NCBI RefSeq assembly: GCF_036227605.1
Contig: NZ_CP109487.1
Span: 2,356,001-2,420,000, forward strand
Source: Streptomyces sp. NBC_01439
GTDB lineage: Bacteria > Actinomycetota > Actinomycetes > Streptomycetales > Streptomycetaceae
Length of the DNA stretch: 64,000 nucleotides
Direction: 5' to 3'
The translations under genes and the position numbers were made by a program. The notes under the pieces were generated by a model. That model was not told the DNA's origin, searched no databases, and was given only the letters and a program-made list of their open reading frames with translations. Of this stretch, positions 1 through 64,000 are shown piece after piece (the stretch's first letter is position 1; the number at the start of each line of letters is the position of its first letter).

Positions 1-229
1 TGCCGCAGATGCGGCTGGTGATGAAGTGCGCGTCGCGGGGGTCCTTGCCGCGCATGAAGACGCTGTAGCCGCGGAAGACCGACGAGGTGCTGTAGCACTC
101 CGCGACCCGCTTCTGCTTAAAGTCGATCTTCGTGTGGATGCCGAGACTGCCCACGATCCGGGTGATCGGATCCCAGGCCATCTCCACCAAGCCGCTGCCG
201 TCTGCGGCCGCCTTCGTCTGCGGTGTCAT
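1..229 (-). CDS. hhyL: [NiFe] hydrogenase large subunit, 5' part only
   Basis: This is the N-terminal 76 residues of a nickel-dependent hydrogenase large subunit; the gene continues past the left edge. The translation reads through DPITRIVG, VFRGYS and HFITSRICG, and ends exactly in the L1 motif (RxCGxC) that supplies nickel ligands. It starts at ATG 227-229, 73 bases downstream of the small-subunit stop, so it is probably co-transcribed with hhyS and hoxX. By family, the product would hold the NiFe(CN)2CO centre. The group 1h (high-affinity, atmospheric H2) assignment rests on the adjacent small subunit, not on this fragment. The second half of L1 and all of L2 lie outside the window. Confidence 0.93.
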   Translation of the reverse strand, partial: MTPQTKAAADGSGLVEMAWDPITRIVGSLGIHTKIDFKQKRVAECYSTSSVFRGYSVFMRGKDPRDAHFITSRICG

Positions 230-302
230 CGTTTCTGCCGTGACCCTTCTTCGGTGCGGAGAGCTGGAGTTGGGGGGTGTTTCCGCGGGATCCCGGGAGC
301 CG

Positions 303-1367
<1,065 letters not shown>

Positions 1368-1438
1368 GGGACGGCTCCTCGGGGAGGTGATCGGGAAGGG
1401 GCGCGGGGAGGCGGCCTGCCTCGCCCACACCTTTCTTG

Positions 1439-3181
1439 CTAACAGCAGTCCGGTCCGGGCGCCGCGTCAGGTGCGGCCAGTCCAGTGACGGCGCGCGGCC
1501 TGACGGCCGACCCGCTCAGGTGGAGCGGGGTGGCGGCCGGGCGCTCCTTGCGGACGAAGGCGCGGCGCAGGGCGTGGTAGGGGGCGTCGGGGTCGAAGAA
1601 GGTCCGCCGCATCAGGGCCAGCTCGGCCCGGCGGTGGTCGGCCAGCGGCCGCCGGGCCTCGTCGCGCTCGCGCGCGGCCTTCTTGCCGGCGATCCGGGAG
1701 GCGGTGGCGGGCAGGGCGGCGAGGCGGAGCGCGAGGCCCTCGGTCTCGCGGGCGAAGTCCCCGGGCGGGCAGGGGACCGTACGGTCGACCAGTCCGAGCC
1801 CCTGGGCGGCGGCGGCGCTCAGCGGCAGGGCCTCGGTGGTGAGGCGGTCCGCGAGTGCGGGGCCCACGCGGCGGGGCAGGGTGTACGTCCAGTACTCGGA
1901 GCCGTGCAGGCCCATCAGGCGGTAGTGCGGGTTCAGGACGACGCCCGAGCGGCACCAGACCTCGTCGGCGGCGAGGGCGAGCATGGCACCGCCGGCGGCG
2001 GCGTTGCCGCCCAGCGCACTGACCACGAGCCGGTCGGTGGTGGTCAGCACCGCCTCGACCAGGTCGTTCATGGCGTTGATGTTGGCCCAGGACTCCTCGG
2101 CCGGATCGGTCGCGGCATCGATGACGCCGAGGTGGATGCCGTTGGAGAAGAAGTCGCGGCCGCCGCCGAGGACCAGGACGGTGGTGGGGCGGGTGAGGGC
2201 CGCCCCGTACGCGTCCAGCAGGCGGCGGCAGTGCGTGGTGCTCATGGCGCCGCCGGGGAAGGCGAACGTCAGGAATCCGGTCTGGCCCTCCTCGTGGTAG
2301 CCGATGTCGGACCAGTTGCCCCGCTGGGGTCCGCAGGGCGGCGACGGGGGGACCTCGGGGAGCCGGGGCAGCCGGTCCGCGAGCGCGAGCGTGGCGGGCA
2401 ATTTGGGGGCGGCCGGGCGGCCCGGCAGGCGGCGGGGGCGCAGTTCCGGGATCCAAACGGCCCCGTCGGCCGTGGCCCGGCAGAGCGCCCCGGCCCGGGT
2501 GGCCAGCAGCGCGCCGGGGCGGCCGCGCAGGTGCTCCTCGCGGTGCCCGCCGTGCAGGTACCACTCACCGCCGAGCAGGTCGTCGCGTACGCCGGGCTGC
2601 GAGTCGGCGGCGCGCAGCGCGGCGAGGACGTCCTCGGTGGTGTCGTGCTCCCAGTCGATCCGGCGGTCTTCCTGGCGCAGCAGTGGCCGGGCGTGGCCGC
2701 TCGTCTGAGGTTGCGGGACGTACGTACCGGAGGCGAACCGTTCCACCGCGAGCAGGACGGCCTCCAGCGCGGCATCGGCGATCTCGCCGCGGTAGAGGTC
2801 GCTCTTGCCGACCGGCGGCAGGGGGCACTCAACGCTCGCCCAGACGTCGCCGGCGTCCATCTCCGCATTGGCCTGCAGGACGGTCACCCCCCATCGGGGT
2901 TCACCGCCCCGGACGGCCCGGTCGAGGGAGGACGGGCCGCGGTCGCCGACCGGACCCGGGTGGACGACCAGGCAGGTGTGGGCGGCCCAGACCTCCTCGG
3001 GGATGGCGGTGCGCAGCATCGGGGCGATCACGAGGTCGGGGCGGTGGCTGCGTACGGCGTCGGCCAGGGCTGCTCCGGGCAGGGCGAGTTCGACCGCCAC
3101 GTGGTGGCCGTGGTCGCGCAGCTCGGCGTGGACTCGCTGCGTGAGGCTGTTGAACGCGCTCGCCACGAGCAGGACGTACAC
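1439..3181 (-). CDS. hoxX: HoxX-type hydrogenase maturation protein (CO ligand synthesis)
   Basis: A two-domain protein of 580 residues. The N-terminal half resembles formyl-tetrahydrofolate-dependent formyltransferases, with a VVHPGPVGDRGPSSLDRA stretch in place of the usual HPSLLP loop. The C-terminal half resembles enoyl-CoA hydratase/isomerase (FFSNGIHLGVID and ALGGNAAAGGAMLALAADEV). Known HoxX proteins release CO from formyl groups to build the active-site CO ligand of [NiFe] hydrogenases under oxic conditions. The gene starts at GTG 3181, with GGGAGA about 6 bases upstream, and lies 71 bases before hhyS on the same strand. That position fits maturation of the hydrogenase encoded downstream. 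The protein ends with two cysteines. Its length is normal for the family and nothing looks broken. Confidence 0.9.
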   Translation of the reverse strand: MYVLLVASAFNSLTQRVHAELRDHGHHVAVELALPGAALADAVRSHRPDLVIAPMLRTAIPEEVWAAHTCLVVHPGPVGDRGPSSLDRAVRGGEPRWGVTVLQANAEMDAGDVWASVECPLPPVGKSDLYRGEIADAALEAVLLAVERFASGTYVPQPQTSGHARPLLRQEDRRIDWEHDTTEDVLAALRAADSQPGVRDDLLGGEWYLHGGHREEHLRGRPGALLATRAGALCRATADGAVWIPELRPRRLPGRPAAPKLPATLALADRLPRLPEVPPSPPCGPQRGNWSDIGYHEEGQTGFLTFAFPGGAMSTTHCRRLLDAYGAALTRPTTVLVLGGGRDFFSNGIHLGVIDAATDPAEESWANINAMNDLVEAVLTTTDRLVVSALGGNAAAGGAMLALAADEVWCRSGVVLNPHYRLMGLHGSEYWTYTLPRRVGPALADRLTTEALPLSAAAAQGLGLVDRTVPCPPGDFARETEGLALRLAALPATASRIAGKKAARERDEARRPLADHRRAELALMRRTFFDPDAPYHALRRAFVRKERPAATPLHLSGSAVRPRAVTGLAAPDAAPGPDCC

Positions 3182-3368
3182 GTGATCTCCCAGCGGTGGC
3201 CCGGAGCCGCGCGTGCGCGGTGCCCGGCCTGGTCGGCGGCCCGTGGCCGGAACATGACCGGCCGCCTGAGATGGTCGGGGAGTTCGGGGCGCCCACGTCC
3301 GAGCCCCGCGCAGCGGGTCACTCGAAAGCGCCCGTTCCGGGGTCCGCTCGGCCCAAGGGGAACGCCGG

Positions 3369-3740
3369 CTACTCGCCGTCCTCGATGCCGATGGCCTCGG
3401 CCAGCTCCCGCTGCGCGCGGCCCGGCTCGCCCTCGTACTGCTCCAGGAGGGCGGCGGCGATGGCGTCGAGTTTGCGCTGGATCGCGTGCTCGGCCCGGCG
3501 TTCGGAGTTCTTCAGCAGGGCCAGGAGCAGCAGGGCGACCGCGCCCATCGCGTCGCCGAACAGGTGCTGCCAACTCATGTCCAGGTGGGCGAGGTGGGCC
3601 GCGACGAAGCCGGCCACCAGCAGGACGCAGAACACGGAGAAGGCGGGCGAGCTGGTGAAGTTCGAGGCCAGCTCCGCCAGCTTCTCGAACCGTCCGAGCC
3701 GCCCCTGGCCGCCCTTCTTCGCGGGATGTTCGAAGGCCAT
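3369..3740 (-). CDS. Low-affinity iron permease-like small membrane protein
   Basis: A 123-residue protein with two predicted membrane helices (about residues 33-52 and 63-82). Helix two is followed by LKNSERRAEHAIQRKLDAI, which matches the conserved LIQNTQNRDTKALQLKLDEL pattern of the bacterial low-affinity iron permease family. An N-terminal amphipathic FEKLAELASNF segment also fits. The start is ATG 3738-3740. The C-terminal tail is acidic. It lies upstream of hoxX on the same strand with a 187-base gap. An iron-related role next to a metal-rich hydrogenase is attractive, but it is only inference, because transport has rarely been shown for these short homologues. Confidence 0.72.
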   Translation of the reverse strand: MAFEHPAKKGGQGRLGRFEKLAELASNFTSSPAFSVFCVLLVAGFVAAHLAHLDMSWQHLFGDAMGAVALLLLALLKNSERRAEHAIQRKLDAIAAALLEQYEGEPGRAQRELAEAIGIEDGE

Positions 3741-3941
3741 GGTCTGCACGTGCCCGCTCGGGCCGCACCCCATCCCCTCCGGGCCGCTCCAGCACCCGAC
3801 CGGCCCAGATCGGAGCGGGGCCGTCCGGGGCCGCCACCGACCCCGGGCGGGTCCCCGAGAGGAAGGGGCCGGCCCGTCGCAGGTGCAGGATGCGCAACCG
3901 TTAGATTGACCTGCACAATCGGGGAGCCAAGGGGTGGGCGA

Positions 3942-4241
3942 ATGGTGCGGCAGATGAAGCAGGGCACAAGAGGCGGGGGCTTCCTGGTGCGTATCGGGAC
4001 GCTCGCCGCAGCGGCCGCGGCCACGGTGGCTTGTTCCGCCGACGCTCCCGTGGAGGAGACGCCCGCGTACCGGGACGGCCGGGTCATGGGCATCACGCTG
4101 CATGAAGGAGGTGGCTGGCCGGACGCCGACCTGTCCAGGACAAAGGATCTGTGCGGCTACCCTGCTCGGGCCGACGGGCTCGAAGGCGCAGAGGCGGACG
4201 CCTACATCGCTGGTTGTGTGAACGGGCTCCTCGCACACTGA
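3942..4241 (+). CDS. Small predicted lipoprotein, unknown function
   Basis: A 99-residue protein. After a short basic N-terminus comes a hydrophobic stretch (VRIGTLAAAAAATVAC) ending in a plausible lipobox, TVAC, then an acidic exported part with two more cysteines. ATG 3942 is preceded by GGGG-rich sequence; an ATG four codons later (3954) is an alternative start. The mature part contains DGRVMGITLHEGG and LCGYPARADGLEGAEADAYIAGCVNGLLAH, which I do not recognise as a named family. It is likely anchored to the outer face of the membrane. It is divergent from the iron-permease-like gene and no operon partner follows. Confidence 0.7.
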   Translation: MVRQMKQGTRGGGFLVRIGTLAAAAAATVACSADAPVEETPAYRDGRVMGITLHEGGGWPDADLSRTKDLCGYPARADGLEGAEADAYIAGCVNGLLAH

Positions 4242-4446
4242 TCAGCGCCGACGCCGGGCGGCCGGGCCCCGTGGAACTCTGCGCCTGCCGAGCCATGGAA
4301 ACCGAACCGTCTCCCGGACACGATCCGCAACGGCGCGGGCCGCTACCGGCACCGGACGGTCAGCCCGACCGGACGGGCGCCCATAGGCCGACGCTCCACA
4401 CTCGTACGAAGTCGTCCCGTCGACATCCGCATCGCTACTCAGTGCG

Positions 4447-4968
4447 TCAGGCTGGCACCGTCAGCCTCTTGACCATGATCGCGAAGACGGGCGAATCGTC
4501 GAAGGGCTTCTGCTCGCCAGCCTTCTCGTACCCCCATGACTCGTAGAGCGCCTGCACCTTGAGGTGGGTCACGTCGACCAGGAGGGTGGCCACATCCTCG
4601 TCGCGACTGTCGACGAGGGCCGCATGGAGCTGAGTGGACACGCCGGTCTTCCGCCACTCCCCCATGATCATGAGCTCAGACAGAGCGAACACGGTGGCTT
4701 CCGGCGCAACGGAGTCGGGACGGTCCGAGGTCTTCCACCATCCGCCAGGCTTGAAGGCCGCACCGTACGCGAAGCCCGTGGGCGCACCCTTGTCGAAGCC
4801 GACTACGCAGGCCCAGGTCTCATTGCCACTCCAGTGATCCACGAACCAGGCGAAGCGTTCCCGCTCGTGGAAGCGGTCCTCCTCACCGTCGTAGACGGCA
4901 TCGTGCATATCGAGAAGCATCTCCCGGATGTCGGCAGCGTCCTCGCGGGTATACGTCTTCAGATCCAT
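4447..4968 (-). CDS. GNAT-family N-acetyltransferase
   Basis: A 173-residue protein with the GNAT fold pattern. It has an N-terminal helix pair (residues 9-30), a central beta hairpin ending in ALSELMIMGEWRKTGVSTQLHAAL (the motif A region, with a divergent R/Q-x-x-G-x-S loop), then LVDVTHLKVQALYESWGYEKAG, the typical C-terminal N/H-x-x-A-x-x-x-Y-x-x-x-G-F/Y motif. The acetyl-CoA loop RKTGVS is weaker than the consensus Q/R-x-x-G-x-G/A. Its start overlaps the end of the upstream XRE-type regulator by 10 bases, so the two are co-transcribed. The substrate is unknown. Related Streptomyces pairs of regulator plus GNAT are common. Confidence 0.85.
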   Translation of the reverse strand: MDLKTYTREDAADIREMLLDMHDAVYDGEEDRFHERERFAWFVDHWSGNETWACVVGFDKGAPTGFAYGAAFKPGGWWKTSDRPDSVAPEATVFALSELMIMGEWRKTGVSTQLHAALVDSRDEDVATLLVDVTHLKVQALYESWGYEKAGEQKPFDDSPVFAIMVKRLTVPA

Positions 4969-6209
4969 GCCTGTGACCTCTCTGCCCAGTCCAGGACGCT
5001 GGGCTCCCTTGTTCCCGACGACACCATGAGCTTGCGGACGTTCGCCAGGGTGTCAGTAGTCCGCTTCGAGCCGCGGACGCGCCCCAGGATCTCCGCCGCT
5101 CGATCGCCAGTTGCGCAGGCCGATTCGAAGTCCCCCTGTCTAGCCTGTGCCAGCGACAGGTGCGCGATGTAGTACGTCCGGTTGCGCACGCGGTCGGGAT
5201 GGATGGCAGCCAGCGCGCGATGCAGGTGATACTCAGCGCGGTCCGGTTCGTTCAGCCGCAGCCAGACGATCGAGGTCAGCCCGTCAAGCTCCGCCCCGTC
5301 GAAGAACTCGATCCAGGGCGGTCGCTGGATGGGAGTGTGCCGACCGAATGACCGCTCCGCTGCCCCGAGGGCCTTCACCGCTGCCGAGCGATCGTTGCGG
5401 CCGGCATGAGCGTGAGCGTTTCTCATGTGAGCGAGCGAGGCGTAGAGCGGGTCCTTCTTGGCGATGGACAGGCTCTTCGCTGCGTCAGCCGCTGCGGATG
5501 CCTCCGCGTGGTCCTTGCGCTGCCCGGCAACCATCGAGAGGTGGTTCCAGACGTGGTACTGCGTCTCGCTGTCTCCGGACAGACCAGCGAACGTGACGGC
5601 CGTGTCCCGGTGGCCTCTGGCACGGCTTCGGGTTTGAGCATCAATCGCCGCGAATGCTGCGGAACACGTCACATCGGAGGCTAGGCAGTACAGTTTGGTC
5701 CGCACCCGCGCTGAAGCAGCTCCGCCGCCGGCCAAGGCCGACTTGATCCGCATGGCAAGCTCCACCGCATCGTTTTCGACCTTCTGAGCGCCGCCGAATT
5801 CCTGGTCCTGAGCGATGATCTTGGCGTGCTCGGCCTCGAAACGGTGCACGTCGCTCTGGCCCAGGCGTCGGGTGGCGCCGACCGTAGCCGCAACGGCTGT
5901 TCCGACGGCGAGGGTGAAGAGGGAGCGGCGGTGCATGGGGTCCTCCGGAGGTGCCTGTGCTGCCTTCTTGGACCGGGGGACGAAACCCAAGTCGGTCGCC
6001 GAACGGCCAAGGACGCGCTCGATACTCAGCCGCTGCTTGGCGTGCGGCCACCGGGTATGGCCAGCCAACAAGCGTCGGACGTCGCGGTCCGTCATGTGTC
6101 CGGGCTGACCGGTCAAGGTCTCGATCTCGGCATTGACGCGTCTGGCTAATTCCGCCTGCCCCATCTGGCAGTCGTTCATTGCTGCGGCCAGTTCGGGGTT
6201 TTCTCCCAC
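4959..6209 (-). CDS. XRE-type HTH regulator with TPR-like C-terminal half
   Basis: A 416-residue protein. Residues 7-70 look like a helix-turn-helix of the XRE class (MGQAELARRVN, then DRDVRRLLAGHTRWP). A short segment at about 97-115 (RRSLFTLAVGTAVAATVGA) is hydrophobic and resembles the non-membrane linker seen in many Streptomyces regulators of this layout. The rest is an alpha-helical TPR-like array (residues 190-400) with WNHLSMVAGQRKDHAEASAAADAAKSL and AEYHLHRALAAI. The start is GTG 6209. Codon 21 is TTA (6147-6149), so translation may depend on bldA. It overlaps the GNAT gene by 10 bases. Its targets are unknown. Confidence 0.82.
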   Translation of the reverse strand: MGENPELAAAMNDCQMGQAELARRVNAEIETLTGQPGHMTDRDVRRLLAGHTRWPHAKQRLSIERVLGRSATDLGFVPRSKKAAQAPPEDPMHRRSLFTLAVGTAVAATVGATRRLGQSDVHRFEAEHAKIIAQDQEFGGAQKVENDAVELAMRIKSALAGGGAASARVRTKLYCLASDVTCSAAFAAIDAQTRSRARGHRDTAVTFAGLSGDSETQYHVWNHLSMVAGQRKDHAEASAAADAAKSLSIAKKDPLYASLAHMRNAHAHAGRNDRSAAVKALGAAERSFGRHTPIQRPPWIEFFDGAELDGLTSIVWLRLNEPDRAEYHLHRALAAIHPDRVRNRTYYIAHLSLAQARQGDFESACATGDRAAEILGRVRGSKRTTDTLANVRKLMVSSGTREPSVLDWAERSQAWI

Positions 6210-6456
6210 AGCCGCACGGTAGCGGGGTCACCCGTGACGGCGATACCGCGAAGGTAAAAATCACCGGGATCACGCCTTGTGCGTCTTGGGAATTCACCTG
6301 TTCCCACTGGCCGCCCGACGGTGAACTTTCCTAGTCGCAAGCCGCAGTAAGGAGGCAGGCGCCGCCCATGGCGCCTGGCTGCATGGAGGAGAGCGCCCGC
6401 CCACCCCCTTTGGCGATGAGGTGCTCCACCGCCCTCGAAGGGAAGACCCCTTGATC

Positions 6457-6873
6457 ATGATCGCGACCAGATACAGCGCCGTTGACGTCCCCGGCTATAG
6501 CGAGACGTTGCCCTGCGAGGCCGAGTCGGCCAGTCGGGCCCGCCATTTGATCCGGTCCGCCCTGAACACCTGGGGGCTCGAGAGCCTGATCGACAGCGGA
6601 CTCCTGGTCGTCTCCGAGCTTGTGGCCAACTCCGTACAGCACAGAGGATGCACGCTGGTGCGAGTAAGTATTCAGCGGCGGGCCGAAGACCGGGTGCGTG
6701 TGACGGTATCCGACAAGTCTCGTGCAGTGCCGTTGGTCGGCGGTCCGGAGGCAGGGGACGAGACGGGCCGCGGGCTGGTCATCGTGGAGTCCCTTGCTGA
6801 CGTTTGGGCTGTTGACCGTCGACGCTGGGGCAAGGTCGTGTGGGCAGAGCTATTCGTCGAGGCGAGCGCCTGA
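6457..6873 (+). CDS. HATPase_c_2 (anti-sigma/RsbW-like) ATP-binding protein
   Basis: A 138-residue stand-alone GHKL ATPase domain. The N box is VVSELVANSVQH, and the G-box region is DETGRGLVIVESLAD. There is no histidine-kinase dimerisation domain. Proteins of this kind act as anti-sigma factors or partner switches, and Streptomyces has many orphan copies. ATG 6457 was chosen because it has GGGAAG upstream; GTG 6421 and TTG 6451 are also in frame. It is divergent from the XRE regulator (247-base shared upstream region). Its stop overlaps the next start (TGATG). The partner sigma factor is not apparent. Confidence 0.82.
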   Translation: MIATRYSAVDVPGYSETLPCEAESASRARHLIRSALNTWGLESLIDSGLLVVSELVANSVQHRGCTLVRVSIQRRAEDRVRVTVSDKSRAVPLVGGPEAGDETGRGLVIVESLADVWAVDRRRWGKVVWAELFVEASA

Positions 6874-7151
6874 TGGGCAGGCACGCGAAGCCTCGGAGGT
6901 TCGTACTCGTTCGCCGTGCCCATCCGTCTGGCGGATCGAACGACCTGGGGGTAGCCGGGGGAAGCCTGGGGCACGAGTTACCGGAGCAGGGCCACCTCGT
7001 CGAGTACGCCTTGGAGGCAACGGACACCGCAACCCGGCGGCGGTTCCTGGAGGTGATGCGCCGCCAGCTCGTGTCGGAGCGGGACCTTCTCTCATTGCTC
7101 GAACGGGAAGGCTGGCATGGGGCTGACGCCAGGGAGGCCGTCAGTGCGTAG
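6873..7151 (+). CDS. Small protein coupled to the HATPase, unknown function
   Basis: A 92-residue hypothetical protein starting with MGRHAKPRRFVLVRRAHPSGG and ending with a helical segment that includes DTATRRRFLEVMRRQLVSERDLLSLLEREGW. The ATG overlaps the HATPase stop by one base, so the two are translationally coupled. Codon 36 is TTA (6978-6980), a second bldA-type codon in this small region. The family is not recognised. An adaptor or partner role for the ATPase is only a guess from coupling. Confidence 0.6.
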   Translation: MGRHAKPRRFVLVRRAHPSGGSNDLGVAGGSLGHELPEQGHLVEYALEATDTATRRRFLEVMRRQLVSERDLLSLLEREGWHGADAREAVSA

Positions 7152-7614
7152 TCAACCGATCGCCTGGCTACGGCTGCACTTGCAGCGCCACAAGCAACCG
7201 ATCTCGAACTACGAGCGGAACGTGCAGCGCATCGTCAACCCGCCCCGCCCCTCGCTTCCCGACAGGATCAGTCGGATCGCTTGGGTGGTCGAGGAGTTCT
7301 GGTACCGCCACGTCGTACAGCGAAAGCTTTACCGACGGCTCGACGAGCTGCGGGGCGTTGTGCAGGCCGCGCTCCCGCCGGATCGGCAGGCGCTTGAGGA
7401 GGCGCGTCGCGGCCTCCAACGCATCAGGGACGCTGTCGCACCGTACAGACGAAGCCGGACTCACGCCCTTCACGCTTCCGCCATCGGCGGGATGCCGGCG
7501 ATCAAGCGACCGGCCGAGAGCCCAATTGACGGCGGACGCCCGACCGCGCGGCAGGCGTACGGGCGTCCCGAACCGAACGGGGTCGGGACCTACCAGAGAA
7601 AGGGGGTCGCGCAA
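7144..7614 (+). pseudogene. Coding-like stretch with lost reading frame
   Basis: From GTG 7144 the frame reads QPIAWLRLHLQRHKQP and continues with RISRIAWVVEEFWYRHVVQRKL, then a helical ALEEARRGLQRIRDAVAP stretch, with normal Streptomyces third-position bias to about 7450. Beyond that, the amino-acid composition becomes Arg/Ser/Pro-rich noise and no proper stop is reached in the same frame until 8664. The frame in the +1 register past 7445 briefly reads GLTPFTLPP and RAQLTADARPRGRR. This faintly recalls ATP-grasp RiPP precursor peptides, but the match is too weak to name. It could be a real short protein with a sequencing frameshift, or the 5' remnant of a deleted gene. Confidence 0.35.
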
Positions 7615-7767
7615 TGCCCGCGACCATCCAGACGACCGAGACGGACGCCCCCAAGGTCGTCGAGAGCGGCACCGACATCGCCGAGCAGCCCTGCGCGAAC
7701 GGCTCTACGGGCGTCGAAAGCGAGACCGCCGAGCTGCTCGGCGCGTACGCCCTGCTTATCGCCTAGC
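7615..7767 (+). CDS. Possible 50-residue protein or truncated gene start
   Basis: ATG 7615 follows a good ribosome site (GAAAGGGGG, 7 bases upstream). It opens 50 codons, beginning MPATIQTTETDAPKVVESG, before a TAG. The sequence looks like the beginning of a cytoplasmic protein that has been cut short. Immediately downstream lies the remnant of a methyltransferase in another frame. Either this is a genuine small peptide or it is the start of the same decayed methyltransferase gene. The family is not recognised. Confidence 0.35.
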
Positions 7768-7893
7768 ACGGCCGCACCCACATGCTCCGCCCGGAACAAC
7801 CCTGGACAGGTCGAGCCGGGCGGCCCGGCGCGGTCGGCTTCCCCGAGGTCGGCCGCGCCATCCAACAGCCCATCCCTCGGCCAGCCACGCCGG

Positions 7894-8522
7894 GCGCCGT
7901 ACGATCGGATCATCGCCACCTGTGCGGTCCGCCGCATCCCGTACACCTGGGTCAGGCAGACGAAGCCAGGCGGCATCGTCCTCAGCACTGTGGGCTCATG
8001 GCCTTGGGGAACCGGTCTCGCCAAGGTGACGGTCGGCGACGACGGCACCGCCGAGGGGGCGATTGTCGGACGGTCCTCGTTCATGCAGGCTCGCGCCCAG
8101 GCAGTGACCCCCGTGGCCGGTGATCTGTCGGCCCGCACTGCCTACGCCGACAGTGAGCGAGCGGCCAGGGTGGCACCGCTCTTGCTGGAGGAGTGGGTGC
8201 CCGCATTTCTTGCACAGCTCTCGTCCCCGGCGCACACTTCGTACGCGCGGCCACGAGCGACGGCGCGCGACTCCTGTACCTCTTCGATCCTGAGCGCGAG
8301 TCCTTCGCCGAATTCAAGGCGGACAGCGATGGTTGGATCGTCCGCCAGGGTGGCCCCGTCGCCCTGTGGGACAAGATCGAGCGGACCCTGGGCGCGTGGC
8401 AGAGCGCCGGCAGTCCCGATATCACCGCTGTACGGCTCCGGATCACAAAAAGGTCCCACACGTATTGGATCGATGATCAACCCGAGCTGCGCTGGGAGCA
8501 CCGCCTCGACGCCGCCTACTGA
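7894..8522 (+). pseudogene. Remnant of an ATP-grasp-system (PCMT-like) methyltransferase
   Basis: Two adjacent frames together give the C-terminal half of a methyltransferase of the protein-isoaspartate-methyltransferase-like kind found with ATP-grasp peptide maturases. Frame one (7894 to about 8220) reads APYDRIIATCAVRRIPYTWV and then QTKPGGIVLSTVGSWPWG. At about 8215-8225 the reading shifts by one base and continues as LVPGAHFVRAATS, then LLYLFDPERESFAEFKAD, and ends at RWEHRLDAAY before TGA 8520-8522. The SAM-binding N-terminal half is absent, and 7768-7893 gives no recognisable coding. One frameshift plus a missing N-terminus indicates a pseudogene. No ATP-grasp ligase gene was found nearby. 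Confidence 0.7.
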
Positions 8523-8548
8523 TCAGGCAGCGACGCTAGGGTTGGCGC

Positions 8549-8845
8549 ATGGACGAGGAACCCCTTTCGGAGTGGGCGGAGCGTCGGAACGCAAAGATCG
8601 GGCGACTACGAGCCATCCCGATCGTCTCGGGCGACAGCCCGAAGGGTTCCCATGTGCAGCCTGATGCGCCGCGCGCGATCGAACGGTGGAACGGGCACGA
8701 CTGGGAGCCCTACGCGTTCGCCGCCAGTCTCACCGAGACCAAGCGCATCCTGTTTCCCGAGGCCAACACCCCTACTACTGACCCCTCGCCCAACCGCATG
8801 GGCCAGCCACTCGCCCCGGGCAAGGGCCGACACCGAAAGCCGTAG
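8549..8845 (+). CDS. Small conserved Streptomyces protein, DUF6087-like
   Basis: A 98-residue soluble protein, MDEEPLSEWAERRNAKIGRL at the N-terminus and a basic PLAPGKGRHRKP tail. The N-terminal EEPLxEWxxRRxxKxGRLRAxPxxxG pattern and the GRGRH-like tail are what I associate with DUF6087 proteins, short actinobacterial proteins of unknown role. That assignment is from memory and needs a profile search. It follows the methyltransferase remnant by 26 bases, so it may be a leftover of the same accessory unit. A strong stem-loop follows. Confidence 0.65.
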   Translation: MDEEPLSEWAERRNAKIGRLRAIPIVSGDSPKGSHVQPDAPRAIERWNGHDWEPYAFAASLTETKRILFPEANTPTTDPSPNRMGQPLAPGKGRHRKP

Positions 8846-8856
8846 GCGCCACAGCC

Positions 8857-8890
8857 CCGGCTCGTCCCTCACCCGAGGTGAACGAGCCGG
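8857..8890 (+). terminator. Stem-loop terminator after the DUF6087-like gene
   Basis: CCGGCTCGT (8857-8865) pairs with ACGAGCCGG (8882-8890), and an inner TCACC/GGTGA pair extends the stem. It lies 12 bases after the stop. There is no T-tract, which is normal for Streptomyces terminators. Confidence 0.7.
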
Positions 8891-9006
8891 AGCTCTGGCG
8901 AAGCGGTGGTGGACGGCCCGGTCGACCTCGCCGAGGGTGGAGCCGATGCCGATTCCGTGCAGACGGCCGGTCCGCAGGAACGAGGCGAGGAACACGATGC
9001 CGTTCA

Positions 9007-9435
9007 TTACGGCCACGGGCTCCGTAGCGGCGGCTCCGCACCGCCCCATGCGAAGGCGTACGGGTCCGCGCCGCCCGAGTACGAGCAGGCGATTCCGGTG
9101 TCGGGCAGGTCGAACTCCTCGCGCAGCCATCCGTCCATGGCGAGGGCGGCGACCTCCGGCCGGTAGTCGGTCAGCGGGAAGTCGAGGGAGACGATGTCGA
9201 GGTACACGCCCTCCGGATGCCTGGCGCACAGCTCCTCGCCACGGAGCGCGACAACGAAGGAGAGCCAGGCCAGGTCCTCCCAGTACATGCCCGTCGCGGG
9301 AAGCAGCACGCGGACTCCCCGGTAGATCCCCACGGACGGAACCGCCGCTCCGCCCGGCGACACGGCCCGTGCCGAGAGGTCCGCCGCCAGCCCGCCGAGC
9401 GGGCTCCTGAACCGGTACTTGAACGTTCGGGTCAC
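9007..9435 (-). CDS. Hypothetical protein, 142 residues
   Basis: An unrecognised soluble protein that reads TRTFKYRFRSPLGGLAADLS at the N-terminus and YLDIVSLDFPLTDYRPEVAA in the middle. It has good Streptomyces codon bias. GTG 9433-9435 was chosen because the conserved-looking sequence begins there; the ribosome site (GGAAG about 13 bases upstream) is poor, so the true start could be further upstream. It is convergent with the DUF6087-like gene and divergent from the alpha/beta hydrolase. No signal peptide or membrane helix is seen. Confidence 0.6.
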   Translation of the reverse strand: MTRTFKYRFRSPLGGLAADLSARAVSPGGAAVPSVGIYRGVRVLLPATGMYWEDLAWLSFVVALRGEELCARHPEGVYLDIVSLDFPLTDYRPEVAALAMDGWLREEFDLPDTGIACSYSGGADPYAFAWGGAEPPLRSPWP

Positions 9436-9568
9436 TTCAGCACCAGCACTTCCGGAGGTACGTCCGGGCCATACTGCCACGGGCCGGCGGCCAACGGGGC
9501 CGAGGCCGAGCACCGTTGGACGTGGTCCGCGAGGTGCGCAGGATGGCCACGAGCGAGGGAGGTCGGTC

Positions 9569-10429
9569 ATGTCAACCGCCGAAGTGACCACGGAGACGGT
9601 GCGCTCCGAGGACGGGGCCACGGTCCGGGTCCGGCTCCACCGAAGGCCCGACGATCCGTCGGCACCGGTACTGGTGTGCATGCCCGCCATGGGCACCAGG
9701 GCCGTCTCCTACACGCCCCTGGCGGAGGCCCTCGTCGAGGCGGGGTTCCAGGTGGCCCTCGGGGAGTTGCGGGGGCAGGGCACGAGCTCGGTCCAGGTGC
9801 GGCGCGGAGTGCGCTACGGCTACCACGAGATGGTCGCTTACGACTACCCCGCACTGTTCCGGGCCGTCTCGGCCGCCTTCCCCGGGGCGCCGCGCCACCT
9901 GCTCGGGCACAGCCTCGGCGGGCAGCTCGGCGTGCTCTACCTCAGCCAGGAGCCGCACATGGCCGCGGGCGCGATCCTGGTCGGCGCCCCGTCCTGCCAC
10001 TACCGCGGCTGGCCCTTCCCGCAGAGCCTGGGCATGCTCGCGGGGTTCCAACTGGCCGCCGTCTTCGCCACCGCGTACGGGTACTTCCCCGGCCGCCGCC
10101 TGGGGGTGCTGGGGAACGACTCCGCGCAGGTCCTGCGGGACATGGCTGCGCAGGTCCGGACGGGCCGCTACGACGTACCGTCCTCACCGGTGGACTTCGA
10201 GCCCCGGCTGGCCGCGATGGACCTGCCGGTGCTGGCGGTGGCCATCGAGGGCGACCCCATGGCACCGCCAGGCGGGGTGCGGGGGCTCTGCGACAAGCTC
10301 ACGAGCGCGCGGGTGACGTACGAGGAACTCGCGCTCGGCGAAGGCGCTCCGGGCGGCCGGCACTACGGCTGGATCCGCGACAACGCCGTACTCGTCGACC
10401 GGGTACGGGACTTCGTGGACCGGTCCTGA
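9569..10429 (+). CDS. Alpha/beta hydrolase
   Basis: A 286-residue alpha/beta-hydrolase fold protein. The nucleophile elbow is LLGHSLGGQLG (serine at about residue 114). The oxyanion region is VLVCMPAMGTRAVSY. A late histidine is in GGRHYGWIRD, near the C-terminus, and an acid sits in AVAIEGDPM. There is no signal peptide. ATG 9569 has GAGGGAGG about 6 bases upstream. It stands alone, convergent with the beta-propeller protein gene. It is an esterase, lipase or thioesterase of unknown substrate. Confidence 0.88.
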   Translation: MSTAEVTTETVRSEDGATVRVRLHRRPDDPSAPVLVCMPAMGTRAVSYTPLAEALVEAGFQVALGELRGQGTSSVQVRRGVRYGYHEMVAYDYPALFRAVSAAFPGAPRHLLGHSLGGQLGVLYLSQEPHMAAGAILVGAPSCHYRGWPFPQSLGMLAGFQLAAVFATAYGYFPGRRLGVLGNDSAQVLRDMAAQVRTGRYDVPSSPVDFEPRLAAMDLPVLAVAIEGDPMAPPGGVRGLCDKLTSARVTYEELALGEGAPGGRHYGWIRDNAVLVDRVRDFVDRS

Positions 10430-10449
10430 CACCCCCTCGGCGGTGTCAG
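10426..10449. terminator. Bidirectional stem-loop between convergent genes
   Basis: CTGACACC (10426-10433) pairs perfectly with GGTGTCAG (10442-10449) around an 8-base loop. It overlaps the stop codons of both convergent genes (9569-10429 and 10446-11465), so it can end transcripts from either side. Confidence 0.65.
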
Positions 10450-11465
10450 CCGAGCCGGGCCGGGGAGGAGGCTCCGGGGGCCAGCAGGCGCGGGGCGCCG
10501 CTGCCGTCGGCGGGCACGGTCCACAGGTCCGTGCTGTCGGCGGCGCCGTCGGTGGGCAGGCCGTAGGCGAGCGTGCGGTCGTCGAGCCAGGCGGCCTGGT
10601 CGTCCACGCTGCGCTTCTCCGCGAGCGCGTGGTCGCGCAGCGTCCCGAGGTCCATCACGTGCTCGCGCCACAGCGAGGCGCCGGCCCGGACCCGCTTCTT
10701 GTAGGCGATGCGCGTCTCGTCCGGGGACAGGGAGGGGCATTCGACGTTCTTGGCCAGGGTCTTGACGCTGCGCCCCGAGATCGATCCCTTGACCAGGTGG
10801 GTTTCGCCGCCGGTGGAGACGGTGGCGTAGAAGGTGTCGTCGTCCTTGGAGAAGGTGACCCCCCAGAAGTTGACGTCCTGGGCGCGGTGCTCCCGACCGT
10901 CCATGTCGATGGCGAACTCCTCCAGGTTCGCCTCCAGCTTCCAGGTGCGGGTGTCCACGATCGCGGTACGGGTGGAGAAGAACGCGGCGCCGTAGGACTC
11001 GCCGGAGACGAAGACGGTCCAGGCGGCGAACCGGCCGCTGGGCGAGACGCGGGCCCGGCTCGGGGTGCCCGCGAGGGGGAAGCTGCGCAGCGTGCGCAGT
11101 TCGGAGTCGACGATCAGGGCCTTGTTGTCCTGGGCGAGCGCGCCGGGCGTGGAGCGCAGGCACACGCCGGTGCCCGCGGCGGCGTAGAAGCGTTGGCAGC
11201 CCAGTTCGGAGGCGGTCCGCGCGGACTCGGGTGCGTCGGCCGGGACCGAGGCGAGGGTTCCGCGGTGCGGTCCCTGCCCGCCGTTGAGGAAGGTCAGGGA
11301 GCCGGGCCGGTCGAGCGTGACGGTCCCGGCGGTAACCGTCGGGCCGCCCGTCGACGGCTCGTCGTCGCGGGTGGCGGAGCGCAGCACCAGCGCGGCGCCA
11401 AGACCCCCGAGCAGCAGCACCGCCACCGCGAGGACGAGCAGGCGGCGTGACTTCGACAGCGTCAT
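10446..11465 (-). CDS. Membrane-anchored TolB-like beta-propeller protein
   Basis: A 339-residue protein. One N-terminal membrane segment (RRLLVLAVAVLLLGGLGAALVL, residues 7-28) is followed by an extracytoplasmic domain with repeats of the WD40/TolB propeller kind, such as RARVSPSGRFAAWTVF, VTFSKDDDTFYAT and CPSLSPDETRIAYKKR. A disulfide pair is plausible. The ATG overlaps the MFS transporter stop by 4 bases, so the two are translationally coupled. It may act with the transporter in export or sensing, but the ligand is unknown. Confidence 0.8.
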   Translation of the reverse strand: MTLSKSRRLLVLAVAVLLLGGLGAALVLRSATRDDEPSTGGPTVTAGTVTLDRPGSLTFLNGGQGPHRGTLASVPADAPESARTASELGCQRFYAAAGTGVCLRSTPGALAQDNKALIVDSELRTLRSFPLAGTPSRARVSPSGRFAAWTVFVSGESYGAAFFSTRTAIVDTRTWKLEANLEEFAIDMDGREHRAQDVNFWGVTFSKDDDTFYATVSTGGETHLVKGSISGRSVKTLAKNVECPSLSPDETRIAYKKRVRAGASLWREHVMDLGTLRDHALAEKRSVDDQAAWLDDRTLAYGLPTDGAADSTDLWTVPADGSGAPRLLAPGASSPARLG

Positions 11466-12919
11466 CTGGGGGGCCTCACGGACTTCGGATCGGGCTTGGG
11501 CTCGGGGTTCGGTTGGGGTCGGGTGTCCTGGGGCCCTGCCGGGCGCAGGACGAAGCCGGCGACGGCGGCGCAGCACAGCAGGCCGACCGCGGCGGCGGCC
11601 AGTGCCGGGCCGGTGCCCCAGAGCGTCCAGGCCGCGCCGAAGGCCAGCGAGCAACCGAAGCGGGCCAGCGCCTGGCCGGTACCGACCAGGGCCATGCCGG
11701 TGGCGCGCAGCTCGGCGGGGACGGTGGCGGCGACGGCGGCGGGCAACACGCCGTCCGTGGCGGCGTAGAACATGCCGTGCAGGGCGAGGACGAGGTAGGG
11801 CAGGGCGGGCCAGGCGGGGGCCCACAGCAGCAGCCCGTAGCCGGCCAGCAGGAGGGCGTGGCCGATGAGGAAGACGGTGCGCCGGCCGATCCGGTCGGCG
11901 AGGGCTCCGGCGGGCACGGCGAGCAGCAGGAACATGGCGGCGGTGCCCAGCGGCAGGAGCGAGAACCACTGGTCGCCGATGCCGGTGCGGCGTTGCAGGA
12001 GCAGGTAGACGAAGGCGTCGCTGACGGTGGTCAGGCCCAACAGGACGGCGCAGACGGCCAGGTTGCGCAGGCGGGGCAGGCGCAACAGGCCGAGCGCGTC
12101 GCGCAGTCGTACCGGGGCCGGCCGGTCCGCACCGGGGACGGCGGCGGCGGCGCCTGTGGTGGCCGTGGCAGTGGTGGTGACCGTGGCCGAAGCGGTGGCC
12201 GAAGCGGTGGCCGTGGCAGTGGTGGTGGCAGTGGTGGCGGCGGTGGCCGTGGCTCCGCGGGACGGCCCGGGCCGGGCGTCGCCGCCGGAGGGGACGAACA
12301 GCATGAGCACCACGACACCGAGTACGGCGATGCAGGCGCTGACGCCGAAGACCGCGTCGTAGCCGTCGACCGTCAGGCTCAGGATGAAGAAGGCGGCGAG
12401 CGGGCCGAGCAGCGCCCCGGTGGTGTCCATCGCCCGGTGCACGCCGAAGGCGCGCCCTTGTAACTCGGGCGGTGTGGACAGCGAGATCAGCGCGTCGCGC
12501 GGGGCGGTGCGCAGTCCCTTGCCGGTGCGTTCCAGCGTGAGGATCACGCTGATCGGGCCCAGGCTGTGGGCGAACAGGAGCAGCGGTTTGCACAGGGCCG
12601 ACAGGCCGTAGCCGATGCCGGCGATCAACTTGTGGTTGCGGACCCGGTCGGCGAGGTGGCCGCCGGTCAGCTGCACGAGGGCGCTGACCCCGTTGTAGAC
12701 GCCGTCCAGCGCGCCGAAGCCGAGGGGGCTCAGGCCCAGGCCGGCGATCAGGTACAGGGGCAGGACGGCGGTGACCATCTCGGAGGAGATGTCGGTGATC
12801 ATGCTGACCGTGCCCAGGGCGAGGACGGTCGAGGCGACCGCGGGGGCCCGGACGGGTCCCCGGTCCGCAGCGGTCTTCGCACCCTCGGGCGCGGGCGCGG
12901 AGCGGTCCGCGAGGTACAT
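11462..12919 (-). CDS. MFS transporter with a low-complexity central loop
   Basis: A 485-residue major facilitator with about 12 helices. The motif-A-like sequence is GGHLADRVRNHKLIAGIGYG after helix 2, and its repeat is PAGALADRIGRRTVFLIGHA in the second half. The central cytoplasmic loop (about residues 220-265) is a run of Ala/Thr/Ser/Val encoded by short DNA repeats. The C-terminal tail is Pro/Lys-rich. Codon 153 is TTA (12461-12463). ATG 12919 has a GGGAG sequence about 10 bases upstream. The family is drug or metabolite efflux; the substrate is unknown. A palindrome lies just upstream. Confidence 0.88.
   Translation of the reverse strand: MYLADRSAPAPEGAKTAADRGPVRAPAVASTVLALGTVSMITDISSEMVTAVLPLYLIAGLGLSPLGFGALDGVYNGVSALVQLTGGHLADRVRNHKLIAGIGYGLSALCKPLLLFAHSLGPISVILTLERTGKGLRTAPRDALISLSTPPELQGRAFGVHRAMDTTGALLGPLAAFFILSLTVDGYDAVFGVSACIAVLGVVVLMLFVPSGGDARPGPSRGATATAATTATTTATATASATASATVTTTATATTGAAAAVPGADRPAPVRLRDALGLLRLPRLRNLAVCAVLLGLTTVSDAFVYLLLQRRTGIGDQWFSLLPLGTAAMFLLLAVPAGALADRIGRRTVFLIGHALLLAGYGLLLWAPAWPALPYLVLALHGMFYAATDGVLPAAVAATVPAELRATGMALVGTGQALARFGCSLAFGAAWTLWGTGPALAAAAVGLLCCAAVAGFVLRPAGPQDTRPQPNPEPKPDPKSVRPPR
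12161..12258. repeat. Short tandem repeats inside the MFS gene
   Basis: A 12-base unit GGCCGAAGCGGT is repeated head to tail at 12185-12208, and an 18-base block beginning GGCCGTGGCAGT occurs at 12161 and again at 12209. The units are multiples of 3, so copy-number change would keep the transporter frame. They encode the Ala/Thr loop. Confidence 0.8.
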
Positions 12920-12952
12920 GCTCTGGAGCTCCCGATGCCGACGGACTGAGTT

Positions 12953-12970
12953 CACTCGAACGTGCGAGTG
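12953..12970. promoter_or_regulatory. Palindrome upstream of the MFS gene, possible operator
   Basis: CACTCG (12953-12958) and CGAGTG (12965-12970) form an inverted repeat with a 6-base centre, 34-51 bases upstream of the MFS ATG. The size and position fit a dimeric repressor site. No regulator gene is adjacent, so the binder is unknown. Confidence 0.4.
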
Positions 12971-13047
12971 GAACCCTAATGGTTGTACGGGCCAACGGTG
13001 CGGCGTACGAACAGATTCGGCCGTACGCCCCCGGATCGGCCGGGGGT

Positions 13048-13932
13048 TCAGCCCTCCCGGCTGCTCTCGTCCCGCAGCCAGGTGGAGAAGTCCTGGTCGC
13101 GGATGGCCTTCCGGGATCCCCGGCGGGCGGCGAGCGCGGCCACCACGAACACCACCACCCCCGGCAACAGCGCCGGTTGGGCCCGCAGCAGGGCGCGCAG
13201 ATCGGCCGTGCCGGTGCGCGCGGTCTGCTCCGACACCTGCTCCGGTGGCGCCCCCGGCGCCCCGGCCCGCCGCGCCGCCTGGAAGCGCTCGAACTCGGCG
13301 GAGGAGGTCGCCGCGCGGACCCGCCGCCTGATCAGGTCGGACCAGGTGCGCGGCGGCCGGACGACCACCCGGGCCTCCTCGACCACGCGCCGCTCCCCGG
13401 GCCCGAAGGCGAGGGACGCGGCCAGGTCGTCGGCCATCAGCGGGGGCAGCGCGGCGATCCGCGCGTGCCCCGCCTCGGTCACGGCGATGACCCCCCGGCC
13501 GAAGAGCCCCTCGCGGACGGCGGGCAGCCGCTGCCACACCCGGTAGTACGCCCGCACCGGCCAGGCGCAGCCGCCCAACGGGACGTCCCGGCCGGGGGCG
13601 GCGGCGAGCAGCTCCGGGCTCCGGTCCAGGGCGCCCACCAGGGCCCCCACGTCGGCGGCCCCGACGACGACGTCGGCGTCCACGTACAGCCGGGGGAAGC
13701 CCCGCGCGTGCTCGTCGCCGACCCTAAGTGCCCGGTGTTTGGAAGGGGTCGGGATCTCGACCACCCGTACGCGGTCGCCGCGCTCGCCCGCCACGCGGGC
13801 GGTGTCGTCCGTACAGCCGTTGCACACCACGACGATGTCGGGCCCGGACACCGAGGTGTCGGCCAGGAGCGCGTCGAGGAGGCGGCCGATGACCCGGCCT
13901 TCGTTGTGGGCCGGTATCACGATGCTGGTCAC
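13048..13932 (-). CDS. Family 2 glycosyltransferase with C-terminal membrane helix
   Basis: A 294-residue GT-A enzyme. The N-terminus SIVIPAHNEGRVIGRLLDAL and the NGCTDDT motif bind the nucleotide, and LYVDADVVV is the DxD-like metal site. A hydrophobic segment (PALLPGVVVFVVAALAA, near residue 265) suggests membrane association. GTG 13932 is used; GTG 13947 is an alternative. It is divergent from the polysaccharide operon that begins at 14306, so it probably belongs to the locus edge. The donor and acceptor are unknown. Confidence 0.82.
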   Translation of the reverse strand: MTSIVIPAHNEGRVIGRLLDALLADTSVSGPDIVVVCNGCTDDTARVAGERGDRVRVVEIPTPSKHRALRVGDEHARGFPRLYVDADVVVGAADVGALVGALDRSPELLAAAPGRDVPLGGCAWPVRAYYRVWQRLPAVREGLFGRGVIAVTEAGHARIAALPPLMADDLAASLAFGPGERRVVEEARVVVRPPRTWSDLIRRRVRAATSSAEFERFQAARRAGAPGAPPEQVSEQTARTGTADLRALLRAQPALLPGVVVFVVAALAARRGSRKAIRDQDFSTWLRDESSREG

Positions 13933-14305
13933 CCGGGCAGTATGCACGGTCGAACACCCGCTCCAGGCGATTACGTCAACTCTGCCCGGGGGTACGCCCG
14001 GTGGACTAGATTGAGCGGCGCCGACCGGAATCGGCACGCTTCGGCGGAACCGGTGTCCGGCGGCGGGCATAGGCGGTAAGCGGTACGGGTTCGGCCTGCT
14101 TGTGGGGAACAGGCGGCCGGGCCGGGGGGCGAAGCACACGGTTCACGTAGGGCATCGGTTGTGGGGGGCCATCACCGTTGAGCAGGTCACGCACGGGACG
14201 CACGGGCGTCCGTGCTGCCGTCGACGGCATCTCCCTCCAACACACGCGTCCCGGCCATGAGTTGGCGACACGCCGCCCGGCGTGCGCGGAAGGAAGGGAA
14301 ACGCC
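13933..14305. other. 373-base divergent promoter region
   Basis: The non-coding region between the glycosyltransferase and the first gene of the polysaccharide operon must hold the operon promoter. I see no clear -35/-10 pair, no terminator and no small gene in it. Confidence 0.5.
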
Positions 14306-15415
14306 GTGAAGGACACCGCGAAGGACGCGGGGCAGGACACGGGACGGAAGACGGGCGCCGCCGGCAAGGGGTCCGCCCCCTTAGGTGTCGCCGTGGTCGG
14401 CGCGGGCTACTGGGGCCCCAATCTCGTCCGCAACTTCCAGTCCAGCGATCAGTTCCGGCTGCGCTGGCTCTGCGACCTGAACGTGGACCGGGCCCGGCAG
14501 GTGCTCGGCGCGTACTCCACGGTCCAGGCGACCGGTGACTACGAGGCGGTCCTCGCCGACCCGGAGGTCCACGCGGTCGCCGTGGCCACCCCGGCGGGAA
14601 CGCACCTCGACGTCGCACTGGCCGCGCTGCGCGCCGGCAAGCACGTCCTCGTGGAGAAGCCCCTCGCCGCCACGTACGAGGACGGGCTGCGGCTGGTGAA
14701 CGAGGCCGAGGAACGCGGCCTCACGCTGATGTGCGACCACACCTACTGCTACACGCCGGCGGTGGGCCGGATCCGCGAGATGGTCCGCTCCGGCGAACTC
14801 GGCGAGATCCACTACGTGGACTCGGTACGGATCAACCTGGGGCTCGTCCAGAAGGACATCGACGTCCTGTGGGACCTGGCCCCCCACGACCTCTCCGTCC
14901 TGGACTTCATCCTCCCGGACCACGTGCAGCCGGTCGCCGTCGCCGCGCACGGAGCCGATCCCATCGGGGCCGGCCAGTCCTGCGTGGCCTATCTGACGCT
15001 CCAGCTGAGCACCGGCGCCATCGCGCACGTGCACGTCAACTGGCTCTCCCCGACCAAGGTGCGCACCACCATGGTCGGCGGGTCCAAGCGCACGCTGGTG
15101 TGGGACGACCTCAACCCCACCCAGCGCGTCGCGGTGTTCGACCGCGGAGTGGACCTGAGCGCCCCGCAGGAGATAGGCGCGGACGAGCGCCGGGACATGC
15201 TCGTCTCCTACCGGAGCGGCGACATGGTGGCGCCCGCGATCGGCGAGAAGGAGGCCCTGCGCAGCATGGTCGAGGAGTTCGCCACGTCCATCAGGACGGG
15301 ACGGCCGCCGCTGACGGACGGCCGGGCGGGACTGAAGGTGCTGGACATCCTGGAAGCCGCCTCCCGGAGCCTGGAGTTCCGCGGAGCGGTCGTCGGACTG
15401 CGCACCGGGCGTTGA
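14306..15415 (+). CDS. Gfo/Idh/MocA-family sugar-nucleotide dehydrogenase
   Basis: A 369-residue NAD(P)-dependent oxidoreductase. The Rossmann motif is VAVVGAGYWGPN (residues 28-39) and the family signature EKP occurs in HVLVEKPLAA. Such enzymes (for example WbpB/WlbA) oxidise C3 of UDP-GlcNAcA before transamination. The adjacent SDR, two aminotransferases and an acetyltransferase support an amino-sugar role, but WbpB identity is inference. It starts at GTG 14306 after AGGAAGGGAA. The N-terminal 24 residues are an extra charged tail. Codon 26 is TTA (14381-14383), so expression of this first gene may need bldA. Confidence 0.85.
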   Translation: MKDTAKDAGQDTGRKTGAAGKGSAPLGVAVVGAGYWGPNLVRNFQSSDQFRLRWLCDLNVDRARQVLGAYSTVQATGDYEAVLADPEVHAVAVATPAGTHLDVALAALRAGKHVLVEKPLAATYEDGLRLVNEAEERGLTLMCDHTYCYTPAVGRIREMVRSGELGEIHYVDSVRINLGLVQKDIDVLWDLAPHDLSVLDFILPDHVQPVAVAAHGADPIGAGQSCVAYLTLQLSTGAIAHVHVNWLSPTKVRTTMVGGSKRTLVWDDLNPTQRVAVFDRGVDLSAPQEIGADERRDMLVSYRSGDMVAPAIGEKEALRSMVEEFATSIRTGRPPLTDGRAGLKVLDILEAASRSLEFRGAVVGLRTGR

Positions 15416-15473
15416 CCGCCCGCAGTCCGATCACGTGCAAGACCACGACCGAACATTCAGTGGGGGCAGGGCG

Positions 15474-16469
15474 TTGAGCAGCGTACGAGGCAAGAGGATT
15501 CTGGTCACGGGAGGGGCGGGCACGATCGGCTCGCACCTGGTGGACCTGCTGGTGGACAACGGAGCACGCGAAGTCGTGGTGCTCGACAACTTCGTGCGGG
15601 GGCGGACGGCCAACCTGGCCCGCGCCCTGCCGAGCGGGGTGGTGGAGGTCGTCGAGGGCGACATCCGCGACGTGGCCGCGGTGCGCAAGGCGACCGAGGG
15701 CGCCGAGCTGGTGTTCCATCTCGCCGCCATCCGGATCACCCAGTGCGCCGAGGAGCCGCGGCTGGCAAACGAGGTCATGGTGGACGGCACCTTCAACGTG
15801 CTGGAGGCGGCCGCGGCCGCCGGGGTGGGCAAGGTGATCGCCTCGTCCTCGGCCTCGGTCTACGGCCTGGCCGAGCAGTTCCCGACCACCGAGCGCCACC
15901 ACCCGTACAACAACGACACCTTCTACGGTGCGGCGAAGGCCTTCAACGAGGGGGTGCTGCGCAGCTTCCACTCCATGTACGGGCTGGACTACGTGGCCCT
16001 GCGCTACTTCAACGTGTACGGGCCCCGGATGGACATCCACGGCCTCTACACCGAGGTGCTGATCCGCTGGATGGAGCGGATCGCCTCGGGCGAGCCGCCG
16101 CTGATCCTCGGCGACGGCCTGCAGACCATGGACTTCGTCGACGTCCGGGACATCGCGCGCGCCAACCTGCTGGCCGCCGAATCGGACCTGACCGACGAGG
16201 TGTTCAACGTCGCGAGCGGCACCGAGACCAGCCTGCTCCAGCTCGCGCACGGCCTGCTGGAGGCGATGGGCGCCGAGGGCCTGGTGCCCGAGCACGGTCC
16301 GGCCCGCGCCGTGAACGGCGTCACCCGCCGGCTCGCGGACACCTCGCAGGCCGCGGAGCGGCTCGGCTTCACCGCCGAGATCGACCTGCGCACCGGCCTG
16401 CGGGACCTGGTGCAGTGGTGGCGGGCCGAGCGCGCCGCCGACGCGGCGGCCTCGGAGGCGGGCCGATGA
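15474..16469 (+). CDS. NAD-dependent epimerase/dehydratase (extended SDR)
   Basis: A 331-residue nucleotide-sugar SDR. The NAD motif is VTGGAGTIGSH near the N-terminus. The active-site pattern includes SSASVYG and Y-x-x-x-K in FYGAAKAFNE. RYFNVYGPRMD is typical of UDP-glucose 4-epimerase or 4,6-dehydratase relatives. TTG 15474 is favoured because it places the Rossmann strand at the N-terminus and has GGGGCAGGG just upstream; GTG 15435 is in frame. Its stop overlaps the next ATG by 4 bases. It probably creates the keto or epimerised sugar used by the DegT enzyme that follows. Confidence 0.86.
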   Translation: MSSVRGKRILVTGGAGTIGSHLVDLLVDNGAREVVVLDNFVRGRTANLARALPSGVVEVVEGDIRDVAAVRKATEGAELVFHLAAIRITQCAEEPRLANEVMVDGTFNVLEAAAAAGVGKVIASSSASVYGLAEQFPTTERHHPYNNDTFYGAAKAFNEGVLRSFHSMYGLDYVALRYFNVYGPRMDIHGLYTEVLIRWMERIASGEPPLILGDGLQTMDFVDVRDIARANLLAAESDLTDEVFNVASGTETSLLQLAHGLLEAMGAEGLVPEHGPARAVNGVTRRLADTSQAAERLGFTAEIDLRTGLRDLVQWWRAERAADAAASEAGR

Positions 16470-17620
16470 GCGCCCCGGACACCGCCCCCGCCCGGATCCC
16501 GGTGATGGTGCCCTGGCTGGGCGAGGAGGAGGCGAAGGCCGCCGCCGACGCCGTGCTCTCCGGCTGGGTGGCCCAGGGCCCCCGGGTCGCCGAGTTCGAA
16601 CGGGCCTTCGCCGAGCGGGTGGGCGCCGAGCACGGGATCGCGGTGAGCTCGTGCACCACCGCCCTGCACCTGTCCCTGATCGCCCTGGACCTCGGTCCCG
16701 GCGACGAGGTGATCGTCCCCTCGCTGTCGTTCATCGCCACCGCCAACGCGGTGCGCTACGTGGGCGCCCGGCCGGTGTTCGCGGACGTCGAGGAGGCCAC
16801 CGGCAACCTCACCCCGGCCACCGTGGACGCGGTCCGCACCCCGAGGACCAAGGCGGTGATCGCCGTCCACCAGGGCGGGGTGCCCGCGGACGTGCACGCG
16901 CTGCGCGCCGTGTGCGCCGACTGGGACGTGGCCCTCGTCGAGGACGCGGCCTGTGGCATCGGCGCGACGGTCGGCGGCAAATCGGTGGGCCACGGCGCCC
17001 TGCTCGCCGCCTGGTCCTTCCACCCCCGCAAGGTGATCACCACCGGCGAGGGCGGCATGCTGACCACGGACGACGCGCAGTGGGCGGAGCGGCTGCGCCG
17101 GCTGCGCGAGCACGGCATGAACGTGTCCGCCGCGCAGCGCCACGCGAGCAGCAAACCGGTCGTGGAGAGCTACCTGGAGGTCGGCTACAACTACCGGATG
17201 ACCGACATCCAGGCCGCGGTCGGTCTGGTGCAGCTCGGCAAGCTGGACGAGATCGTGGCCCGGCGGCGCTCGCTCGCGGCCCGGTACACGGAGCTGCTGA
17301 GCGGGATCCCGGGCCTACGACCGCTCCGGGACCCCGGTCACGGCCAGGGCAACTTCCAGTCGTACTGGGTGCTGCCGGCCGAGGACTTCCCCGTCGGCCG
17401 GGACGACCTGCTCGCGGCGCTCTCCGAGGCCGGGATCTCGGCCCGGCGCGGGATCATGGCCTCGCACCTGGAGCCCGCGTACGCGGACCACGGCGCGGCG
17501 CCGCTGCCGGTGACCGAGCGGATCAGCCGCGACTCCCTGATCCTGCCGCTGTTCCACACGATGACGCGGGAACAGCAGGACCGGGTGGTGGCGGTGCTGC
17601 GCGAACGGGCGGGCGGATGA
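16466..17620 (+). CDS. DegT/DnrJ/EryC1 sugar aminotransferase (first copy)
   Basis: A 384-residue PLP-dependent aminotransferase. The catalytic lysine is in SFHPRKVITTGEGGM (K189), and the PLP-binding VEDAACGIGA region lies upstream. NYRMTDIQAAVGLVQL is the family C-terminal signature. The gene sits between the SDR and a NeuD/PglD-like acyltransferase with 4-base overlaps on both sides. This is the order expected for making an N-acetylated 4-amino sugar (as PglE with PglD). The exact product is not predictable from sequence alone. Confidence 0.9.
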   Translation: MSAPDTAPARIPVMVPWLGEEEAKAAADAVLSGWVAQGPRVAEFERAFAERVGAEHGIAVSSCTTALHLSLIALDLGPGDEVIVPSLSFIATANAVRYVGARPVFADVEEATGNLTPATVDAVRTPRTKAVIAVHQGGVPADVHALRAVCADWDVALVEDAACGIGATVGGKSVGHGALLAAWSFHPRKVITTGEGGMLTTDDAQWAERLRRLREHGMNVSAAQRHASSKPVVESYLEVGYNYRMTDIQAAVGLVQLGKLDEIVARRRSLAARYTELLSGIPGLRPLRDPGHGQGNFQSYWVLPAEDFPVGRDDLLAALSEAGISARRGIMASHLEPAYADHGAAPLPVTERISRDSLILPLFHTMTREQQDRVVAVLRERAGG

Positions 17621-18390
17621 GCGGCCCGCCGCAGCGGACCGAGGACCTGCTGATCGTCGGCGCGGGCGGGTTCGCCCGCGAGACCGCCCAGGCGGTCCTG
17701 GACGCGGCCGCCGCGGCGGCCGCGTACGGCCGTGCTCCGCGGTGGCGCCTCGCCGGGCACCTCGACGACGATCCGGGCCTGCACGGCCGGGAGGTCGACG
17801 GGGTGCCGGTGCTGGGCGGCAGCCACCTCGTGCACGAGCTGCCGGCGGCCCGGGTGGTGGTCTGCGCGGGCAGTCCGCGCGACTACGCCGTACGGGCCCG
17901 GCTGGTGCGGCGCCTGGGGCTGCCCGGGAGCCGCTACGCCACGGTGGTCCATCCGACGGCGATGGTCTCGCGGTCCTCGCTGCTCGGCGCGGGCTCGGTC
18001 CTGCTCGCGCACTGCGTGCTGACGGCCGCCGTCCGGCTCGGGTCCCACGTGGCGGTGATGCCGCACGTGGTGCTCACCCACGACGACCGGGTCGGGGACT
18101 TCGCCACGCTCGCCTCGGGCGTCCGCCTCGGCGGCGGGGTGCGGCTGGGGCGCGGTGCGTACGTGGGCGCGGGAGCGCTGGTGCGCGAGGGCACGTCGGT
18201 CGGCGCCTGGTCGCTGACCGGTATGGGAAGCACGGTCCTGGCCGACGTGCCGCCCGGCGAGGTGTGGGCCGGAAGCCCCGCCCGCCGGCTGCGCGCGGCG
18301 GGGGGCCCGGCGCTCGACGAGCTGCGGGCCGATGGCGAGGAGACGGCCGGCCGTTGGCCGGAGACACGGATGGGGAGCACAGTCGCATGA
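17617..18390 (+). CDS. NeuD/PglD-type sugar N- or O-acyltransferase
   Basis: A 257-residue protein. The N-terminal Rossmann-like part (LLIVGAGGFARETAQAV) binds the sugar nucleotide. The C-terminal part is a left-handed beta-helix of hexapeptide repeats (HPTAMVSRSSLLGAGS to LVREGTSVGAWSLTGMGS) that binds acyl-CoA. A histidine in MPHVVLTHDD is positioned like the catalytic base. It follows the DegT gene with a 4-base overlap and probably acetylates its amino-sugar product. Confidence 0.88.
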   Translation: MSGPPQRTEDLLIVGAGGFARETAQAVLDAAAAAAAYGRAPRWRLAGHLDDDPGLHGREVDGVPVLGGSHLVHELPAARVVVCAGSPRDYAVRARLVRRLGLPGSRYATVVHPTAMVSRSSLLGAGSVLLAHCVLTAAVRLGSHVAVMPHVVLTHDDRVGDFATLASGVRLGGGVRLGRGAYVGAGALVREGTSVGAWSLTGMGSTVLADVPPGEVWAGSPARRLRAAGGPALDELRADGEETAGRWPETRMGSTVA

Positions 18391-19502
18391 ACCAGATACC
18401 GCTGGTCGACCTGAAGGCGGCGCACGCCGAGGTCGCCGAGGAATTACGGGCGGGCTTCGACCGTGTGCTCGCCGACACCGCCTTCATCGGCGGTGCGGAG
18501 GTCCGCGCCTTCGAGCGCGAGTACGCCCATTTCGCGGGGGTGGGGCACTGCGTGGGTGTCGCCAACGGCACCGACGCCCTCGAACTCGCCCTGCGTGCCA
18601 GCGGGGTGGGCGTCGGCGACGAGGTGGTGCTGCCCGCGAACACCTTCATCGCCACCGCGGGCGCCGTCGCCCGGATCGGTGCCCGGCCGGTGCTGGTCGA
18701 CTGCCTCCCCGACACCCTGCTGATGGATCCCCGGGCCGCCCTGGAAGCCGTGGGCGCGGCCACCCGCGCGGTGGTCCCCGTCCACCTCTACGGGCAGTGC
18801 GCGGACACCGCGGCCCTGGCGGCCGGGCTGCCGGCGCACGTGAAGGTCGTCGAGGACGCCGCGCAGAGCCAGGGCGCGACCCAGGGCGGCCGCTCCCCCG
18901 GCAGCGGGGGAATCGCCGCGACCAGCTTCTACCCGGGCAAGAACCTGGGCGCGTACGGCGACGCGGGCGCGGTGGTGACCGACGACGAAGAGAGCGCGGA
19001 CCTGATCCGGGCCCTGGCCAACCACGGCGGCATCGCCAAGTACCGCCACGACGTGGCCGGCTTCAACAGCCGGCTCGACGGCCTGCAGGCCGTGGTCCTG
19101 CGGGCGAAGCTGGCCCGGCTGGCCGAGGGGAACGCGGCCCGCCGGGCCGCCGCCGCCCGCTACGACGAGCTGCTGGGCGACCTCGCGGCCGCCGGGCGGC
19201 TCACCCTGCCGGTCACCGCCGGGGGCAACGTCCACGTGTGGCACCTGTACGTCGTACGGGTCACCGGGGCGGACCGCGACGCCGTCGTCGGCAAGCTCAA
19301 CGCTGAGGGCATCGGCGCGGGCGTGCACTACCCGGCGCCGGTCCACCTGACCCCGGCCTTCGGTCATCTCGGCCACGGCCGGGGCGACTTCCCGCACGCC
19401 GAACAGGCGGCGGACCGGATGCTTTCGCTCCCCCTCTTCCCGCAGATCACCGCTGACCAGCAGCAGCGGGTCGTGGAAACGCTCCGCAACGCCCTGCGCT
19501 GA
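18387..19502 (+). CDS. DegT/DnrJ/EryC1 sugar aminotransferase (second copy, WbpE/FdtB-like)
   Basis: A 371-residue PLP aminotransferase. VANGTDALELAL, VHLYGQCAD, VEDAAQSQGA and the lysine motif SFYPGKNLGAYGD (K185) resemble 3-aminotransferases such as WbpE and FdtB more than the first copy does. Its likely reaction is transamination at C3 of a UDP- or dTDP-3-keto sugar, possibly the product of the Gfo/Idh enzyme in this operon. It overlaps the previous gene by 4 bases. Codon 20 is TTA (18444-18446). Confidence 0.88.
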   Translation: MNQIPLVDLKAAHAEVAEELRAGFDRVLADTAFIGGAEVRAFEREYAHFAGVGHCVGVANGTDALELALRASGVGVGDEVVLPANTFIATAGAVARIGARPVLVDCLPDTLLMDPRAALEAVGAATRAVVPVHLYGQCADTAALAAGLPAHVKVVEDAAQSQGATQGGRSPGSGGIAATSFYPGKNLGAYGDAGAVVTDDEESADLIRALANHGGIAKYRHDVAGFNSRLDGLQAVVLRAKLARLAEGNAARRAAAARYDELLGDLAAAGRLTLPVTAGGNVHVWHLYVVRVTGADRDAVVGKLNAEGIGAGVHYPAPVHLTPAFGHLGHGRGDFPHAEQAADRMLSLPLFPQITADQQQRVVETLRNALR

Positions 19503-19532
19503 CCCCGCGCTCACGCAAACAATGAGGTCCAG

Positions 19533-22500
19533 ATGAACAGACGGACAAGGTTGCTCCGTTACGGTCTCTTCACCGTGATCGCGGCCTTGATGGCCACGGT
19601 CCTGCCGCCGGCGGTGGTGGCCGGTGCGGTCGAACCCTGCGGTCCCACCTCGAACGCGATCGTGTGCGAGAACTCCAAGCCCGGCACGCCGATGGAGGAC
19701 TGGTTCGCACCCAGCGCGTACGGCGACATCAAAGGTTTCCCGGCCCAGACGAGCGTCCAGGCCGGCGAGACCGTGCAGTTCAAGATCCAGTCGCCGACCG
19801 CGTACAAGGTCTCGGTCTACCGCCTCGGCCACTACGGGGGCACCGGCGCGCGCCTGATGTCGACCGCGGCCCAGGCGGCCCAGACGTACCCGGCGAACTT
19901 CCTGCCGGGCGGCAACCCGGCGACCTGCGCCAAGAAGGCCGCCACCGGCCTGGTCGACTGCGGCAACTGGCCGGTCACCGCGACGTGGACGGTGCCGGCG
20001 GACGCCGTGTCCGGGCTCTACGTCGTCAACTTCGACCAGGCGGACGGCAACGGCGTGATGCCGTACCCGTTCGTCGTCCGCAACGACTCCAGTCACTCCG
20101 ACATCGTCGTGCAGACCAGCGACCAGACCTGGCAGGCGTACAACAACTACGGCGGCCAGGACCTGTACGACGGCGGCGGCCCCGCCCCGGACGGGCGGGC
20201 GTACGAGGTCAGCTACAACCGGCCCATGGACATCGGCGGGGACAACGGGATCTACGGGTCCGAGTTCCAGATGGTCGCCTGGCTGGAGCGCAACGGCTAC
20301 GACGTGAGCTACATGTCCGGCATCGACATGTCGGTCCGCGGCGGGACGCTGCTGCAGAACCACAAGGTCTTCATGTCCTCCGGGCACGACGAGTACTGGA
20401 CCCAGGAGCAGTTCACCAACGCGCTGAACGCGCGCCGGGCCGGGGTCCACCAGACGTACTTCAGCGGCAACGAGGTCTTCTGGAAGACCCGCCTGGCGCC
20501 GAGCATCGACGGAGCCAACACCGCCAACCGGACCCTGGTCTCGTACAAGGAGACCAAGCTGTCCTTCCCCCAGCCGAACGGAATCCCCGACCCGAGCGGG
20601 ATCTGGACGGGCACCTTCATGGACCCGGCCAGTGCCACGAACGGCCGGCCCTTCCAGCCGCAGAACCAGCTGACCGGCTCGATGTTCAGCGTCAACGGCT
20701 ACCGCAGTGACGCGATCACGGTGCCCGGCACCTTCGCCAAGCAGCGGCTGTGGCGCAACACCACGGTCGCGAACCTCACTCCCTCGCAGACCGCCACCTT
20801 CCCCACCGGCACGCTCGGCTACGAGTGGGACAGCGACGTGGAGAACGCCAGCCGGCCGGCCGGGCAGATCACGATGTCCTCCACCACGGTCGACATCGAG
20901 GACGGCAAGCTCCTCAAGGACTACGGCAACACCTACGGGAACGGCACCGCGACGCACAGCCTGGTGGCCTTCCGCGACCAGACCTCGCACGCACTGGTGT
21001 TCGGCGCGGGCACGGTGCAGTGGTCCTGGGGCCTGACCAACATGCCCACGGGCAATCCGGACGACGCCGTGATCACCGCGGACAAGCGGATGCAGCAGGC
21101 CACGGTGAACGTCTTCGCCGACATGGGCGTCCAGCCCAAGTCCCTGCAGAGCGACCTGGTCGCCTCGACCGCTTCCACGGACGCCGTGGGACCGGCCGTG
21201 ACGGTGACCAGCCCGGCGGCGAACGCCACCGTACCGGCGCTGCGGCCCGTGACCATCACGGGCACGGCCACCGACACCGGCGGCGGCGTGGTCGCCCGGG
21301 TGGAGGTGTCCACCGACGGCGGCACGACCTGGAAGGCGACCACGGGCCTCGGCTCGTGGAGCTACAAGTGGACCCCGACCGTTCCGGGCACCGCGCAGAT
21401 CAAGGTGCGCGCGGTGGACGACAGCGTCAACATCGGCGCCACCACCACGGTGCCGCTGACGGTGGGACCCCAGCAGTGCCCCTGCACCGTGTGGCCCGCC
21501 GCGGCCGTCCCGGGCACGGTCAACGCCGGTGACGGCAGCGCCGTCGAGCTCGGCGTGAAGATCCGCTCCTCCGTGGCCGGTTCGATCACCGGTGTCCGCT
21601 TCTACAAGTCCCCCGCCAACACCGGCACCCACACCGGAAGCCTCTGGAGCAGCACCGGCCAGCGCCTGGCGACCGGTACCTTCACCAACGAGACGGCCTC
21701 CGGCTGGCAGCAGCTGAACTTCGCCACGCCGGTCCCGGTCAAGGCGAACACCACCTACGTCGCCTCCTACTTCGCCCCGCACGGCGGCTACTCCTTCGAC
21801 ACCACCTTCGCCGCCGGCGACGCGGGCCTGGCCCCGCTCACCGCGCTGAAGAGCGGCACCGACGGCGGCAACGGCGTCTACCGCTACAGCGGCACGGGCG
21901 GGTTCCCGTCCACCGCCTCGTCCGGCAGCAACTACTGGGTGGACGCGGTCCTGGACACCTCCACCGCGAGCACGACCCCGCCCACCGTCACCGCCACCTC
22001 GCCGCAGTCCGCGGCGACCGGCACCCAGATCACGGCGGCCGTATCGGCCACCTTCAGCAACGCCATCGACGCGGACAGCCTGGCGTTCTCCGTGAAGGAC
22101 TCCGGCGGCACCGCCGTCCCGGGCACCAAGGTGCTGGGCGCGTCGAACAGCGCGACCTTCACCCCGTCCTCCGAACTGGCCCTGAACTCGACCTACACGG
22201 CATCCGTCCAGGCCTCCGACCTGTGGGGCAACACCATGGCGGCCCCGGTCACGTGGAACTTCACCACCAGTGCGAGTCCGCCGACCGTGAACTGCCCCTG
22301 CACCCTGTGGAACGGCGCCACCACGCCGAGCACCGCCAACGTGGGTGACGACGCCAACTCCGTGGAACTGGGCACCCGTTTCCAGTCCGCGGTGAACGGC
22401 TACATCACCGGTGTCACCTTCTACAAGGGCCCCGGCAACACCGGTACGCACACCGGGAGCCTGTGGTCCGCCTCCGGCACCCAGCTGGCCACCGGCACCT

Positions 22501-22832
22501 TCGGCAGCGAGACCGTGTCCGGCTGGCAGCAACTGCAGTTCGCCACGCCGGTCCCGATCACGGCGGGCACCACGTACGTGGCCTCCTACCACGCACCGAA
22601 CGGCAACTACTCGGTGGACGGCGGCTACTTCACCGGCGCCCACCGCTCCTATCCGCTGGTGGCCCCGGCCGATGCGCCCGGCAGCGCCAACGGGCTCTAC
22701 AAGTACGGGGCGGCCACCGCCTTCCCGACGAACACCTTCGGCTCGGTGAACTACTGGGTCGGCCCGATCTTCACCACCACCGCACCGCCCGCCGCGCAGT
22801 CCGGGCTGTCCACGGAGGTGAGCGGGCAGTGA
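19533..22832 (+). CDS. Large secreted protein: DMFase-like, Ig-like and two DUF4082 domains
   Basis: A 1,099-residue exported protein. The signal peptide spans residues 1-32 (YGLFTVIAALMATVLPPAVVA). Residues 40-530 resemble the N,N-dimethylformamidase large-subunit fold (YRLGHYGG, FMSSGHDEYWT, YFSGNEVFWKTR). Residues 550-645 are an Ig-like domain. Two DUF4082 modules follow, at about 650-805 and 920-1085, each starting CPCT(V/L)W and separated by a Big_5/SbsA-like Ig domain (TPPTVTATSPQSAATG). The ATG has a GAGGT site upstream. The next glycosyltransferase overlaps its stop. It may modify or bind the glycan outside the cell; its enzymatic activity is unproven. Confidence 0.85.
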   Translation: MNRRTRLLRYGLFTVIAALMATVLPPAVVAGAVEPCGPTSNAIVCENSKPGTPMEDWFAPSAYGDIKGFPAQTSVQAGETVQFKIQSPTAYKVSVYRLGHYGGTGARLMSTAAQAAQTYPANFLPGGNPATCAKKAATGLVDCGNWPVTATWTVPADAVSGLYVVNFDQADGNGVMPYPFVVRNDSSHSDIVVQTSDQTWQAYNNYGGQDLYDGGGPAPDGRAYEVSYNRPMDIGGDNGIYGSEFQMVAWLERNGYDVSYMSGIDMSVRGGTLLQNHKVFMSSGHDEYWTQEQFTNALNARRAGVHQTYFSGNEVFWKTRLAPSIDGANTANRTLVSYKETKLSFPQPNGIPDPSGIWTGTFMDPASATNGRPFQPQNQLTGSMFSVNGYRSDAITVPGTFAKQRLWRNTTVANLTPSQTATFPTGTLGYEWDSDVENASRPAGQITMSSTTVDIEDGKLLKDYGNTYGNGTATHSLVAFRDQTSHALVFGAGTVQWSWGLTNMPTGNPDDAVITADKRMQQATVNVFADMGVQPKSLQSDLVASTASTDAVGPAVTVTSPAANATVPALRPVTITGTATDTGGGVVARVEVSTDGGTTWKATTGLGSWSYKWTPTVPGTAQIKVRAVDDSVNIGATTTVPLTVGPQQCPCTVWPAAAVPGTVNAGDGSAVELGVKIRSSVAGSITGVRFYKSPANTGTHTGSLWSSTGQRLATGTFTNETASGWQQLNFATPVPVKANTTYVASYFAPHGGYSFDTTFAAGDAGLAPLTALKSGTDGGNGVYRYSGTGGFPSTASSGSNYWVDAVLDTSTASTTPPTVTATSPQSAATGTQITAAVSATFSNAIDADSLAFSVKDSGGTAVPGTKVLGASNSATFTPSSELALNSTYTASVQASDLWGNTMAAPVTWNFTTSASPPTVNCPCTLWNGATTPSTANVGDDANSVELGTRFQSAVNGYITGVTFYKGPGNTGTHTGSLWSASGTQLATGTFGSETVSGWQQLQFATPVPITAGTTYVASYHAPNGNYSVDGGYFTGAHRSYPLVAPADAPGSANGLYKYGAATAFPTNTFGSVNYWVGPIFTTTAPPAAQSGLSTEVSGQ

Positions 22833-23878
22833 GCACGGTCAGCGTGGTGATCCCCTGCTACAAGTACGGCCACTTCCTGGCGGACTGCGTCAAGAGCGTG
22901 CTGGACGAGCAGGAGGGCGTCGACGTGCGGGTGCTGATCATCGACGACGCCTCGCCCGACGACTCCGCGGAGGTCGCCCGTGCGCTGGCGGCCGCCGACC
23001 CGCGGATCGAGGTACGGGTCCACGAGACCAACAAGGGCCACATCGCCACCTACAACGAGGGTCTGCTGGAGTGGGCCGACGGGGACTACGTCGCCCTGCT
23101 GTCGGCGGACGACCGGCTGGTCCCCGGGGCCCTGGTGCGTGCGGCGGCCCTGCTCGACGCCCATCCGGAGGCGGGTTTCGCCTACGGCAGGCCGCTGCGC
23201 TTCCAGCACGGCGGACCGCTGCCCGCGGCCCGCACCCGCAGCACCGGATCGGTCGTCTATCCCGGACGGTGGTGGCTGGACCGGCGGTTCCGGGAGGGCA
23301 CCGGGTGCATCACCTCACCCGAGGTGGTGGTCCGCACCAGTCTCCAGCGCAAGGTCGGGGGCTACGATCCGGAGCTGCCGCACGCCGGCGACATCGAGAT
23401 GTGGATGCGGCTCGCGGCGCACGCCGACGTGGGCTACGTCCAGGGGGCCGACCAGGCCTTCTACCGGGTCCACGGCAACAACATGTCCACCACGGACTTC
23501 GGCGGCCAGCTCGACGACCTGCGCCAGCGCCTCGTCGCCTTCGACTCGGTGCTCGACAAGTGCTCCGGGCTGCTGCCGGGGGCCGACCGGCTGGCGCTGT
23601 CGGCGCGCACCCGGCTCGCCCGGTACGCGCTGCGGCGCGCGTACCGGGCGTACGACCGGGGACGCACCGCGGTGGTGCCGGTCGACGAGCTCGTGGAGTT
23701 CGCGGCCGAGTGCCTGCCCGGCGACTACACGAAGCTGGGCGAGTACCGGGCGCTGCTCAGGCGCCGGCGCATCGGGGCGCGCGCCATGCCGTACCTCCAG
23801 CCGCTCGTGCTCTCGGCCGTGGCCGACCGGGGGCGCGAGTGGCTGTGGTGGCGGTCCTGGAAGCGTCGAGGGATTTGA
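22829..23878 (+). CDS. Family 2 glycosyltransferase
   Basis: A 349-residue GT-A enzyme. VSVVIPCYKYGHFLADCV and IIDDASPDD form the nucleotide site, LLSADDRLVPGA is the DxD-like motif, and DIEMWMRLA is the ED/E-type catalytic region. GTG 22829 overlaps the stop of the secreted protein gene by 4 bases, so this is the last gene of the 14306-23878 operon. It is convergent with the first Wzz-like gene. Substrates are unknown. Confidence 0.88.
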   Translation: MSTVSVVIPCYKYGHFLADCVKSVLDEQEGVDVRVLIIDDASPDDSAEVARALAAADPRIEVRVHETNKGHIATYNEGLLEWADGDYVALLSADDRLVPGALVRAAALLDAHPEAGFAYGRPLRFQHGGPLPAARTRSTGSVVYPGRWWLDRRFREGTGCITSPEVVVRTSLQRKVGGYDPELPHAGDIEMWMRLAAHADVGYVQGADQAFYRVHGNNMSTTDFGGQLDDLRQRLVAFDSVLDKCSGLLPGADRLALSARTRLARYALRRAYRAYDRGRTAVVPVDELVEFAAECLPGDYTKLGEYRALLRRRRIGARAMPYLQPLVLSAVADRGREWLWWRSWKRRGI

Positions 23879-23895
23879 TGACTCGAACGCTCGGT

Positions 23896-24600
23896 TCAGC
23901 GGGTCGCCCCGGCGAGGGCGGCCCGCTCGGGCTCCTCGGCCCGGACCACCGGACCGGCGTCGGCGGCGGCCTCGTGCCGCTGCCGGCGCCGGCTCCGGCG
24001 CGTCAGGAGCCGGTCGGTCCACAGGGCCCCGACCACACCGCCGACCCCGCCCAGCAGGGCCGCCCCGGCGAGGCCCCGGCTCTTGTTGCCGGTCTGCACC
24101 GCCGCGGTGGGCGGCACCAGCAGCGTCACGCTCATCCGCGCGGAGTCCGGGACCCCCTGCTGCGTCTGCAGGTCGGTCAGGTGTTTCGTGTAGATCTCGA
24201 TGATCTTCCGGACCGCCGCGTCGGCGGCGGCCGCCTCGGCCTGCTCGGCCTGGATCTGGAGCGAGGGGATCAGATAGCGCGGGGTGACGCTGGTCCCGCT
24301 GTTCCGCGGGATCAACCGGTACGTGCCGCGCACCCCCGCGGCGCGCAGCTCCTCGGCCCCTTCGGGCGAGTCCAGCTGCTGTACCGCGGCGTAGGAGACG
24401 GCGGCGAGCGGCGGTTGCAGATTGGCCAGTTGGTTGGGCTGGGTGTCCGTCACCGGGGGCTTGAGCACGACGATCGCCGTGCTCAGGTACGTCTGGGTGG
24501 GGCGCAGCACGTGGACGGCCCCGGCGGCTGCGAGCACCGCCGCCACGATCAGGACGTACCAGCGCCGACGCAGCGCACGGACCAACTCACCAGGCGACAC
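23896..24600 (-). CDS. Wzz/CapA-like polysaccharide co-polymerase (copy 1)
   Basis: A 234-residue protein. The N-terminus MSPGELVRALRRRWYVLIVA leads into the first membrane helix (residues 16-34). A periplasm-type helical domain contains AEQAEAAAADAAVRKIIEIY. A second helix (about 175-195, GLAGAALLGGVGGVVGALW) is preceded by Pro-rich LLVPPTAA, as in chain-length regulators. The C-terminal tail is charged and has no kinase domain. GTG 24600 has GGAAGGA upstream. It is divergent from the fused polymerase gene, sharing an 80-base promoter region. Confidence 0.82.
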   Translation of the reverse strand: MSPGELVRALRRRWYVLIVAAVLAAAGAVHVLRPTQTYLSTAIVVLKPPVTDTQPNQLANLQPPLAAVSYAAVQQLDSPEGAEELRAAGVRGTYRLIPRNSGTSVTPRYLIPSLQIQAEQAEAAAADAAVRKIIEIYTKHLTDLQTQQGVPDSARMSVTLLVPPTAAVQTGNKSRGLAGAALLGGVGGVVGALWTDRLLTRRSRRRQRHEAAADAGPVVRAEEPERAALAGATR

Positions 24601-24680
24601 AGGGATTCCTTCCGTTGTGACCGATCTTTCCAGGACATGGGTAGGCCCGCCATCAATTGCCGCTTCCTCGGGGGGCGTTC

Positions 24681-26696
24681 ATGAGCATTGGTGAGATCCT
24701 CGCGGTGCTCCGGCGCCGCTGGTACGTGATGGTGCCCCTCACGCTCATCAGCCTCCTCGCGGGGGCCCACCTGTACCGTTCGGTGCCGGTGGCCTACCAG
24801 TCGCAGAGCTCGGTGGCGCTGCTCGATTCGACGGCGGTGGCCGAACTGGCCCCCGCGTTCGGCAATCCGATCGCGAACGCCGGTGGTTCGCTGGTGGTCA
24901 CCGCGGACGTGCTGATCAGGACGCTGTCGGGGACGGACGCGGCGCGGGACCTGCAGGGCATCGGGGTGACCGATCCCTACACGGTCGGGTTCGCCGCGAA
25001 CACCTCGGGGCCGATGCTCACGCTGACCGTCACGGGTACCGACCGGGCGAACGTGCTGGAGGAGACCAACAAGCTGACGGCCTTCGCCGGGGAGACGCTC
25101 AACGCGCTCCAGGCGGCGGCCAAGGTGAAGCCCGCGTACATGGTGCAGACGGCGCCCGTGGTGCTCCCGCAGACCCCGGTGCCGCAGATGAAGAGCCGCT
25201 ACCAGCAGGTGCTGGGCGTCGTCATCCTGGGCACCACGTCCGCCTTCACCTTCTCCTTCCTGACCGACAGCCTGCTGGCGGCGCTGCGGCGCAGGCGCGC
25301 GGCCGGGGCCGCTCCGGCCCGGGGCCGCGGGCGCCGCAAGCCGTGGGGCCGGCAGCTGGACGCGACGGCCCTGCTGAGCTGCTACCTGGCGCTGGCCTTC
25401 TTCATCCCCTCGAACCTGACCCTGCCGGGCATGGGCGGAGTGGGCACCCCGGCCAACGTGTTCGCACTGCTGTGCCTGTTCTGGTACCTGGCGGCCTGGA
25501 TCACCGGCCGGATCCGGCCCGCCCCGGGCACCCGGCTGCCGCGGGTGGTGATGTGCCTGCTGGCCTTCTCGGTGCTGGGCTCGTACCTCGCGAACGCGAT
25601 GCGCGGCAGCTCGCACAAGGAGGTCCTGGCGGCGGACCGCGGGCTGATCGGGCTGCTGGTCTGGGTGTCCCTGGTGGTGCTGGTCTCCGCGGGGATCCAG
25701 GACCGGGAGCGCCTGGACGTGCTGCTGCGCCGGGCCGTGGTGATGGGAGCGGTGGTGGCCGCCATCGGCTTCTACGACTTCTTCACCGCGACGAACGTCG
25801 CCGACAGCATCAGCATCCCGGGACTGCAGTCCAGCGTCGCCCAGATCACCACCCTGGACCGGGGTTCCTTCACACGGCCGCGGTCCACGACGGCGCAGCC
25901 CCTGGAGTTCGGCGGGATGCTCGCCATCATGCTGCCCTTCGCGGTGCAGCAGGCCTTCGACCCGGTACGCCGGCACCTGCGCGCCTGGCGGCGCTGGGCG
26001 CCGGTGGTGCTGATGGGCGGCGCCCTGCCGCTGACGGTGTCGCGGACCTCCATCATCGGGGCGCTCATCGTGATCCTCGTGATGGTGCTGCGCTGGAAGC
26101 CGGAGCGGCGGTGGGCCGCGATCGGTCTGCTGATGGGCTCGGTCGCCTGCTTCAAGGTGATCATCCCTGGGCTGATCGGCACCATCACGGCGCTCTTCGC
26201 CTCGTTCGTGTCGAACTCCGACAGCAGCACCCAGGCCCGTACCGTCAAGTACAGCGCGATCGTCCCCTACCTGACGGAACGGCCGCTGTTCGGAAGGGGT
26301 TTCGGCACCTTCCTGCCCGAACTGTTCTTCTTCACCGACAACCAGTACATGCTCACCCTGGCGGAGATGGGCCTCGTGGGGCTGATCGCGCTCCTGGTCC
26401 TGCTGTTCACCGGCATCCACCAGGGCGGTGCCATCCGCCGGCTGGCCCGCACCGAGTCCGACCGGGAGCTGGGGCAGGCGTTCTTCGCTTCCGCCCTGGT
26501 CTCCCTCGTGATCGCCGCCACCTTCGACGCCCTCAGCTTCCCGATGTTCGCCGGGGTGTTCTTCCTGACGATCGCCGCCGGAGGCAGCTACCTCGGGTTC
26601 ATCCGGCGCGCTGCGCCGGAGCCCGCAACCGTGGAGTCCCCATGCAGTTCAGCCAGCCAGCCTCCCGCCGACCGGAGCCAGGTGCCGGCCCGGTAG
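24681..26696 (+). CDS. Fused Wzz-like domain and O-antigen polymerase/ligase
   Basis: A 671-residue membrane protein. Residues 1-215 are a Wzz-type module with the start GEILAVLRRRWYVMVPLTLI, two flanking helices and the PVVLPQTPVPQ proline motif. Residues 230-645 are a polytopic Wzy/WaaL-like domain with about ten helices, RSTTAQPLEFGGMLAIMLPF and the conserved GRGFGTFLPELFFFTDNQYM region. This would place polymerisation and length control in one chain. ATG 24681 has GGGGGG just upstream. Its last 55 bases overlap the next glycosyltransferase gene in another frame. Confidence 0.85.
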   Translation: MSIGEILAVLRRRWYVMVPLTLISLLAGAHLYRSVPVAYQSQSSVALLDSTAVAELAPAFGNPIANAGGSLVVTADVLIRTLSGTDAARDLQGIGVTDPYTVGFAANTSGPMLTLTVTGTDRANVLEETNKLTAFAGETLNALQAAAKVKPAYMVQTAPVVLPQTPVPQMKSRYQQVLGVVILGTTSAFTFSFLTDSLLAALRRRRAAGAAPARGRGRRKPWGRQLDATALLSCYLALAFFIPSNLTLPGMGGVGTPANVFALLCLFWYLAAWITGRIRPAPGTRLPRVVMCLLAFSVLGSYLANAMRGSSHKEVLAADRGLIGLLVWVSLVVLVSAGIQDRERLDVLLRRAVVMGAVVAAIGFYDFFTATNVADSISIPGLQSSVAQITTLDRGSFTRPRSTTAQPLEFGGMLAIMLPFAVQQAFDPVRRHLRAWRRWAPVVLMGGALPLTVSRTSIIGALIVILVMVLRWKPERRWAAIGLLMGSVACFKVIIPGLIGTITALFASFVSNSDSSTQARTVKYSAIVPYLTERPLFGRGFGTFLPELFFFTDNQYMLTLAEMGLVGLIALLVLLFTGIHQGGAIRRLARTESDRELGQAFFASALVSLVIAATFDALSFPMFAGVFFLTIAAGGSYLGFIRRAAPEPATVESPCSSASQPPADRSQVPAR

Positions 26697-27613
26697 CGGT
26701 CCTCGTCGTCACCTGGAACAGCGCCGGGGTGCTCCCGGAGTTCCTCGCCTCGCTGCCCGAGGGCATGGCCGGGCTCGACTGGCGCCTGGTCGTCGCCGAC
26801 AACGACTCGGCCGACGGCACGGTGGAGCTGATCCGTTCCCTCGCGCCGGACGCAACGGTCGTCCAGACCGGTCGCAACGCCGGCTACGCGGCCGGGGTGA
26901 ACGCCGCCCTGGCGGCCGCGGCCGCCTGGGAGGGCGGCTTCCGGGCGGCCCTGGTCTGCAATCCGGACGTCCGGATGAGGCGGGGCTGCGCCAAGGTCCT
27001 GGTGGACGCGCTGGGCACCGGGGCCCCCGGTGGCGGCCGGGTCGGGATCAGCGTCCCGCTGCTGTACGAGGAGGACGGCCGTACGTTGCTGCTCTCGCTG
27101 CGCCGGGAGTCGCGGGTGACCCGGGCTCTCGGCGAGGCGGTGCTGGGCAACCGGCGGGCCGGGCGGTTCCCGCGCTGGAGCGAGATGGTCACCGATCCGG
27201 CCGCGTACGAGCGGGCGACGGTCGCGGACTGGGCGACGGGCGCGCTGATGGCCCTGTCCGGGGAGTGCCTTCGGGCGTGCGGGGACTGGGACGAGTCCTT
27301 CTTCCTGTACTCGGAGGAGACCGAGTACTGCCTGCGGGCCGGCGACCTCGGCTTCGTCACCCGGTTGGAGCCCGCGGCCACGGCCACCCATCTGGGCGGG
27401 GACTCGCAGGTGTCGCCCCGGCTGTGGACCCTGCTGACGCTCAACCGGGTCCGGCTCTACGGGCGCCGGAACGGGGCGGTGGCGACCGCCGCGTTCCGGG
27501 CGGCCGTGCTGCTGCGGGAGACCTCCCGCGCGGTGCTCGGCCGGCCCGCGAGCCTGGCGGCCGCGAAGGCCCTGGCCAGCCCGTCCGCGCTACGGGCCAC
27601 GCCAGGGCCGTGA
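26642..27613 (+). CDS. Family 2 glycosyltransferase, rhamnosyltransferase (WbbL)-like
   Basis: A 323-residue GT-A enzyme. VLVVTWNSAGVLPEFLASL, VVADNDSADGT and LVCNPDVRMR are the typical WbbL-type signatures, and GDWDESFFLYSEETEYCLRA carries the catalytic acid region. ATG 26642 lies inside the polymerase gene (55-base overlap), so the two are coupled. A dTDP-rhamnose-type donor is suggested only by family resemblance. Confidence 0.87.
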   Translation: MQFSQPASRRPEPGAGPVAVLVVTWNSAGVLPEFLASLPEGMAGLDWRLVVADNDSADGTVELIRSLAPDATVVQTGRNAGYAAGVNAALAAAAAWEGGFRAALVCNPDVRMRRGCAKVLVDALGTGAPGGGRVGISVPLLYEEDGRTLLLSLRRESRVTRALGEAVLGNRRAGRFPRWSEMVTDPAAYERATVADWATGALMALSGECLRACGDWDESFFLYSEETEYCLRAGDLGFVTRLEPAATATHLGGDSQVSPRLWTLLTLNRVRLYGRRNGAVATAAFRAAVLLRETSRAVLGRPASLAAAKALASPSALRATPGP

Positions 27614-27628
27614 CGCCTCCGGGGCGCT

Positions 27629-28552
27629 TCAGGGGGCTGGTGGCCGGATTCCGGTGAGCTTGTCGGGGTTCGTAACCGAGAAGACATCGGAGATCCGGTC
27701 CCCTTCGGGGGTCAGCTCCACCACGACGACGGCGAGCGGACTGCCGTCCGCGAAGACGAGCGCGCCGGGGTCGCCGGCCACCCGGCGGTAGCGGAGGTCG
27801 ACGCCCGCCGCCGGTAGGGCGCGGGCCACGGCCATGAACACGGCGGCGACGGCGGCGCGGCCGTGGACGGGGTGGAGACTGACCGCGGGGCCCTTGCCCC
27901 CGCCGTCGGTCCAGAGCGTCACCTCGGGTGCGAGGAGTTCGAGGAGCGTGCGCAGGTCCCCGCCGAGCGCGGCCACGGCGAAGCGCTCGGTGACCCGGGC
28001 GTGCAGGTCCGCTTCGGGCCGGTGCCGGGGCCGGCGGGCGTGGACGTGACGGCGGGCCCGGGTGGCGAGTTGGCGGACGGCCGTCGGCGAGCGGTCCAGG
28101 ATCCGCGCGATCTCCGGGTGCGCGAAGCCGAAGGCCTCGTGCAGGACGAACACGGCGCGCTCCAGCGGGGACAGCGTCTCCAGGACGACGAGCAGCGCCA
28201 TCGACAGCGCCTCCGCCCGCTCGACCCCTTCCGCGCCGTGGTCGTCGGCGGCCGTCAGCGGCTCCGGCAGCCACGTGCCCACGTACGTCTCTTGACGGCG
28301 GCTCATTTCGGCCCGCCGGGCGAGCGCCTGGTTCACGGCGATCCGTACGAGGTACGCACGGGCGTTCTCGACGGGCTCCGCGTCGGGCTTGCGGTGCCGG
28401 GCGGACCAGGCCAGCCAGACGTCCTGGAGCGCGTCCTCGGTGTCGGTAACGCTGCCCAGCATGTTGTAGACCACCGAGAAGAGCAGTTCGCGGTGGCCGA
28501 GGAAGCGGTCGGTGACGGAGTCGGTCGGGTGGTGCGGTGGCACGGCGGTCAT
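27629..28552 (-). CDS. ECF41-family RNA polymerase sigma factor with SnoaL-like tail
   Basis: A 307-residue sigma factor. Region 2 is at about 15-85 (SVVYNMLGSVTDTEDALQDVW) and region 4 at about 120-172 (LSPLERAVFVLHEAFGFAHPEIARIL). The C-terminal SnoaL-like domain acts as a built-in regulator in place of an anti-sigma factor. All three ECF41 hallmarks are present: WLPEP (94-98), DGGGK (216-220) and NPDKL (295-299). AGGAGG lies upstream of ATG 28552. A TGTCACA box precedes both this gene and the divergent amidohydrolase, so it probably controls itself and its neighbour. Confidence 0.92.
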   Translation of the reverse strand: MTAVPPHHPTDSVTDRFLGHRELLFSVVYNMLGSVTDTEDALQDVWLAWSARHRKPDAEPVENARAYLVRIAVNQALARRAEMSRRQETYVGTWLPEPLTAADDHGAEGVERAEALSMALLVVLETLSPLERAVFVLHEAFGFAHPEIARILDRSPTAVRQLATRARRHVHARRPRHRPEADLHARVTERFAVAALGGDLRTLLELLAPEVTLWTDGGGKGPAVSLHPVHGRAAVAAVFMAVARALPAAGVDLRYRRVAGDPGALVFADGSPLAVVVVELTPEGDRISDVFSVTNPDKLTGIRPPAP

Positions 28553-28577
28553 GCGTCCTCCTTGTCTGCCGTGACCG

Positions 28578-28606
28578 AAGAGGTCCGCCGCGCCGGAAGT
28601 GTGACA
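28578..28606 (-). promoter_or_regulatory. Putative ECF41 promoter for the sigma gene
   Basis: On the minus strand, TGTCACA (28600-28606) is followed after 16 bases by CCTCTT (28578-28583). TGTCACA is the published -35 element of ECF41 factors; the usual -10 is CGTC, so the -10 here is divergent. It lies 26 bases upstream of the sigma ATG. Confidence 0.65.
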
Positions 28607-28650
28607 CGGGGCGGTCCGCATGTGAGCCGCGTCACGACGGCCTGCCGCGA

Positions 28651-28680
28651 TGTCACAGCCGGAGCCGGGTGCGCCCTCTG
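28651..28680 (+). promoter_or_regulatory. Putative ECF41 promoter for the amidohydrolase operon
   Basis: TGTCACA (28651-28657) is followed after 17 bases by CCTCTG (28675-28680), about 53 bases before the amidohydrolase ATG. It mirrors the site in front of the sigma gene. Confidence 0.65.
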
Positions 28681-28733
28681 TGGTGGCGTCCGGGGAGGAA
28701 GGGCCTCCCCGGCACGCAGGAGGAGGACCTTTC

Positions 28734-29885
28734 ATGCGTACACGGATCCACGGCGTCCGCGTCTTCGACGGTGAACGCGGTACCGGTGTCCAGGACGTGT
28801 TCCTGGAGGACGACCTCGTCGCGGCGGTCTGCGCCCCCGGGACGGCCGGGGCCGCCGACGTCGAGGTCGACGGCCGGGGGCGGACCCTGCTGCCGGGGCT
28901 GATCGACGCGCACACCCACGTCTTCGACGGCAGTCTCGCCGAGGCCCTGCGCCACGGGGTCACGACCGAAATCGACATGTTCTGCCTGCCGCGCCCGCTC
29001 GCCCGGCACCGGCGACTCGCGGCCGAGCGGGACGACGTGGCCGATCTGCGCAGCGCGGGCTTGCTGGCGACCGCACCCGGCGGACACCCGACCCAGCTGC
29101 TCGCCGCGCTGACCGGCACCCTGCTCGCCCCGGAGGACGTGACGGGGCTCGACTTCGTGACCGATCCGGAGCGGGCCCCGGACTTCGTGAAGGCGCGGCT
29201 CGCCGAGGGCAGCGACTTCCTCAAGCTCGTCATCGACGACGGGACGATGCACGGTACCGGCCTCCCCGTCATGACCCCGGCGGTCGCGGGGGCCCTGACC
29301 GCGGCCGCCCACGCGGCCGGGCTCCCGGTCGTCGCGCACGCGGTCACCGCCGCCGACGTGGTCACCGCGCTCGACGCGGGGGTGGACGGGCTCGCCCACG
29401 TGTGGGCCGACCTCGACCCGCAGGACCCGGCTTCCGGACGCCTTGCCCGGCGCGTCCGCGACCAGGGTGTGTTCGTCGTGTCCACGCTCGCGTACTTCGA
29501 GGCGGTCGATGCCCAGGGCTCCGGCGCGCCGGCCTGCGTGCCACCCGGCCGCTACCCGGCCGCCGTCGGCGCGCTCCGCGCGCTGCGCGGGGCGGGCGTC
29601 CCGCTCCTCGCCGGCACCGACGCCACCCCCTTCACGCCCGCCCACGGCTCGGGGCTCCACCGCGAACTGGAGTTGCTCACGCGGGACGGCGGCCTGCGCC
29701 CGGCGGAGGCGCTGACCGCGGCGACCGCCCTGCCGGCCCGGCACTCCGGCCTGACCGACCGGGGCCGGATCGCCCCGGGCCTGCGCGCGGACCTGCTGCT
29801 CGTGGAGGGCGACCCGACCCGGGAGGTCTCGGCCCTCGGCGCGATCGTCGACGTCTGGCGCCGCGGACGGCGGCAGGCCCGCTGA
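28734..29885 (+). CDS. Amidohydrolase-family metal enzyme
   Basis: A 383-residue protein of the amidohydrolase superfamily. The metal-binding HxH is in LPGLIDAHTHVFDG (H60, H62). Later ligands are in VVAHAVTAADVV and DGLAHVWADLD, and the final aspartate is in LLAGTDATPF. The N-terminal small beta domain (TRIHGVRVFDG) and C-terminal LRADLLLVEGDPT are typical of imidazolonepropionase/prolidase-like members. A strong AGGAGGAGG site precedes ATG 28734. The substrate is unknown. It is the likely first target of the ECF41 sigma factor. Confidence 0.88.
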   Translation: MRTRIHGVRVFDGERGTGVQDVFLEDDLVAAVCAPGTAGAADVEVDGRGRTLLPGLIDAHTHVFDGSLAEALRHGVTTEIDMFCLPRPLARHRRLAAERDDVADLRSAGLLATAPGGHPTQLLAALTGTLLAPEDVTGLDFVTDPERAPDFVKARLAEGSDFLKLVIDDGTMHGTGLPVMTPAVAGALTAAAHAAGLPVVAHAVTAADVVTALDAGVDGLAHVWADLDPQDPASGRLARRVRDQGVFVVSTLAYFEAVDAQGSGAPACVPPGRYPAAVGALRALRGAGVPLLAGTDATPFTPAHGSGLHRELELLTRDGGLRPAEALTAATALPARHSGLTDRGRIAPGLRADLLLVEGDPTREVSALGAIVDVWRRGRRQAR

Positions 29886-29940
29886 GCCCGAACCCGCGCG
29901 CCCCCGTCGTCCCCCGCCCTTCCAGGAAAGGACCACACCC

Positions 29941-30408
29941 GTGTCCCGTGAACGCTTCGTCCTCCTCTCTGCGGGAGAGGCCCGTACGGGCCGGATCCCG
30001 CTGCCGCCCGCCTTCTCGGTGAAGGCGACCACGGGGGACACCGAAGGACGCTTCTCCCTGCTCGAAGTGGTGCTGGCGCGGGAGATCCCGCCCCACACCC
30101 ACCACGTGGCGGACGAGAGCGTGTACGTGCTCGAAGGCGAGCTCCTCGTCGACACCGGGGGCCGCTGCCACACCCTGACCGCCGGACAGTTCGTCCTGCT
30201 CCCCCGCGGTGTGCCGCACGCGCTGCGTCCCGGTCCGGGCGGGCCGCCGCGGGTGCTGCAGATCTCCTCGCCGGGCGGCTGGGAGTGCTTCGTCGAGGAC
30301 GTGATCGAAGCCGGTCCGCAGCTCACGGTCGACGGCCGGATGGATCCGGCCCGGCTGAACCGGATCGCCCGGCGGCACGGCATCACGTACGAGGAGCCGA
30401 CCGGCTAG
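29941..30408 (+). CDS. Cupin-domain protein
   Basis: A 155-residue single-domain cupin. Motif 1 is PPHTHHVADESVYVLEGELL, giving histidines and a glutamate for metal. Motif 2 is FVLLPRGVPHAL. The family includes dioxygenases and sugar isomerases, as well as small-molecule binders. GTG 29941 follows GGAAAGGA, 55 bases after the amidohydrolase, and the pair is probably one ECF41-driven transcript. Its stop overlaps the stop of the convergent glycosyltransferase. Confidence 0.85.
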   Translation: MSRERFVLLSAGEARTGRIPLPPAFSVKATTGDTEGRFSLLEVVLAREIPPHTHHVADESVYVLEGELLVDTGGRCHTLTAGQFVLLPRGVPHALRPGPGGPPRVLQISSPGGWECFVEDVIEAGPQLTVDGRMDPARLNRIARRHGITYEEPTG

Positions 30409-31214
30409 GGGGCCGGGGCGGCTCCGTCCCAACTGGTCCAGAAGCTGTCCGGGTTGACCAGGTAGCGGACCGTCGCCCGGGGCAGGTGGCGCACCTTGTG
30501 GCGGCGGGCGTAGCGGCGGATCAGCTCCCAGTCCTCGCGGGGCAGTACCTCGGGGGTGCGGCGCAGCCGGCTGAAGTGCAGGGACCGGGTGCGCCGCGCC
30601 ACGAAGGCGTTGGTGTCCAGGAAGGCCTCGTGGGCGGCGCGGCGGCGGTCGAAGGGCACCGAGAGGACGTCCCGGTCGGTGCCGTCGGGCAGCACCCTGC
30701 GCAGTGCGGTGTAGACGCCGTCGGGTCCGTCGGGCGCCTCCAGCGTGGCCAGTGCCTGCTCCAGGTGGTCGGGCTCCCAGAGGTTGTCGTCGTCGAGGAA
30801 GGCCACGTAGCGCGACCTGGTCAGCCGGATCCCCACGTTGCGCACGACTCCGGCGGTGGCCGTGTTGCGGGCCAGGGAGACCGCGAACAGCCTTGGGTCG
30901 GAGGGTAGTTCGGGTAGGCCCGCGCCGTCGTCGACGACGATGACCACCTGGTCGGTGACCGTCTGGCCGAGCGCGGAACGGACCGCCGCGTGCAGCGCCT
31001 CGGGGCGCCGGTGGGTGGGGATGACGGTGGCGACCAGGGCGGCCGGGGGCTCGCCCAGGTCGGCGGCCAGGCGGTGGGTCTCGGCGTCCTCGAAACGGCG
31101 CAGCCGCAGGGCGGAAGGAGCCAGCAGGACCTTGTTCCTGGCTTCGAAGAGCACCAGCCAGCCGAAGGTCCCTTTGAGCAGTTCCCAGGGGGCGCGTGCG
31201 ATCCGGCGCATCAT
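30405..31214 (-). CDS. Family 2 glycosyltransferase
   Basis: A 269-residue GT-A enzyme. ATVIPTHRRPEALHAAVRSA and VIVVDDGAG are the nucleotide-binding strands, and VAFLDDDNLWEPDHLEQAL holds the DxD. LPREDWELIRRYARRHKVRH is the C-terminal catalytic part. ATG 31214 is the first of two adjacent ATGs. It is the last gene of the leftward polysaccharide operon, 22 bases after the beta-helix protein. Confidence 0.87.
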   Translation of the reverse strand: MMRRIARAPWELLKGTFGWLVLFEARNKVLLAPSALRLRRFEDAETHRLAADLGEPPAALVATVIPTHRRPEALHAAVRSALGQTVTDQVVIVVDDGAGLPELPSDPRLFAVSLARNTATAGVVRNVGIRLTRSRYVAFLDDDNLWEPDHLEQALATLEAPDGPDGVYTALRRVLPDGTDRDVLSVPFDRRRAAHEAFLDTNAFVARRTRSLHFSRLRRTPEVLPREDWELIRRYARRHKVRHLPRATVRYLVNPDSFWTSWDGAAPAP

Positions 31215-31236
31215 GTCCGGTCGGTCCTCTCGGTGG

Positions 31237-32310
31237 TCAGGAAGCGGGTGGGGGTTCGACGGGTCTTCCGTCGGACATGCGGTTGCCCTTCCACACGTTG
31301 CCCGCGCCGCCCGCGTTCCAGGCGGTGGCGGCGCCGTAGGCCCCGGCGGCCGGGTGGTACTGGGTGGAGAAGACGTTGTTCGTGACCTGGATGCCGGTGG
31401 CACCCGGGCCGCCGCCGTAGAGGGCGTACGCTCCCCCGGCCAGCCAGTTGCCGTCGACGACGACGGAGGAGACCACTCCGGTGTCGGCGAACAGGCCGAC
31501 CGCCGCGGTGGCGCCGCGGTCCACCGCGGTGGGGTTGAGTAGGGTGTTCCGGCGGATGGTCAGCCGACCCTTGTTGCCGCCGCCGCTGATGACGGCGTCG
31601 GTGTGCTGCCATTCGCCGCCCTGGTTGCGGAACGCGACGATGTCGTGGACGTAGTTGTCGTGCAGGTCGCCCTGGCCCATGGACAGGGCGTTGCCGAACA
31701 CCGAGATGTCGCACCAGCCGACCTCGATCGAGCTGCCGCCCATGTTGGAGACCGCGTAGTTGACGCCTCCGTTGTCGGGGCCCTTGCCGGGTACGGCGGT
31801 GATCGTGGTGTGCAGGACCTTCAGTCCGCTGAAGCCGGGGCGCAGGTTGATGCCCCACCAGTTGGTCGAGGTGATCTTGCTGTCGATGACGGTGACGTCG
31901 TTGGCGTAGATGTCGAGGGAGCCGCGGATGTCCCAGCCCTTGATGACCGTGCCGTGCTCCTTGACGGACATGTTCCCGGTGTCGTGCCGCTCCAGCTCGA
32001 TCCGCGGTCCGGTGCTGCGCGCGTCGGGGAACCCGCAGGTGCCGGGCGAGGTGCAGGCGGGCGTGGGGGCGGTGGGCGACGGTTCGCCCGTTTCCTGCGG
32101 GACGGTCGGGGAGGGCGGGGCCGAGGAGGTGGGCGGCGAGGCGGAGGCGGCCGGTGGGTCCGTGGTGGAGGGGGTGACGGGCTCGGTGGCGCCGGGCGCC
32201 GCCGCGTGCTCGGTCACCGCGGTGCTGTCGGCCTTGTAGAGAGTGAGGACGACGGCGAGCACCACTGAGGCGAGCAGCCACGCCGTCAGGCGCCTTCGGT
32301 GCTGTGTCAC
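31237..32310 (-). CDS. Secreted right-handed beta-helix protein
   Basis: A 357-residue exported protein. The N-terminal helix (LTAWLLASVVLAVVLTLY) is a signal peptide or anchor. A Pro/Ser/Thr-rich linker spans about 35-85. The rest is a parallel beta-helix with recurring turns such as IKGWDIRGSLDIYANDVTVI, SSIEVGWCDI, LTIRRNTLLNP and VVVDGNWLAGG. The fold is used by polysaccharide lyases and epimerases. It lies between the flippase and a glycosyltransferase, so a role in trimming or binding the exported glycan is plausible. The catalytic residues cannot be assigned. Confidence 0.82.
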   Translation of the reverse strand: MTQHRRRLTAWLLASVVLAVVLTLYKADSTAVTEHAAAPGATEPVTPSTTDPPAASASPPTSSAPPSPTVPQETGEPSPTAPTPACTSPGTCGFPDARSTGPRIELERHDTGNMSVKEHGTVIKGWDIRGSLDIYANDVTVIDSKITSTNWWGINLRPGFSGLKVLHTTITAVPGKGPDNGGVNYAVSNMGGSSIEVGWCDISVFGNALSMGQGDLHDNYVHDIVAFRNQGGEWQHTDAVISGGGNKGRLTIRRNTLLNPTAVDRGATAAVGLFADTGVVSSVVVDGNWLAGGAYALYGGGPGATGIQVTNNVFSTQYHPAAGAYGAATAWNAGGAGNVWKGNRMSDGRPVEPPPAS

Positions 32311-32316
32311 AGCTGT

Positions 32317-33771
32317 CTACCCTTTGAGTAAGGCGCGGCCCGGCAGGACGCACAGGACGTAGCACAGGGCGCCGGCGGCTCCGGTCGCCAGGAGCGCGAG
32401 CACGCCGTCGCCCAGGTACCGCTCCAGGAGGAGGAGCACGGCGGCCATCACCGCGCCGCCGAGCAGCGGCCAGGCGCAGGCCCGGGCGACGGTGCCCACG
32501 TGGATGCCCCCGCGGTGCAGGGCGAGGAGGAACACCGGGACCACGACGACCCCGGCGACCAGGACGTGGCCCTGGGCCACTCCGACGATCCCGCCGGTGC
32601 GGGCGCCGATCACGAGGGCCGGGATCAGGATGACCAGCCAGAGTGCCTGGACGCCGATGAGCGAGCTGCGCCGGCCGATGGCGACCAGGCAGTCGTAGGC
32701 GAGTTCGCAGCCGATGCGAACCATGCCGAGCGCCATCAGCCAGGGCAGGGCGCTGGCTGCCGGCAGCCAGCGTTCGCCGTAGACGAGCTCCACGACGGGG
32801 GCGGCGAGCGCGGCGAGCAGGACGCAGATCGGGACGGTGCCGGCCATCACGACGCCGAGGGCGCGGGCGAATCCGGCGGCCAGTGCCTGCGGCGAGTCGG
32901 CCAGCCGGGAGAAGCCCGCGAAGGAGACGCGGCGGGCCGCTTCCGAGATGATGCGCACGGGCCAGCCGGAGATGTTGAAGGCGAGCACGTAGAAGCCCAG
33001 GGCGAGCGGGTCCAGCGCCGAGCCCACGACCATGGTGTCGACGTTGACCACGCCGAGGGCGAGCATGCTGGCCCCGGCGAGCGGCAGTCCGAACCGGAGC
33101 AGGGCCCGGGCCTGTTCCCGGTCCCAGCCGAACTTCAGGGTGCCGGGCGCGGCGAGGCAGCAGCCGATGAGTGCGGCCACGTTGCCCACCACGGATCCCC
33201 AGGCGAAGCTCATGGCGCCCCAGCCGTCGACGGCGAGCAACAGGGTCACCGCGGTGCTGAGGACGAAGTTGAGACCGTCGACGGCCATCCGCCGGCCCTG
33301 CGCGAACTCCCTGGTGAGGAAGCCGGCGGGGACCTGGGAGAGTCCGTCGAGGACCACGCACAGGCACATGACCCGTAGGACGCCGGAGGCCTCGGGCGAG
33401 CCGAGCACCCCGGCCACCGCGGGGGCGACCGCGAACAGCACGGCGTACAGCAGGCAGCTGGAGGCGGCGCTGAGGGTGAGGACGGTCGGGGCGAAGCGGC
33501 GGGGGTCGCCCTCCCAGCGCACGATCGCCAGCGAGACGCCGAGTTCGTTGGCGGAGAGGAGGACCAGCAGGACCGTTTGGGCGATCCCGTACACGCCCCA
33601 GGCCTCGGGTCCGAGGAAGAAGCGGGCCAGGACGATGCCGGTGGCGAAGTTGCCGAGGCGCATGACCACGGTGTTGATCAGGCTCCACTTGGCGGCGGAG
33701 CCGACCTTGCGCCCCAGCGAGGGCGCCGCCGCCGGGGTGGTGCTCTCGGTGTCCGTCGCGGGGCCGGTCAC
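32317..33771 (-). CDS. Wzx-type polysaccharide flippase (MATE/MOP superfamily)
   Basis: A 484-residue protein with about 14 predicted helices. It begins GRKVGSAAKWSLINTVVMRL, the typical start of the RfbX/Wzx group, and contains FYVLAFNISGWPVRIISEAA, conserved in this family. It would flip lipid-linked repeat units to the outer face of the membrane. Codon 481 is TTA (32329-32331), four codons from the end, an unusual place for a regulatory rare codon. GTG 33771 overlaps the upstream Wzz-like gene stop by 4 bases. Confidence 0.9.
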   Translation of the reverse strand: MTGPATDTESTTPAAAPSLGRKVGSAAKWSLINTVVMRLGNFATGIVLARFFLGPEAWGVYGIAQTVLLVLLSANELGVSLAIVRWEGDPRRFAPTVLTLSAASSCLLYAVLFAVAPAVAGVLGSPEASGVLRVMCLCVVLDGLSQVPAGFLTREFAQGRRMAVDGLNFVLSTAVTLLLAVDGWGAMSFAWGSVVGNVAALIGCCLAAPGTLKFGWDREQARALLRFGLPLAGASMLALGVVNVDTMVVGSALDPLALGFYVLAFNISGWPVRIISEAARRVSFAGFSRLADSPQALAAGFARALGVVMAGTVPICVLLAALAAPVVELVYGERWLPAASALPWLMALGMVRIGCELAYDCLVAIGRRSSLIGVQALWLVILIPALVIGARTGGIVGVAQGHVLVAGVVVVPVFLLALHRGGIHVGTVARACAWPLLGGAVMAAVLLLLERYLGDGVLALLATGAAGALCYVLCVLPGRALLKG

Positions 33772-34514
33772 GGCGATCCGGCCGTACGGGAGCCGGCGGC
33801 GGAGCCGGCCGGGTGGGCGACGGTCATGCGCAGGGTGGCCGTAGGGTCAGCGGCGTCGGATTCGGCCGGTGACCCGCCCTCGCCCGGGGCGGGGCGGTGC
33901 TTGCCGGACGTCGCCGCCCGGCGCTTTCGCGCCTCCACGAAGAAGGTGGCCACCAGACTGAGTACGAAGCCCAGCGCGCCCGCCATGACCAGGAACTGGA
34001 GCCTGGCCTTGGTCTGTGCCTCCGGCTTCTGGGGGGGCACGATCGTGGCCATCCGGATCATGGCGTCGGGGGTCACCGACTGCTGGGTCTGGAACTCCAG
34101 CAGCCGCTTCTCGGCGTACTTGGTGAGGATCTCGTCCGACTTCAGCACGGCGGCCCGGTCGGTTCCGACGACGCTCAGCCACATGTAGGGGCCGAGCGCG
34201 TTGTCGGCGATCTTCGCCTCGTGCACTCCGGTGACGCCGAGGGACTTGAGGTCGGCCTTGGCGTCGTCGGAGTTGAGGTTGCGGGCCAGGCCGTCGGCCA
34301 TGCCGGTGAGCGAGGCCTGGGTGCTCAGGAAGGGGTTGCCGTCGAAGGCCACCGTGGCCTTCTTCGAGTTCAGCAGGGTCACCGTGCTCTGCGACCGGTA
34401 CTCCACCGGGACCAGCAGGTACACGGCGGCGGTGAGCGCCGCCGTGATCAGCAGTCCGGGCAGCAGCACGTACCAGCGTCTGCGCATGACCCGCCAGATC
34501 TCCGCGAGATCCAT
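33768..34514 (-). CDS. Wzz-like polysaccharide co-polymerase (copy 2)
   Basis: A 248-residue protein with the same layout as the 23896-24600 protein. It starts LAEIWRVMRRRWYVLLPGLL, has helix one at about 16-36, the PP motif in ATIVPPQKPEA and helix two at about 180-200 (FLVMAGALGFVLSLVATFFV). The cytoplasmic tail is charged and has no tyrosine-kinase domain. ATG 34514 has GGGGAAG upstream. It follows wecB-like by 22 bases. Confidence 0.84.
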   Translation of the reverse strand: MDLAEIWRVMRRRWYVLLPGLLITAALTAAVYLLVPVEYRSQSTVTLLNSKKATVAFDGNPFLSTQASLTGMADGLARNLNSDDAKADLKSLGVTGVHEAKIADNALGPYMWLSVVGTDRAAVLKSDEILTKYAEKRLLEFQTQQSVTPDAMIRMATIVPPQKPEAQTKARLQFLVMAGALGFVLSLVATFFVEARKRRAATSGKHRPAPGEGGSPAESDAADPTATLRMTVAHPAGSAAGSRTAGSP

Positions 34515-34536
34515 GGTCTTCCCCTTCGAATTGCGT

Positions 34537-35679
34537 TTACAGCACGTGCTGCGGATCGGTGGCCGCCCCGCCCGACACGAGGTCGGTGGGGCGCGGCCGG
34601 GTGTGCGCGGGCGGTCCGTCAAGCAGGACCGCGGCGATGCGCTCGCTCGCCCGGCCGTCCCAGAGTTCGGGGCAGCGCGGTGCGGGCGGATCGTCGAGGA
34701 CCCGGCCCACGGTGGCCGTGATGCGCTCCGGGTCCGTGCCCGCCAGTACGTTGGTGCCCTCCTCGACGGTGATGGGGCGTTCGGTGTTCTCCCGCAGGGT
34801 CACGCAGGGCACCCCCAGGGCGGTGGTCTCCTCCTGGATGCCCCCGGAGTCGGTGAGCACCAGGCGGGCGGAGTCCTGCAGGGCGATGAAGTCGAGGTAT
34901 CCGGCGGGCGGGACCAGTCGGATGCCGCCGGGCACGCCCAGTTCGGCCAACCGCTCGGCGGCCCGCGGGTGCACGGGCAGCAGCAGCGGACAGCGGTCGG
35001 CGATCTCGCCCAGGGCCTTCAGCAGGCCGCGCAGCGCCCCGGGGTCGTCCACGTTGGCCGGCCGGTGCAGGGTGACCAGGCCGTATCCGCCGCGGGTGAG
35101 TCCGTACCGGTCCAGGACGTCCGACTGGCGGGCCCGCTCCAGGTTGGCGAGGAGGGTGTCGATCATGACGTTGCCGACGACGTGGATCTGGTCCTCCCGG
35201 TAGCCCTCCGCCCGCAGGTTCACGGCGGCGTCGGGCGAGGGAGCCAGCAGGTAGTCGCTGAGCCGGTCGGTGGCGACCCGGTTGACCTCCTCGGGCATGC
35301 TCCAGTCACGGCTGCGCAGCCCGGCCTCCACGTGGGCCAGCAGGGGGCCGGCCTTCGCGGTGACGAGGGCGCAGGCGAGGGTGGAGTTGATGTCCCCGAC
35401 CACCACGACGGCGTCCGGGGCGAGTTCGTCGATCAGCGGCTCGAAGGCGGCCATCACCCGCCCGGTCTGCTGGGCGTGGCTGCCGGATCCGGCGCCCAGG
35501 TAGCGGTCGGGCGGGCGGATGCCGAGGTCGCGGAAGAACACGTCGTTCATCGACTCGTCGTAGTGCTGCCCGGTGTGGACGAGGATCACCTCGGCGCCGC
35601 GGCGCTCCAGTGCGTCCATCACCGGTTTGATCTTCATGTAGTTGGGCCGGGCACCGGCCACGCAGACGATCCTGGTCAC
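34537..35679 (-). CDS. wecB: UDP-GlcNAc 2-epimerase, non-hydrolysing (WecB/WbpI-like)
   Basis: A 380-residue GT-B-fold epimerase. CVAGARPNYMKIKPVMDAL, HTGQHYDESMND, HVEAGLRS, PEEVNRVATDRLSD and VLTDSGGIQEE are all conserved family motifs. It converts UDP-GlcNAc to UDP-ManNAc (WecB), or UDP-GlcNAc3NAcA to the manno form (WbpI); sequence alone does not decide. It lies between the sugar dehydrogenase and Wzz copy 2, so it belongs to the WecB-WecC-WecG-like block. The start is GTG 35679. Confidence 0.9.
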   Translation of the reverse strand: MTRIVCVAGARPNYMKIKPVMDALERRGAEVILVHTGQHYDESMNDVFFRDLGIRPPDRYLGAGSGSHAQQTGRVMAAFEPLIDELAPDAVVVVGDINSTLACALVTAKAGPLLAHVEAGLRSRDWSMPEEVNRVATDRLSDYLLAPSPDAAVNLRAEGYREDQIHVVGNVMIDTLLANLERARQSDVLDRYGLTRGGYGLVTLHRPANVDDPGALRGLLKALGEIADRCPLLLPVHPRAAERLAELGVPGGIRLVPPAGYLDFIALQDSARLVLTDSGGIQEETTALGVPCVTLRENTERPITVEEGTNVLAGTDPERITATVGRVLDDPPAPRCPELWDGRASERIAAVLLDGPPAHTRPRPTDLVSGGAATDPQHVL

Positions 35680-35683
35680 GGGG

Positions 35684-36940
35684 TCAGAGCACCTCCACGG
35701 TGGGTCCGGAGACCCGGTTGCGGCAGTCGAGGACGTACGAGGCGTGCTCGGTGACCATCTGGTAGTCGAAGGCGTCGTGGTCGGTGAGCAGGACCACCAC
35801 GTCGGCGGCCGCCAGCTCCTTGCGGGTCGGCTCGACCCGGACGAGGCGGGCGTCGACCTTGATGCTCTCCACCACGTGGGGGTCGGCCGCGCGGACCTTG
35901 GCGCCCATGTCGAGGAGCAGCTTCGCGATGCGGACGGAGGGCGACTCCCGGGCGTCGCCGGTGTTCTTCTTGTAGGCGAGCCCCAGCAGCAGGACCTTGG
36001 AGCCGTTGACGGAGCGCCGCTTGGAGTTGAGCGCGTCGATCACGCGGCGCGTCACGTACTCGGGCATGTGGTTGTTGATGTCGTTGGCGAGCTCGACGAA
36101 GCGGAAGTTCTGGCCGAGTTCGCGCTGCACCCGCCAGTTGAGGTACGAGGGGTCGATCGGCAGGCAGTGTCCGCCGACGCCCGGGCCGGGGGTGAACTTC
36201 ATGAAGCCGAAGGGCTTGCTGGACGCCGCCTCGATGGCCTGCCAGACGTCGATGTCCAGGTGGCGGGCGAACATCGCGATCTCGTTGACGAGGGCGATGT
36301 TCACGTGGCGGAAGGTGTTCTCCAGCAGTTTGGCCAGCTCGGCCTCCTTGGGGGAGCGCACCGGCACGGTGGTGTCGACGAGGTCCCCGTAGAAGGCCTC
36401 GACGGCCTTCAGGGAGCGGGCGTCGACGCCGGAGACCACCTTGGGGGTCTGCTGGAAGCCCCAGACGGTGTTGCCGGGGTCGATGCGCTCGGGGCTGTAG
36501 CCCAGGTGGAAGTCGGCGCCCGCGGTGAGCCCGGAGCCGTCCTCCAGGATAGGTGCGAACAGTTCTTCGGTGGTGCCCGGGTAGGTGGTGGACTCCAAGA
36601 TGACGGTGGCACCCGGGCGCAGGAAGCGGGCCAGGGTGTGCGCCGACTCCTCGATGTAGCGGAGGTCCGGGGCTCCGTCCTGTAAGGGGGTCGGGACCGT
36701 GACGACGGCGACGTCGAAGCCGCCGCAGTCCCGGGCCAGTTCGCTGGGTCGGTAGGTGCCGCGCGCCAGCGCGCGGGCCAGCCGTTCGGAGGAGACGTCC
36801 TCCACGTACGACTCACCGGCGGCGAGGCTCTTGACCCGCCGGGTGTCCACGTCGTACCCGATCACCTGGTGTCCGACCTCGGCGGCACGGATGGCCAGGG
36901 GCAGTCCGACGTATCCCTGTCCCACGACGACGACGCGCAT
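35684..36940 (-). CDS. UDP-sugar 6-dehydrogenase (WecC/WbpA type)
   Basis: A 418-residue nucleotide-sugar dehydrogenase. The Rossmann motif is VVVVGQGYVGLPLA (3-16), the catalytic cysteine is in GPGVGGHCLPIDP (C259), and VLLLGLAYKKNTGDARESP is the C-terminal domain signature. The family oxidises UDP-ManNAc or UDP-GlcNAc to the uronic acid. Codon 86 is TTA (36683-36685). ATG 36940 overlaps the wecG-like stop by one base (TGATG), and GGAG sits 7 bases upstream. Confidence 0.9.
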   Translation of the reverse strand: MRVVVVGQGYVGLPLAIRAAEVGHQVIGYDVDTRRVKSLAAGESYVEDVSSERLARALARGTYRPSELARDCGGFDVAVVTVPTPLQDGAPDLRYIEESAHTLARFLRPGATVILESTTYPGTTEELFAPILEDGSGLTAGADFHLGYSPERIDPGNTVWGFQQTPKVVSGVDARSLKAVEAFYGDLVDTTVPVRSPKEAELAKLLENTFRHVNIALVNEIAMFARHLDIDVWQAIEAASSKPFGFMKFTPGPGVGGHCLPIDPSYLNWRVQRELGQNFRFVELANDINNHMPEYVTRRVIDALNSKRRSVNGSKVLLLGLAYKKNTGDARESPSVRIAKLLLDMGAKVRAADPHVVESIKVDARLVRVEPTRKELAAADVVVLLTDHDAFDYQMVTEHASYVLDCRNRVSGPTVEVL

Positions 36941-37728
36941 CAGTAACTCCTGTTCGCGGAAGCGGAAGCGGAAGCGGAACCGGCAGACGGTGTGCGGTGG
37001 ATGAGTTCCCGGACCGTCATGAGGAGGAAAGCCGCATTGGTGGTGAGGTAGCGCTTGCCCAGACGGCGCGGCTCCTGGAGGGTGCGGTAGAACCATTCGA
37101 GTCCCATCCGCTGCCAGACCAGGGGGGCCCGCTTGGTGATGCCGGCGAGGATGTCGAAGGAGCCGCCGACGCCGTGGACGACGTGCGCGCCGGTGCGCTT
37201 GCCGTAGCCTGCGGTGAAGATCTCCTTCTTGGGCGAGGTCATGCCGAGGAACAGCAGTCGCGCCTCGCTCTCGGCGATGGCGTCGGCGATCGCCTCCTGG
37301 TCGTCGTCGCCGAAGTAGCCGTTGCGGCTGCCGGCCACCCGCAGCTTCGGGAAGCGCTCGGAGATCTGCCCGAGCATCATCTCCAGCACGTCCTCCTGGG
37401 CCCCGAGCAGGTAGACGGGGATGTCCGCCACCTCGGCGGCGGCCAGCAACCGCATGAACAGGTCGATTCCCGCGACCCGTTCTGGCAGCCGGACGCCCAG
37501 CACCCGGCCGGCCCAGACCACTGCCTGGCCGTCGGCCAGGACCAGGTCGCAGCCGGCGACCGCCTCGGCGAGGAGGGGGTCGCGCCGCATGTTGACCAGC
37601 TTGGCCGCGTTGACCATGCCGATCTCGATCTGTTCTCCGCGCCGCACCGCGTCCAGGCAGCGCTGCACGGTCTCGTCCATGGTCAGCGGGTCGAGCGGGA
37701 CCCCGAAGAGGGACTCTCGTCGTGTCAT
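36940..37728 (-). CDS. WecG/TagA/CpsF-family glycosyltransferase (GT26)
   Basis: A 262-residue GT26 enzyme. VNAAKLVNMRRD, DLVLADGQAVVWAGRVLG, ERVAGIDLFMRLL and FLGMTSPKKEIF are the conserved motifs; GMTSPKQE is the usual form. WecG/TagA enzymes move ManNAcA or ManNAc onto GlcNAc-PP-lipid, which fits the adjoining WecB/WecC pair. The C-terminus ends with an Ala/Ser run. The start overlaps the upstream gene by 4 bases. Confidence 0.92.
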   Translation of the reverse strand: MTRRESLFGVPLDPLTMDETVQRCLDAVRRGEQIEIGMVNAAKLVNMRRDPLLAEAVAGCDLVLADGQAVVWAGRVLGVRLPERVAGIDLFMRLLAAAEVADIPVYLLGAQEDVLEMMLGQISERFPKLRVAGSRNGYFGDDDQEAIADAIAESEARLLFLGMTSPKKEIFTAGYGKRTGAHVVHGVGGSFDILAGITKRAPLVWQRMGLEWFYRTLQEPRRLGKRYLTTNAAFLLMTVRELIHRTPSAGSASASASANRSY

Positions 37729-38894
37729 CTTTGGGGCCCTCCGAGCCAGGCGAAGAGCATCCAGCCGAACTCGTACGGGCGGCACTCGCGGTCGACCGCG
37801 CCGGGGCGGAAGATCCGGTCGAGCGGCGCGAGCCGTGCCTGCGGCGCCACCCGGGTGGTGAGCCCGCGGGCGGCCCGGACGGCCTTCTTCGGGTCGCCCC
37901 GGTAGACCTTGCGCCAGGTGACGCCGAAGTCCTCGCGGATCATCGACTCCCGCGGGTTCCCGGTGGGATCGGCGATTTCGGGCACGTCGGTCATCCAGCG
38001 CAGCCCGCGGCGAATCGCCGGGCCGAAGTCGGTGCCGCCCGCCTCGGCCAGGTCGAACAGTGCGGTCGGGGCCATCGCGTGCTGGTGCACGCTGTAGACC
38101 GGGTAGCCCTCCACCAGTCGGCCGTCGCGGGCGTCGTAGTGCCACCACCACTGTCCGCCGTCGCCCTGCAGTGCGCAGATGCGGGCGGCGCAGGCGTCGG
38201 CGGCCGCGAGGGCCTCCGGGTCGTCGCCGCTCGCGTGCAGCCGGGCCAGCGCCTGCAGCGGATACGTCTGGTCGGCGAAACAGGCCACGTGGGACCGGTA
38301 GCCGGGGACCAGCCCGGGCTCGGTGGCGTGCGGGAAGAGCGGGCTGTCGCCGACCCTGGCCGCCAGCAGCCGTACGCGGGCCGCCGCGAGGCGCTCCTCC
38401 ACGTCCACCACGGCGCGCGCGGCCGCGAGTGCGGAGAGCACCCAGGCCGCCTCGACGGTGTACTGCGGCCGGCCGGTTACGTCCAGCTCGGCCACCCGGT
38501 CGAGCGCGTCGGCCAGTTTGGGATGGCCAGTCTCCGCGGCGGCCCAGGCGATGAGCGCCGCGTCGCCGAGGTTCGCCACCCCGGGCAGCCGCTCGACGAG
38601 CACGCCCGTGAACTCCTCGGCGGTGCGCCCGCCGAACAGCGCGCGCTGCCGGTCCTCGGGCAGGAAGCGGGCTCCCAGCGCGGTGATCGCCGCGTACCGG
38701 GTGCTCGTTCCCCGCTGCTCGAGGACGGGAGTCCCCTCGGGCGAGATGACCCCTGCCCGGGTGAAGACGAAGGTCTCGGCGTCCGGCAGGTACATCGCCG
38801 GAAGCCCCGCTTCGGCCAGCGCGAGCAGCCGCTCGGCGAGGGCGTGCAGCGACGGATCCTCGTGGGCCAGTGCTCCTAATCGTGTGGTGTTCAT
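37725..38894 (-). CDS. Alpha-toroid (terpene-cyclase/lyase-like) protein of unknown function
   Basis: A 389-residue all-helical protein with repeated pairs such as TVEAAWVLSALAAARAV and YPLQALARLHASGDD, GGQWWWHYDARDGRLVEGYP and SVHQHAMAPTALFDLAEAGG. It looks like an alpha/alpha toroid of the prenyltransferase/squalene-cyclase or alginate-lyase type. The DxDD cyclase motif is not visible, so terpene cyclisation is unlikely. It is the first gene of the leftward operon and may be a glycan-acting protein. Codon 6 is TTA (38877-38879). Confidence 0.7.
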   Translation of the reverse strand: MNTTRLGALAHEDPSLHALAERLLALAEAGLPAMYLPDAETFVFTRAGVISPEGTPVLEQRGTSTRYAAITALGARFLPEDRQRALFGGRTAEEFTGVLVERLPGVANLGDAALIAWAAAETGHPKLADALDRVAELDVTGRPQYTVEAAWVLSALAAARAVVDVEERLAAARVRLLAARVGDSPLFPHATEPGLVPGYRSHVACFADQTYPLQALARLHASGDDPEALAAADACAARICALQGDGGQWWWHYDARDGRLVEGYPVYSVHQHAMAPTALFDLAEAGGTDFGPAIRRGLRWMTDVPEIADPTGNPRESMIREDFGVTWRKVYRGDPKKAVRAARGLTTRVAPQARLAPLDRIFRPGAVDRECRPYEFGWMLFAWLGGPQR

Positions 38895-39325
38895 CGGGTC
38901 CCCACCCCGATTCCCCTGGTGCTCCCCGCACCCCGTATGTCCGAGCTGTACGGCTCCAACACACCTACCCCCTCTGTTCGTTCTCCTCGGACGGACCTGG
39001 CGGTCGTCACTCCGTGGAGGGGGACTGCGCATGACGGCGTCCGTGCCGTCGGCGGTCACGCCGACGGCACGAACCGTCCGAAGGCCGGCGTCTGGATCCC
39101 CCCAGCGATGCCTCGGACCGGGACACGCGTGATCGGCAGTGTCAGCAGGCGCAGGTGTGCCCGCGCCGACCTGGCCCTGCCCCGGTGCCCTCGTCGTACA
39201 CAACCCCCCACTGAACATGGCCTGTTGCCTGCTCAGATCCCGTGTGCAGGGACACGTTATGCCCACGGATGTTCATTGATTGTGGTTTTGACGAAATGCC
39301 GGTGCCCTAAATTGCCGACATTCCG
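38895..39325. other. 431-base intergenic region with the leftward operon promoter
   Basis: No gene is recognisable in either strand. The left part must carry the promoter for the operon starting at 38894. The segment 39255-39325 is unusually A/T-rich for this DNA (TTGATTGTGGTTTTGACG), just after the WbpD-like stop. I see no clear terminator. Confidence 0.5.
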
Positions 39326-39925
39326 TCAGGTTCGCTCGGTGAGCGTGCCGTCCTTCTCGTCGTGCAGCGCTCCGGTGCGCGGACACTCCCAGGCGCCCGG
39401 CTCCCCCTCGCGCTCCACCAGCCGGACCCCGGCCCGGCCCACCCAGCCGATCCGGCGGGCCGGTACGCCCGCGACGAGCGCGAAGTCCGGGACGTCCTTG
39501 GACACCACGGCGCCGGCCGCGACGAGCGCCCAGCGCCCGACGCGCACCCCGGCCACGCACACCGAGCGGGCCCCGAGCGAGGCCCCCTCGGCGACCACGA
39601 CCCCGGCGGCCTCCCAGTCGCCTCCCCGCTTGATCGTGCCGTCGGGGTCGACCGCGCGCGGGTAGAAGTCGTTGGTGAGCACGGCCGCGGGGCCGATGAA
39701 GACCCCGTCGCCGAGGACCGCGGGCTCGTAGACGAGTGCGTAGTTCTGCAGCTTCACGTGGTCGCCGATCCGTACGCCCGGCCCCACGTACGCCCCGCGC
39801 CCCACGATGCACCCGCGCCCGAGCCGGGCCTCCTCGCGGATCTGCGCCAGATCCCAGATCGTTGTCCCCTCACCGAGCTCGGCGCTCTCGTCGACCTGGG
39901 AGGAGGGTTGGATACGGACACTCAC
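39326..39925 (-). CDS. WbpD/WlbB-like UDP-3-amino-sugar N-acetyltransferase
   Basis: A 199-residue left-handed beta-helix acetyltransferase. The series IWDLAQIREEARLGRGCIVG, VGPGVRIGDHVKLQNYALVY, IGPAAVLTNDFYPRA and KDVPDFALVAGVPARRIGWV is the recognisable WbpD pattern (N-acetylation at C3 of UDP-GlcNAc(3N)A). H at GDHVKLQN matches the catalytic region. The start is GTG 39925. It is its own transcript, upstream of the WecB/C/G block, and completes a possible ManNAc3NAcA pathway. Confidence 0.85.
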   Translation of the reverse strand: MSVRIQPSSQVDESAELGEGTTIWDLAQIREEARLGRGCIVGRGAYVGPGVRIGDHVKLQNYALVYEPAVLGDGVFIGPAAVLTNDFYPRAVDPDGTIKRGGDWEAAGVVVAEGASLGARSVCVAGVRVGRWALVAAGAVVSKDVPDFALVAGVPARRIGWVGRAGVRLVEREGEPGAWECPRTGALHDEKDGTLTERT

Positions 39926-39972
39926 GGCGCGGTCCCCTTACGGCTGCGAGGCATGCGGAAGCACGGGTGCAC

Positions 39973-40003
39973 GGTGTACGGGTGTACGCAGTGCGGGTGT
40001 ACG
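39973..40003. repeat. Three direct repeats of GGTGTACG
   Basis: The octamer occurs at 39973-39980, 39981-39988 and 39996-40003, starting 48 bases upstream of the WbpD-like GTG. The first two abut and the third follows after 7 bases. They could be a regulator binding array. The rest of 39926-40242 (317 bases) is divergent promoter space in which I recognise nothing else. Confidence 0.5.
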
Positions 40004-40242
40004 AGCCGAGCATATGCGCCGACGGGTCGCCCCACCCGCAGATCAACCGACTGTTCACGCAACGCACTTGACCCGGGCCCGGGGCGTGGGGGCACGGGCA
40101 GCGCACGGGAGCGGAACCGCGCTCCCGCTCACGCCCGGGTGCATCGGAGGGCGTAAAGGGGGTGAAACCCGATCGGGCTTGCGGCGTTAGTGGGGTGGCC
40201 CGCCGTTTCGCCCGCGGCGCAGACGAGAGCACGAGGAGCACG

Positions 40243-41130
40243 ATGACAGACCCGAGGCCGGCCGGACGCGGTCGGATGAAGCTGGCAGCCCGATGCCGGG
40301 TGGCCACGGAGGCCCCCGCCTTCGGGATGGTCGTCTTCTGCGCGATCCTCTTCAACGCCGCGCTGATGGGGGTGGAGACGTACAGCGGTCTCGCCGCGGA
40401 GCACCGGCTCCTACTGCAGGGCGCGGAGAACTGCTGCCTGGCCCTGTTCACCCTGGAGATGCTGCTGCGCGTGGGCGCCTGCGCCGACCGGCCGAAAGCA
40501 TTCTTCCGTGACCCGTGGAACCTCTTCGACCTCGCGGTCGTGGCCTCCGCCTTCGTCCCGCTCGTCCGGGAGAACACCACCCTGCTGCGGCTGCTGCGCC
40601 TGGCCCGGGTCCTGCGCACCGCCCGCTTCCTGCCCCACCTGCGCATCCTGCTGATCGCGGTCGGCCGCAGCCTGCCGGGCACCGCCAGCTTCCTGTTCGT
40701 CGGCGCGCTGGTCCTGTACGTGTACGCCATGGTCGGCTGGGTGTGCTTCGCGAAGTCGGACCCCGGGCACTACGGCTCGGTGGGCCGCGCGATGCTCACG
40801 CTCTTCCTGCTGACCACCCTCGACGGCCTCACGGACGCCGTCCGCGCGGGTCTGCAGATCTCCCGGCTGAGCATCATCTACTACGCCTCCTACGCGCTGC
40901 TCGCCTCCTTCGTGCTGGTGAACGTGCTGATCGGCGTCGTCCTCAACTCGCTGGACGAGGCACGCGAGATGGAGGCCGAGGCGAACCGCGCCCCGGCGCC
41001 GGGCGCGGATCCCGACGTCCGGGCACGGATCGCCACCGCCCGCCGGGCCCTGGACGAGATCGAGGCGAGCCTGCCGGTGGCGACCGACCGGCCGAAACGG
41101 CAGCTGGAGGCCTCGCACACCGGGCCGTGA
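40243..41130 (+). CDS. Voltage-gated-like ion channel, six helices
   Basis: A 295-residue single-domain channel of the bacterial NaV type. S1-S3 lie at about 28-105. S4 is LLRLLRLARVLRTARFLP (residues 114-131), with Arg at every third position. S5 is at about 148-170. The pore helix and filter are LFLLTTLDGLTDAVRAG (187-203), and S6 is IIYYASYALLASFVLVNVLIGVVLNSL. A charged C-terminal helix follows. The TLDGLTD filter differs from the TLESWAS of NaChBac, so ion selectivity is uncertain. ATG 40243 has GAGGAG upstream. It stands alone. Confidence 0.85.
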   Translation: MTDPRPAGRGRMKLAARCRVATEAPAFGMVVFCAILFNAALMGVETYSGLAAEHRLLLQGAENCCLALFTLEMLLRVGACADRPKAFFRDPWNLFDLAVVASAFVPLVRENTTLLRLLRLARVLRTARFLPHLRILLIAVGRSLPGTASFLFVGALVLYVYAMVGWVCFAKSDPGHYGSVGRAMLTLFLLTTLDGLTDAVRAGLQISRLSIIYYASYALLASFVLVNVLIGVVLNSLDEAREMEAEANRAPAPGADPDVRARIATARRALDEIEASLPVATDRPKRQLEASHTGP

Positions 41131-41153
41131 GGGCCCGGCGGCCGCATCACCGG

Positions 41154-44100
41154 CTACGCCTCGGCGTCGAGCAGCCGGACGTCCCACGTACCGTCCGGGC
41201 GCCGGACCGAGGTCCAGCCGTCCGGCGGCGCCACGAACGGGAACTGGCCGACGAGCGAGTCCGCCTCGAAGAGCACGCCGTCGAGGCGGACCCGGCCCCG
41301 GAAGCTCGCCCTCGCGAAGTCCACCGGCGCTTCGAAGACCGCCCTGTTGGACAGCAGCCCGCCCTCCCACTCCGCGGACGCGAAGGAGACCGCCCCGGCG
41401 AAGCCCGCCTCGTTCAGCATGGCAAGGCCGCCGAAGAAGGTGCGGGAGAAGTCCGCGGTCCCCGCCACCCGTACTCCGTTCAGGTCCGCGGACGCCGCCA
41501 GCACGGCCCGGGCGAAGGAGACGTCACCGAGGAACGCCGCATTGTTGAATCCCGCCGAAGCGTGGAAGAGCGCCCGGCGGAACGTGGCGGTGCGGTGGAA
41601 GCGGCACCGGTCGAAGTCACCGACGCGCTCGAAGACCGCGCCGTCGAGGGAGACCGGGCCGGCGAAGGTGACTCCGGCGAAACCGGCCCGGCCCTCGAAG
41701 GAGGCCCGGACGAAGGACGCGCGGTCCCAGAACTCGATGTCCGGCCGGTTCCAGCCGTCCACGAAGCGTGCCCGGTCGAAGTCCGCCGGCCCCAGTGCGG
41801 CGGGCCCCGGAACGCCCGGCTGCAGCGCCATGAGGAGGCGCGGCAGCAGGCCGTGGTCGAAGGTGGTGCCCCGGAGGTCCACCGGCGCTCCAGGGGACAG
41901 CGTTCCGAGGTAGCCCTCCTGGTCCTCGATCTCCAGATGGGCGAGGCAGCGCTCGTGGCCCGGCAGCCGGATGCCGATGCAGGCCCGCGGGTCGGCCGGT
42001 GAGGCCTGGAGCCCACAGGTCGGCCAGCCGACGCCCTCGTCCAGGAGCCCGTCCGCCTCCGTCAGCACCTGCCCGAGCGCACCGGCGGGTGCGTGGTCGT
42101 CGGAACAGACCCAGCCCTCGTCGGCGCCGCCCACCCGGTGCAGCGCGATCCGGGCCGGCGAGCCGAGCACGTCAGCGAGTTCCTCGTACAGACGGTGGGA
42201 GAGCGCGAGGACGAGCGCCCCCGGGCGCACCGTCCGTCCCAACAGGTCCGCGATCGCGGGGTGCCGGACCAGTCGGGTGCTCTCGTCCGTGCCCACGCCC
42301 ACGGCCGCGCCGAGCGGGGGGTGCATGCCGTCCATGCGCCGGAATCCGTACCGGGTCATGGCTCCGGGCAGTTCGAGCAGGAGCCGGCCCGCCTTGGCGT
42401 GGGCGCCCGGCGCGGCGAACGTGACGAGCAGCGGTGCGTCCTCCTCGCCGCCGGTCAGCCGCCCGCTGACGCCGGTGTCCGCCATGAGCTCGGCGAGCAT
42501 CGCGTGCGTCTCCGCCGTCGCCGAACTCCCGGTCGGGACCACGCCGTCGGCACCGGGCAGCACCGCCAGGCACACCCCGGTCTCCGTGTCCCGTGCCCGT
42601 ACGGAACCCTCCAGCGCCGCTCGGAAGCCCTCCTGTTCCATCAGGGCGTCGGTCAGCAGGAACACCAGTCGGTTGGGCGAAACCGTGTGGACGACGCCGA
42701 CCAGCGCGCCGCCCCGGGAGACGGGGCCGCCGCGGTAGTGCGTCCAGCCCTCCGGCTCCGCGGACAGCCGGACGACCTCGCCGTTGAGGTCACCGCCGTG
42801 CGGCAGGACCTCGCCCGTCAGGGAGACCGGGTCCCCCTGGTCCGTGCGGCCGTCGATGCGGACCCGGGCCAGATGGTGGTCCGCGGGCAGCCAGGGCAGC
42901 GGCTCGGCGCCGACCGCCGGATCCGTCAGGTCCTCGTCGGCCTGGAGCAGCAGCATCCGGGGCGCCGCGTCGTCCCACCACACCGCCCGGCAGGGGATCT
43001 CCCGGTCGCCGGGCCGCACCCAGGCCACCGAGCCGGCGGGGGGCACCGCGTCCCCCACCGTGAGGACGAGGCGCGGGGTCAGCAGGGTGCCGACCTCCTG
43101 CGGCTCGGGCATCCCGTCGTGGCGGACCCGTACGACCCGGTCGGCCAGGCCCGGTTCCCGCGGTGGCCGCGCCGCGAACGGCAGGGCCCCTTCGGCCACC
43201 CGGCGCACGCCCTCCCGGCCCGTGGTGACGCGGGTCGCGGAGAAGTCCGGGCCGGTGCGCCGGTTGCGGGACACGAACTCCCACACGCGGCGCCGGACCA
43301 GCTCCCGTATGGCGGCCACCTCCCCGCGCAGCTGCCCGCCGAGCAGCGCCTCCCGTACGCCGGGGAGGAACTCGAACTCCACCTCTGCGGGGTCCTGTTC
43401 GTCCTCCCAGGCTTCGAAGAGCCCGCCGAGGGCGACCTCCGCGAGGTGGCCGTGCTCCGAGTCGCGCAGCAGGGAGCGCCGGACCAGGGTCATCACCGGC
43501 AGGGTGAGCGGTACGGCGGCCAGGTGGGCGGCGAGCTGCTGGGCCGTCGGCGAGGCGCTCGCCCGGAAGTCCTCCACCACCTCCAGGGCGCTGCGGCCGC
43601 CGGGGGCGGGATCGTCCGGGGCGCCCGTGGCGGCGGGTTCCGGGTCCAGTCGCAGGCAGGCGAGGCGCCGCCACCGGCCGTCCCCGGAGACCACCCGCAC
43701 AAGCCGGGCCAGGCTGCCGGAGGCGACACCGACCACGGGGACGACGGCCGGGACCGCGGTGCGGCGGGTTCCGGCGCGGGCGCGGGCGCGGCGGGCGGCC
43801 GGGATCCGCTGCCAGGAGCGGGTGGCGGCGGCCGGCCGGTCGGCGCGGACGGCGAAGGGGACGGGGCGGACGGCGCCGCGCGTCCAGAGCCGTTCGGGCA
43901 GGACGTTCAGTACGGCGACGGCGTTGTGCGCGCACCAGTGCCGGAGCACGTCCTGCACCGGGGCCTCGCGCCAGCCGCCCGCGACGGTGTCGGAGAGTAC
44001 GAGGATCAGCCGGCGGCCCGCCGGGTCGGCCAGTTCCAGGGGGTTGCGGGGCGGGCCGCCGTGGCCGCGGGTGACCATCGGGGTGGCGCCGGGGCCGGTA

Positions 44101-44732
44101 CCGGTCAGCTGCCAGGTGCGCACGTCGCGGAAGACCCCGCTGCGGGTCAGGACGCGGCGGAGCTCGTCCACGTGGTCCGCCCAGAGCAGCATGGAGCGGT
44201 GGGTGTCGACGACGAGGGCCAGGTCCAGCCAGCGGCTCTCGGCGGGGCGCAGGACCGGGGTCGTCACCATCCGCTCGATGCTGCGTTCCACGGTGAGCTG
44301 CTCGTCGAGTTCCTCCCCGGGGCCGCCGATGGAGCGTCTCCCGACGGGCCGCAGCGAGCGCATCAGGGCGAGCGGGTCGTCGAGGGAGGCGGCCCGCGGC
44401 AGCCGCAGGGGTGAGCCCCGGCGCCGGGCGCCGTCGTCGTCCGGTTTCCCGGTGGGGTCGCGCCGGGCGGCCGGGAAGAGCTGGACGGCCGGTTCGCCGC
44501 CGGCGGAGGTGCCGGGCCCGGGTGCCGCTCCGGGCTCGGGCGACGGGTCGGGCGGGGGTGGCGGCTCGCCCGGCGGGTCGGCGCCGGGTGCTGCGGGCGG
44601 GCGTGCCGTGCGGCCCGCGTCGACCCGGGCCGCCAGCCACAGGATGTCGGCGAGCTCCTCCGCCCCGATGCCGGTGCTCGGGGCGCTGCCGTCGGCGCCG
44701 TCGGCGAGGGCCGCGAGCAGCTGCTCGATCAC
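41154..44732 (-). CDS. SAV_2336-type vWA protein with pseudo-trypsin and pentapeptide repeats
   Basis: A 1,192-residue cytoplasmic protein. Residues 1-45 form a helical N-terminal domain (AEELADILWLAARV). Residues 45-115 are a Pro-rich linker. A vWA-like domain begins at about 167 (DLALVVDTHRSMLLW, D176) and runs to about 285. Residues 545-690 look like a trypsin fold, but LTAAHC is replaced by LTVGDA and GxSGG by YRGG, so the triad is lost. A further domain (716-890) weakly resembles nucleotide cyclases. About 1000-1165 are pentapeptide repeats (FDRCRFHRTATFRRALF). GTG 44732 overlaps the MoxR gene stop by 4 bases. It is the last gene of the conflict operon. Confidence 0.85.
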   Translation of the reverse strand: MIEQLLAALADGADGSAPSTGIGAEELADILWLAARVDAGRTARPPAAPGADPPGEPPPPPDPSPEPGAAPGPGTSAGGEPAVQLFPAARRDPTGKPDDDGARRRGSPLRLPRAASLDDPLALMRSLRPVGRRSIGGPGEELDEQLTVERSIERMVTTPVLRPAESRWLDLALVVDTHRSMLLWADHVDELRRVLTRSGVFRDVRTWQLTGTGPGATPMVTRGHGGPPRNPLELADPAGRRLILVLSDTVAGGWREAPVQDVLRHWCAHNAVAVLNVLPERLWTRGAVRPVPFAVRADRPAAATRSWQRIPAARRARARAGTRRTAVPAVVPVVGVASGSLARLVRVVSGDGRWRRLACLRLDPEPAATGAPDDPAPGGRSALEVVEDFRASASPTAQQLAAHLAAVPLTLPVMTLVRRSLLRDSEHGHLAEVALGGLFEAWEDEQDPAEVEFEFLPGVREALLGGQLRGEVAAIRELVRRRVWEFVSRNRRTGPDFSATRVTTGREGVRRVAEGALPFAARPPREPGLADRVVRVRHDGMPEPQEVGTLLTPRLVLTVGDAVPPAGSVAWVRPGDREIPCRAVWWDDAAPRMLLLQADEDLTDPAVGAEPLPWLPADHHLARVRIDGRTDQGDPVSLTGEVLPHGGDLNGEVVRLSAEPEGWTHYRGGPVSRGGALVGVVHTVSPNRLVFLLTDALMEQEGFRAALEGSVRARDTETGVCLAVLPGADGVVPTGSSATAETHAMLAELMADTGVSGRLTGGEEDAPLLVTFAAPGAHAKAGRLLLELPGAMTRYGFRRMDGMHPPLGAAVGVGTDESTRLVRHPAIADLLGRTVRPGALVLALSHRLYEELADVLGSPARIALHRVGGADEGWVCSDDHAPAGALGQVLTEADGLLDEGVGWPTCGLQASPADPRACIGIRLPGHERCLAHLEIEDQEGYLGTLSPGAPVDLRGTTFDHGLLPRLLMALQPGVPGPAALGPADFDRARFVDGWNRPDIEFWDRASFVRASFEGRAGFAGVTFAGPVSLDGAVFERVGDFDRCRFHRTATFRRALFHASAGFNNAAFLGDVSFARAVLAASADLNGVRVAGTADFSRTFFGGLAMLNEAGFAGAVSFASAEWEGGLLSNRAVFEAPVDFARASFRGRVRLDGVLFEADSLVGQFPFVAPPDGWTSVRRPDGTWDVRLLDAEA

Positions 44733-45826
44733 GCCGTGGGCCCGGTCAGGTGCTGCATGACGGTGGCGAGGAAGCGTTCGCGGTCCGCGGGCGCGGACCA
44801 GGCGCCGGCGAGGCGGAGCTGGATGGCGTTGAGGAGCTGGTCGGTGGCCAGGTCGCCGTCCTCGCCGCGGTCGAGGAAGGCCCGGACGAGGTCCTGGTAC
44901 TCCTCGCCGGATGCGATGTCGACGCCGAGCCGGCGGCGCACGATCCGGGCGAGCTTGTCCGGTCCGGGCGGTTGCAGGTGGAGGCGGACGCAGCGGCGCA
45001 GGAAGGCGGGCGGGAAGTCGCGTTCGCCGTTGCTGGTGAGGACGACGACGGGGAAGTAGCGGCACTGGACGCGGCCCTGGGTGATCCGTACGACCGCGTC
45101 GGGGTCGTCGTCGGTGCCGATCGCGACGGTGGGGTCCTCCTGGGCGAGGCGGGCGAGTTCGGGGATCAGGAAGCCGCCGTCCTCGAAGACGGTGAGGAGG
45201 TCGCCGGGGAGGTCGATGTCGCTCTTGTCGATCTCGTCGACGAGCAGCACGCGGGGGCGGTCCTGCGGGAGCAGGGCGGTACCGAGGGGGCCGAGGCGCA
45301 GGTAGCGGGAGATCGAGGGGGCGGACGGGGCGGGGGAGGTGTCCGGCGCGGGCACGGGCGCGGGTACGGCCCCGGCGGGCCGCGCGCCCGGTGTGCGCAG
45401 CTGTTCCAGCCCGGCCTCCTGGAGGCGGCCGATGGCGTCGTACAGGTACAGCCCGTCCCGCAGCACGGTCCGGCTGGTGATCGGCCAGTGCAGTACGGGC
45501 CCCAGGTTCAGGTCGGAGGCGATGCTGTAGGCGAGCGTGGACTTGCCGACGCCCGGTTTCCCGGTGACGAGCAGCGGCCTGCGCAGGTGCAGCGCCGTGT
45601 TGACGACGTCCTTCTCCGGCTCGTCGGGCACGTAGCCCTCGCCGCGCCGCCAGGTCCGCTCCCAGGCCGCTCCCGTGCATCCGGGCGGCGCGTATCCGGG
45701 GTCGGGGGCGCCGGTGAAGTCCCGCCAGGGTGGTGGGAATCCGGCCTCGAGGCGGGCGCGCCGGTCCGCGCCCTCGCCGGTCCCGTGGTACAGCCACCAG
45801 TCCTTCACCACTGCCTCTGCCTCCAT
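44729..45826 (-). CDS. MoxR-type AAA+ ATPase of the conflict operon
   Basis: A 365-residue AAA+ ATPase. Walker A is GKPGVGKST (89-97), Walker B is VLLVDEIDKSD (D197-E198), and sensor 1 is VVLTSNGERDFPPAFLRRC (N266, with the arginine finger pair at 277-278). A Pro/Ala-rich insert (146-170) interrupts the domain. MoxR proteins remodel a vWA partner, which here is encoded by the next gene with a 4-base overlap. The start is ATG 45826, 31 bases after the VMAP gene. It is the NTP-driven switch of the operon. Confidence 0.92.
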   Translation of the reverse strand: MEAEAVVKDWWLYHGTGEGADRRARLEAGFPPPWRDFTGAPDPGYAPPGCTGAAWERTWRRGEGYVPDEPEKDVVNTALHLRRPLLVTGKPGVGKSTLAYSIASDLNLGPVLHWPITSRTVLRDGLYLYDAIGRLQEAGLEQLRTPGARPAGAVPAPVPAPDTSPAPSAPSISRYLRLGPLGTALLPQDRPRVLLVDEIDKSDIDLPGDLLTVFEDGGFLIPELARLAQEDPTVAIGTDDDPDAVVRITQGRVQCRYFPVVVLTSNGERDFPPAFLRRCVRLHLQPPGPDKLARIVRRRLGVDIASGEEYQDLVRAFLDRGEDGDLATDQLLNAIQLRLAGAWSAPADRERFLATVMQHLTGPTA

Positions 45827-45857
45827 CTTCGGTTCCGCCGTCGGTCGGTGGTCGGGG

Positions 45858-47957
45858 TCAGGCCAGGGACCGGAGGCCCGGCATGTCGTCGGGATCGTCC
45901 CACAGGAGCACCAACTGGTCTCCCCCTGCGGATGGTTGGTGGGCGCGTGCGGCTCCCGCGGCGGCACCGGCGGCCGCCCGGCGCACCTCCCGCACGCGTG
46001 CGGGCAGGGCCAGTACGTCCAGTGCGCCGGGATCGGGGCGGCCGTCCGGCCCGGCCGGGGCCAGCAGGTCGAGGAGTGCGGGCGCGGGCCGGCCGCCCCC
46101 GCGCCGCCACACGGCCACTGGGAGCCCGCCTTCGAGCACGGCCTCCAGCAGCCCGGCGTGCGGGGCGGCCGTGGTGTGCGCGAGGACGCAGGCGGGCGGC
46201 GGCTGCGCGGCCAGCTCCATCCCGAGGGCGTCGGTGACCTCCTCGTCCACGACGACCCGTACGGCGTCGGGGTGCCGGCCGCCCTGGGCGTGCAGCCAGC
46301 GCCAGGTGCCGTGCCACTCGGCCCGGGTGTCCGCACGCTCCTGCGGGCAGCGCACCACCACCTGGTGGAGCAGGCCGAGGGCGCGGCGCCGGCCGGCCGG
46401 GCCGCGGGGCACCGGCCACTGGTCGAAGTCGGCGTCGAGCAGCTCGTACGGCACGTGGAACTCGATGCGGTCCACCGCGGCGTACGCCTGCCGTCCGGCC
46501 CCGGTCCCGGCCCCGCTCACGGTCTCGCCGTCGTCCTCGCCGCCGGCCTCCGAGGCGCTTCCGATGAGGGCGAGTTGCCGTACGAGCTGCTCCCGCACCT
46601 CGTCCAGGGCGACCGGCGCCCCCTCCGACTCCCATATGTGCCGGGCCCGTTCGCCCCGCAGCCACATCCGGGCCAGGAATCCGGGCTCCCCGCCCGGCGG
46701 CGCCTCCAGCCGGACGTGCACGACCGTCCTGCGGGCCGGGGGCGGCGGCGGGGGCAGCACCGGCAGGGCGAGGCGCTCGCGGGTGGCCCGCACCCAGTCC
46801 CCGAGGCCGGCCGCCCAGCGCGCGTCGCCCGCGGCGGCGGCCCGGTCCGCGAGGAACCGTACGAAGGGCACCGCCAGCGGCATCCCGCCGCGCCCGCCCT
46901 GCCGCTCGTCCAGGTCCTGGACCACCTCCAGCAGGCCGTCCCCCGGCAGACCTCCGTGCGCCGGGGTGGTGCAGCCGGCCGCCTTGAACGCCCAGGCGTA
47001 GGCCTCGTGGGCGCAGCGCGGCAGCTCGCGGCCCTCGAAGAGCTCGCCGAGCCCGTCCCAGGCCGCCTGGTCGAGCTTGGCGGCCCGGGGCGGTGCGGCC
47101 CGGGCCAGGTCGTCGTCGAGGAAGGAGCAGGCGTCCCAGTCCCGGTCGACGATGAACTGCGGCAGCTGCCAGCCCTCGCCGCGCTCGCGCAGCTCCTGGA
47201 AGGTGCGGTGGATGCTGACGGCGGTGCCGGGCAGTCCGCTGACGCTCTCCCGTACGGACCGTCCGTCGAGTTCGCCGAGCAGGGCCTCGGTGAACCGGCC
47301 GGCGCCGCGTTCGGGGTCGTTCTGTGCGACCTCGCCCTCGCGGGAGGCGTAGAGCCGGAACTGACGCCGGCCCGGTACCGAACTCCCGCCCCCGTAGTCG
47401 GTGTTGCCGAAGTTCCACCGGGTGTCGCGGGGCGCGTCGACCCGGCAGGAGTCCACGAGTGCGGCCTGGAGCGGGAAGCGGCGCGCTTTGACGAGGTCGG
47501 TGCGCCACCAGCGCAGTGCGGAGTCGAGGTTGAGGTGTCTGATCTGGCTGGGGCGGGCGTCGGCGCAGGGCAGCATGAGCTCCTGGCGCGGCCCGAGGTA
47601 GCCGTGTCCGGCCCAGAAGATCCAGAGCAGGTCGCCGTCGCACTGCGGGAGTTCGTCGAGGAGCGCCGATTTCACGTTCTCCTCGGTCGCCGGCCGGTAG
47701 GCCGTGCGCAGGGCGGTCATCGCCGGGGAGTCCGTCCAGTCGAGGTCGCCCGGTTCGTCGATCGGGGAGAGCAGCAGCCGGACGTTGCCGGGGGGCACTT
47801 CGGCGGGTCCGGTCAGCCACCGGGCGAAGCGAAGGGCGTCGCGGGCCGGACCGCGCAGGTTCCAGCGGTGGCTGATGTCGTAGCGCTCGACCCCGGCGAC
47901 GAGCGCGAAGGTGCGCTGCGGTCCGAGTGCCGGGGGCAGGAAGTCGGCGGGAGTCAC
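45858..47957 (-). CDS. VMAP protein with N-terminal caspase-like protease
   Basis: A 699-residue protein. Residues 15-235 are a C14/caspase-type peptidase. FALVAGVERYD opens the fold, WIFWAGHGY carries the catalytic histidine (H118) and ALVDSCRVD the cysteine (C171), both intact. The middle (about 240-405) is helical. Residues 410-690 resemble the C-terminal domain of vWA-MoxR-associated proteins (VVHVRLEAPP to LVLLWDDPDDMPG). By family, this would be the effector held in check by the MoxR/vWA pair. GTG 47957 overlaps the upstream hydrolase stop by 4 bases. Confidence 0.88.
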   Translation of the reverse strand: MTPADFLPPALGPQRTFALVAGVERYDISHRWNLRGPARDALRFARWLTGPAEVPPGNVRLLLSPIDEPGDLDWTDSPAMTALRTAYRPATEENVKSALLDELPQCDGDLLWIFWAGHGYLGPRQELMLPCADARPSQIRHLNLDSALRWWRTDLVKARRFPLQAALVDSCRVDAPRDTRWNFGNTDYGGGSSVPGRRQFRLYASREGEVAQNDPERGAGRFTEALLGELDGRSVRESVSGLPGTAVSIHRTFQELRERGEGWQLPQFIVDRDWDACSFLDDDLARAAPPRAAKLDQAAWDGLGELFEGRELPRCAHEAYAWAFKAAGCTTPAHGGLPGDGLLEVVQDLDERQGGRGGMPLAVPFVRFLADRAAAAGDARWAAGLGDWVRATRERLALPVLPPPPPPARRTVVHVRLEAPPGGEPGFLARMWLRGERARHIWESEGAPVALDEVREQLVRQLALIGSASEAGGEDDGETVSGAGTGAGRQAYAAVDRIEFHVPYELLDADFDQWPVPRGPAGRRRALGLLHQVVVRCPQERADTRAEWHGTWRWLHAQGGRHPDAVRVVVDEEVTDALGMELAAQPPPACVLAHTTAAPHAGLLEAVLEGGLPVAVWRRGGGRPAPALLDLLAPAGPDGRPDPGALDVLALPARVREVRRAAAGAAAGAARAHQPSAGGDQLVLLWDDPDDMPGLRSLA

Positions 47958-49243
47958 CCGATCTCCGCCTCGGTCACCGCCTGTTCGATCCGCTCGTAGA
48001 GGGAGTCCTGTTTCCAGTAGGCGCTGTGGCAGGCCGGGAACGGCTGGCGGCTGCGGACCTCGTGGTCGGTGACGCGCGCGTCCCCGGGGAAGACGGGTGC
48101 GGCGAGGTAGGCGAGCACGTCGTGCCGGTCGTAGACGTTGAGCCAGCGCGGGAAGCCGTAGGGGAGCTTCGCGCCGGGTTCGAGTGCGGTGAGCGCGCCC
48201 AGTTCGTAGAGGAACGGGGCCTGGGAGCCGACGGTGACCAGCAGCTCGGCCCCGGGGACGGCCTCGCCGCGGGCGGCGGCGAGGGTGAGCAGGTCCACCA
48301 GGGCGATCCCGCCGAGGCTGTGGCCGATGAGTACGGTCGGCCCCGGGTCGGCGGTGATCCGGGCGTGCAGGAAGTCCCGCAGCTCGTGGCCGCGGGACTG
48401 GTAGCGCAGGATGTCGCCGAGGACGGGGGTGGCGCCGACGGTGAGGGAGCCGCGCCGGGCGTCGAGGAGGGGCTGGGTGGTGAGTCGCAGGGCGAGCCGG
48501 CCGAGGACGGCGGCCGCGCGGGCACCGGGAACCCGGCCGTCGCCGCCGAGGCGGGTGGTGAGCAGCTCGACGAGGCGGTCGCGTTCGGCGCCGGTGCAGT
48601 CGGCCTCGTCGGTGGCGGCGGCGAGGGCGGCGGCGGTCACGGCCCGGGCGAGGGCGGTGGCCAGCTCGCGGGCCTGCGGCTCGTCGGCGGCGCGGGCCGC
48701 GGCCCGGGCCGCTTCGGCGGAACCGGCGGTGGCGTCCAGGGCGGCGGCGAAGCCCGCGGCGAGGCCGGTGCCGCGCAGCAGGGCGCCGAGCTCGTCCCCG
48801 GTCGGGGGCGGTGCGGGCGGTAAGCCGTCGAGCAGGGCGAGCACCCGGGCTCCGGGAGCCCGTACGCCGGGCATCGCGAAGGCGTCGCCGTACCCGGCGT
48901 CCTCGTCGTACCCCGCGCCCTCGTCGTCGATGTCACCCCGGTCGTCGGGGCCCGCCCAGCCCGCCTCGGCCAGGACGCGCAGCTCGCACAGCGGGTCGGC
49001 GAGCAGCAGCGCCCACTCGGCGGTCTCCGCGTCCGCGGGGTCGGGTGCGCCCTGCGGACCTGGGGGCAGTCCCGGCACCGAAGCGCCGCCCGCACCGAGG
49101 GTCGCGCCGAACCGGTCTCCCCAGTAGCAGGATTCGACTGCCGCTCCGGGGAATCTGGCGGTCAGCCGCTCCCGTACCTGGGCGAACAGCCTGTCGTGGC
49201 GCTCGCGCCGCACCCCCGTACCGTGGACAAAGAGAAAACGCAT
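47954..49243 (-). CDS. Alpha/beta hydrolase, first gene of the conflict operon
   Basis: A 429-residue protein. It starts RFLFVHGTGVRRERHDRLF, the oxyanion HG motif, and has the nucleophile elbow TVLIGHSLGGIAL in the C-terminal half (serine at about 313). A histidine in the last 25 residues (FPACHSAYWK) and aspartates in VYDRHD complete a possible triad. The long insert between (about 75-240) is Ala/acid-rich and helical. It could be a lipase or esterase effector. Codon 141 is TTA (48821-48823), so the whole operon may depend on bldA. The start is ATG 49243. Confidence 0.85.
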   Translation of the reverse strand: MRFLFVHGTGVRRERHDRLFAQVRERLTARFPGAAVESCYWGDRFGATLGAGGASVPGLPPGPQGAPDPADAETAEWALLLADPLCELRVLAEAGWAGPDDRGDIDDEGAGYDEDAGYGDAFAMPGVRAPGARVLALLDGLPPAPPPTGDELGALLRGTGLAAGFAAALDATAGSAEAARAAARAADEPQARELATALARAVTAAALAAATDEADCTGAERDRLVELLTTRLGGDGRVPGARAAAVLGRLALRLTTQPLLDARRGSLTVGATPVLGDILRYQSRGHELRDFLHARITADPGPTVLIGHSLGGIALVDLLTLAAARGEAVPGAELLVTVGSQAPFLYELGALTALEPGAKLPYGFPRWLNVYDRHDVLAYLAAPVFPGDARVTDHEVRSRQPFPACHSAYWKQDSLYERIEQAVTEAEIG

Positions 49244-49470
49244 CGCAGCCCGGCCCCCTCGCGCAGTCGTCCCCCGCCCGGCACCATAGCTCGGCGGGGG
49301 TAACAGGGGCCATGGAACGTCGAGTTCGGCGTGCGCGGGCGGACGGGGGCCGCCGGCGGGGGCATCGGGGGCGGGGGGCTGTGAGCACGGACACGTCCGC
49401 CCACCGGAACCCGGGCCGCCGCTCCCCCATCGAACGAAGAGTCTGAAGGCGTCTGGGGCGGGAGTACCAC

Positions 49471-50439
49471 ATGGTCGGCAAGGTTGACGAGCGGGAACGG
49501 AAGCGGGGCCGGGCCGCCCCGCGGGGCTCCGTGGTCGTCGGCCTCCTGTGCACCGTGGTCCTCGCGGGCGTCGGCTACGTCGCCTGGGAGCTGCGCGGCA
49601 TCACCGCGAACCGCGCGGACGGCGATGCGCCGCAAGGCGTCTACCAGCAGGACCCCGAACGCGCCGACAAGACGGCGGCCTCGGTGTTGGACGGGATCGT
49701 GCGGGAGGCGACGGAGGCGCCGACGGACGGCAAGGCCTTCGGCGAGGGCGGCGGCGGGGCGGACTGGCGCTACGCCGGGTGGCAGCCCTCCGATCCCCTG
49801 GAGGCCCGGCCCTCCCCGGCCGAACCCGCCGTGGGCGCGCTCTTCTCCCCCGGCGGCGACGGCGACCCCGACCACCACTGCTCGGCCGTCGTGGTCCACT
49901 CCCCGCGGGGCGACCTCATCGCCACCGCCGCGCACTGCGTGTACGGCGGCGGCTTCCGCACCAACCTCGCCTTCGCGCCCGGCTACCGGGACGGCGTGGC
50001 CCCGTACGGCATCTGGGTGCCGACCCGGATCGACGTGGACCCGCGGTGGACGCAGGACCAGGACCCCGACCACGACGTCGCCTTGGTCCGGCTGCGCCGG
50101 CCCGGCTATCCGGGGCAGCGGTTGGAGGACGTCACGGGGGCCCTGACCATGGATTTCGGGACCGAACTACCGGCGCCCGCGCGGCTCATGGGCTACCCGA
50201 ACTACGCCGAGCAGCCGCTGGAGTGCCGGAACACCGCCGTCCTGGCCGGGCCGACGCAGGTGCGCCTGGACTGCGCGGACGTGCCCAACGGCACCAGCGG
50301 CGGCCCGGTGACGACCGGCCGCAGCACCCTGATCGGGGTGATCGGCGGCCGGGACGGCGGCGGGGACGAGGAGACCTCGTACAGCGTCCGCTTCGGCGAC
50401 GGCGTCCGTGCCCTGTACGAGCGTTCCACCACGTCCTGA
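49471..50439 (+). CDS. Membrane-anchored or secreted trypsin-like serine protease
   Basis: A 322-residue protease. A single N-terminal membrane segment (VVVGLLCTVVLAGVGYVAW, 21-39) is followed by a spacer, then the chymotrypsin fold. The triad is intact: IATAAHCVYG (H155), HDVALVRL (D202) and PNGTSGGPV (S276). Cysteines at 137/156 and 252/268 can form two disulfides. It is divergent from the conflict operon with a 227-base gap. It may be unrelated, but trypsin domains recur in such systems. ATG 49471 has GGGAG upstream. Confidence 0.9.
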   Translation: MVGKVDERERKRGRAAPRGSVVVGLLCTVVLAGVGYVAWELRGITANRADGDAPQGVYQQDPERADKTAASVLDGIVREATEAPTDGKAFGEGGGGADWRYAGWQPSDPLEARPSPAEPAVGALFSPGGDGDPDHHCSAVVVHSPRGDLIATAAHCVYGGGFRTNLAFAPGYRDGVAPYGIWVPTRIDVDPRWTQDQDPDHDVALVRLRRPGYPGQRLEDVTGALTMDFGTELPAPARLMGYPNYAEQPLECRNTAVLAGPTQVRLDCADVPNGTSGGPVTTGRSTLIGVIGGRDGGGDEETSYSVRFGDGVRALYERSTTS

Positions 50440-50443
50440 CCCC

Positions 50444-50507
50444 GATGTCCGACCGGTTCGCAGGTCCAGCGGAGTTGCTACGCTCGCCGGCACGGATTTC
50501 GGACATC
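50444..50507. promoter_or_regulatory. Inverted repeat in front of the TetR gene
   Basis: GATGTCCGA (50444-50452) and TCGGACATC (50499-50507) are perfect inverted copies separated by 46 bases, 27 bases upstream of the TetR ATG. A TACGCT (50479-50484) between them could be a -10 element. Two half-sites flanking a promoter suit autoregulation. Confidence 0.5.
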
Positions 50508-50533
50508 TGGCCGCACACCGACGGGACCGCACC

Positions 50534-51136
50534 ATGTCTCCTAAGCAACAGCGGGGCGAGGCCACCGTCGACCTGCTCCTGACCACGGCCCTGCGGGTGT
50601 TCGCCGAGTCCGGCCAGCAGGGTTTCACCGTGACCGCGGTCGTCTCGGCCAGCGGGGTCAGCCTCGGCAGCCTCTACCACCACTTCGGCAGCTTCGACGG
50701 GCTTGCCGCCGCCCTCTACATCCGGTGCATGGACCAGCTGTGCGACGCCATGGTCGCCGCCCTCACCCGGTGCCGCACGGCCCGCACCGGGGTGCGCGCG
50801 TGGGTGACGGCCTATCTGACGTTCACCCAGGAACACCGGGACGTGGCGCTGTTCCTGCACGCCTCCGCCTATTCCGGATATCTGGTGGCCCACGCCGAGG
50901 AGGTCGGCGCGGCCAAGGCGGAGAAGTTCGGGCCCATCATGCGCTGGCTGGGGGTGCGCATGGAGCGCGGTGAGATCGCCCCGCTCCCGGCACCCGTGGT
51001 CGAGGTGCTGGTCATGGGCCCGCTCGCGGAGGCCGCCCGGCGCTGGCTGTCCAGCACCTACGAGATCGACCTCGCGGAAGCCGCCCGCTACCTCCCGGAC
51101 CACATCTGGCGCTGCCTGCGCCCCGAGCCCGTCTGA
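50534..51136 (+). CDS. TetR/AcrR-family transcriptional regulator
   Basis: A 200-residue regulator. The N-terminal helix-turn-helix is LLLTTALRVFAESGQQGFTV with the recognition helix SGVSLGSLYHHFGSFDGL. The C-terminal ligand domain includes AWVTAYLTFTQEHRDVALFL. ATG 50534 is used. The target is probably itself, by the inverted repeat upstream. It starts 94 bases after the protease stop and could be co-transcribed with it. The ligand is unknown. Confidence 0.9.
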   Translation: MSPKQQRGEATVDLLLTTALRVFAESGQQGFTVTAVVSASGVSLGSLYHHFGSFDGLAAALYIRCMDQLCDAMVAALTRCRTARTGVRAWVTAYLTFTQEHRDVALFLHASAYSGYLVAHAEEVGAAKAEKFGPIMRWLGVRMERGEIAPLPAPVVEVLVMGPLAEAARRWLSSTYEIDLAEAARYLPDHIWRCLRPEPV

Positions 51137-51633
51137 GATCCCGGCCGGCCCGGCCCGGTCCCCCGGCGGGCCGGTCGTGCCGGCCGTGCCGGTCGGTGCG
51201 GTCGATGCGGTCATGGCGGCCGATGCGGTCGTGGCGGCCGCGGATGCGTGGGTGGTTGTCCGGCTCGTCGTCGTTCATGCCGCAGATTCTGCTGTGCGGG
51301 GGGCGCTCGGGGCAGGTCCGCGCCGGGGCGCCCGGAGGCGACCCGGGGGGCGGGCGGACTCGCTCCCGGGAGCCCGCGCGATCCGCTCAGCGCGGCAGTG
51401 CGGCGTACGAGACCCCCGTGAGCTTCTCCGGGGCCGGGCGAGGACCGCACGGCCGATCGCGGCCACCCGCGGGTTGCGGGTGGGGCCCTCCCGCTTCGAG
51501 GCGCCGGAGTGGAGGAGCCGGAGTGGAGGCGTGAGGGAGTGGAGGAGGCCGGGGCGGCGCGGGCCGCGGATCCGCAGGCCAGTAGGCTGCGGGTCCGCTC
51601 TCTTTCCCCATCCCGTCCCCGAGGAACCGCGCC
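51137..51633. other. 497-base region upstream of cobL with GC-rich repeats
   Basis: 51176-51250 is a set of imperfect repeats around GATGCGGTC. A minus-strand frame from ATG 51278 down to 51012 reads MNDDEPDNHPRIRGRHDRI and repeats HDRI/TDRH-like units with convincing codon bias, but it lacks a ribosome site and overlaps the TetR gene, so I do not call it a gene. GCCGGAGTGGAGG occurs twice near 51510. The cobL promoter must lie here, but no B12 riboswitch is seen. Confidence 0.45.
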
Positions 51634-52908
51634 GTGAGCTCCCCGCCGCCCCCCATGCCCGTGACGGTCGTCGGCCTCGGCGCGGACGGCTGGGCCGGGC
51701 TCAGTGCCGCCGGCCGCGCCGCACTGTCCTCGGCCGAGGTCCTGATCGGCGGGCCGCGCCAGCTGGACCTGCTGCCGACCGCCGAGTGCGCCGGTGCGCG
51801 GGTGGCCTGGCCGAGCCCGCTGCGGCCCGCCGTACCGAAGCTGATGGCCGAGCACGCCGGCCGCCGGATCGCGGTGCTGGCCAGCGGTGATCCGATGTTC
51901 TACGGGATCGGTCGCGCCCTCGCCGAGGAGCTCGGACCACAGTCCCTGCGCGTCCACCCGCACCCCTCGTCGGTGTCCTACGCCTGCGCCCGCCTGGGCT
52001 GGCCGGTGGAGGACACCGAGGTACTCACGGTGGTCGGCCGCCCGGTGACCCGGCTGGCCGCCGCACTCCACGAAGGGCGCCGGGTGCTGGTGCTCAGCGC
52101 CGGAGCATCGTCTCCGGGCGAGATCGCCGCCCTGCTGCGGGAGCGGGGCTTCGGCCCGAGCCGGATGCGGGTGCTGGAACAGCTCGGGTCCGAGCGCGAG
52201 GACACGTACGAGGGCCGCGCCGACGGCTGGGACCGCGCACCCGGCGACCCCCTGAACGTGGTCGCGCTGGACTGCCGCCGGGACCCGGCCCACGGCGGGC
52301 CGCGCCTCGGCGCGACCCCCGGCCTCCCGGACGCCGCGTACGAACACGACGGACAGCTCACCAAGCGCCACGTCCGGGCCGCCACCCTGTGCGCGCTGGC
52401 CCCGGCCCCCGGCGAGCTGCTGTGGGACATCGGCGGCGGCTCCGGCTCCATCGGCATCGAGTGGATGCGTACGCACCCCTCGTGCCGGGCGGTGGCCGTG
52501 GAGCGGGTCCCGGAGCGGGCCGCACGCATCACCCGCAACGCGGCGGCGCTCGGCGTACCCGGCCTGTGCGTGGTCATCGGCGCCGCGCCGCAGGCACTGG
52601 CCGGGCTGCCGGCCCCCGACGCCGTGTTCATCGGCGGCGGGCTGACCGCTCCCGGCCTGCTGGACGCGGTCTGGGACGCACTGACCCCCGGCGGCCGGCT
52701 GATGGTCAACACCGTCACCCTCGAGTCGGAGGCGGTGCTCGCCGAGCGCTACCGGCGCCACGGCGGCGAACTGGTGAAGCTCGCCGTCGCGCACGCCGTG
52801 CCGGTCGGCGGTTTCACGGGCTGGCGGCAGGCGATGGCGGTCACCCAGTGGTCGGTGACGAAGCCTGCCGAACCGGCCACCGCATCCAAGGAGGAGGATC
52901 GAACATGA
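51634..52908 (+). CDS. cobL: Precorrin-6Y C5,15-methyltransferase (CbiE-CbiT fusion)
   Basis: A 424-residue bifunctional enzyme of aerobic cobalamin synthesis. Residues 8-200 are the CbiE-type tetrapyrrole methylase (VTVVGLGADGWAGLS, VLASGDPMFYGIGRAL). Residues 235-424 are the CbiT-type Rossmann methyltransferase with decarboxylase function (LLWDIGGGSGSIGIEWM binds SAM). GTG 51634 follows CGAGGAA. Its stop overlaps cobM by 4 bases. Confidence 0.95.
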   Translation: MSSPPPPMPVTVVGLGADGWAGLSAAGRAALSSAEVLIGGPRQLDLLPTAECAGARVAWPSPLRPAVPKLMAEHAGRRIAVLASGDPMFYGIGRALAEELGPQSLRVHPHPSSVSYACARLGWPVEDTEVLTVVGRPVTRLAAALHEGRRVLVLSAGASSPGEIAALLRERGFGPSRMRVLEQLGSEREDTYEGRADGWDRAPGDPLNVVALDCRRDPAHGGPRLGATPGLPDAAYEHDGQLTKRHVRAATLCALAPAPGELLWDIGGGSGSIGIEWMRTHPSCRAVAVERVPERAARITRNAAALGVPGLCVVIGAAPQALAGLPAPDAVFIGGGLTAPGLLDAVWDALTPGGRLMVNTVTLESEAVLAERYRRHGGELVKLAVAHAVPVGGFTGWRQAMAVTQWSVTKPAEPATASKEEDRT

Positions 52909-53654
52909 CCGTGTACTTCATCGGCGCGGGCCCCGGCGCCGCCGACCTGATCACGGTGCGCGGTGCCCGGACCCTGGCCGCCGCCCCCGTCTGCCTGTAC
53001 GCGGGCAGCCTCGTGCCGCGCGAGCTGCTGGCCGAGTGCCCGGCGGACGCCCGCCTGGTGGACACCTCTCAGCTCAACCTGGACGAGATCATCGCCGAGT
53101 GCGTACGGGCCCAAGCGGCCGGCCAGGACGTGGCGCGGCTGCACTCCGGCGACCCGTCGATCTTCAGCGCGGTCGCGGAGCAGATGCGGCGGCTCGACGC
53201 GGCCGGCATCCCCTACGAGGTGGTCCCGGGCGTCCCGGCCTTCGCCGCGGCCGCCGCCGCCCTCAAGCGGGAGCTGACCGTCCCCACCGTCGGGCAGACG
53301 GTGATCCTGACCCGGATCGCCCAGCAGGCCACCCCGATGCCGCCCGGCGAGGACCTGGCCACGCTGGGCGCGAGCGGCGCACTGCTGGTGCTGCACCTGG
53401 CCACCCGTTACGTGGACCGGGTCGTCGAGGAGCTGCTGCCGCACTACGGGGCCCAGTGCCCGGTGGCGGTCGTCGCGATGGCCAGCCGCCCCGACGAGCT
53501 GATCCTGCGCGGCACCCTGGCCGACATCGCCGCGCAGGTGAAGGGGCACGGCCTGGTGCGCACCGCCGTCATCGTGGTGGGCCGCACGCTCGGCGCGGAG
53601 CAGTTCCGCGACAGCCACCTGTACTCGCCCGAGCGCGACCGGCATGTGTGCTGA
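52905..53654 (+). CDS. cobM: Precorrin-4 C11-methyltransferase
   Basis: A 249-residue SAM-dependent tetrapyrrole methylase. VYFIGAGPGAADLITVRGAR is the N-terminal family signature, and RLHSGDPSIFSAVAEQMRRL and YEVVPGVPAFAAAAA form the substrate cleft. It methylates C11 of precorrin-4. A strong GGAGGAGG site precedes ATG 52905 inside cobL. It is followed by cobK with an 11-base overlap. Confidence 0.96.
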   Translation: MTVYFIGAGPGAADLITVRGARTLAAAPVCLYAGSLVPRELLAECPADARLVDTSQLNLDEIIAECVRAQAAGQDVARLHSGDPSIFSAVAEQMRRLDAAGIPYEVVPGVPAFAAAAAALKRELTVPTVGQTVILTRIAQQATPMPPGEDLATLGASGALLVLHLATRYVDRVVEELLPHYGAQCPVAVVAMASRPDELILRGTLADIAAQVKGHGLVRTAVIVVGRTLGAEQFRDSHLYSPERDRHVC

Positions 53655-54411
53655 ACCGGCCCCCCTCCCCGCCCACCACGTCCTGATCCTCGGCGGCACG
53701 ACCGAGGCCCGTCGCCTCGCGGAGGCGCTGGCCCCCGACCCGTCCTGTCACGTGACCACCTCGCTCGCGGGCCGGGTCGCCTCGCCCGTGCTCCCGCCGG
53801 GCGATACCCGGATCGGCGGCTTCGGCGGTATCGCGGGCCTCGCGGCCTGGATCGTCGACCACGACGTCACCCGTGTCGTCGACGCCACCCACCCGTTCGC
53901 GGAGCGGATGAGTTTCCACGCCGCGGAGGCGCAGGCGCTCACGGGGGTGCCGCTGGTGGCGCTGCGGCGCCCCGGCTGGACGCCGGGGCCGGGAGACGAC
54001 TGGACCTTCGTGGACTCGCTCGTCGAGGCAGCCGACCGGCTGCCCGGCCTCGGCTCGCGCGCGTTCCTGACCACCGGCCGGATGGGCCTGCACGCCTTCG
54101 CGCACCTCGCCGACACCTGGTTCCTGGTGCGTTCGGTGGACCCTCCGGCGGCGCCGGTGCCGCCGCGCCTGGAAGTCCTGCTCGCCCGCGGTCCGTTCAC
54201 CCTGGACGACGAGCGGGAGCTGATCGCCCGGCACCGGATCGACGTGCTGGTGACGAAGGACAGCGGCGGCTCGGCCACCGCCCCCAAGCTCACCGCGGCC
54301 CGCGAGGCCGGCATCCCGGTCCTCGTGGTGCGCCGCCCGGCCGTCCCGGAGGGCGTACCGGAGACCGACTCGATCGAGGTCGTCCTGGACTGGCTGGGCA
54401 CGAGCCGCTAG
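53644..54411 (+). CDS. cobK: Precorrin-6A reductase
   Basis: A 255-residue reductase. VLILGGTTEARRLAEAL is the N-terminal CobK/CbiJ motif, VVDATHPFAERMS and LVTKDSGGSATAPKLTAA are conserved in the family. It reduces precorrin-6A with NAD(P)H, acting between the CobM/CobF steps and CobL. It is the last gene of cobL-cobM-cobK. A short GGAT tandem repeat follows the stop (about 54437-54453). Confidence 0.94.
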   Translation: MCAEPAPLPAHHVLILGGTTEARRLAEALAPDPSCHVTTSLAGRVASPVLPPGDTRIGGFGGIAGLAAWIVDHDVTRVVDATHPFAERMSFHAAEAQALTGVPLVALRRPGWTPGPGDDWTFVDSLVEAADRLPGLGSRAFLTTGRMGLHAFAHLADTWFLVRSVDPPAAPVPPRLEVLLARGPFTLDDERELIARHRIDVLVTKDSGGSATAPKLTAAREAGIPVLVVRRPAVPEGVPETDSIEVVLDWLGTSR

Positions 54412-54492
54412 GCCCGGACTTCGCGGGTCGTTGATTCGGATGGATGGATGGATGGTGTCCTGGGCCCGGACGTAGAGGAGGGCCCGGCGTGG

Positions 54493-55065
54493 TCAGCGCG
54501 GATCGGGCCAGTCGCCCCGCTCGGACAGGTGGAGAACGAGGGCGGCGATGTTCCAGGCGTCGTCCTCGCCTCGATGGTGACGGCCTTCCAGCCGCAGCCC
54601 GGCGATCTCCAGGGCCTGCGCCATGCCGGGGCGTTTGCGCAGACCGTACGCGTCGGTGAAGGCCGCCTTGGCATTGATGTGGTGTCGACCGAATGGGTAG
54701 GGCGTCCGGGTGGCCCGGCACTGCCGGGTGAACTGGTGACGGTCGTAGTCACCCCAACTTGCCCATGGGTGGAACCCCGCGCGGTGCTCGGCCGCCAGTA
54801 GTCGGCATGCCTCGGTGAAGCTGACCCCTCCGTCGACCTCGTCCTGGGTGAGGCCTGTCAGCTCGGTGCAGAACCCACTGACCCTGGACCGGACGGGCCG
54901 CACCAGGATCCGACGGCGGGCGAGACGCTCCCCGGCGGCCAGGTCGACGACGGTCAGCCCGACCTCGATGATCTCGCTGACCGCGTCCGGCGGCTGGTCG
55001 CCAGCCCAACAGGTGGCTTCGACGTCCACAACGTTCAGGAGGCGCTCTGTCCCGGTGCTGTCCAT
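54493..55065 (-). CDS. DEDDh-type 3'-5' exonuclease
   Basis: A 190-residue exonuclease of the RNase T/ERI1-KapD group. Exo I is NVVDVEATCW (D14, E16), exo II is near HPWASWGDYDRHQF, and exo III is HHRGEDDAWNIAAL with the catalytic H and D. ATG 55065 is used. It is transcribed between two cobalamin operons but is not part of the pathway. The substrate (RNA or DNA) is unknown. Confidence 0.87.
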   Translation of the reverse strand: MDSTGTERLLNVVDVEATCWAGDQPPDAVSEIIEVGLTVVDLAAGERLARRRILVRPVRSRVSGFCTELTGLTQDEVDGGVSFTEACRLLAAEHRAGFHPWASWGDYDRHQFTRQCRATRTPYPFGRHHINAKAAFTDAYGLRKRPGMAQALEIAGLRLEGRHHRGEDDAWNIAALVLHLSERGDWPDPR

Positions 55066-55296
55066 GAGGGAACGGTAGGGAGGAACGGCAGCCGGAGCAC
55101 CTGGTTTGCCTGCTGGGGCCGACAGAACACCGCACCGCACCGGATGAGGCGGGGGAGAATCCACCAGCCTCAACGGGCTGCGACCGGCACCGCACACCTG
55201 AACCGGTGACCCGCGAAGTCCGGGGCTAGGACGTCCCCTTCGGATCCGGCCGGGGACGCCCTGAGGACGGCTGCGTCCGCAGGTGGCGTACCGCGG

Positions 55297-55343
55297 GACG
55301 GGCGGAGGCCCGGTGCGCTGGTCGCACCGGGCCTCCGCCCGTC
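55297..55343 (-). terminator. Long perfect stem-loop after cobIJ
   Basis: Two 21-base arms (55297-55317 and 55323-55343) pair perfectly around a 5-base loop CTGGT, 20 bases beyond the cobIJ stop. It has no T-tract but is strong enough for a Streptomyces terminator, and being symmetric could work in both directions. Confidence 0.8.
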
Positions 55344-55363
55344 CACCGCTGCGCCTCGCCCGG

Positions 55364-56860
55364 TCACGGGTAGCGGCGCGGCGTCCAGGTGATCCTCGAC
55401 CCGTCGGCCCGCTCGGTGACCTGCGTCTGCGAAGACCCGATCAGCAGGATCGTGCGCATGTCGACCTCGGACGGCTCCAGTTCGGCGAGCGCTACGATCC
55501 GTACCGACTGCTCGGGGCCGCCCACGTCGCGCGCGACGACCACCGGGGTGGTGGGCGAGCGCAGTTCCAGCAGCAGTTCGCGGGCCTGGGCCACCTGCCA
55601 GGTCCGGCTGCGCGAGCCGGGGTTGTAGAGGGCGAGCACCAGGTCGGCCGTGGCGGCCGCGCGCAGCCGCTCCGCGATGACCTCCCAGGGCTTGAGCCGG
55701 TCCGAGAGCGAGATGGTGGCGTAGTCGTGGCCGAGCGGGGCGCCGGCCGCGGCGGCCGCCGCGTTGGCCGCGGTCACCCCCGGCAGGACCCGTACCGGCA
55801 CGTCCTCGTACTCCGCCTGCCCGGCCACCTCCAGGACCGCCGTGGCCATGGCGAAGACACCGGGGTCGCCGCCGGAGACCACGGCCACCCGCTTGCCGCG
55901 CCGGGCGAGGTCGAGGGCGAACTCGGCGCGCTCCGACTCCACCTTGTTGTCGGAGCCGTGCCGGACCTGACCCGGCTTGACGGGCACCCGGTCCAGGTAG
56001 GTGGTGTAGCCGACCAGCACCTCGGCGTCGGCGAGCGCGCGCCGCGTCTGCGGGGTGAGCCACAGCGGGCCGGCCGGGCCGGTGCCCACGACGACGACCT
56101 CGCCGGGGCCGGACGGCACGCTGCCCGGGTTGCCGATGCGGCTGGGGACCACGGCGACGGCGAAGTACGGCACGCCGTCGGCGTCGGTGTCGGCGAGGAG
56201 GCCGGTGCGCTCGCCCGCCATGGTGGCCCGCTCGACGTAGCGGGCCTCGGCGAGCCGGCCGCTGCTCTCCATCGCGCCGCGCACGGCCGGGAAGGTCCGG
56301 CCGAGCTTCATCACGACCGCCGAGTCGGTGGCGGCGAGGCGGGCGGTGAGCTCTTCCTCGGGCAGGGTGCCGGGGAGGATGGTCAGCACCTCCTCGCCCT
56401 CCACGAGCGGGGTGCCGAGCCGGGCGGCGGCGGCGCTCACGGAGGTGACGCCGGGGATGACCTCGGTCTCGTAGCGGTCCGCGAGCCGCTTGTGCATGTG
56501 CATGTACGAGCTGTAGAAGAGCGGGTCGCCCTCCGCGAGCACGGCGACGGTCCGGCCGGCGTCCAGGTGCGCGGCCAGGCGGGCCGCGGCGGCCTCGTAG
56601 AACTCCTCCATCGCGCCCTGGTAGCCGCCGGGGTGGTCGGTGGTTTCGGTGGTGACCGGGTAGACCAGCGGTTCCTCGACGTGTTCGGCGCGCAGGTGCT
56701 TCGCCGCGATCGAGCGGGCGATGGAACGGCCGTGGCGGGCGCTGTGGTAGGCCACGACATCGGCCTCGGCGATCACCTCGACGGCGCGCAGGGTCATCAG
56801 CGACGGGTCGCCGGGGCCGAGTCCGACCCCGTACAGCCGGCCCTTGGCGATGTCGCTCAT
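55364..56860 (-). CDS. cobIJ: Fused precorrin-2 C20- and precorrin-3B C17-methyltransferase
   Basis: A 498-residue fusion of two tetrapyrrole methylases. Residues 8-245 are CobI ([39 protein letters not shown]). Residues 255-498 are CobJ ([49 protein letters not shown]). Each has its own SAM-binding site. The fusion is common in actinomycetes. ATG 56860 overlaps cobH by 4 bases. A strong terminator follows. Confidence 0.95.
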
Positions 56861-57504
56861 TCGGCCACGCTCGCAATGGCGTTGACGGCGGCCGCGGCCA
56901 TCGCACTGCCGCCGCGCCGGCCGCGCACGATCAGGTGGTCGAGCCCCGAGGGGTGGGCGGCGAGGGCGTCTTTGGACTCGGCGGCGCCGATGAAGCCGAC
57001 GGGGACGCCGATGACGGCGGCGGGGCGCGGGGCGCCCTCCTCGATCATCTCCAGCAGTCGGAACAGCGCGGTCGGCGCATTGCCGACGGCGATGACCGAA
57101 CCCTCCAGCAGGCCGCGGTCGCGCCAGACCTCCAGGGCGGCGGCGCTGCGCGTGGTGCCCATCTTGGCGGCGAGCTCCGGTACGGCCGGGTCGGAGAGCG
57201 TGCAGATCACGTCGTTGTCGGCGGGCAGGCGCTTGCGGGTGACACCGCTGGCGACCATCTGGACGTCGCACAGGATCGGCGCGCCCACCTCCAGCGCCGC
57301 GCGGGCGCGCAGCACGACCTCGGGGGTGTACCCGAGGTCCTGCGGGAGGTCGGTCATCCCGCAGGCGTGGATCATGCGCACCGCGACCTGGGCAACCGTG
57401 TCGGGCAGCCCGGAGAGGTCCGCCTCGGCGCGGATCGTGGCAAAGGACTGGCGGTAGATGGCCGCGCCGTCCTTCTCGTACTCAAACACGGTGTACTCGC
57501 TCAT
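56857..57504 (-). CDS. cobH: Precorrin-8X methylmutase
   Basis: A 215-residue enzyme that moves the methyl group from C11 to C12 to give hydrogenobyrinic acid. The catalytic histidine is in [10 protein letters not shown] (H46). [13 protein letters not shown] and [17 protein letters not shown] are highly conserved in the family. It sits between cobG and cobIJ with 4-base overlaps on both sides. Confidence 0.96.
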
Positions 57505-58823
57505 TTCTTCACTACGTCGGGGTCGGTGCGGGCGTCCGCGAGTGCCGCGGCAAGATCACAGGGCCGTACGTCCTCGTGTTCGGGGCGGCCGGGCGCGGCG
57601 AGCCGGTATCCGGAGCCGGTGGCCACCAGGTCCACCCAGGCGGTGCCGCGCGGATGCCCGCAGCGGCGCTCGCAGCCGGACCAGTGCACGGGCAGCGGAC
57701 CGCGCGCCCGGTCGGCGACGGCCCGCGCGTCGGCGCGCACGTCCGCGCGGGACTTCGCACAACCGGGCCGGCCGGTACAGGCGGTGACGGACTCCCAGGC
57801 GCTGTCGGGGGTGATGACCAGCCCGGCGTCCTCGATGCGGGCGGCGCCGTCGGCACGGGCCCCGGGCACGATGACGCTGCGCCACGGGGTGACGCGCAGT
57901 TGGCCGCTCCCCCCGTCCGCGACCTGCGCCAGGAGGCGCCACTGCGCGGTGTCGAGCCGGCCGAGCGGGGGCAGTACGCACAGGGTGGCGCCGTCGTGCC
58001 CGCCGGCGCCGGACGGCCGGGGCGGCGCGGCGTACGGCCAGTCCACGGCGCCGACCGGCGTCGCGGCGATCCCGGCGGTATCGAGGCGCCGTGCGAACTC
58101 GGTTGCTTTCAGGGCGTGTTCGGCGGGCAGTTCGGAGACCCGCCAGGCCTGGGTACCGGCCGCGGCGGCGGCGTCGAGGAAGTACCGGGCGGCCGCAAGT
58201 GCCGCCCCGGGGGTGTCCCGGCCGGCGAGCTCCACGGCGTCGGGGGTCCGGCCGAGCCTGACCAGCGCCCGGTCGTCGGGGCGGCCGAGGACGGTCACGT
58301 CGGGGCCGAGCGCGGCCACGTCGCCGCGCCCGTCGTCGAAGGCGAACAGGAAGCGTCCGGACAGCGCGGCCGCCCAGGGGCTCGCACACAGCAGCCGGTC
58401 GAACTCCATGGCCCGGGCCAGCGCGTCGGGCCGGTCCAGGCCCTCCGGGCCCTCCGGCCCGTCCAGGCCGGACAGGGGCGTCGCCACGATGTTCCGTACC
58501 CGCTCGTGGCTCGGCGCGGGGAGCAGCCCGGCCCCGTCCAGCAGCTCCGCGAGCCCGCCGCCGCACCCGTCGGCCAGTCCGCGCAGCTGCACGTTGCCGC
58601 GCGAGGTCAGCTCCAGGTGCCCGTCCCCGAACCGGTCGGCGGCGAGCGCCAGCGCCGACGCCTGCTCCACGGTGAGCAGCCCGCCCGGCAGCCGGACCCG
58701 CGCCAGGAACCCGTCGTCCGCCGCGTGCAGCCGCAGCGCGCCCGGGCAGGCGTCACCACGCTCCCGTATGACGGGTTCGTCCCGCGATGCGGCTGAAGGG
58801 GGCTGGGGCATGGCCGCGAGCAT
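57501..58823 (-). CDS. cobG: Precorrin-3B synthase
   Basis: A 440-residue Fe-S monooxygenase related to sulfite reductases. The cluster-binding cysteines lie in [12 protein letters not shown] (C349, C355) and [11 protein letters not shown] (C384, C388). [11 protein letters not shown] begins the ferrodoxin-like half-domain. CobG marks the oxygen-dependent pathway. ATG 58823 was chosen; ATG 58811 is an alternative. It is the first gene of the cobG-cobH-cobIJ operon, divergent from cobN, and no riboswitch is seen on its strand. Confidence 0.92.
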
Positions 58824-58910
58824 ACCCACGATTGGGTCCCCCCGACCTGTGTCCGTCACCACCCCCACCAGCGACATTCGCCCCCAGCACCGCCCAAGCC
58901 ACCCTTCTGG

Positions 58911-58958
58911 CCCACCCGGCCCTGCCCGGCGCTGCCCACCCGGCCCTGCCCGGCCCGT
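58911..58958. repeat. Two 24-base tandem units, GC-rich
   Basis: CCCACCCGGCCCTGCCCGGC is present at 58911-58930 and again at 58935-58954, in the cobG-cobN intergenic region. No function is apparent. Confidence 0.7.
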
Positions 58959-58983
58959 CCGGCGCCACCCGGCCCGTTCAGCC

Positions 58984-59024
58984 CCGCCGGAGTTTGAGGC
59001 GCGGGGTCCGGGGCAGAGCCCCGG
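58984..59024. repeat. Streptomyces-type intergenic repeat with hairpin
   Basis: CCGCCGGAGTTTGAGGCGCG followed by a CCGGGGC/GCCCCGG hairpin (59008-59014 with 59018-59024). I recall this 'GTTTGAGG-CGGGG' repeat in many Streptomyces intergenic regions. It may terminate transcripts. Confidence 0.6.
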
Positions 59025-59094
59025 CAACGGCGCCGCACCCGCAACCAGCGGGGGCTCACCCCACCCGCCATCCCGGCGGCAGCCACCCGCCCCT

Positions 59095-59250
59095 AAGATG
59101 ACCTTCCGGCGGACCACACGGTCCGCCGTCGCCGAGGACGGCGACATGGGAGGAAGCCCGGTGCGATTCCGGCGCGGTCCCGCCACTGTGAACCCCGCGG
59201 AGCGATCCGGCGACCGGGGTGAGTCAGGAACTCCCGCTGTCCTCAACACT
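59095..59250 (+). promoter_or_regulatory. Cobalamin riboswitch upstream of cobN
   Basis: The leader holds GGGAGGAAGCCCGGTGCGAT near 59148, the conserved GCCACTG (59182-59188) and the B12-box-like AGTCAGGAA (59222-59230), in the right order and spacing for the cobalamin family. It ends 40 bases before the cobN ATG. High B12 would be expected to lower cobN expression, probably by blocking translation start. Confidence 0.9.
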
Positions 59251-59289
59251 GCCCGGGGCGCGGAAACCCCGAGGAAGGCCTGCCGCCGC

Positions 59290-62200
59290 ATGATCCTGCT
59301 GCTGTCGACGTCCGACACCGATCTGCTCAGCGCCCGCGCGGCGAACACGGCGGACGGACCCGTCCCGTACCGGTTCGCGAACCCCTCCCGTCTCCCCCTC
59401 GACGACCTCCCCGGCCTCCTCGACGGGGCCGACCTGGTCGTCGTACGCCTCCTCGGCGGCCTCCGCGCCTGGCAGGACGGCCTCGACCTGCTCCTCGCCC
59501 CCGACCAGACCCGTCCGGTCGTGGTCCTGACCGGCGAGCAGGCCCCGGACGCCCAGCTCATGGAGGCCTCCACGGTCCCCATCGGCATCGCGGCCGAGGC
59601 GCACGGCTACCTCGCCCACGGCGGCCCGGCCAACCTGGAGCAGCTGGCCCGCTTCCTGTCCGACACGGTGCTGCTGACCGGCCACGGCTTCGAGCCCCCC
59701 GCCGCCGCGCCCACCTGGGGCCCGCTGGAGCGCACGCCCGGGACCACCACGGGCCCGCGGGTCGCCGTGCTGTACTACCGCGCCCACCAGATGAGCGGGA
59801 ACACTTCCTTCGTGCACGCCCTGTGCGACGCGATCGAGGCCCACGACGCCCGGGCGCTGCCCCTGTACGTGTCCTCCCTGCGCTCCCCCGAGCCGGAGCT
59901 GATCGCCGCGCTGGAGTCGGCCGACGCGGTCGTCACCACCGTCCTCGCGGCCGGCGGCACCAAGCCCGCCACCGCCTCGGCGGGCGGCGACGACGAGTCC
60001 TGGGACGCGGGCGCGCTCGCCGGCCTCGGAGTGCCGATCCTGCAGGCCCTGTGCCTGACCGGGTCGCGCTCCGCCTGGGAGGAGAACGACGAGGGCCTGT
60101 CCCCGCTGGACGCCGCCACGCAGGTCGCGGTGCCCGAGTTCGACGGCCGTCTGATCACCGTCCCGTTCTCCTTCAAGGAGCTCGACGACGACGGCCTGCC
60201 CGCCTACGTGGCCGACCCCGAGCGGGCCGCCCGGGTCGCGGGCATCGCCGTGCGCCACGCCCGCCTGCGGCACATCGAACGCCGCGACAAGAAGGTCGCG
60301 CTGGTCCTCTCCGCGTACCCGACCAAGCACTCCCGCATCGGCAACGCGGTCGGCCTGGACACCCCGGCCAGCGCCGTGGAGCTGCTGCGCACCCTCATCG
60401 CCGGCGGTTACGACTTCGGGCCGACCGAGGAGATCCCGGGCCTGGTCTCGGGCGACGGCGACGAGCTGATCCGCGCCCTGATCGAGGCCGGCGGCCACGA
60501 CCAGGACTGGCTGACCGAGGAGCAGCTGGCCCGCAACCCGGTCCGGATCCCGGCCGCCGACTACAAGCGCTGGTTCGCCGAGCTCCCGGCCGAGCTGCGC
60601 GACAGCGTCACCGAGCACTGGGGCGAGGCCCCGGGCAACATGTTCGTGGACCGCTCCGCGAACCCGGAGGGTGACATCGTGCTCGCGGCGCTGCGCCGCG
60701 GGAACCTCCTCATCCTGATCCAGCCGCCGCGCGGCTTCGGCGAGAACCCGATCGCGATCTACCACGACCCGGACCTGCCGCCCTCGCACCACTACCTGGC
60801 GGCGTACCGGTGGATCCAGGCGCGCGCCGAGGACGGCGGCTTCGGCGCCGACGCGATGATCCACCTGGGCAAGCACGGCAACCTGGAGTGGCTGCCGGGC
60901 AAGAACGCGGGCCTGTCCGCCGCGTGCGCGCCGGACGCCGCCCTCGGCGACCTGCCCCTCATCTACCCGTTCCTGGTCAACGACCCGGGCGAGGGCACGC
61001 AGGCCAAGCGCCGCGTGCACGCCACGCTGGTCGACCACCTGGTGCCGCCGATGGCGCGCGCGGAGTCGTACGGCGACATCGCGCGCCTGGAGCAGCACCT
61101 GGACGAGTACGCGCAGATCTCCGCGATGGACCCGGCGAAGCTGCCGGCCATCCGCGCCCAGATCTGGACCCTGATCCAGGCCGCGAAGCTCCACCACGAC
61201 CTGGGTCTGGAGGAGCGTCCGGACGACGACGGCTTCGACGACTTCCTGCTGCACGTCGACGGTTGGCTGTGCGAGGTCAAGGACGCCCAGATCCGTGACG
61301 GTCTGCACGTGCTCGGCGGCGCGCCGACCGGAGAGGCCCGGGTCAACCTGGTCCTCGCGATCCTGCGCGCCCGGCAGATCTGGGGCGGTACGACGGCCCT
61401 TCCGGGTCTGCGCGAGGCGCTCGGCCTGGACGAGTCCAAGGCCACCCGCACCTCGGCGGACGAGGTCGAGGCGCAGGCCCGCGCCCTGGTCCAGGCGATG
61501 GAGGACGCGAACTGGTCCCTGGACGCCGTGTCGACGGTCGCGGCGGACCACCCGGCGGACGTCGCGGCGGTCCTGTCCTTCGCGGCCCGCGAGGTGGTCC
61601 CGCGCCTGGCCGGGACCACGGACGAGATCGCCCATGTGGTCGCGGCCCTGGACGGCCGTTTCGTCCCGGCGGGCCCCTCGGGTTCGCCGCTGCGCGGCCT
61701 GGTGAACGTCCTGCCGACCGGCCGCAACTTCTACTCGGTCGACCCGAAGGCCGTCCCCTCCCGCCTGGCGTGGGAGACGGGCCAGGCCCTGGCAGATTCC
61801 CTCCTGAGCCGCTACCGCACCGACAACGGCGAGTGGCCGGCCTCGGTCGGTCTGTCCCTGTGGGGCACGAGCGCGATGCGCACCTCCGGCGACGACGTCG
61901 CCGAGGCCCTCTCCCTGCTGGGCGTCCGCCCGGTCTGGGACGAGGCCTCGCGCCGCGTCACCGGCCTGGAGCCGATCCCGCTCGATGAGCTCGGCCGCCC
62001 GCGCATCGACGTGACGCTGCGCATCTCGGGCTTCTTCCGGGACGCGTTCCCGCACGTCATCGGCCTGCTGGACGACGCGGTGCGGCTCGCGGCGTCCCTG
62101 GACGAGCCCGCCGACCAGAACTTCGTCCGGGCCCACGCCCAGGCGGACCTGGCCGAGCACGGTGACGAGCGCCGCGCGACGACCCGTATCTTCGGCTCGC

Positions 62201-62907
62201 GCCCGGGCACATACGGGGCCGGCATCCTGCAGCTGATCGACTCCCGCGACTGGCGTACGGACGCCGACCTCGCGGAGGTCTACACGGTGTGGGGCGGCTA
62301 CGCGTACGGCCGGGGCCTGGAGGGCCGCCCCGCCCGGGACGAGATGGAGACGGCCTACAAGCGGATCACGGTCGCGGCGAAGAACACGGACACCCGCGAG
62401 CACGACATCGCGGACTCGGACGACTACTTCCAGTACCACGGCGGCATGGTGGCCACGGTCCGCGCCCTGCGCGGCACCGCCCCCGAGGCCTACATCGGTG
62501 ACTCCACCCGCCCGGAGACGGTCAAGACCCGCACCCTGGTCGAGGAGACCAGCCGCGTCTTCCGTGCCCGCGTCGTGAACCCCAAGTGGATCGAGGCGAT
62601 GCGCCGCCACGGCTACAAGGGCGCCTTCGAGCTCGCGGCGACGGTGGACTACCTCTTCGGCTACGACGCCACGACGGGCGTGGTCGCGGACTGGATGTAC
62701 GACAAGCTCACCGAGACGTACGTCCTGGACCCGACGAACCGCGCCTTCCTGGAGGAGGCCAACCCCTGGGCCCTGCACGGCATCGCGGAGCGCCTGCTGG
62801 AGGCCGAGTCGCGCGGCATGTGGGAGAAGCCGGACCCGCAGGTCCTCGAATCGCTGCGCCAGGTGTACCTGGACACGGAGGGCAACCTGGAGGGCGAGGC
62901 GGAGTAG
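59290..62907 (+). CDS. cobN: Cobaltochelatase large subunit
   Basis: A 1,205-residue CobN/BchH-family protein that inserts cobalt into hydrogenobyrinic acid a,c-diamide with ATP. MIHLGKHGNLEWLPGKN is the family signature (about 520-536), and VLVNDPGEGTQAKRR-like FLVNDPGEGTQAKRR and DDYFQYHGGM are other conserved blocks. Its AAA+/vWA partner subunits are not in the window. ATG 59290 follows GAGGAAGG. A riboswitch lies upstream and a strong terminator downstream, so it is a single-gene transcript. Confidence 0.96.
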   Translation: MILLLSTSDTDLLSARAANTADGPVPYRFANPSRLPLDDLPGLLDGADLVVVRLLGGLRAWQDGLDLLLAPDQTRPVVVLTGEQAPDAQLMEASTVPIGIAAEAHGYLAHGGPANLEQLARFLSDTVLLTGHGFEPPAAAPTWGPLERTPGTTTGPRVAVLYYRAHQMSGNTSFVHALCDAIEAHDARALPLYVSSLRSPEPELIAALESADAVVTTVLAAGGTKPATASAGGDDESWDAGALAGLGVPILQALCLTGSRSAWEENDEGLSPLDAATQVAVPEFDGRLITVPFSFKELDDDGLPAYVADPERAARVAGIAVRHARLRHIERRDKKVALVLSAYPTKHSRIGNAVGLDTPASAVELLRTLIAGGYDFGPTEEIPGLVSGDGDELIRALIEAGGHDQDWLTEEQLARNPVRIPAADYKRWFAELPAELRDSVTEHWGEAPGNMFVDRSANPEGDIVLAALRRGNLLILIQPPRGFGENPIAIYHDPDLPPSHHYLAAYRWIQARAEDGGFGADAMIHLGKHGNLEWLPGKNAGLSAACAPDAALGDLPLIYPFLVNDPGEGTQAKRRVHATLVDHLVPPMARAESYGDIARLEQHLDEYAQISAMDPAKLPAIRAQIWTLIQAAKLHHDLGLEERPDDDGFDDFLLHVDGWLCEVKDAQIRDGLHVLGGAPTGEARVNLVLAILRARQIWGGTTALPGLREALGLDESKATRTSADEVEAQARALVQAMEDANWSLDAVSTVAADHPADVAAVLSFAAREVVPRLAGTTDEIAHVVAALDGRFVPAGPSGSPLRGLVNVLPTGRNFYSVDPKAVPSRLAWETGQALADSLLSRYRTDNGEWPASVGLSLWGTSAMRTSGDDVAEALSLLGVRPVWDEASRRVTGLEPIPLDELGRPRIDVTLRISGFFRDAFPHVIGLLDDAVRLAASLDEPADQNFVRAHAQADLAEHGDERRATTRIFGSRPGTYGAGILQLIDSRDWRTDADLAEVYTVWGGYAYGRGLEGRPARDEMETAYKRITVAAKNTDTREHDIADSDDYFQYHGGMVATVRALRGTAPEAYIGDSTRPETVKTRTLVEETSRVFRARVVNPKWIEAMRRHGYKGAFELAATVDYLFGYDATTGVVADWMYDKLTETYVLDPTNRAFLEEANPWALHGIAERLLEAESRGMWEKPDPQVLESLRQVYLDTEGNLEGEAE

Positions 62908-62927
62908 TCCGCTCCGCCGTCACACGA

Positions 62928-62973
62928 GCCGTCCCCCTCACCCTGCCGAAGGGTGAGGGGGACGGCTTCTTTT
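62928..62973 (+). terminator. Rho-independent terminator after cobN
   Basis: Two 17-base arms (62928-62944 and 62950-62966) pair perfectly around a GCCGA loop, followed by TTCTTTT (62967-62973). It lies 20 bases after the cobN stop. This is the clearest classical terminator in the window. Confidence 0.95.
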
Positions 62974-63012
62974 GTTCAGGCCCACGAACCCCGAGTACGC
63001 GGACCTGGACCA

Positions 63013-63234
63013 CTACGCCTTGACGGTCTGGTTCAGCGCGACGAGGGCCTGGGCCCAGCGGACGTACTTCAGCTGCCCGAAGTCGGCGACGGTCTTGACC
63101 CCGAACGCCTGGTGCAGCAGCTTGCCGTCCTCGTCGCTGACACCCTTGAGCGCGGCAATGGGAGCCGCGAGCACCTCGGCGAGCGGCTTGTCGGCCCACG
63201 CCTTGTCGAGCACCTTGTCCAGATCGATCGCCAT
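63013..63234 (-). CDS. Small helical protein (helix-hairpin-helix-like), 73 residues
   Basis: The protein begins MAIDLDKVLDKAWADKPLAE and has LKGVSDEDGKLLHQAFGVKTVADFGQ, which resembles the helix-hairpin-helix seen in small DNA-binding or tetrapyrrole-associated proteins. ATG 63234 has GAGAGGGAC upstream. It is convergent with cobN and possibly conserved in Streptomyces. The function is unknown. Confidence 0.75.
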   Translation of the reverse strand: MAIDLDKVLDKAWADKPLAEVLAAPIAALKGVSDEDGKLLHQAFGVKTVADFGQLKYVRWAQALVALNQTVKA

Positions 63235-63324
63235 GAGCGTCCCTCTCGGAATCCCGAAACGAATATCGGGGCAAACCTAACCCAATCCGACAATCACCTT
63301 GCGGTACGGCACGCCGCCGACAGG

Positions 63325-64000
63325 TCAGGAGATGCTCTCGACCCTCTTGCCGTCGACGAGGTACCGGGGCAGGCACGGCAGTTCCGGGTCGAGCGGGAAG
63401 CCCTGGTCGTGGGCGAGGCAGGCCATGGCGAGCGGGCCGAGCGCCACGCGGGAGCGCGGCGCCGCCGACTGCGCCCAGTAGCCGCCGTGTTCCGCGAGCG
63501 CTTCGGCGAGCACCTCGCCGAAGGCCTGGTGGTCCCCCGTGAAGAGGCGGTGGAACAGCGCGACCGGCTGATAGTCGACGCGGTTCACGAAATCGGCCGG
63601 GGAGTGGGTCAGCGTCTCGGGCAGGGACGCCTGCATGGTGGCGAGCAGCTTCTCCACGACCGCGTCGCCCGGGCCGCCGGTGAGGTAGGTCCGCAGGGTG
63701 TCTATCCAGTGCAGGACGTAGGCGTCGACGCTGTCGTCCTGCCGCAACGTCTCCGGCGGGACCTCGCACAGCCGGGCCACCCGGTCGTGCGCGCGGCAGG
63801 CGAGCGCGAGGTAGACCGCGTCGAGCCAGGCGCGGGCGTCCGGGGGCGGAGCCGCGGCCCTGGCGGAAAGCCGCAGGGTGTTCTCCTCGCCCAGGTACCA
63901 CTGCTCCGGCTCGCATCCGGTGAACAGCGCGGAGCCGAGCCGCACGGCCGTCTCCCACGCGTCCCACGTGACGACGTCGCTCGCGCGGGGATCGGCGACG
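63325..64000 (-). CDS. Immunity 49 family protein, 5' end outside the window
   Basis: The open frame reads VTWDAWETAVRLGSALFTGC from the right edge and ends at ESIS before TGA 63325-63327. WYLGEENTLRLS, YVLHWIDTLRTYLTG, PLACLAHDQGF-like PLAMACLAHDQGF and LPRYLVDG match what I know of Imm49, a family of immunity proteins for polymorphic toxins. About 224 residues are in the window and the start is missing. No cognate toxin is visible here. Confidence 0.78.
   Translation of the reverse strand, partial: VADPRASDVVTWDAWETAVRLGSALFTGCEPEQWYLGEENTLRLSARAAAPPPDARAWLDAVYLALACRAHDRVARLCEVPPETLRQDDSVDAYVLHWIDTLRTYLTGGPGDAVVEKLLATMQASLPETLTHSPADFVNRVDYQPVALFHRLFTGDHQAFGEVLAEALAEHGGYWAQSAAPRSRVALGPLAMACLAHDQGFPLDPELPCLPRYLVDGKRVESIS

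Follow-up and report, generated by a model that had tools for sequence, protein, structure and literature searches.

A vWA-MoxR-VMAP ternary system of the caspase/alpha-beta-hydrolase subtype in Streptomyces sp. NBC_01439 and a possible division of labour among its four proteins

The locus described here raises the question of which of its products would sense an intruder, which would act as the switch and which would carry out the killing. In the window, that is the whole stretch of 64,000 nucleotides analysed, the operon comprises four genes:

Gene A, 47954..49243, minus strand: 429 aa, ATG start, predicted alpha/beta hydrolase
Gene B, 45858..47957, minus strand: 699 aa, GTG start, caspase-VMAP protein
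Gene C, 44729..45826, minus strand: 365 aa, ATG start, MoxR-type AAA+ ATPase
Gene D, 41154..44732, minus strand: 1192 aa, GTG start, vWA component

The start of B overlaps the stop of A by 4 bp, C begins 31 bp past B, and the start of D overlaps the stop of C by 4 bp, which confirms the coordinates of the original prediction. The VMAP, MoxR and vWA genes follow one another in this order on one strand. The original prediction had also named an alpha/beta hydrolase, a caspase dyad (H118 and C171, correctly numbered) with a VMAP-like C-terminus, a MoxR ATPase, and a vWA protein with pentapeptide repeats, all of which agree with the profiles and invariant residues given below.

The operon is almost certainly a vWA-MoxR-VMAP ternary conflict system of the caspase/alpha-beta-hydrolase subtype, the class proposed for it at the outset, since profile matches, published criteria (Kaur et al. 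2020, PMC7159879) and a recurring gene order concur. All four genes occur in order in 32 of the 35 named VMAP-type loci, as the original prediction anticipated; the exceptions are L013, where the contig ends before D, L017, which has a MoxR fragment and no D, and L033, which has neither hydrolase nor MoxR. As far as the available text of PMC7159879 goes, the published subtype shares with this operon the VMAP-C domain, the VMAP-MoxR-vWA order, the MoxR N-terminal motifs, the caspase within the VMAP protein, the adjoining alpha/beta hydrolase and the variable domains of the vWA protein, inactive trypsin and pentapeptides among them, and no defining difference was found. The leading position of the hydrolase gene and the tail of pentapeptide repeats, considered distinctive at first, are both described there for the class. 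Three details are not met in that text: that the 4-bp overlap of hydrolase and caspase genes is conserved, how far each segment diverges, and that single genomes have lost or relocated the two genes jointly. The kind of system is thus widespread, not unique, and was computationally described in 2020; a role in defence or programmed death is predicted for it, and the literature searched contained no experimental test of any VMAP system.

Gene A encodes a predicted alpha/beta hydrolase, so filed because of its GHSLGG nucleophile elbow with S309 and the further residues D372 and H406, a triad invariant in all 121 aligned rows. No Pfam family passed its cut-off (best Ser_hydrolase, E 0.058), and no PDB sequence relative appeared at E <= 1.

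Gene B is made up of three regions:

Caspase domain, residues 1-277, 47127..47957, minus strand: para/metacaspase-like, with H118 and C171
All-helical middle region, residues 291-425, 46683..47087, minus strand: in the VMAP-M position, helices from the structure model
VMAP-C domain, residues 427-689, 45891..46679, minus strand: PF20028, E 2.4e-31

The VMAP-C match reaches 109.8 bits against a cut-off of 27, and the modelled helices of the middle region span residues 297-307, 316-326, 342-351, 362-375 and 379-396. B is filed in the C14 caspase superfamily because of its fold, its His-Cys dyad, invariant in 121/121 rows, and its match to the PADLOC caspase model (1.3e-13). The expected agreement with caspase profiles thus stood for PADLOC; it did not for the Pfam model PF00656, under which B is not listed at E <= 1. 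Membership in the two-gene EACC1-caspase system was rejected, the match to NF047832 (caspase_w_EACC1, 4.7e-9) giving 36.1 bits against a cut-off of 140. PDB sequences matched B only at E > 0.01, with designed and unrelated proteins. In a VIA fold search, whose rows for B mostly cover residues 1-277, the best matches of this domain were MALT1 and plant metacaspase 9, which score 1-2 Z higher than caspases; Foldseek does not fully agree, its list being headed by a metacaspase with an insect caspase-1 next. Identity to MALT1 and the plant metacaspases is about 14-20% in the listed alignments, and B differs from these para/metacaspases in being fused to VMAP-M and VMAP-C. D169, two residues ahead of the catalytic Cys, is invariant, as is D40, and MALT1 has the same D-x-C-R arrangement. 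From the fold ranking and these two aspartates, we infer that the protease would cleave after Arg or Lys.

Gene C matches AAA_5 over the cut-off (2.7e-6). Its N-terminal motifs WWLYHG and PPWRDF correspond to the WxhapG and PsWRxa motifs given for the MoxR proteins of VMAP systems in section 9 of PMC7159879. The best-named NCBIfam match, to a MadB-type ATPase (NF047784), was rejected at 63.4 bits against a cut-off of 475, and PDB sequences matched only at E > 0.01, some AAA-type ATPases among others.

Gene D carries a vWA core followed by a long tail:

SAV_2336-type core with vWA domain, residues 24-483, 43284..44663, minus strand: NF041121 (SAV_2336_NTERM), E 5.9e-111, over the cut-off
HtrA/trypsin-fold domain, residues 516-712, 42597..43187, minus strand: without the catalytic Ser
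Fast-changing alpha/beta domain, residues 716-895, 42048..42587, minus strand: from model secondary structure
Cys3-His cluster C906, C918, C929 and H932, 41937..42017, minus strand: each residue in 121/121 rows
Pentapeptide-repeat stretch, about residues 978-1165, 41238..41801, minus strand: Pentapeptide_3 (PF13576), E 1.6e-18

The vWA domain has two MIDAS aspartates, D176 and D248, placed on strands 1 and 4 by our own assignment on a low-confidence model of the core; neither these nor S180 vary in any row that covers the residue (116 of 121 each). At the N-terminus, where the class has the extension motif [D/E]xxx[D/E]xxxa, D shows E25xxxD29, but the aromatic W32 stands one residue early. The three elements between core and pentapeptides had been missed by the original prediction. 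In the HtrA-fold domain, R667 occupies the Ser position and D561 the His position, and the catalytic Ser is missing in all 121 rows, for which reason an active trypsin/HtrA protease was rejected. A cyclase-like reading of residues 716-895 had been expected from published architectures and from the order of helices and strands; the resemblance to a class III nucleotide cyclase lies in that modelled order only, and hhalign comparison with 16 class III cyclase domains from same-order genomes gave no match. The Cys3-His cluster is a likely metal site, and the pentapeptide stretch is modelled as repeated short strands, mostly with pLDDT over 90. Against PDB sequences, D gave one unrelated match only, at E > 0.01.

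The C-terminal domains of the vWA protein differ between relatives, and more distant systems have a tail of an altogether different kind. Of the 44 tails located, 20 were scanned, and of these eight carry pentapeptides (one with HAD), four TIR (one below the family cut-off), and two each TPR, Mrr plus propeller, GntR and cold-shock domains. Some relatives' tails are enzyme-like (Mrr nuclease, TIR, HAD, a caspase), which fits the tail as effector and goes against the tail as sensor.

Identity, dN and omega were compared segment by segment between this system and loci L002-L011. The tail segments diverge strongly: residues 716-895 of D are 36-92% identical (dN 0.04-0.70, omega 0.31-0.98), against 85-97% for the vWA core at 104-500 (dN 0.02-0.09, omega 0.18-0.33) and 77-96% for VMAP-M of B (dN 0.02-0.14, omega 0.15-0.58). 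Fast change is by itself no mark of a sensor, because the Pro-rich linker 41-103 matches the tail in divergence (45-90% identical, omega 0.29-0.81) and omega reaches 1.02 in the first 40 residues. Ongoing positive selection on the tail is not demonstrated either, since the comparison with the very close L003 shows no excess there: four tail segments give omega 0.23-0.42, the core 0.33. In the other comparisons, high omega in the tail coincides with elevated dS, and replaced alleles or a relaxation of constraint may be the cause. Formally tested, discordance between trees is borderline: a grouping of this system with L002 and L003 is rejected by the pentapeptide tree (p 0.0004), but one of L002 with L006 is not firmly excluded by the core tree (p 0.074).

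We tentatively propose, at somewhat less than even chances, that the D tail is the sensor, caspase B and hydrolase A the output, and the MoxR/vWA pair the switch. At rest, the VMAP of B, the MoxR ring of C and the vWA core of D would be held in an inactive assembly. The exchangeable tail, with its HtrA fold lacking Ser, alpha/beta domain, Cys3-His cluster and pentapeptide rod, would serve as sensor or bait contacted by an invader or stress product; MoxR, through ATP hydrolysis and the vWA core, would then remodel VMAP and release the para/metacaspase-like protease to cut after Arg or Lys. Hydrolase A, whose synthesis would be coupled to that of the caspase by the 4-bp start/stop overlap, would join in the output; its simplest role would be that of a lipase-like enzyme activated or bound by the caspase, and growth arrest or cell death would come ahead of infection spreading along the hypha. 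The same division, with the vWA protein as sensor and the VMAP N-terminal domain as output, is proposed in the available text on the DGR-diversified VMAP systems of multicellular bacteria (PMC10907252). Those systems differ in that a retroelement diversifies C-type lectin domains, none of which is among the Pfam results for D.

The strongest competitor, though rather unlikely in our estimate, is the model of Kaur et al. (2020). Here the VMAP middle region would sense the invader, which the available text of PMC7159879 proposes for the whole class, MoxR-vWA would be the switch, and the caspase would cut the vWA protein, freeing C-terminal effectors, in this operon dead enzymes that resemble decoys and a scaffold of pentapeptides. 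The same text lists inactive trypsins and pentapeptides among the vWA effectors, and the enzyme-like tails of some relatives speak for it, yet VMAP-M is far less changeable than the D tail in this clade. A caspase with P1-Arg preference could cut D at position 113, in a disordered linker, where Arg stands in 40 of 42 caspase-type rows (this system included, two rows repeating others) and in 0/28 trypsin types. However, 40 of the 42 caspase-type rows fall in one clade, so the residue may be simply inherited; L113 (G058), without caspase and hydrolase, keeps it, and L115 and L121, of a second caspase lineage, have Gly at 113 and Arg two residues on. Arg also occurs in 3/24 other types, and position 113 was rejected as a cut site, being retained as a weak lead only. 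The reading with caspase and hydrolase as output is somewhat better supported than the tail-effector model, because A and B keep their catalytic residues, while the tail has lost its one testable active site and diverges far more than VMAP-M.

The association of hydrolase and caspase was followed across loci and genomes. The two genes adjoin in 53 of 55 loci (misses L033 and L056), and 50 of the 53 loci having both genes show an in-frame start giving the 4-bp overlap with the hydrolase stop, a set that includes cyanobacteria and non-VMAP caspases; for comparison, the overlap at the MoxR-vWA junction occurs in 25/42. In 150 same-genus genomes, our own included, hand counts put the hydrolase next to 29 of 31 caspase-part matches (misses G120 and G006) and beside none of three VMAP matches without caspase. 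In 60 fetched SAV_2336 loci, it accompanies 8/8 caspase types, 0/28 trypsin types and 1/24 others, and L113 has lost both genes together. A tree-based test of the hydrolase following the caspase yields p 0.125 from only four independent contrasts. It is conceivable, if improbable, that the two form an obligate portable killing cassette. The 4-bp overlap would keep them in step in different phyla, in VMAP and non-VMAP systems alike, and a caspase specific for Arg/Lys would activate a lipase-like hydrolase. In this operon the cassette would be under control of a swappable bait (dead protease plus pentapeptide rod), the MoxR-vWA core being a general adaptor that would connect any bait to one fixed executioner pair.

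A fast-changing tail with a dead protease domain, beside a tightly coupled protease-hydrolase pair, makes the predicted mechanism easier to probe. If the proposed division of labour is true, C171 and S309 as clean switches of one residue each, together with a removable tail, would separate the two competing published models, the pair would be a small unit to reconstitute, and bacterial para/metacaspases would be connected with the hydrolysis of lipids or esters when infection triggers death.

We consider it distinctly unlikely that the operon is a MoxR-vWA module of chaperoning and regulated proteolysis that operates in development or under stress (mycelial cell death, sporulation) and plays no part against phages. 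The locus appears long resident: of the 11 loci L002-L012, 10 have the window's ion-channel gene near the operon and 8 have the trypsin gene in addition. Proteins of SAV_2336 type occur very widely across the genus (104/121 genomes), and MoxR-vWA pairs elsewhere are maturation chaperones according to the available part of PMC7159879 (section 8). On the other hand, the caspase type is patchy, B being matched at all in 32 of 150 same-genus genomes (E <= 1e-10), and the tails are highly variable and of differing kinds, unlike a housekeeping chaperone. A decayed or unexpressed remnant is highly improbable, given four intact frames, tight junctions, invariant catalytic residues and omega values for A, B and C that lie well under 1, against which stand consensus promoter and terminator scans that found no site and that suit Streptomyces poorly.

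Filamentous bacteria commonly carry VMAP systems, and this genome has a second one (C1:3534404-3537815), likewise with VMAP-C and a SAV_2336-type vWA protein. It differs in that its VMAP opens with a trypsin-like domain keeping the His and Ser motifs, and its vWA fragment (L059) has a TPR-S match, below the cut-off. The vWA cores of the two systems are 34% identical in an alignment of 541 columns.

The operon consists of four genes, A to D, arranged on one strand:

49243..47954, minus strand, gene A, predicted alpha/beta hydrolase (429 aa)
47957..45858, minus strand, gene B, caspase-VMAP protein (699 aa)
45826..44729, minus strand, gene C, MoxR AAA+ ATPase
44732..41154, minus strand, gene D, vWA protein (1192 aa)

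Genes A and B overlap by 4 bp, as do C and D, and a gap of 31 bp separates B from C. Profile searches agreed with most of the original prediction: VMAP-C and a caspase-like N-terminus were matched in B, an AAA+ ATPase in C and, strongly, SAV_2336_NTERM in D, which has pentapeptide repeats at its end. The expected Pfam caspase match missed its cut-off, and the EACC1-caspase and MadB models also stayed below theirs. For A, the Pfam search returned zero families over cut-off; the protein has a GHSLGG elbow, and S309, D372 and H406 are invariant in 121 of 121 rows among the matches listed (rows being the query plus 120 listed out of 136, 526 and 140 matches; in the A and D sets the window's own protein recurs as one of the 120). 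Judged by their names, the nearest protein relatives point to Streptomyces as the source. The operon is flanked by an ion-channel-like gene (window 40162-41130, plus strand), also near the operon in 10 of the 11 relatives L002-L012, and by a trypsin-like protease gene (49471-50439, plus strand), present together with the former in 8 of the 11.

According to PMC7159879, a VMAP ternary system is recognised by VMAP-C, by genes in the order VMAP-MoxR-vWA, by two N-terminal motifs in MoxR and by a vWA protein with variable domains; an alpha/beta-hydrolase gene always adjoins the caspase VMAP gene. All these features are present in the operon, one vWA motif of the class having only a near match in D. 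The operon is a further case of this already described class, and its predicted assignment to the vWA-MoxR-VMAP conflict systems stands; the hydrolase as first gene, which had been taken as distinctive, is found in the same text beside every caspase VMAP. No experimental test of any VMAP system was found in the open-access papers searched. According to published work, vWA-MoxR-VMAP genes occur near type III CRISPR loci (PMC10910872), and alpha/beta-hydrolases, as membrane-lipid hydrolysing domains, are among the fusions to bacterial death-like domains (PMC8195603); both observations are compatible with a conflict role.

The search patterns used to collect loci of relatives (n = 55) from named genomes were based on the caspase region, which skews the set to caspase types; the hydrolase is present in 53. 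VMAP-type B is matched in L002-L036, and all four genes occur in order in 32 of these 35 loci. In L013 the contig ends before D, L017 has only a MoxR fragment and no D, and L033 lacks hydrolase and MoxR. In the latter (Streptomyces sp. DI166, L033:8983-14133), the gene directly after caspase-VMAP encodes a vWA protein whose tail is of GntR type, and a gene with a GntR-like product, as judged by eye, occupies the hydrolase's place; another contig of this strain (L032) has hydrolase, caspase-VMAP and MoxR genes plus a vWA gene with an early-ending frame. The other 20 loci (L037-L056) match mainly over the caspase part, with the hydrolase in 19. L037-L055 are hydrolase-caspase pairs from Streptomyces and cyanobacteria, and several of the Streptomyces have a MoxR-vWA pair with a different tail kind a few kb upstream.

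A candidate caspase-frame start codon giving a 4-bp overlap with the hydrolase stop was found in 50 of 53 two-gene loci (exceptions L011, L036 and L054), and an equivalent candidate overlap at the MoxR-vWA junction in 25/42. Of 150 same-genus genomes, own included, 32 have a match to B and 32 a match to A. By hand count in these tables, where one extra B row stems from the second half of an already counted protein, A is adjacent to 29 of the 31 B matches spanning the caspase part (misses in G120 and G006) and to none of the three without it.

The pair is also lost or moved jointly. Within the caspase clade, genome G058 (L113, C1:6968894-6975394) has a caspase-less VMAP, and its hydrolase gene is gone too; an upstream reading frame there encodes a hydrophobic, membrane-like stretch. 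In G012, the MoxR and vWA genes (7008145-7014645, L125) group with the window operon's clade, and about 1.6 Mb separates them from the hydrolase and caspase-VMAP (C1 8650386-8653423), whose match to B stops at residue 602 of 699; either the operon has been split or the assembly is faulty. In 60 SAV_2336 loci, hand-picked among the matches listed and deliberately including known caspase loci, the hydrolase accompanies caspase in 8/8, trypsin in 0/28 and other types in 1/24. The caspase label requires four changes on the vWA-core tree, where the hydrolase tracks caspase in a mean of 3.9 of 4 independent contrasts, never opposite (200 random pairings; p 0.125, significance being out of reach with four contrasts).

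Divergence between the window operon and L002-L011 is uneven along D: dN is 0.04-0.70 and omega 0.31-0.98 at residues 716-895, omega is 0.23-0.87 at 986-1192, and the vWA core has dN 0.02-0.09 and omega 0.18-0.33. Omega was 0.17-0.29 in the caspase region, 0.14-0.30 in MoxR and 0.22-0.35 in the hydrolase. Fast change in D is not confined to the tail: the Pro-rich linker at 41-103 (45-90% identity) has omega 0.29-0.81, and in the first 40 residues omega reaches 1.02 (undefined in one comparison). The nearest relative, L003, presented no tail excess in divergence from the window. Between L002 and the window the core is 93% identical and the pentapeptides 52%, the L002 pentapeptides being 82% identical to those of L006; flanking genes found in L002 have 89-97% identity to the window's. 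The grouping of own, L002 and L003 was rejected by the pentapeptide tree (p 0.0004) and allowed by the core tree (p 0.42), which weakly disfavoured L002 with L006 (p 0.074). From these identities and tree tests, allele replacement in the D tail is therefore likely, though not proven.

The tail scan covered 20 of 44 located tails, omitting L032 (frame ends early), L036 (resembles L025), close relatives (L002, L004-L011, L015, L016) and distant loci (L038-L052). Eight tails were pentapeptide and 12 were TPR, Mrr nuclease plus propeller, TIR, GntR or cold-shock; two of the 12 (L030, L031) match trypsin too, and one of that pair a caspase.

The comparisons establish where catalytic residues are retained, where variation is concentrated and what genes travel together. 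In the mechanism inferred, the D tail would serve as sensor, MoxR-vWA as switch, and caspase and hydrolase as the acting components. PMC10907252 proposes this direction where the tails of VMAP systems are diversified by retroelements, and PMC7159879 the opposite one, with VMAP-M as sensor. The latter stays a live alternative, and some relatives' tails do look enzymatic, as it would expect; our data lean to the tail as sensor, because VMAP-M varies far less than the tail and because the operon's own tail has no recognised active enzyme, 716-895 being a putative exception.

The window's genome also has a second VMAP system (L058 and L059, G000:C1:3534404-3537815), with a trypsin-type VMAP that keeps the His and Ser motifs, together with a vWA protein of SAV_2336 type, the analysed fragment of which has a TPR-S match below cut-off.
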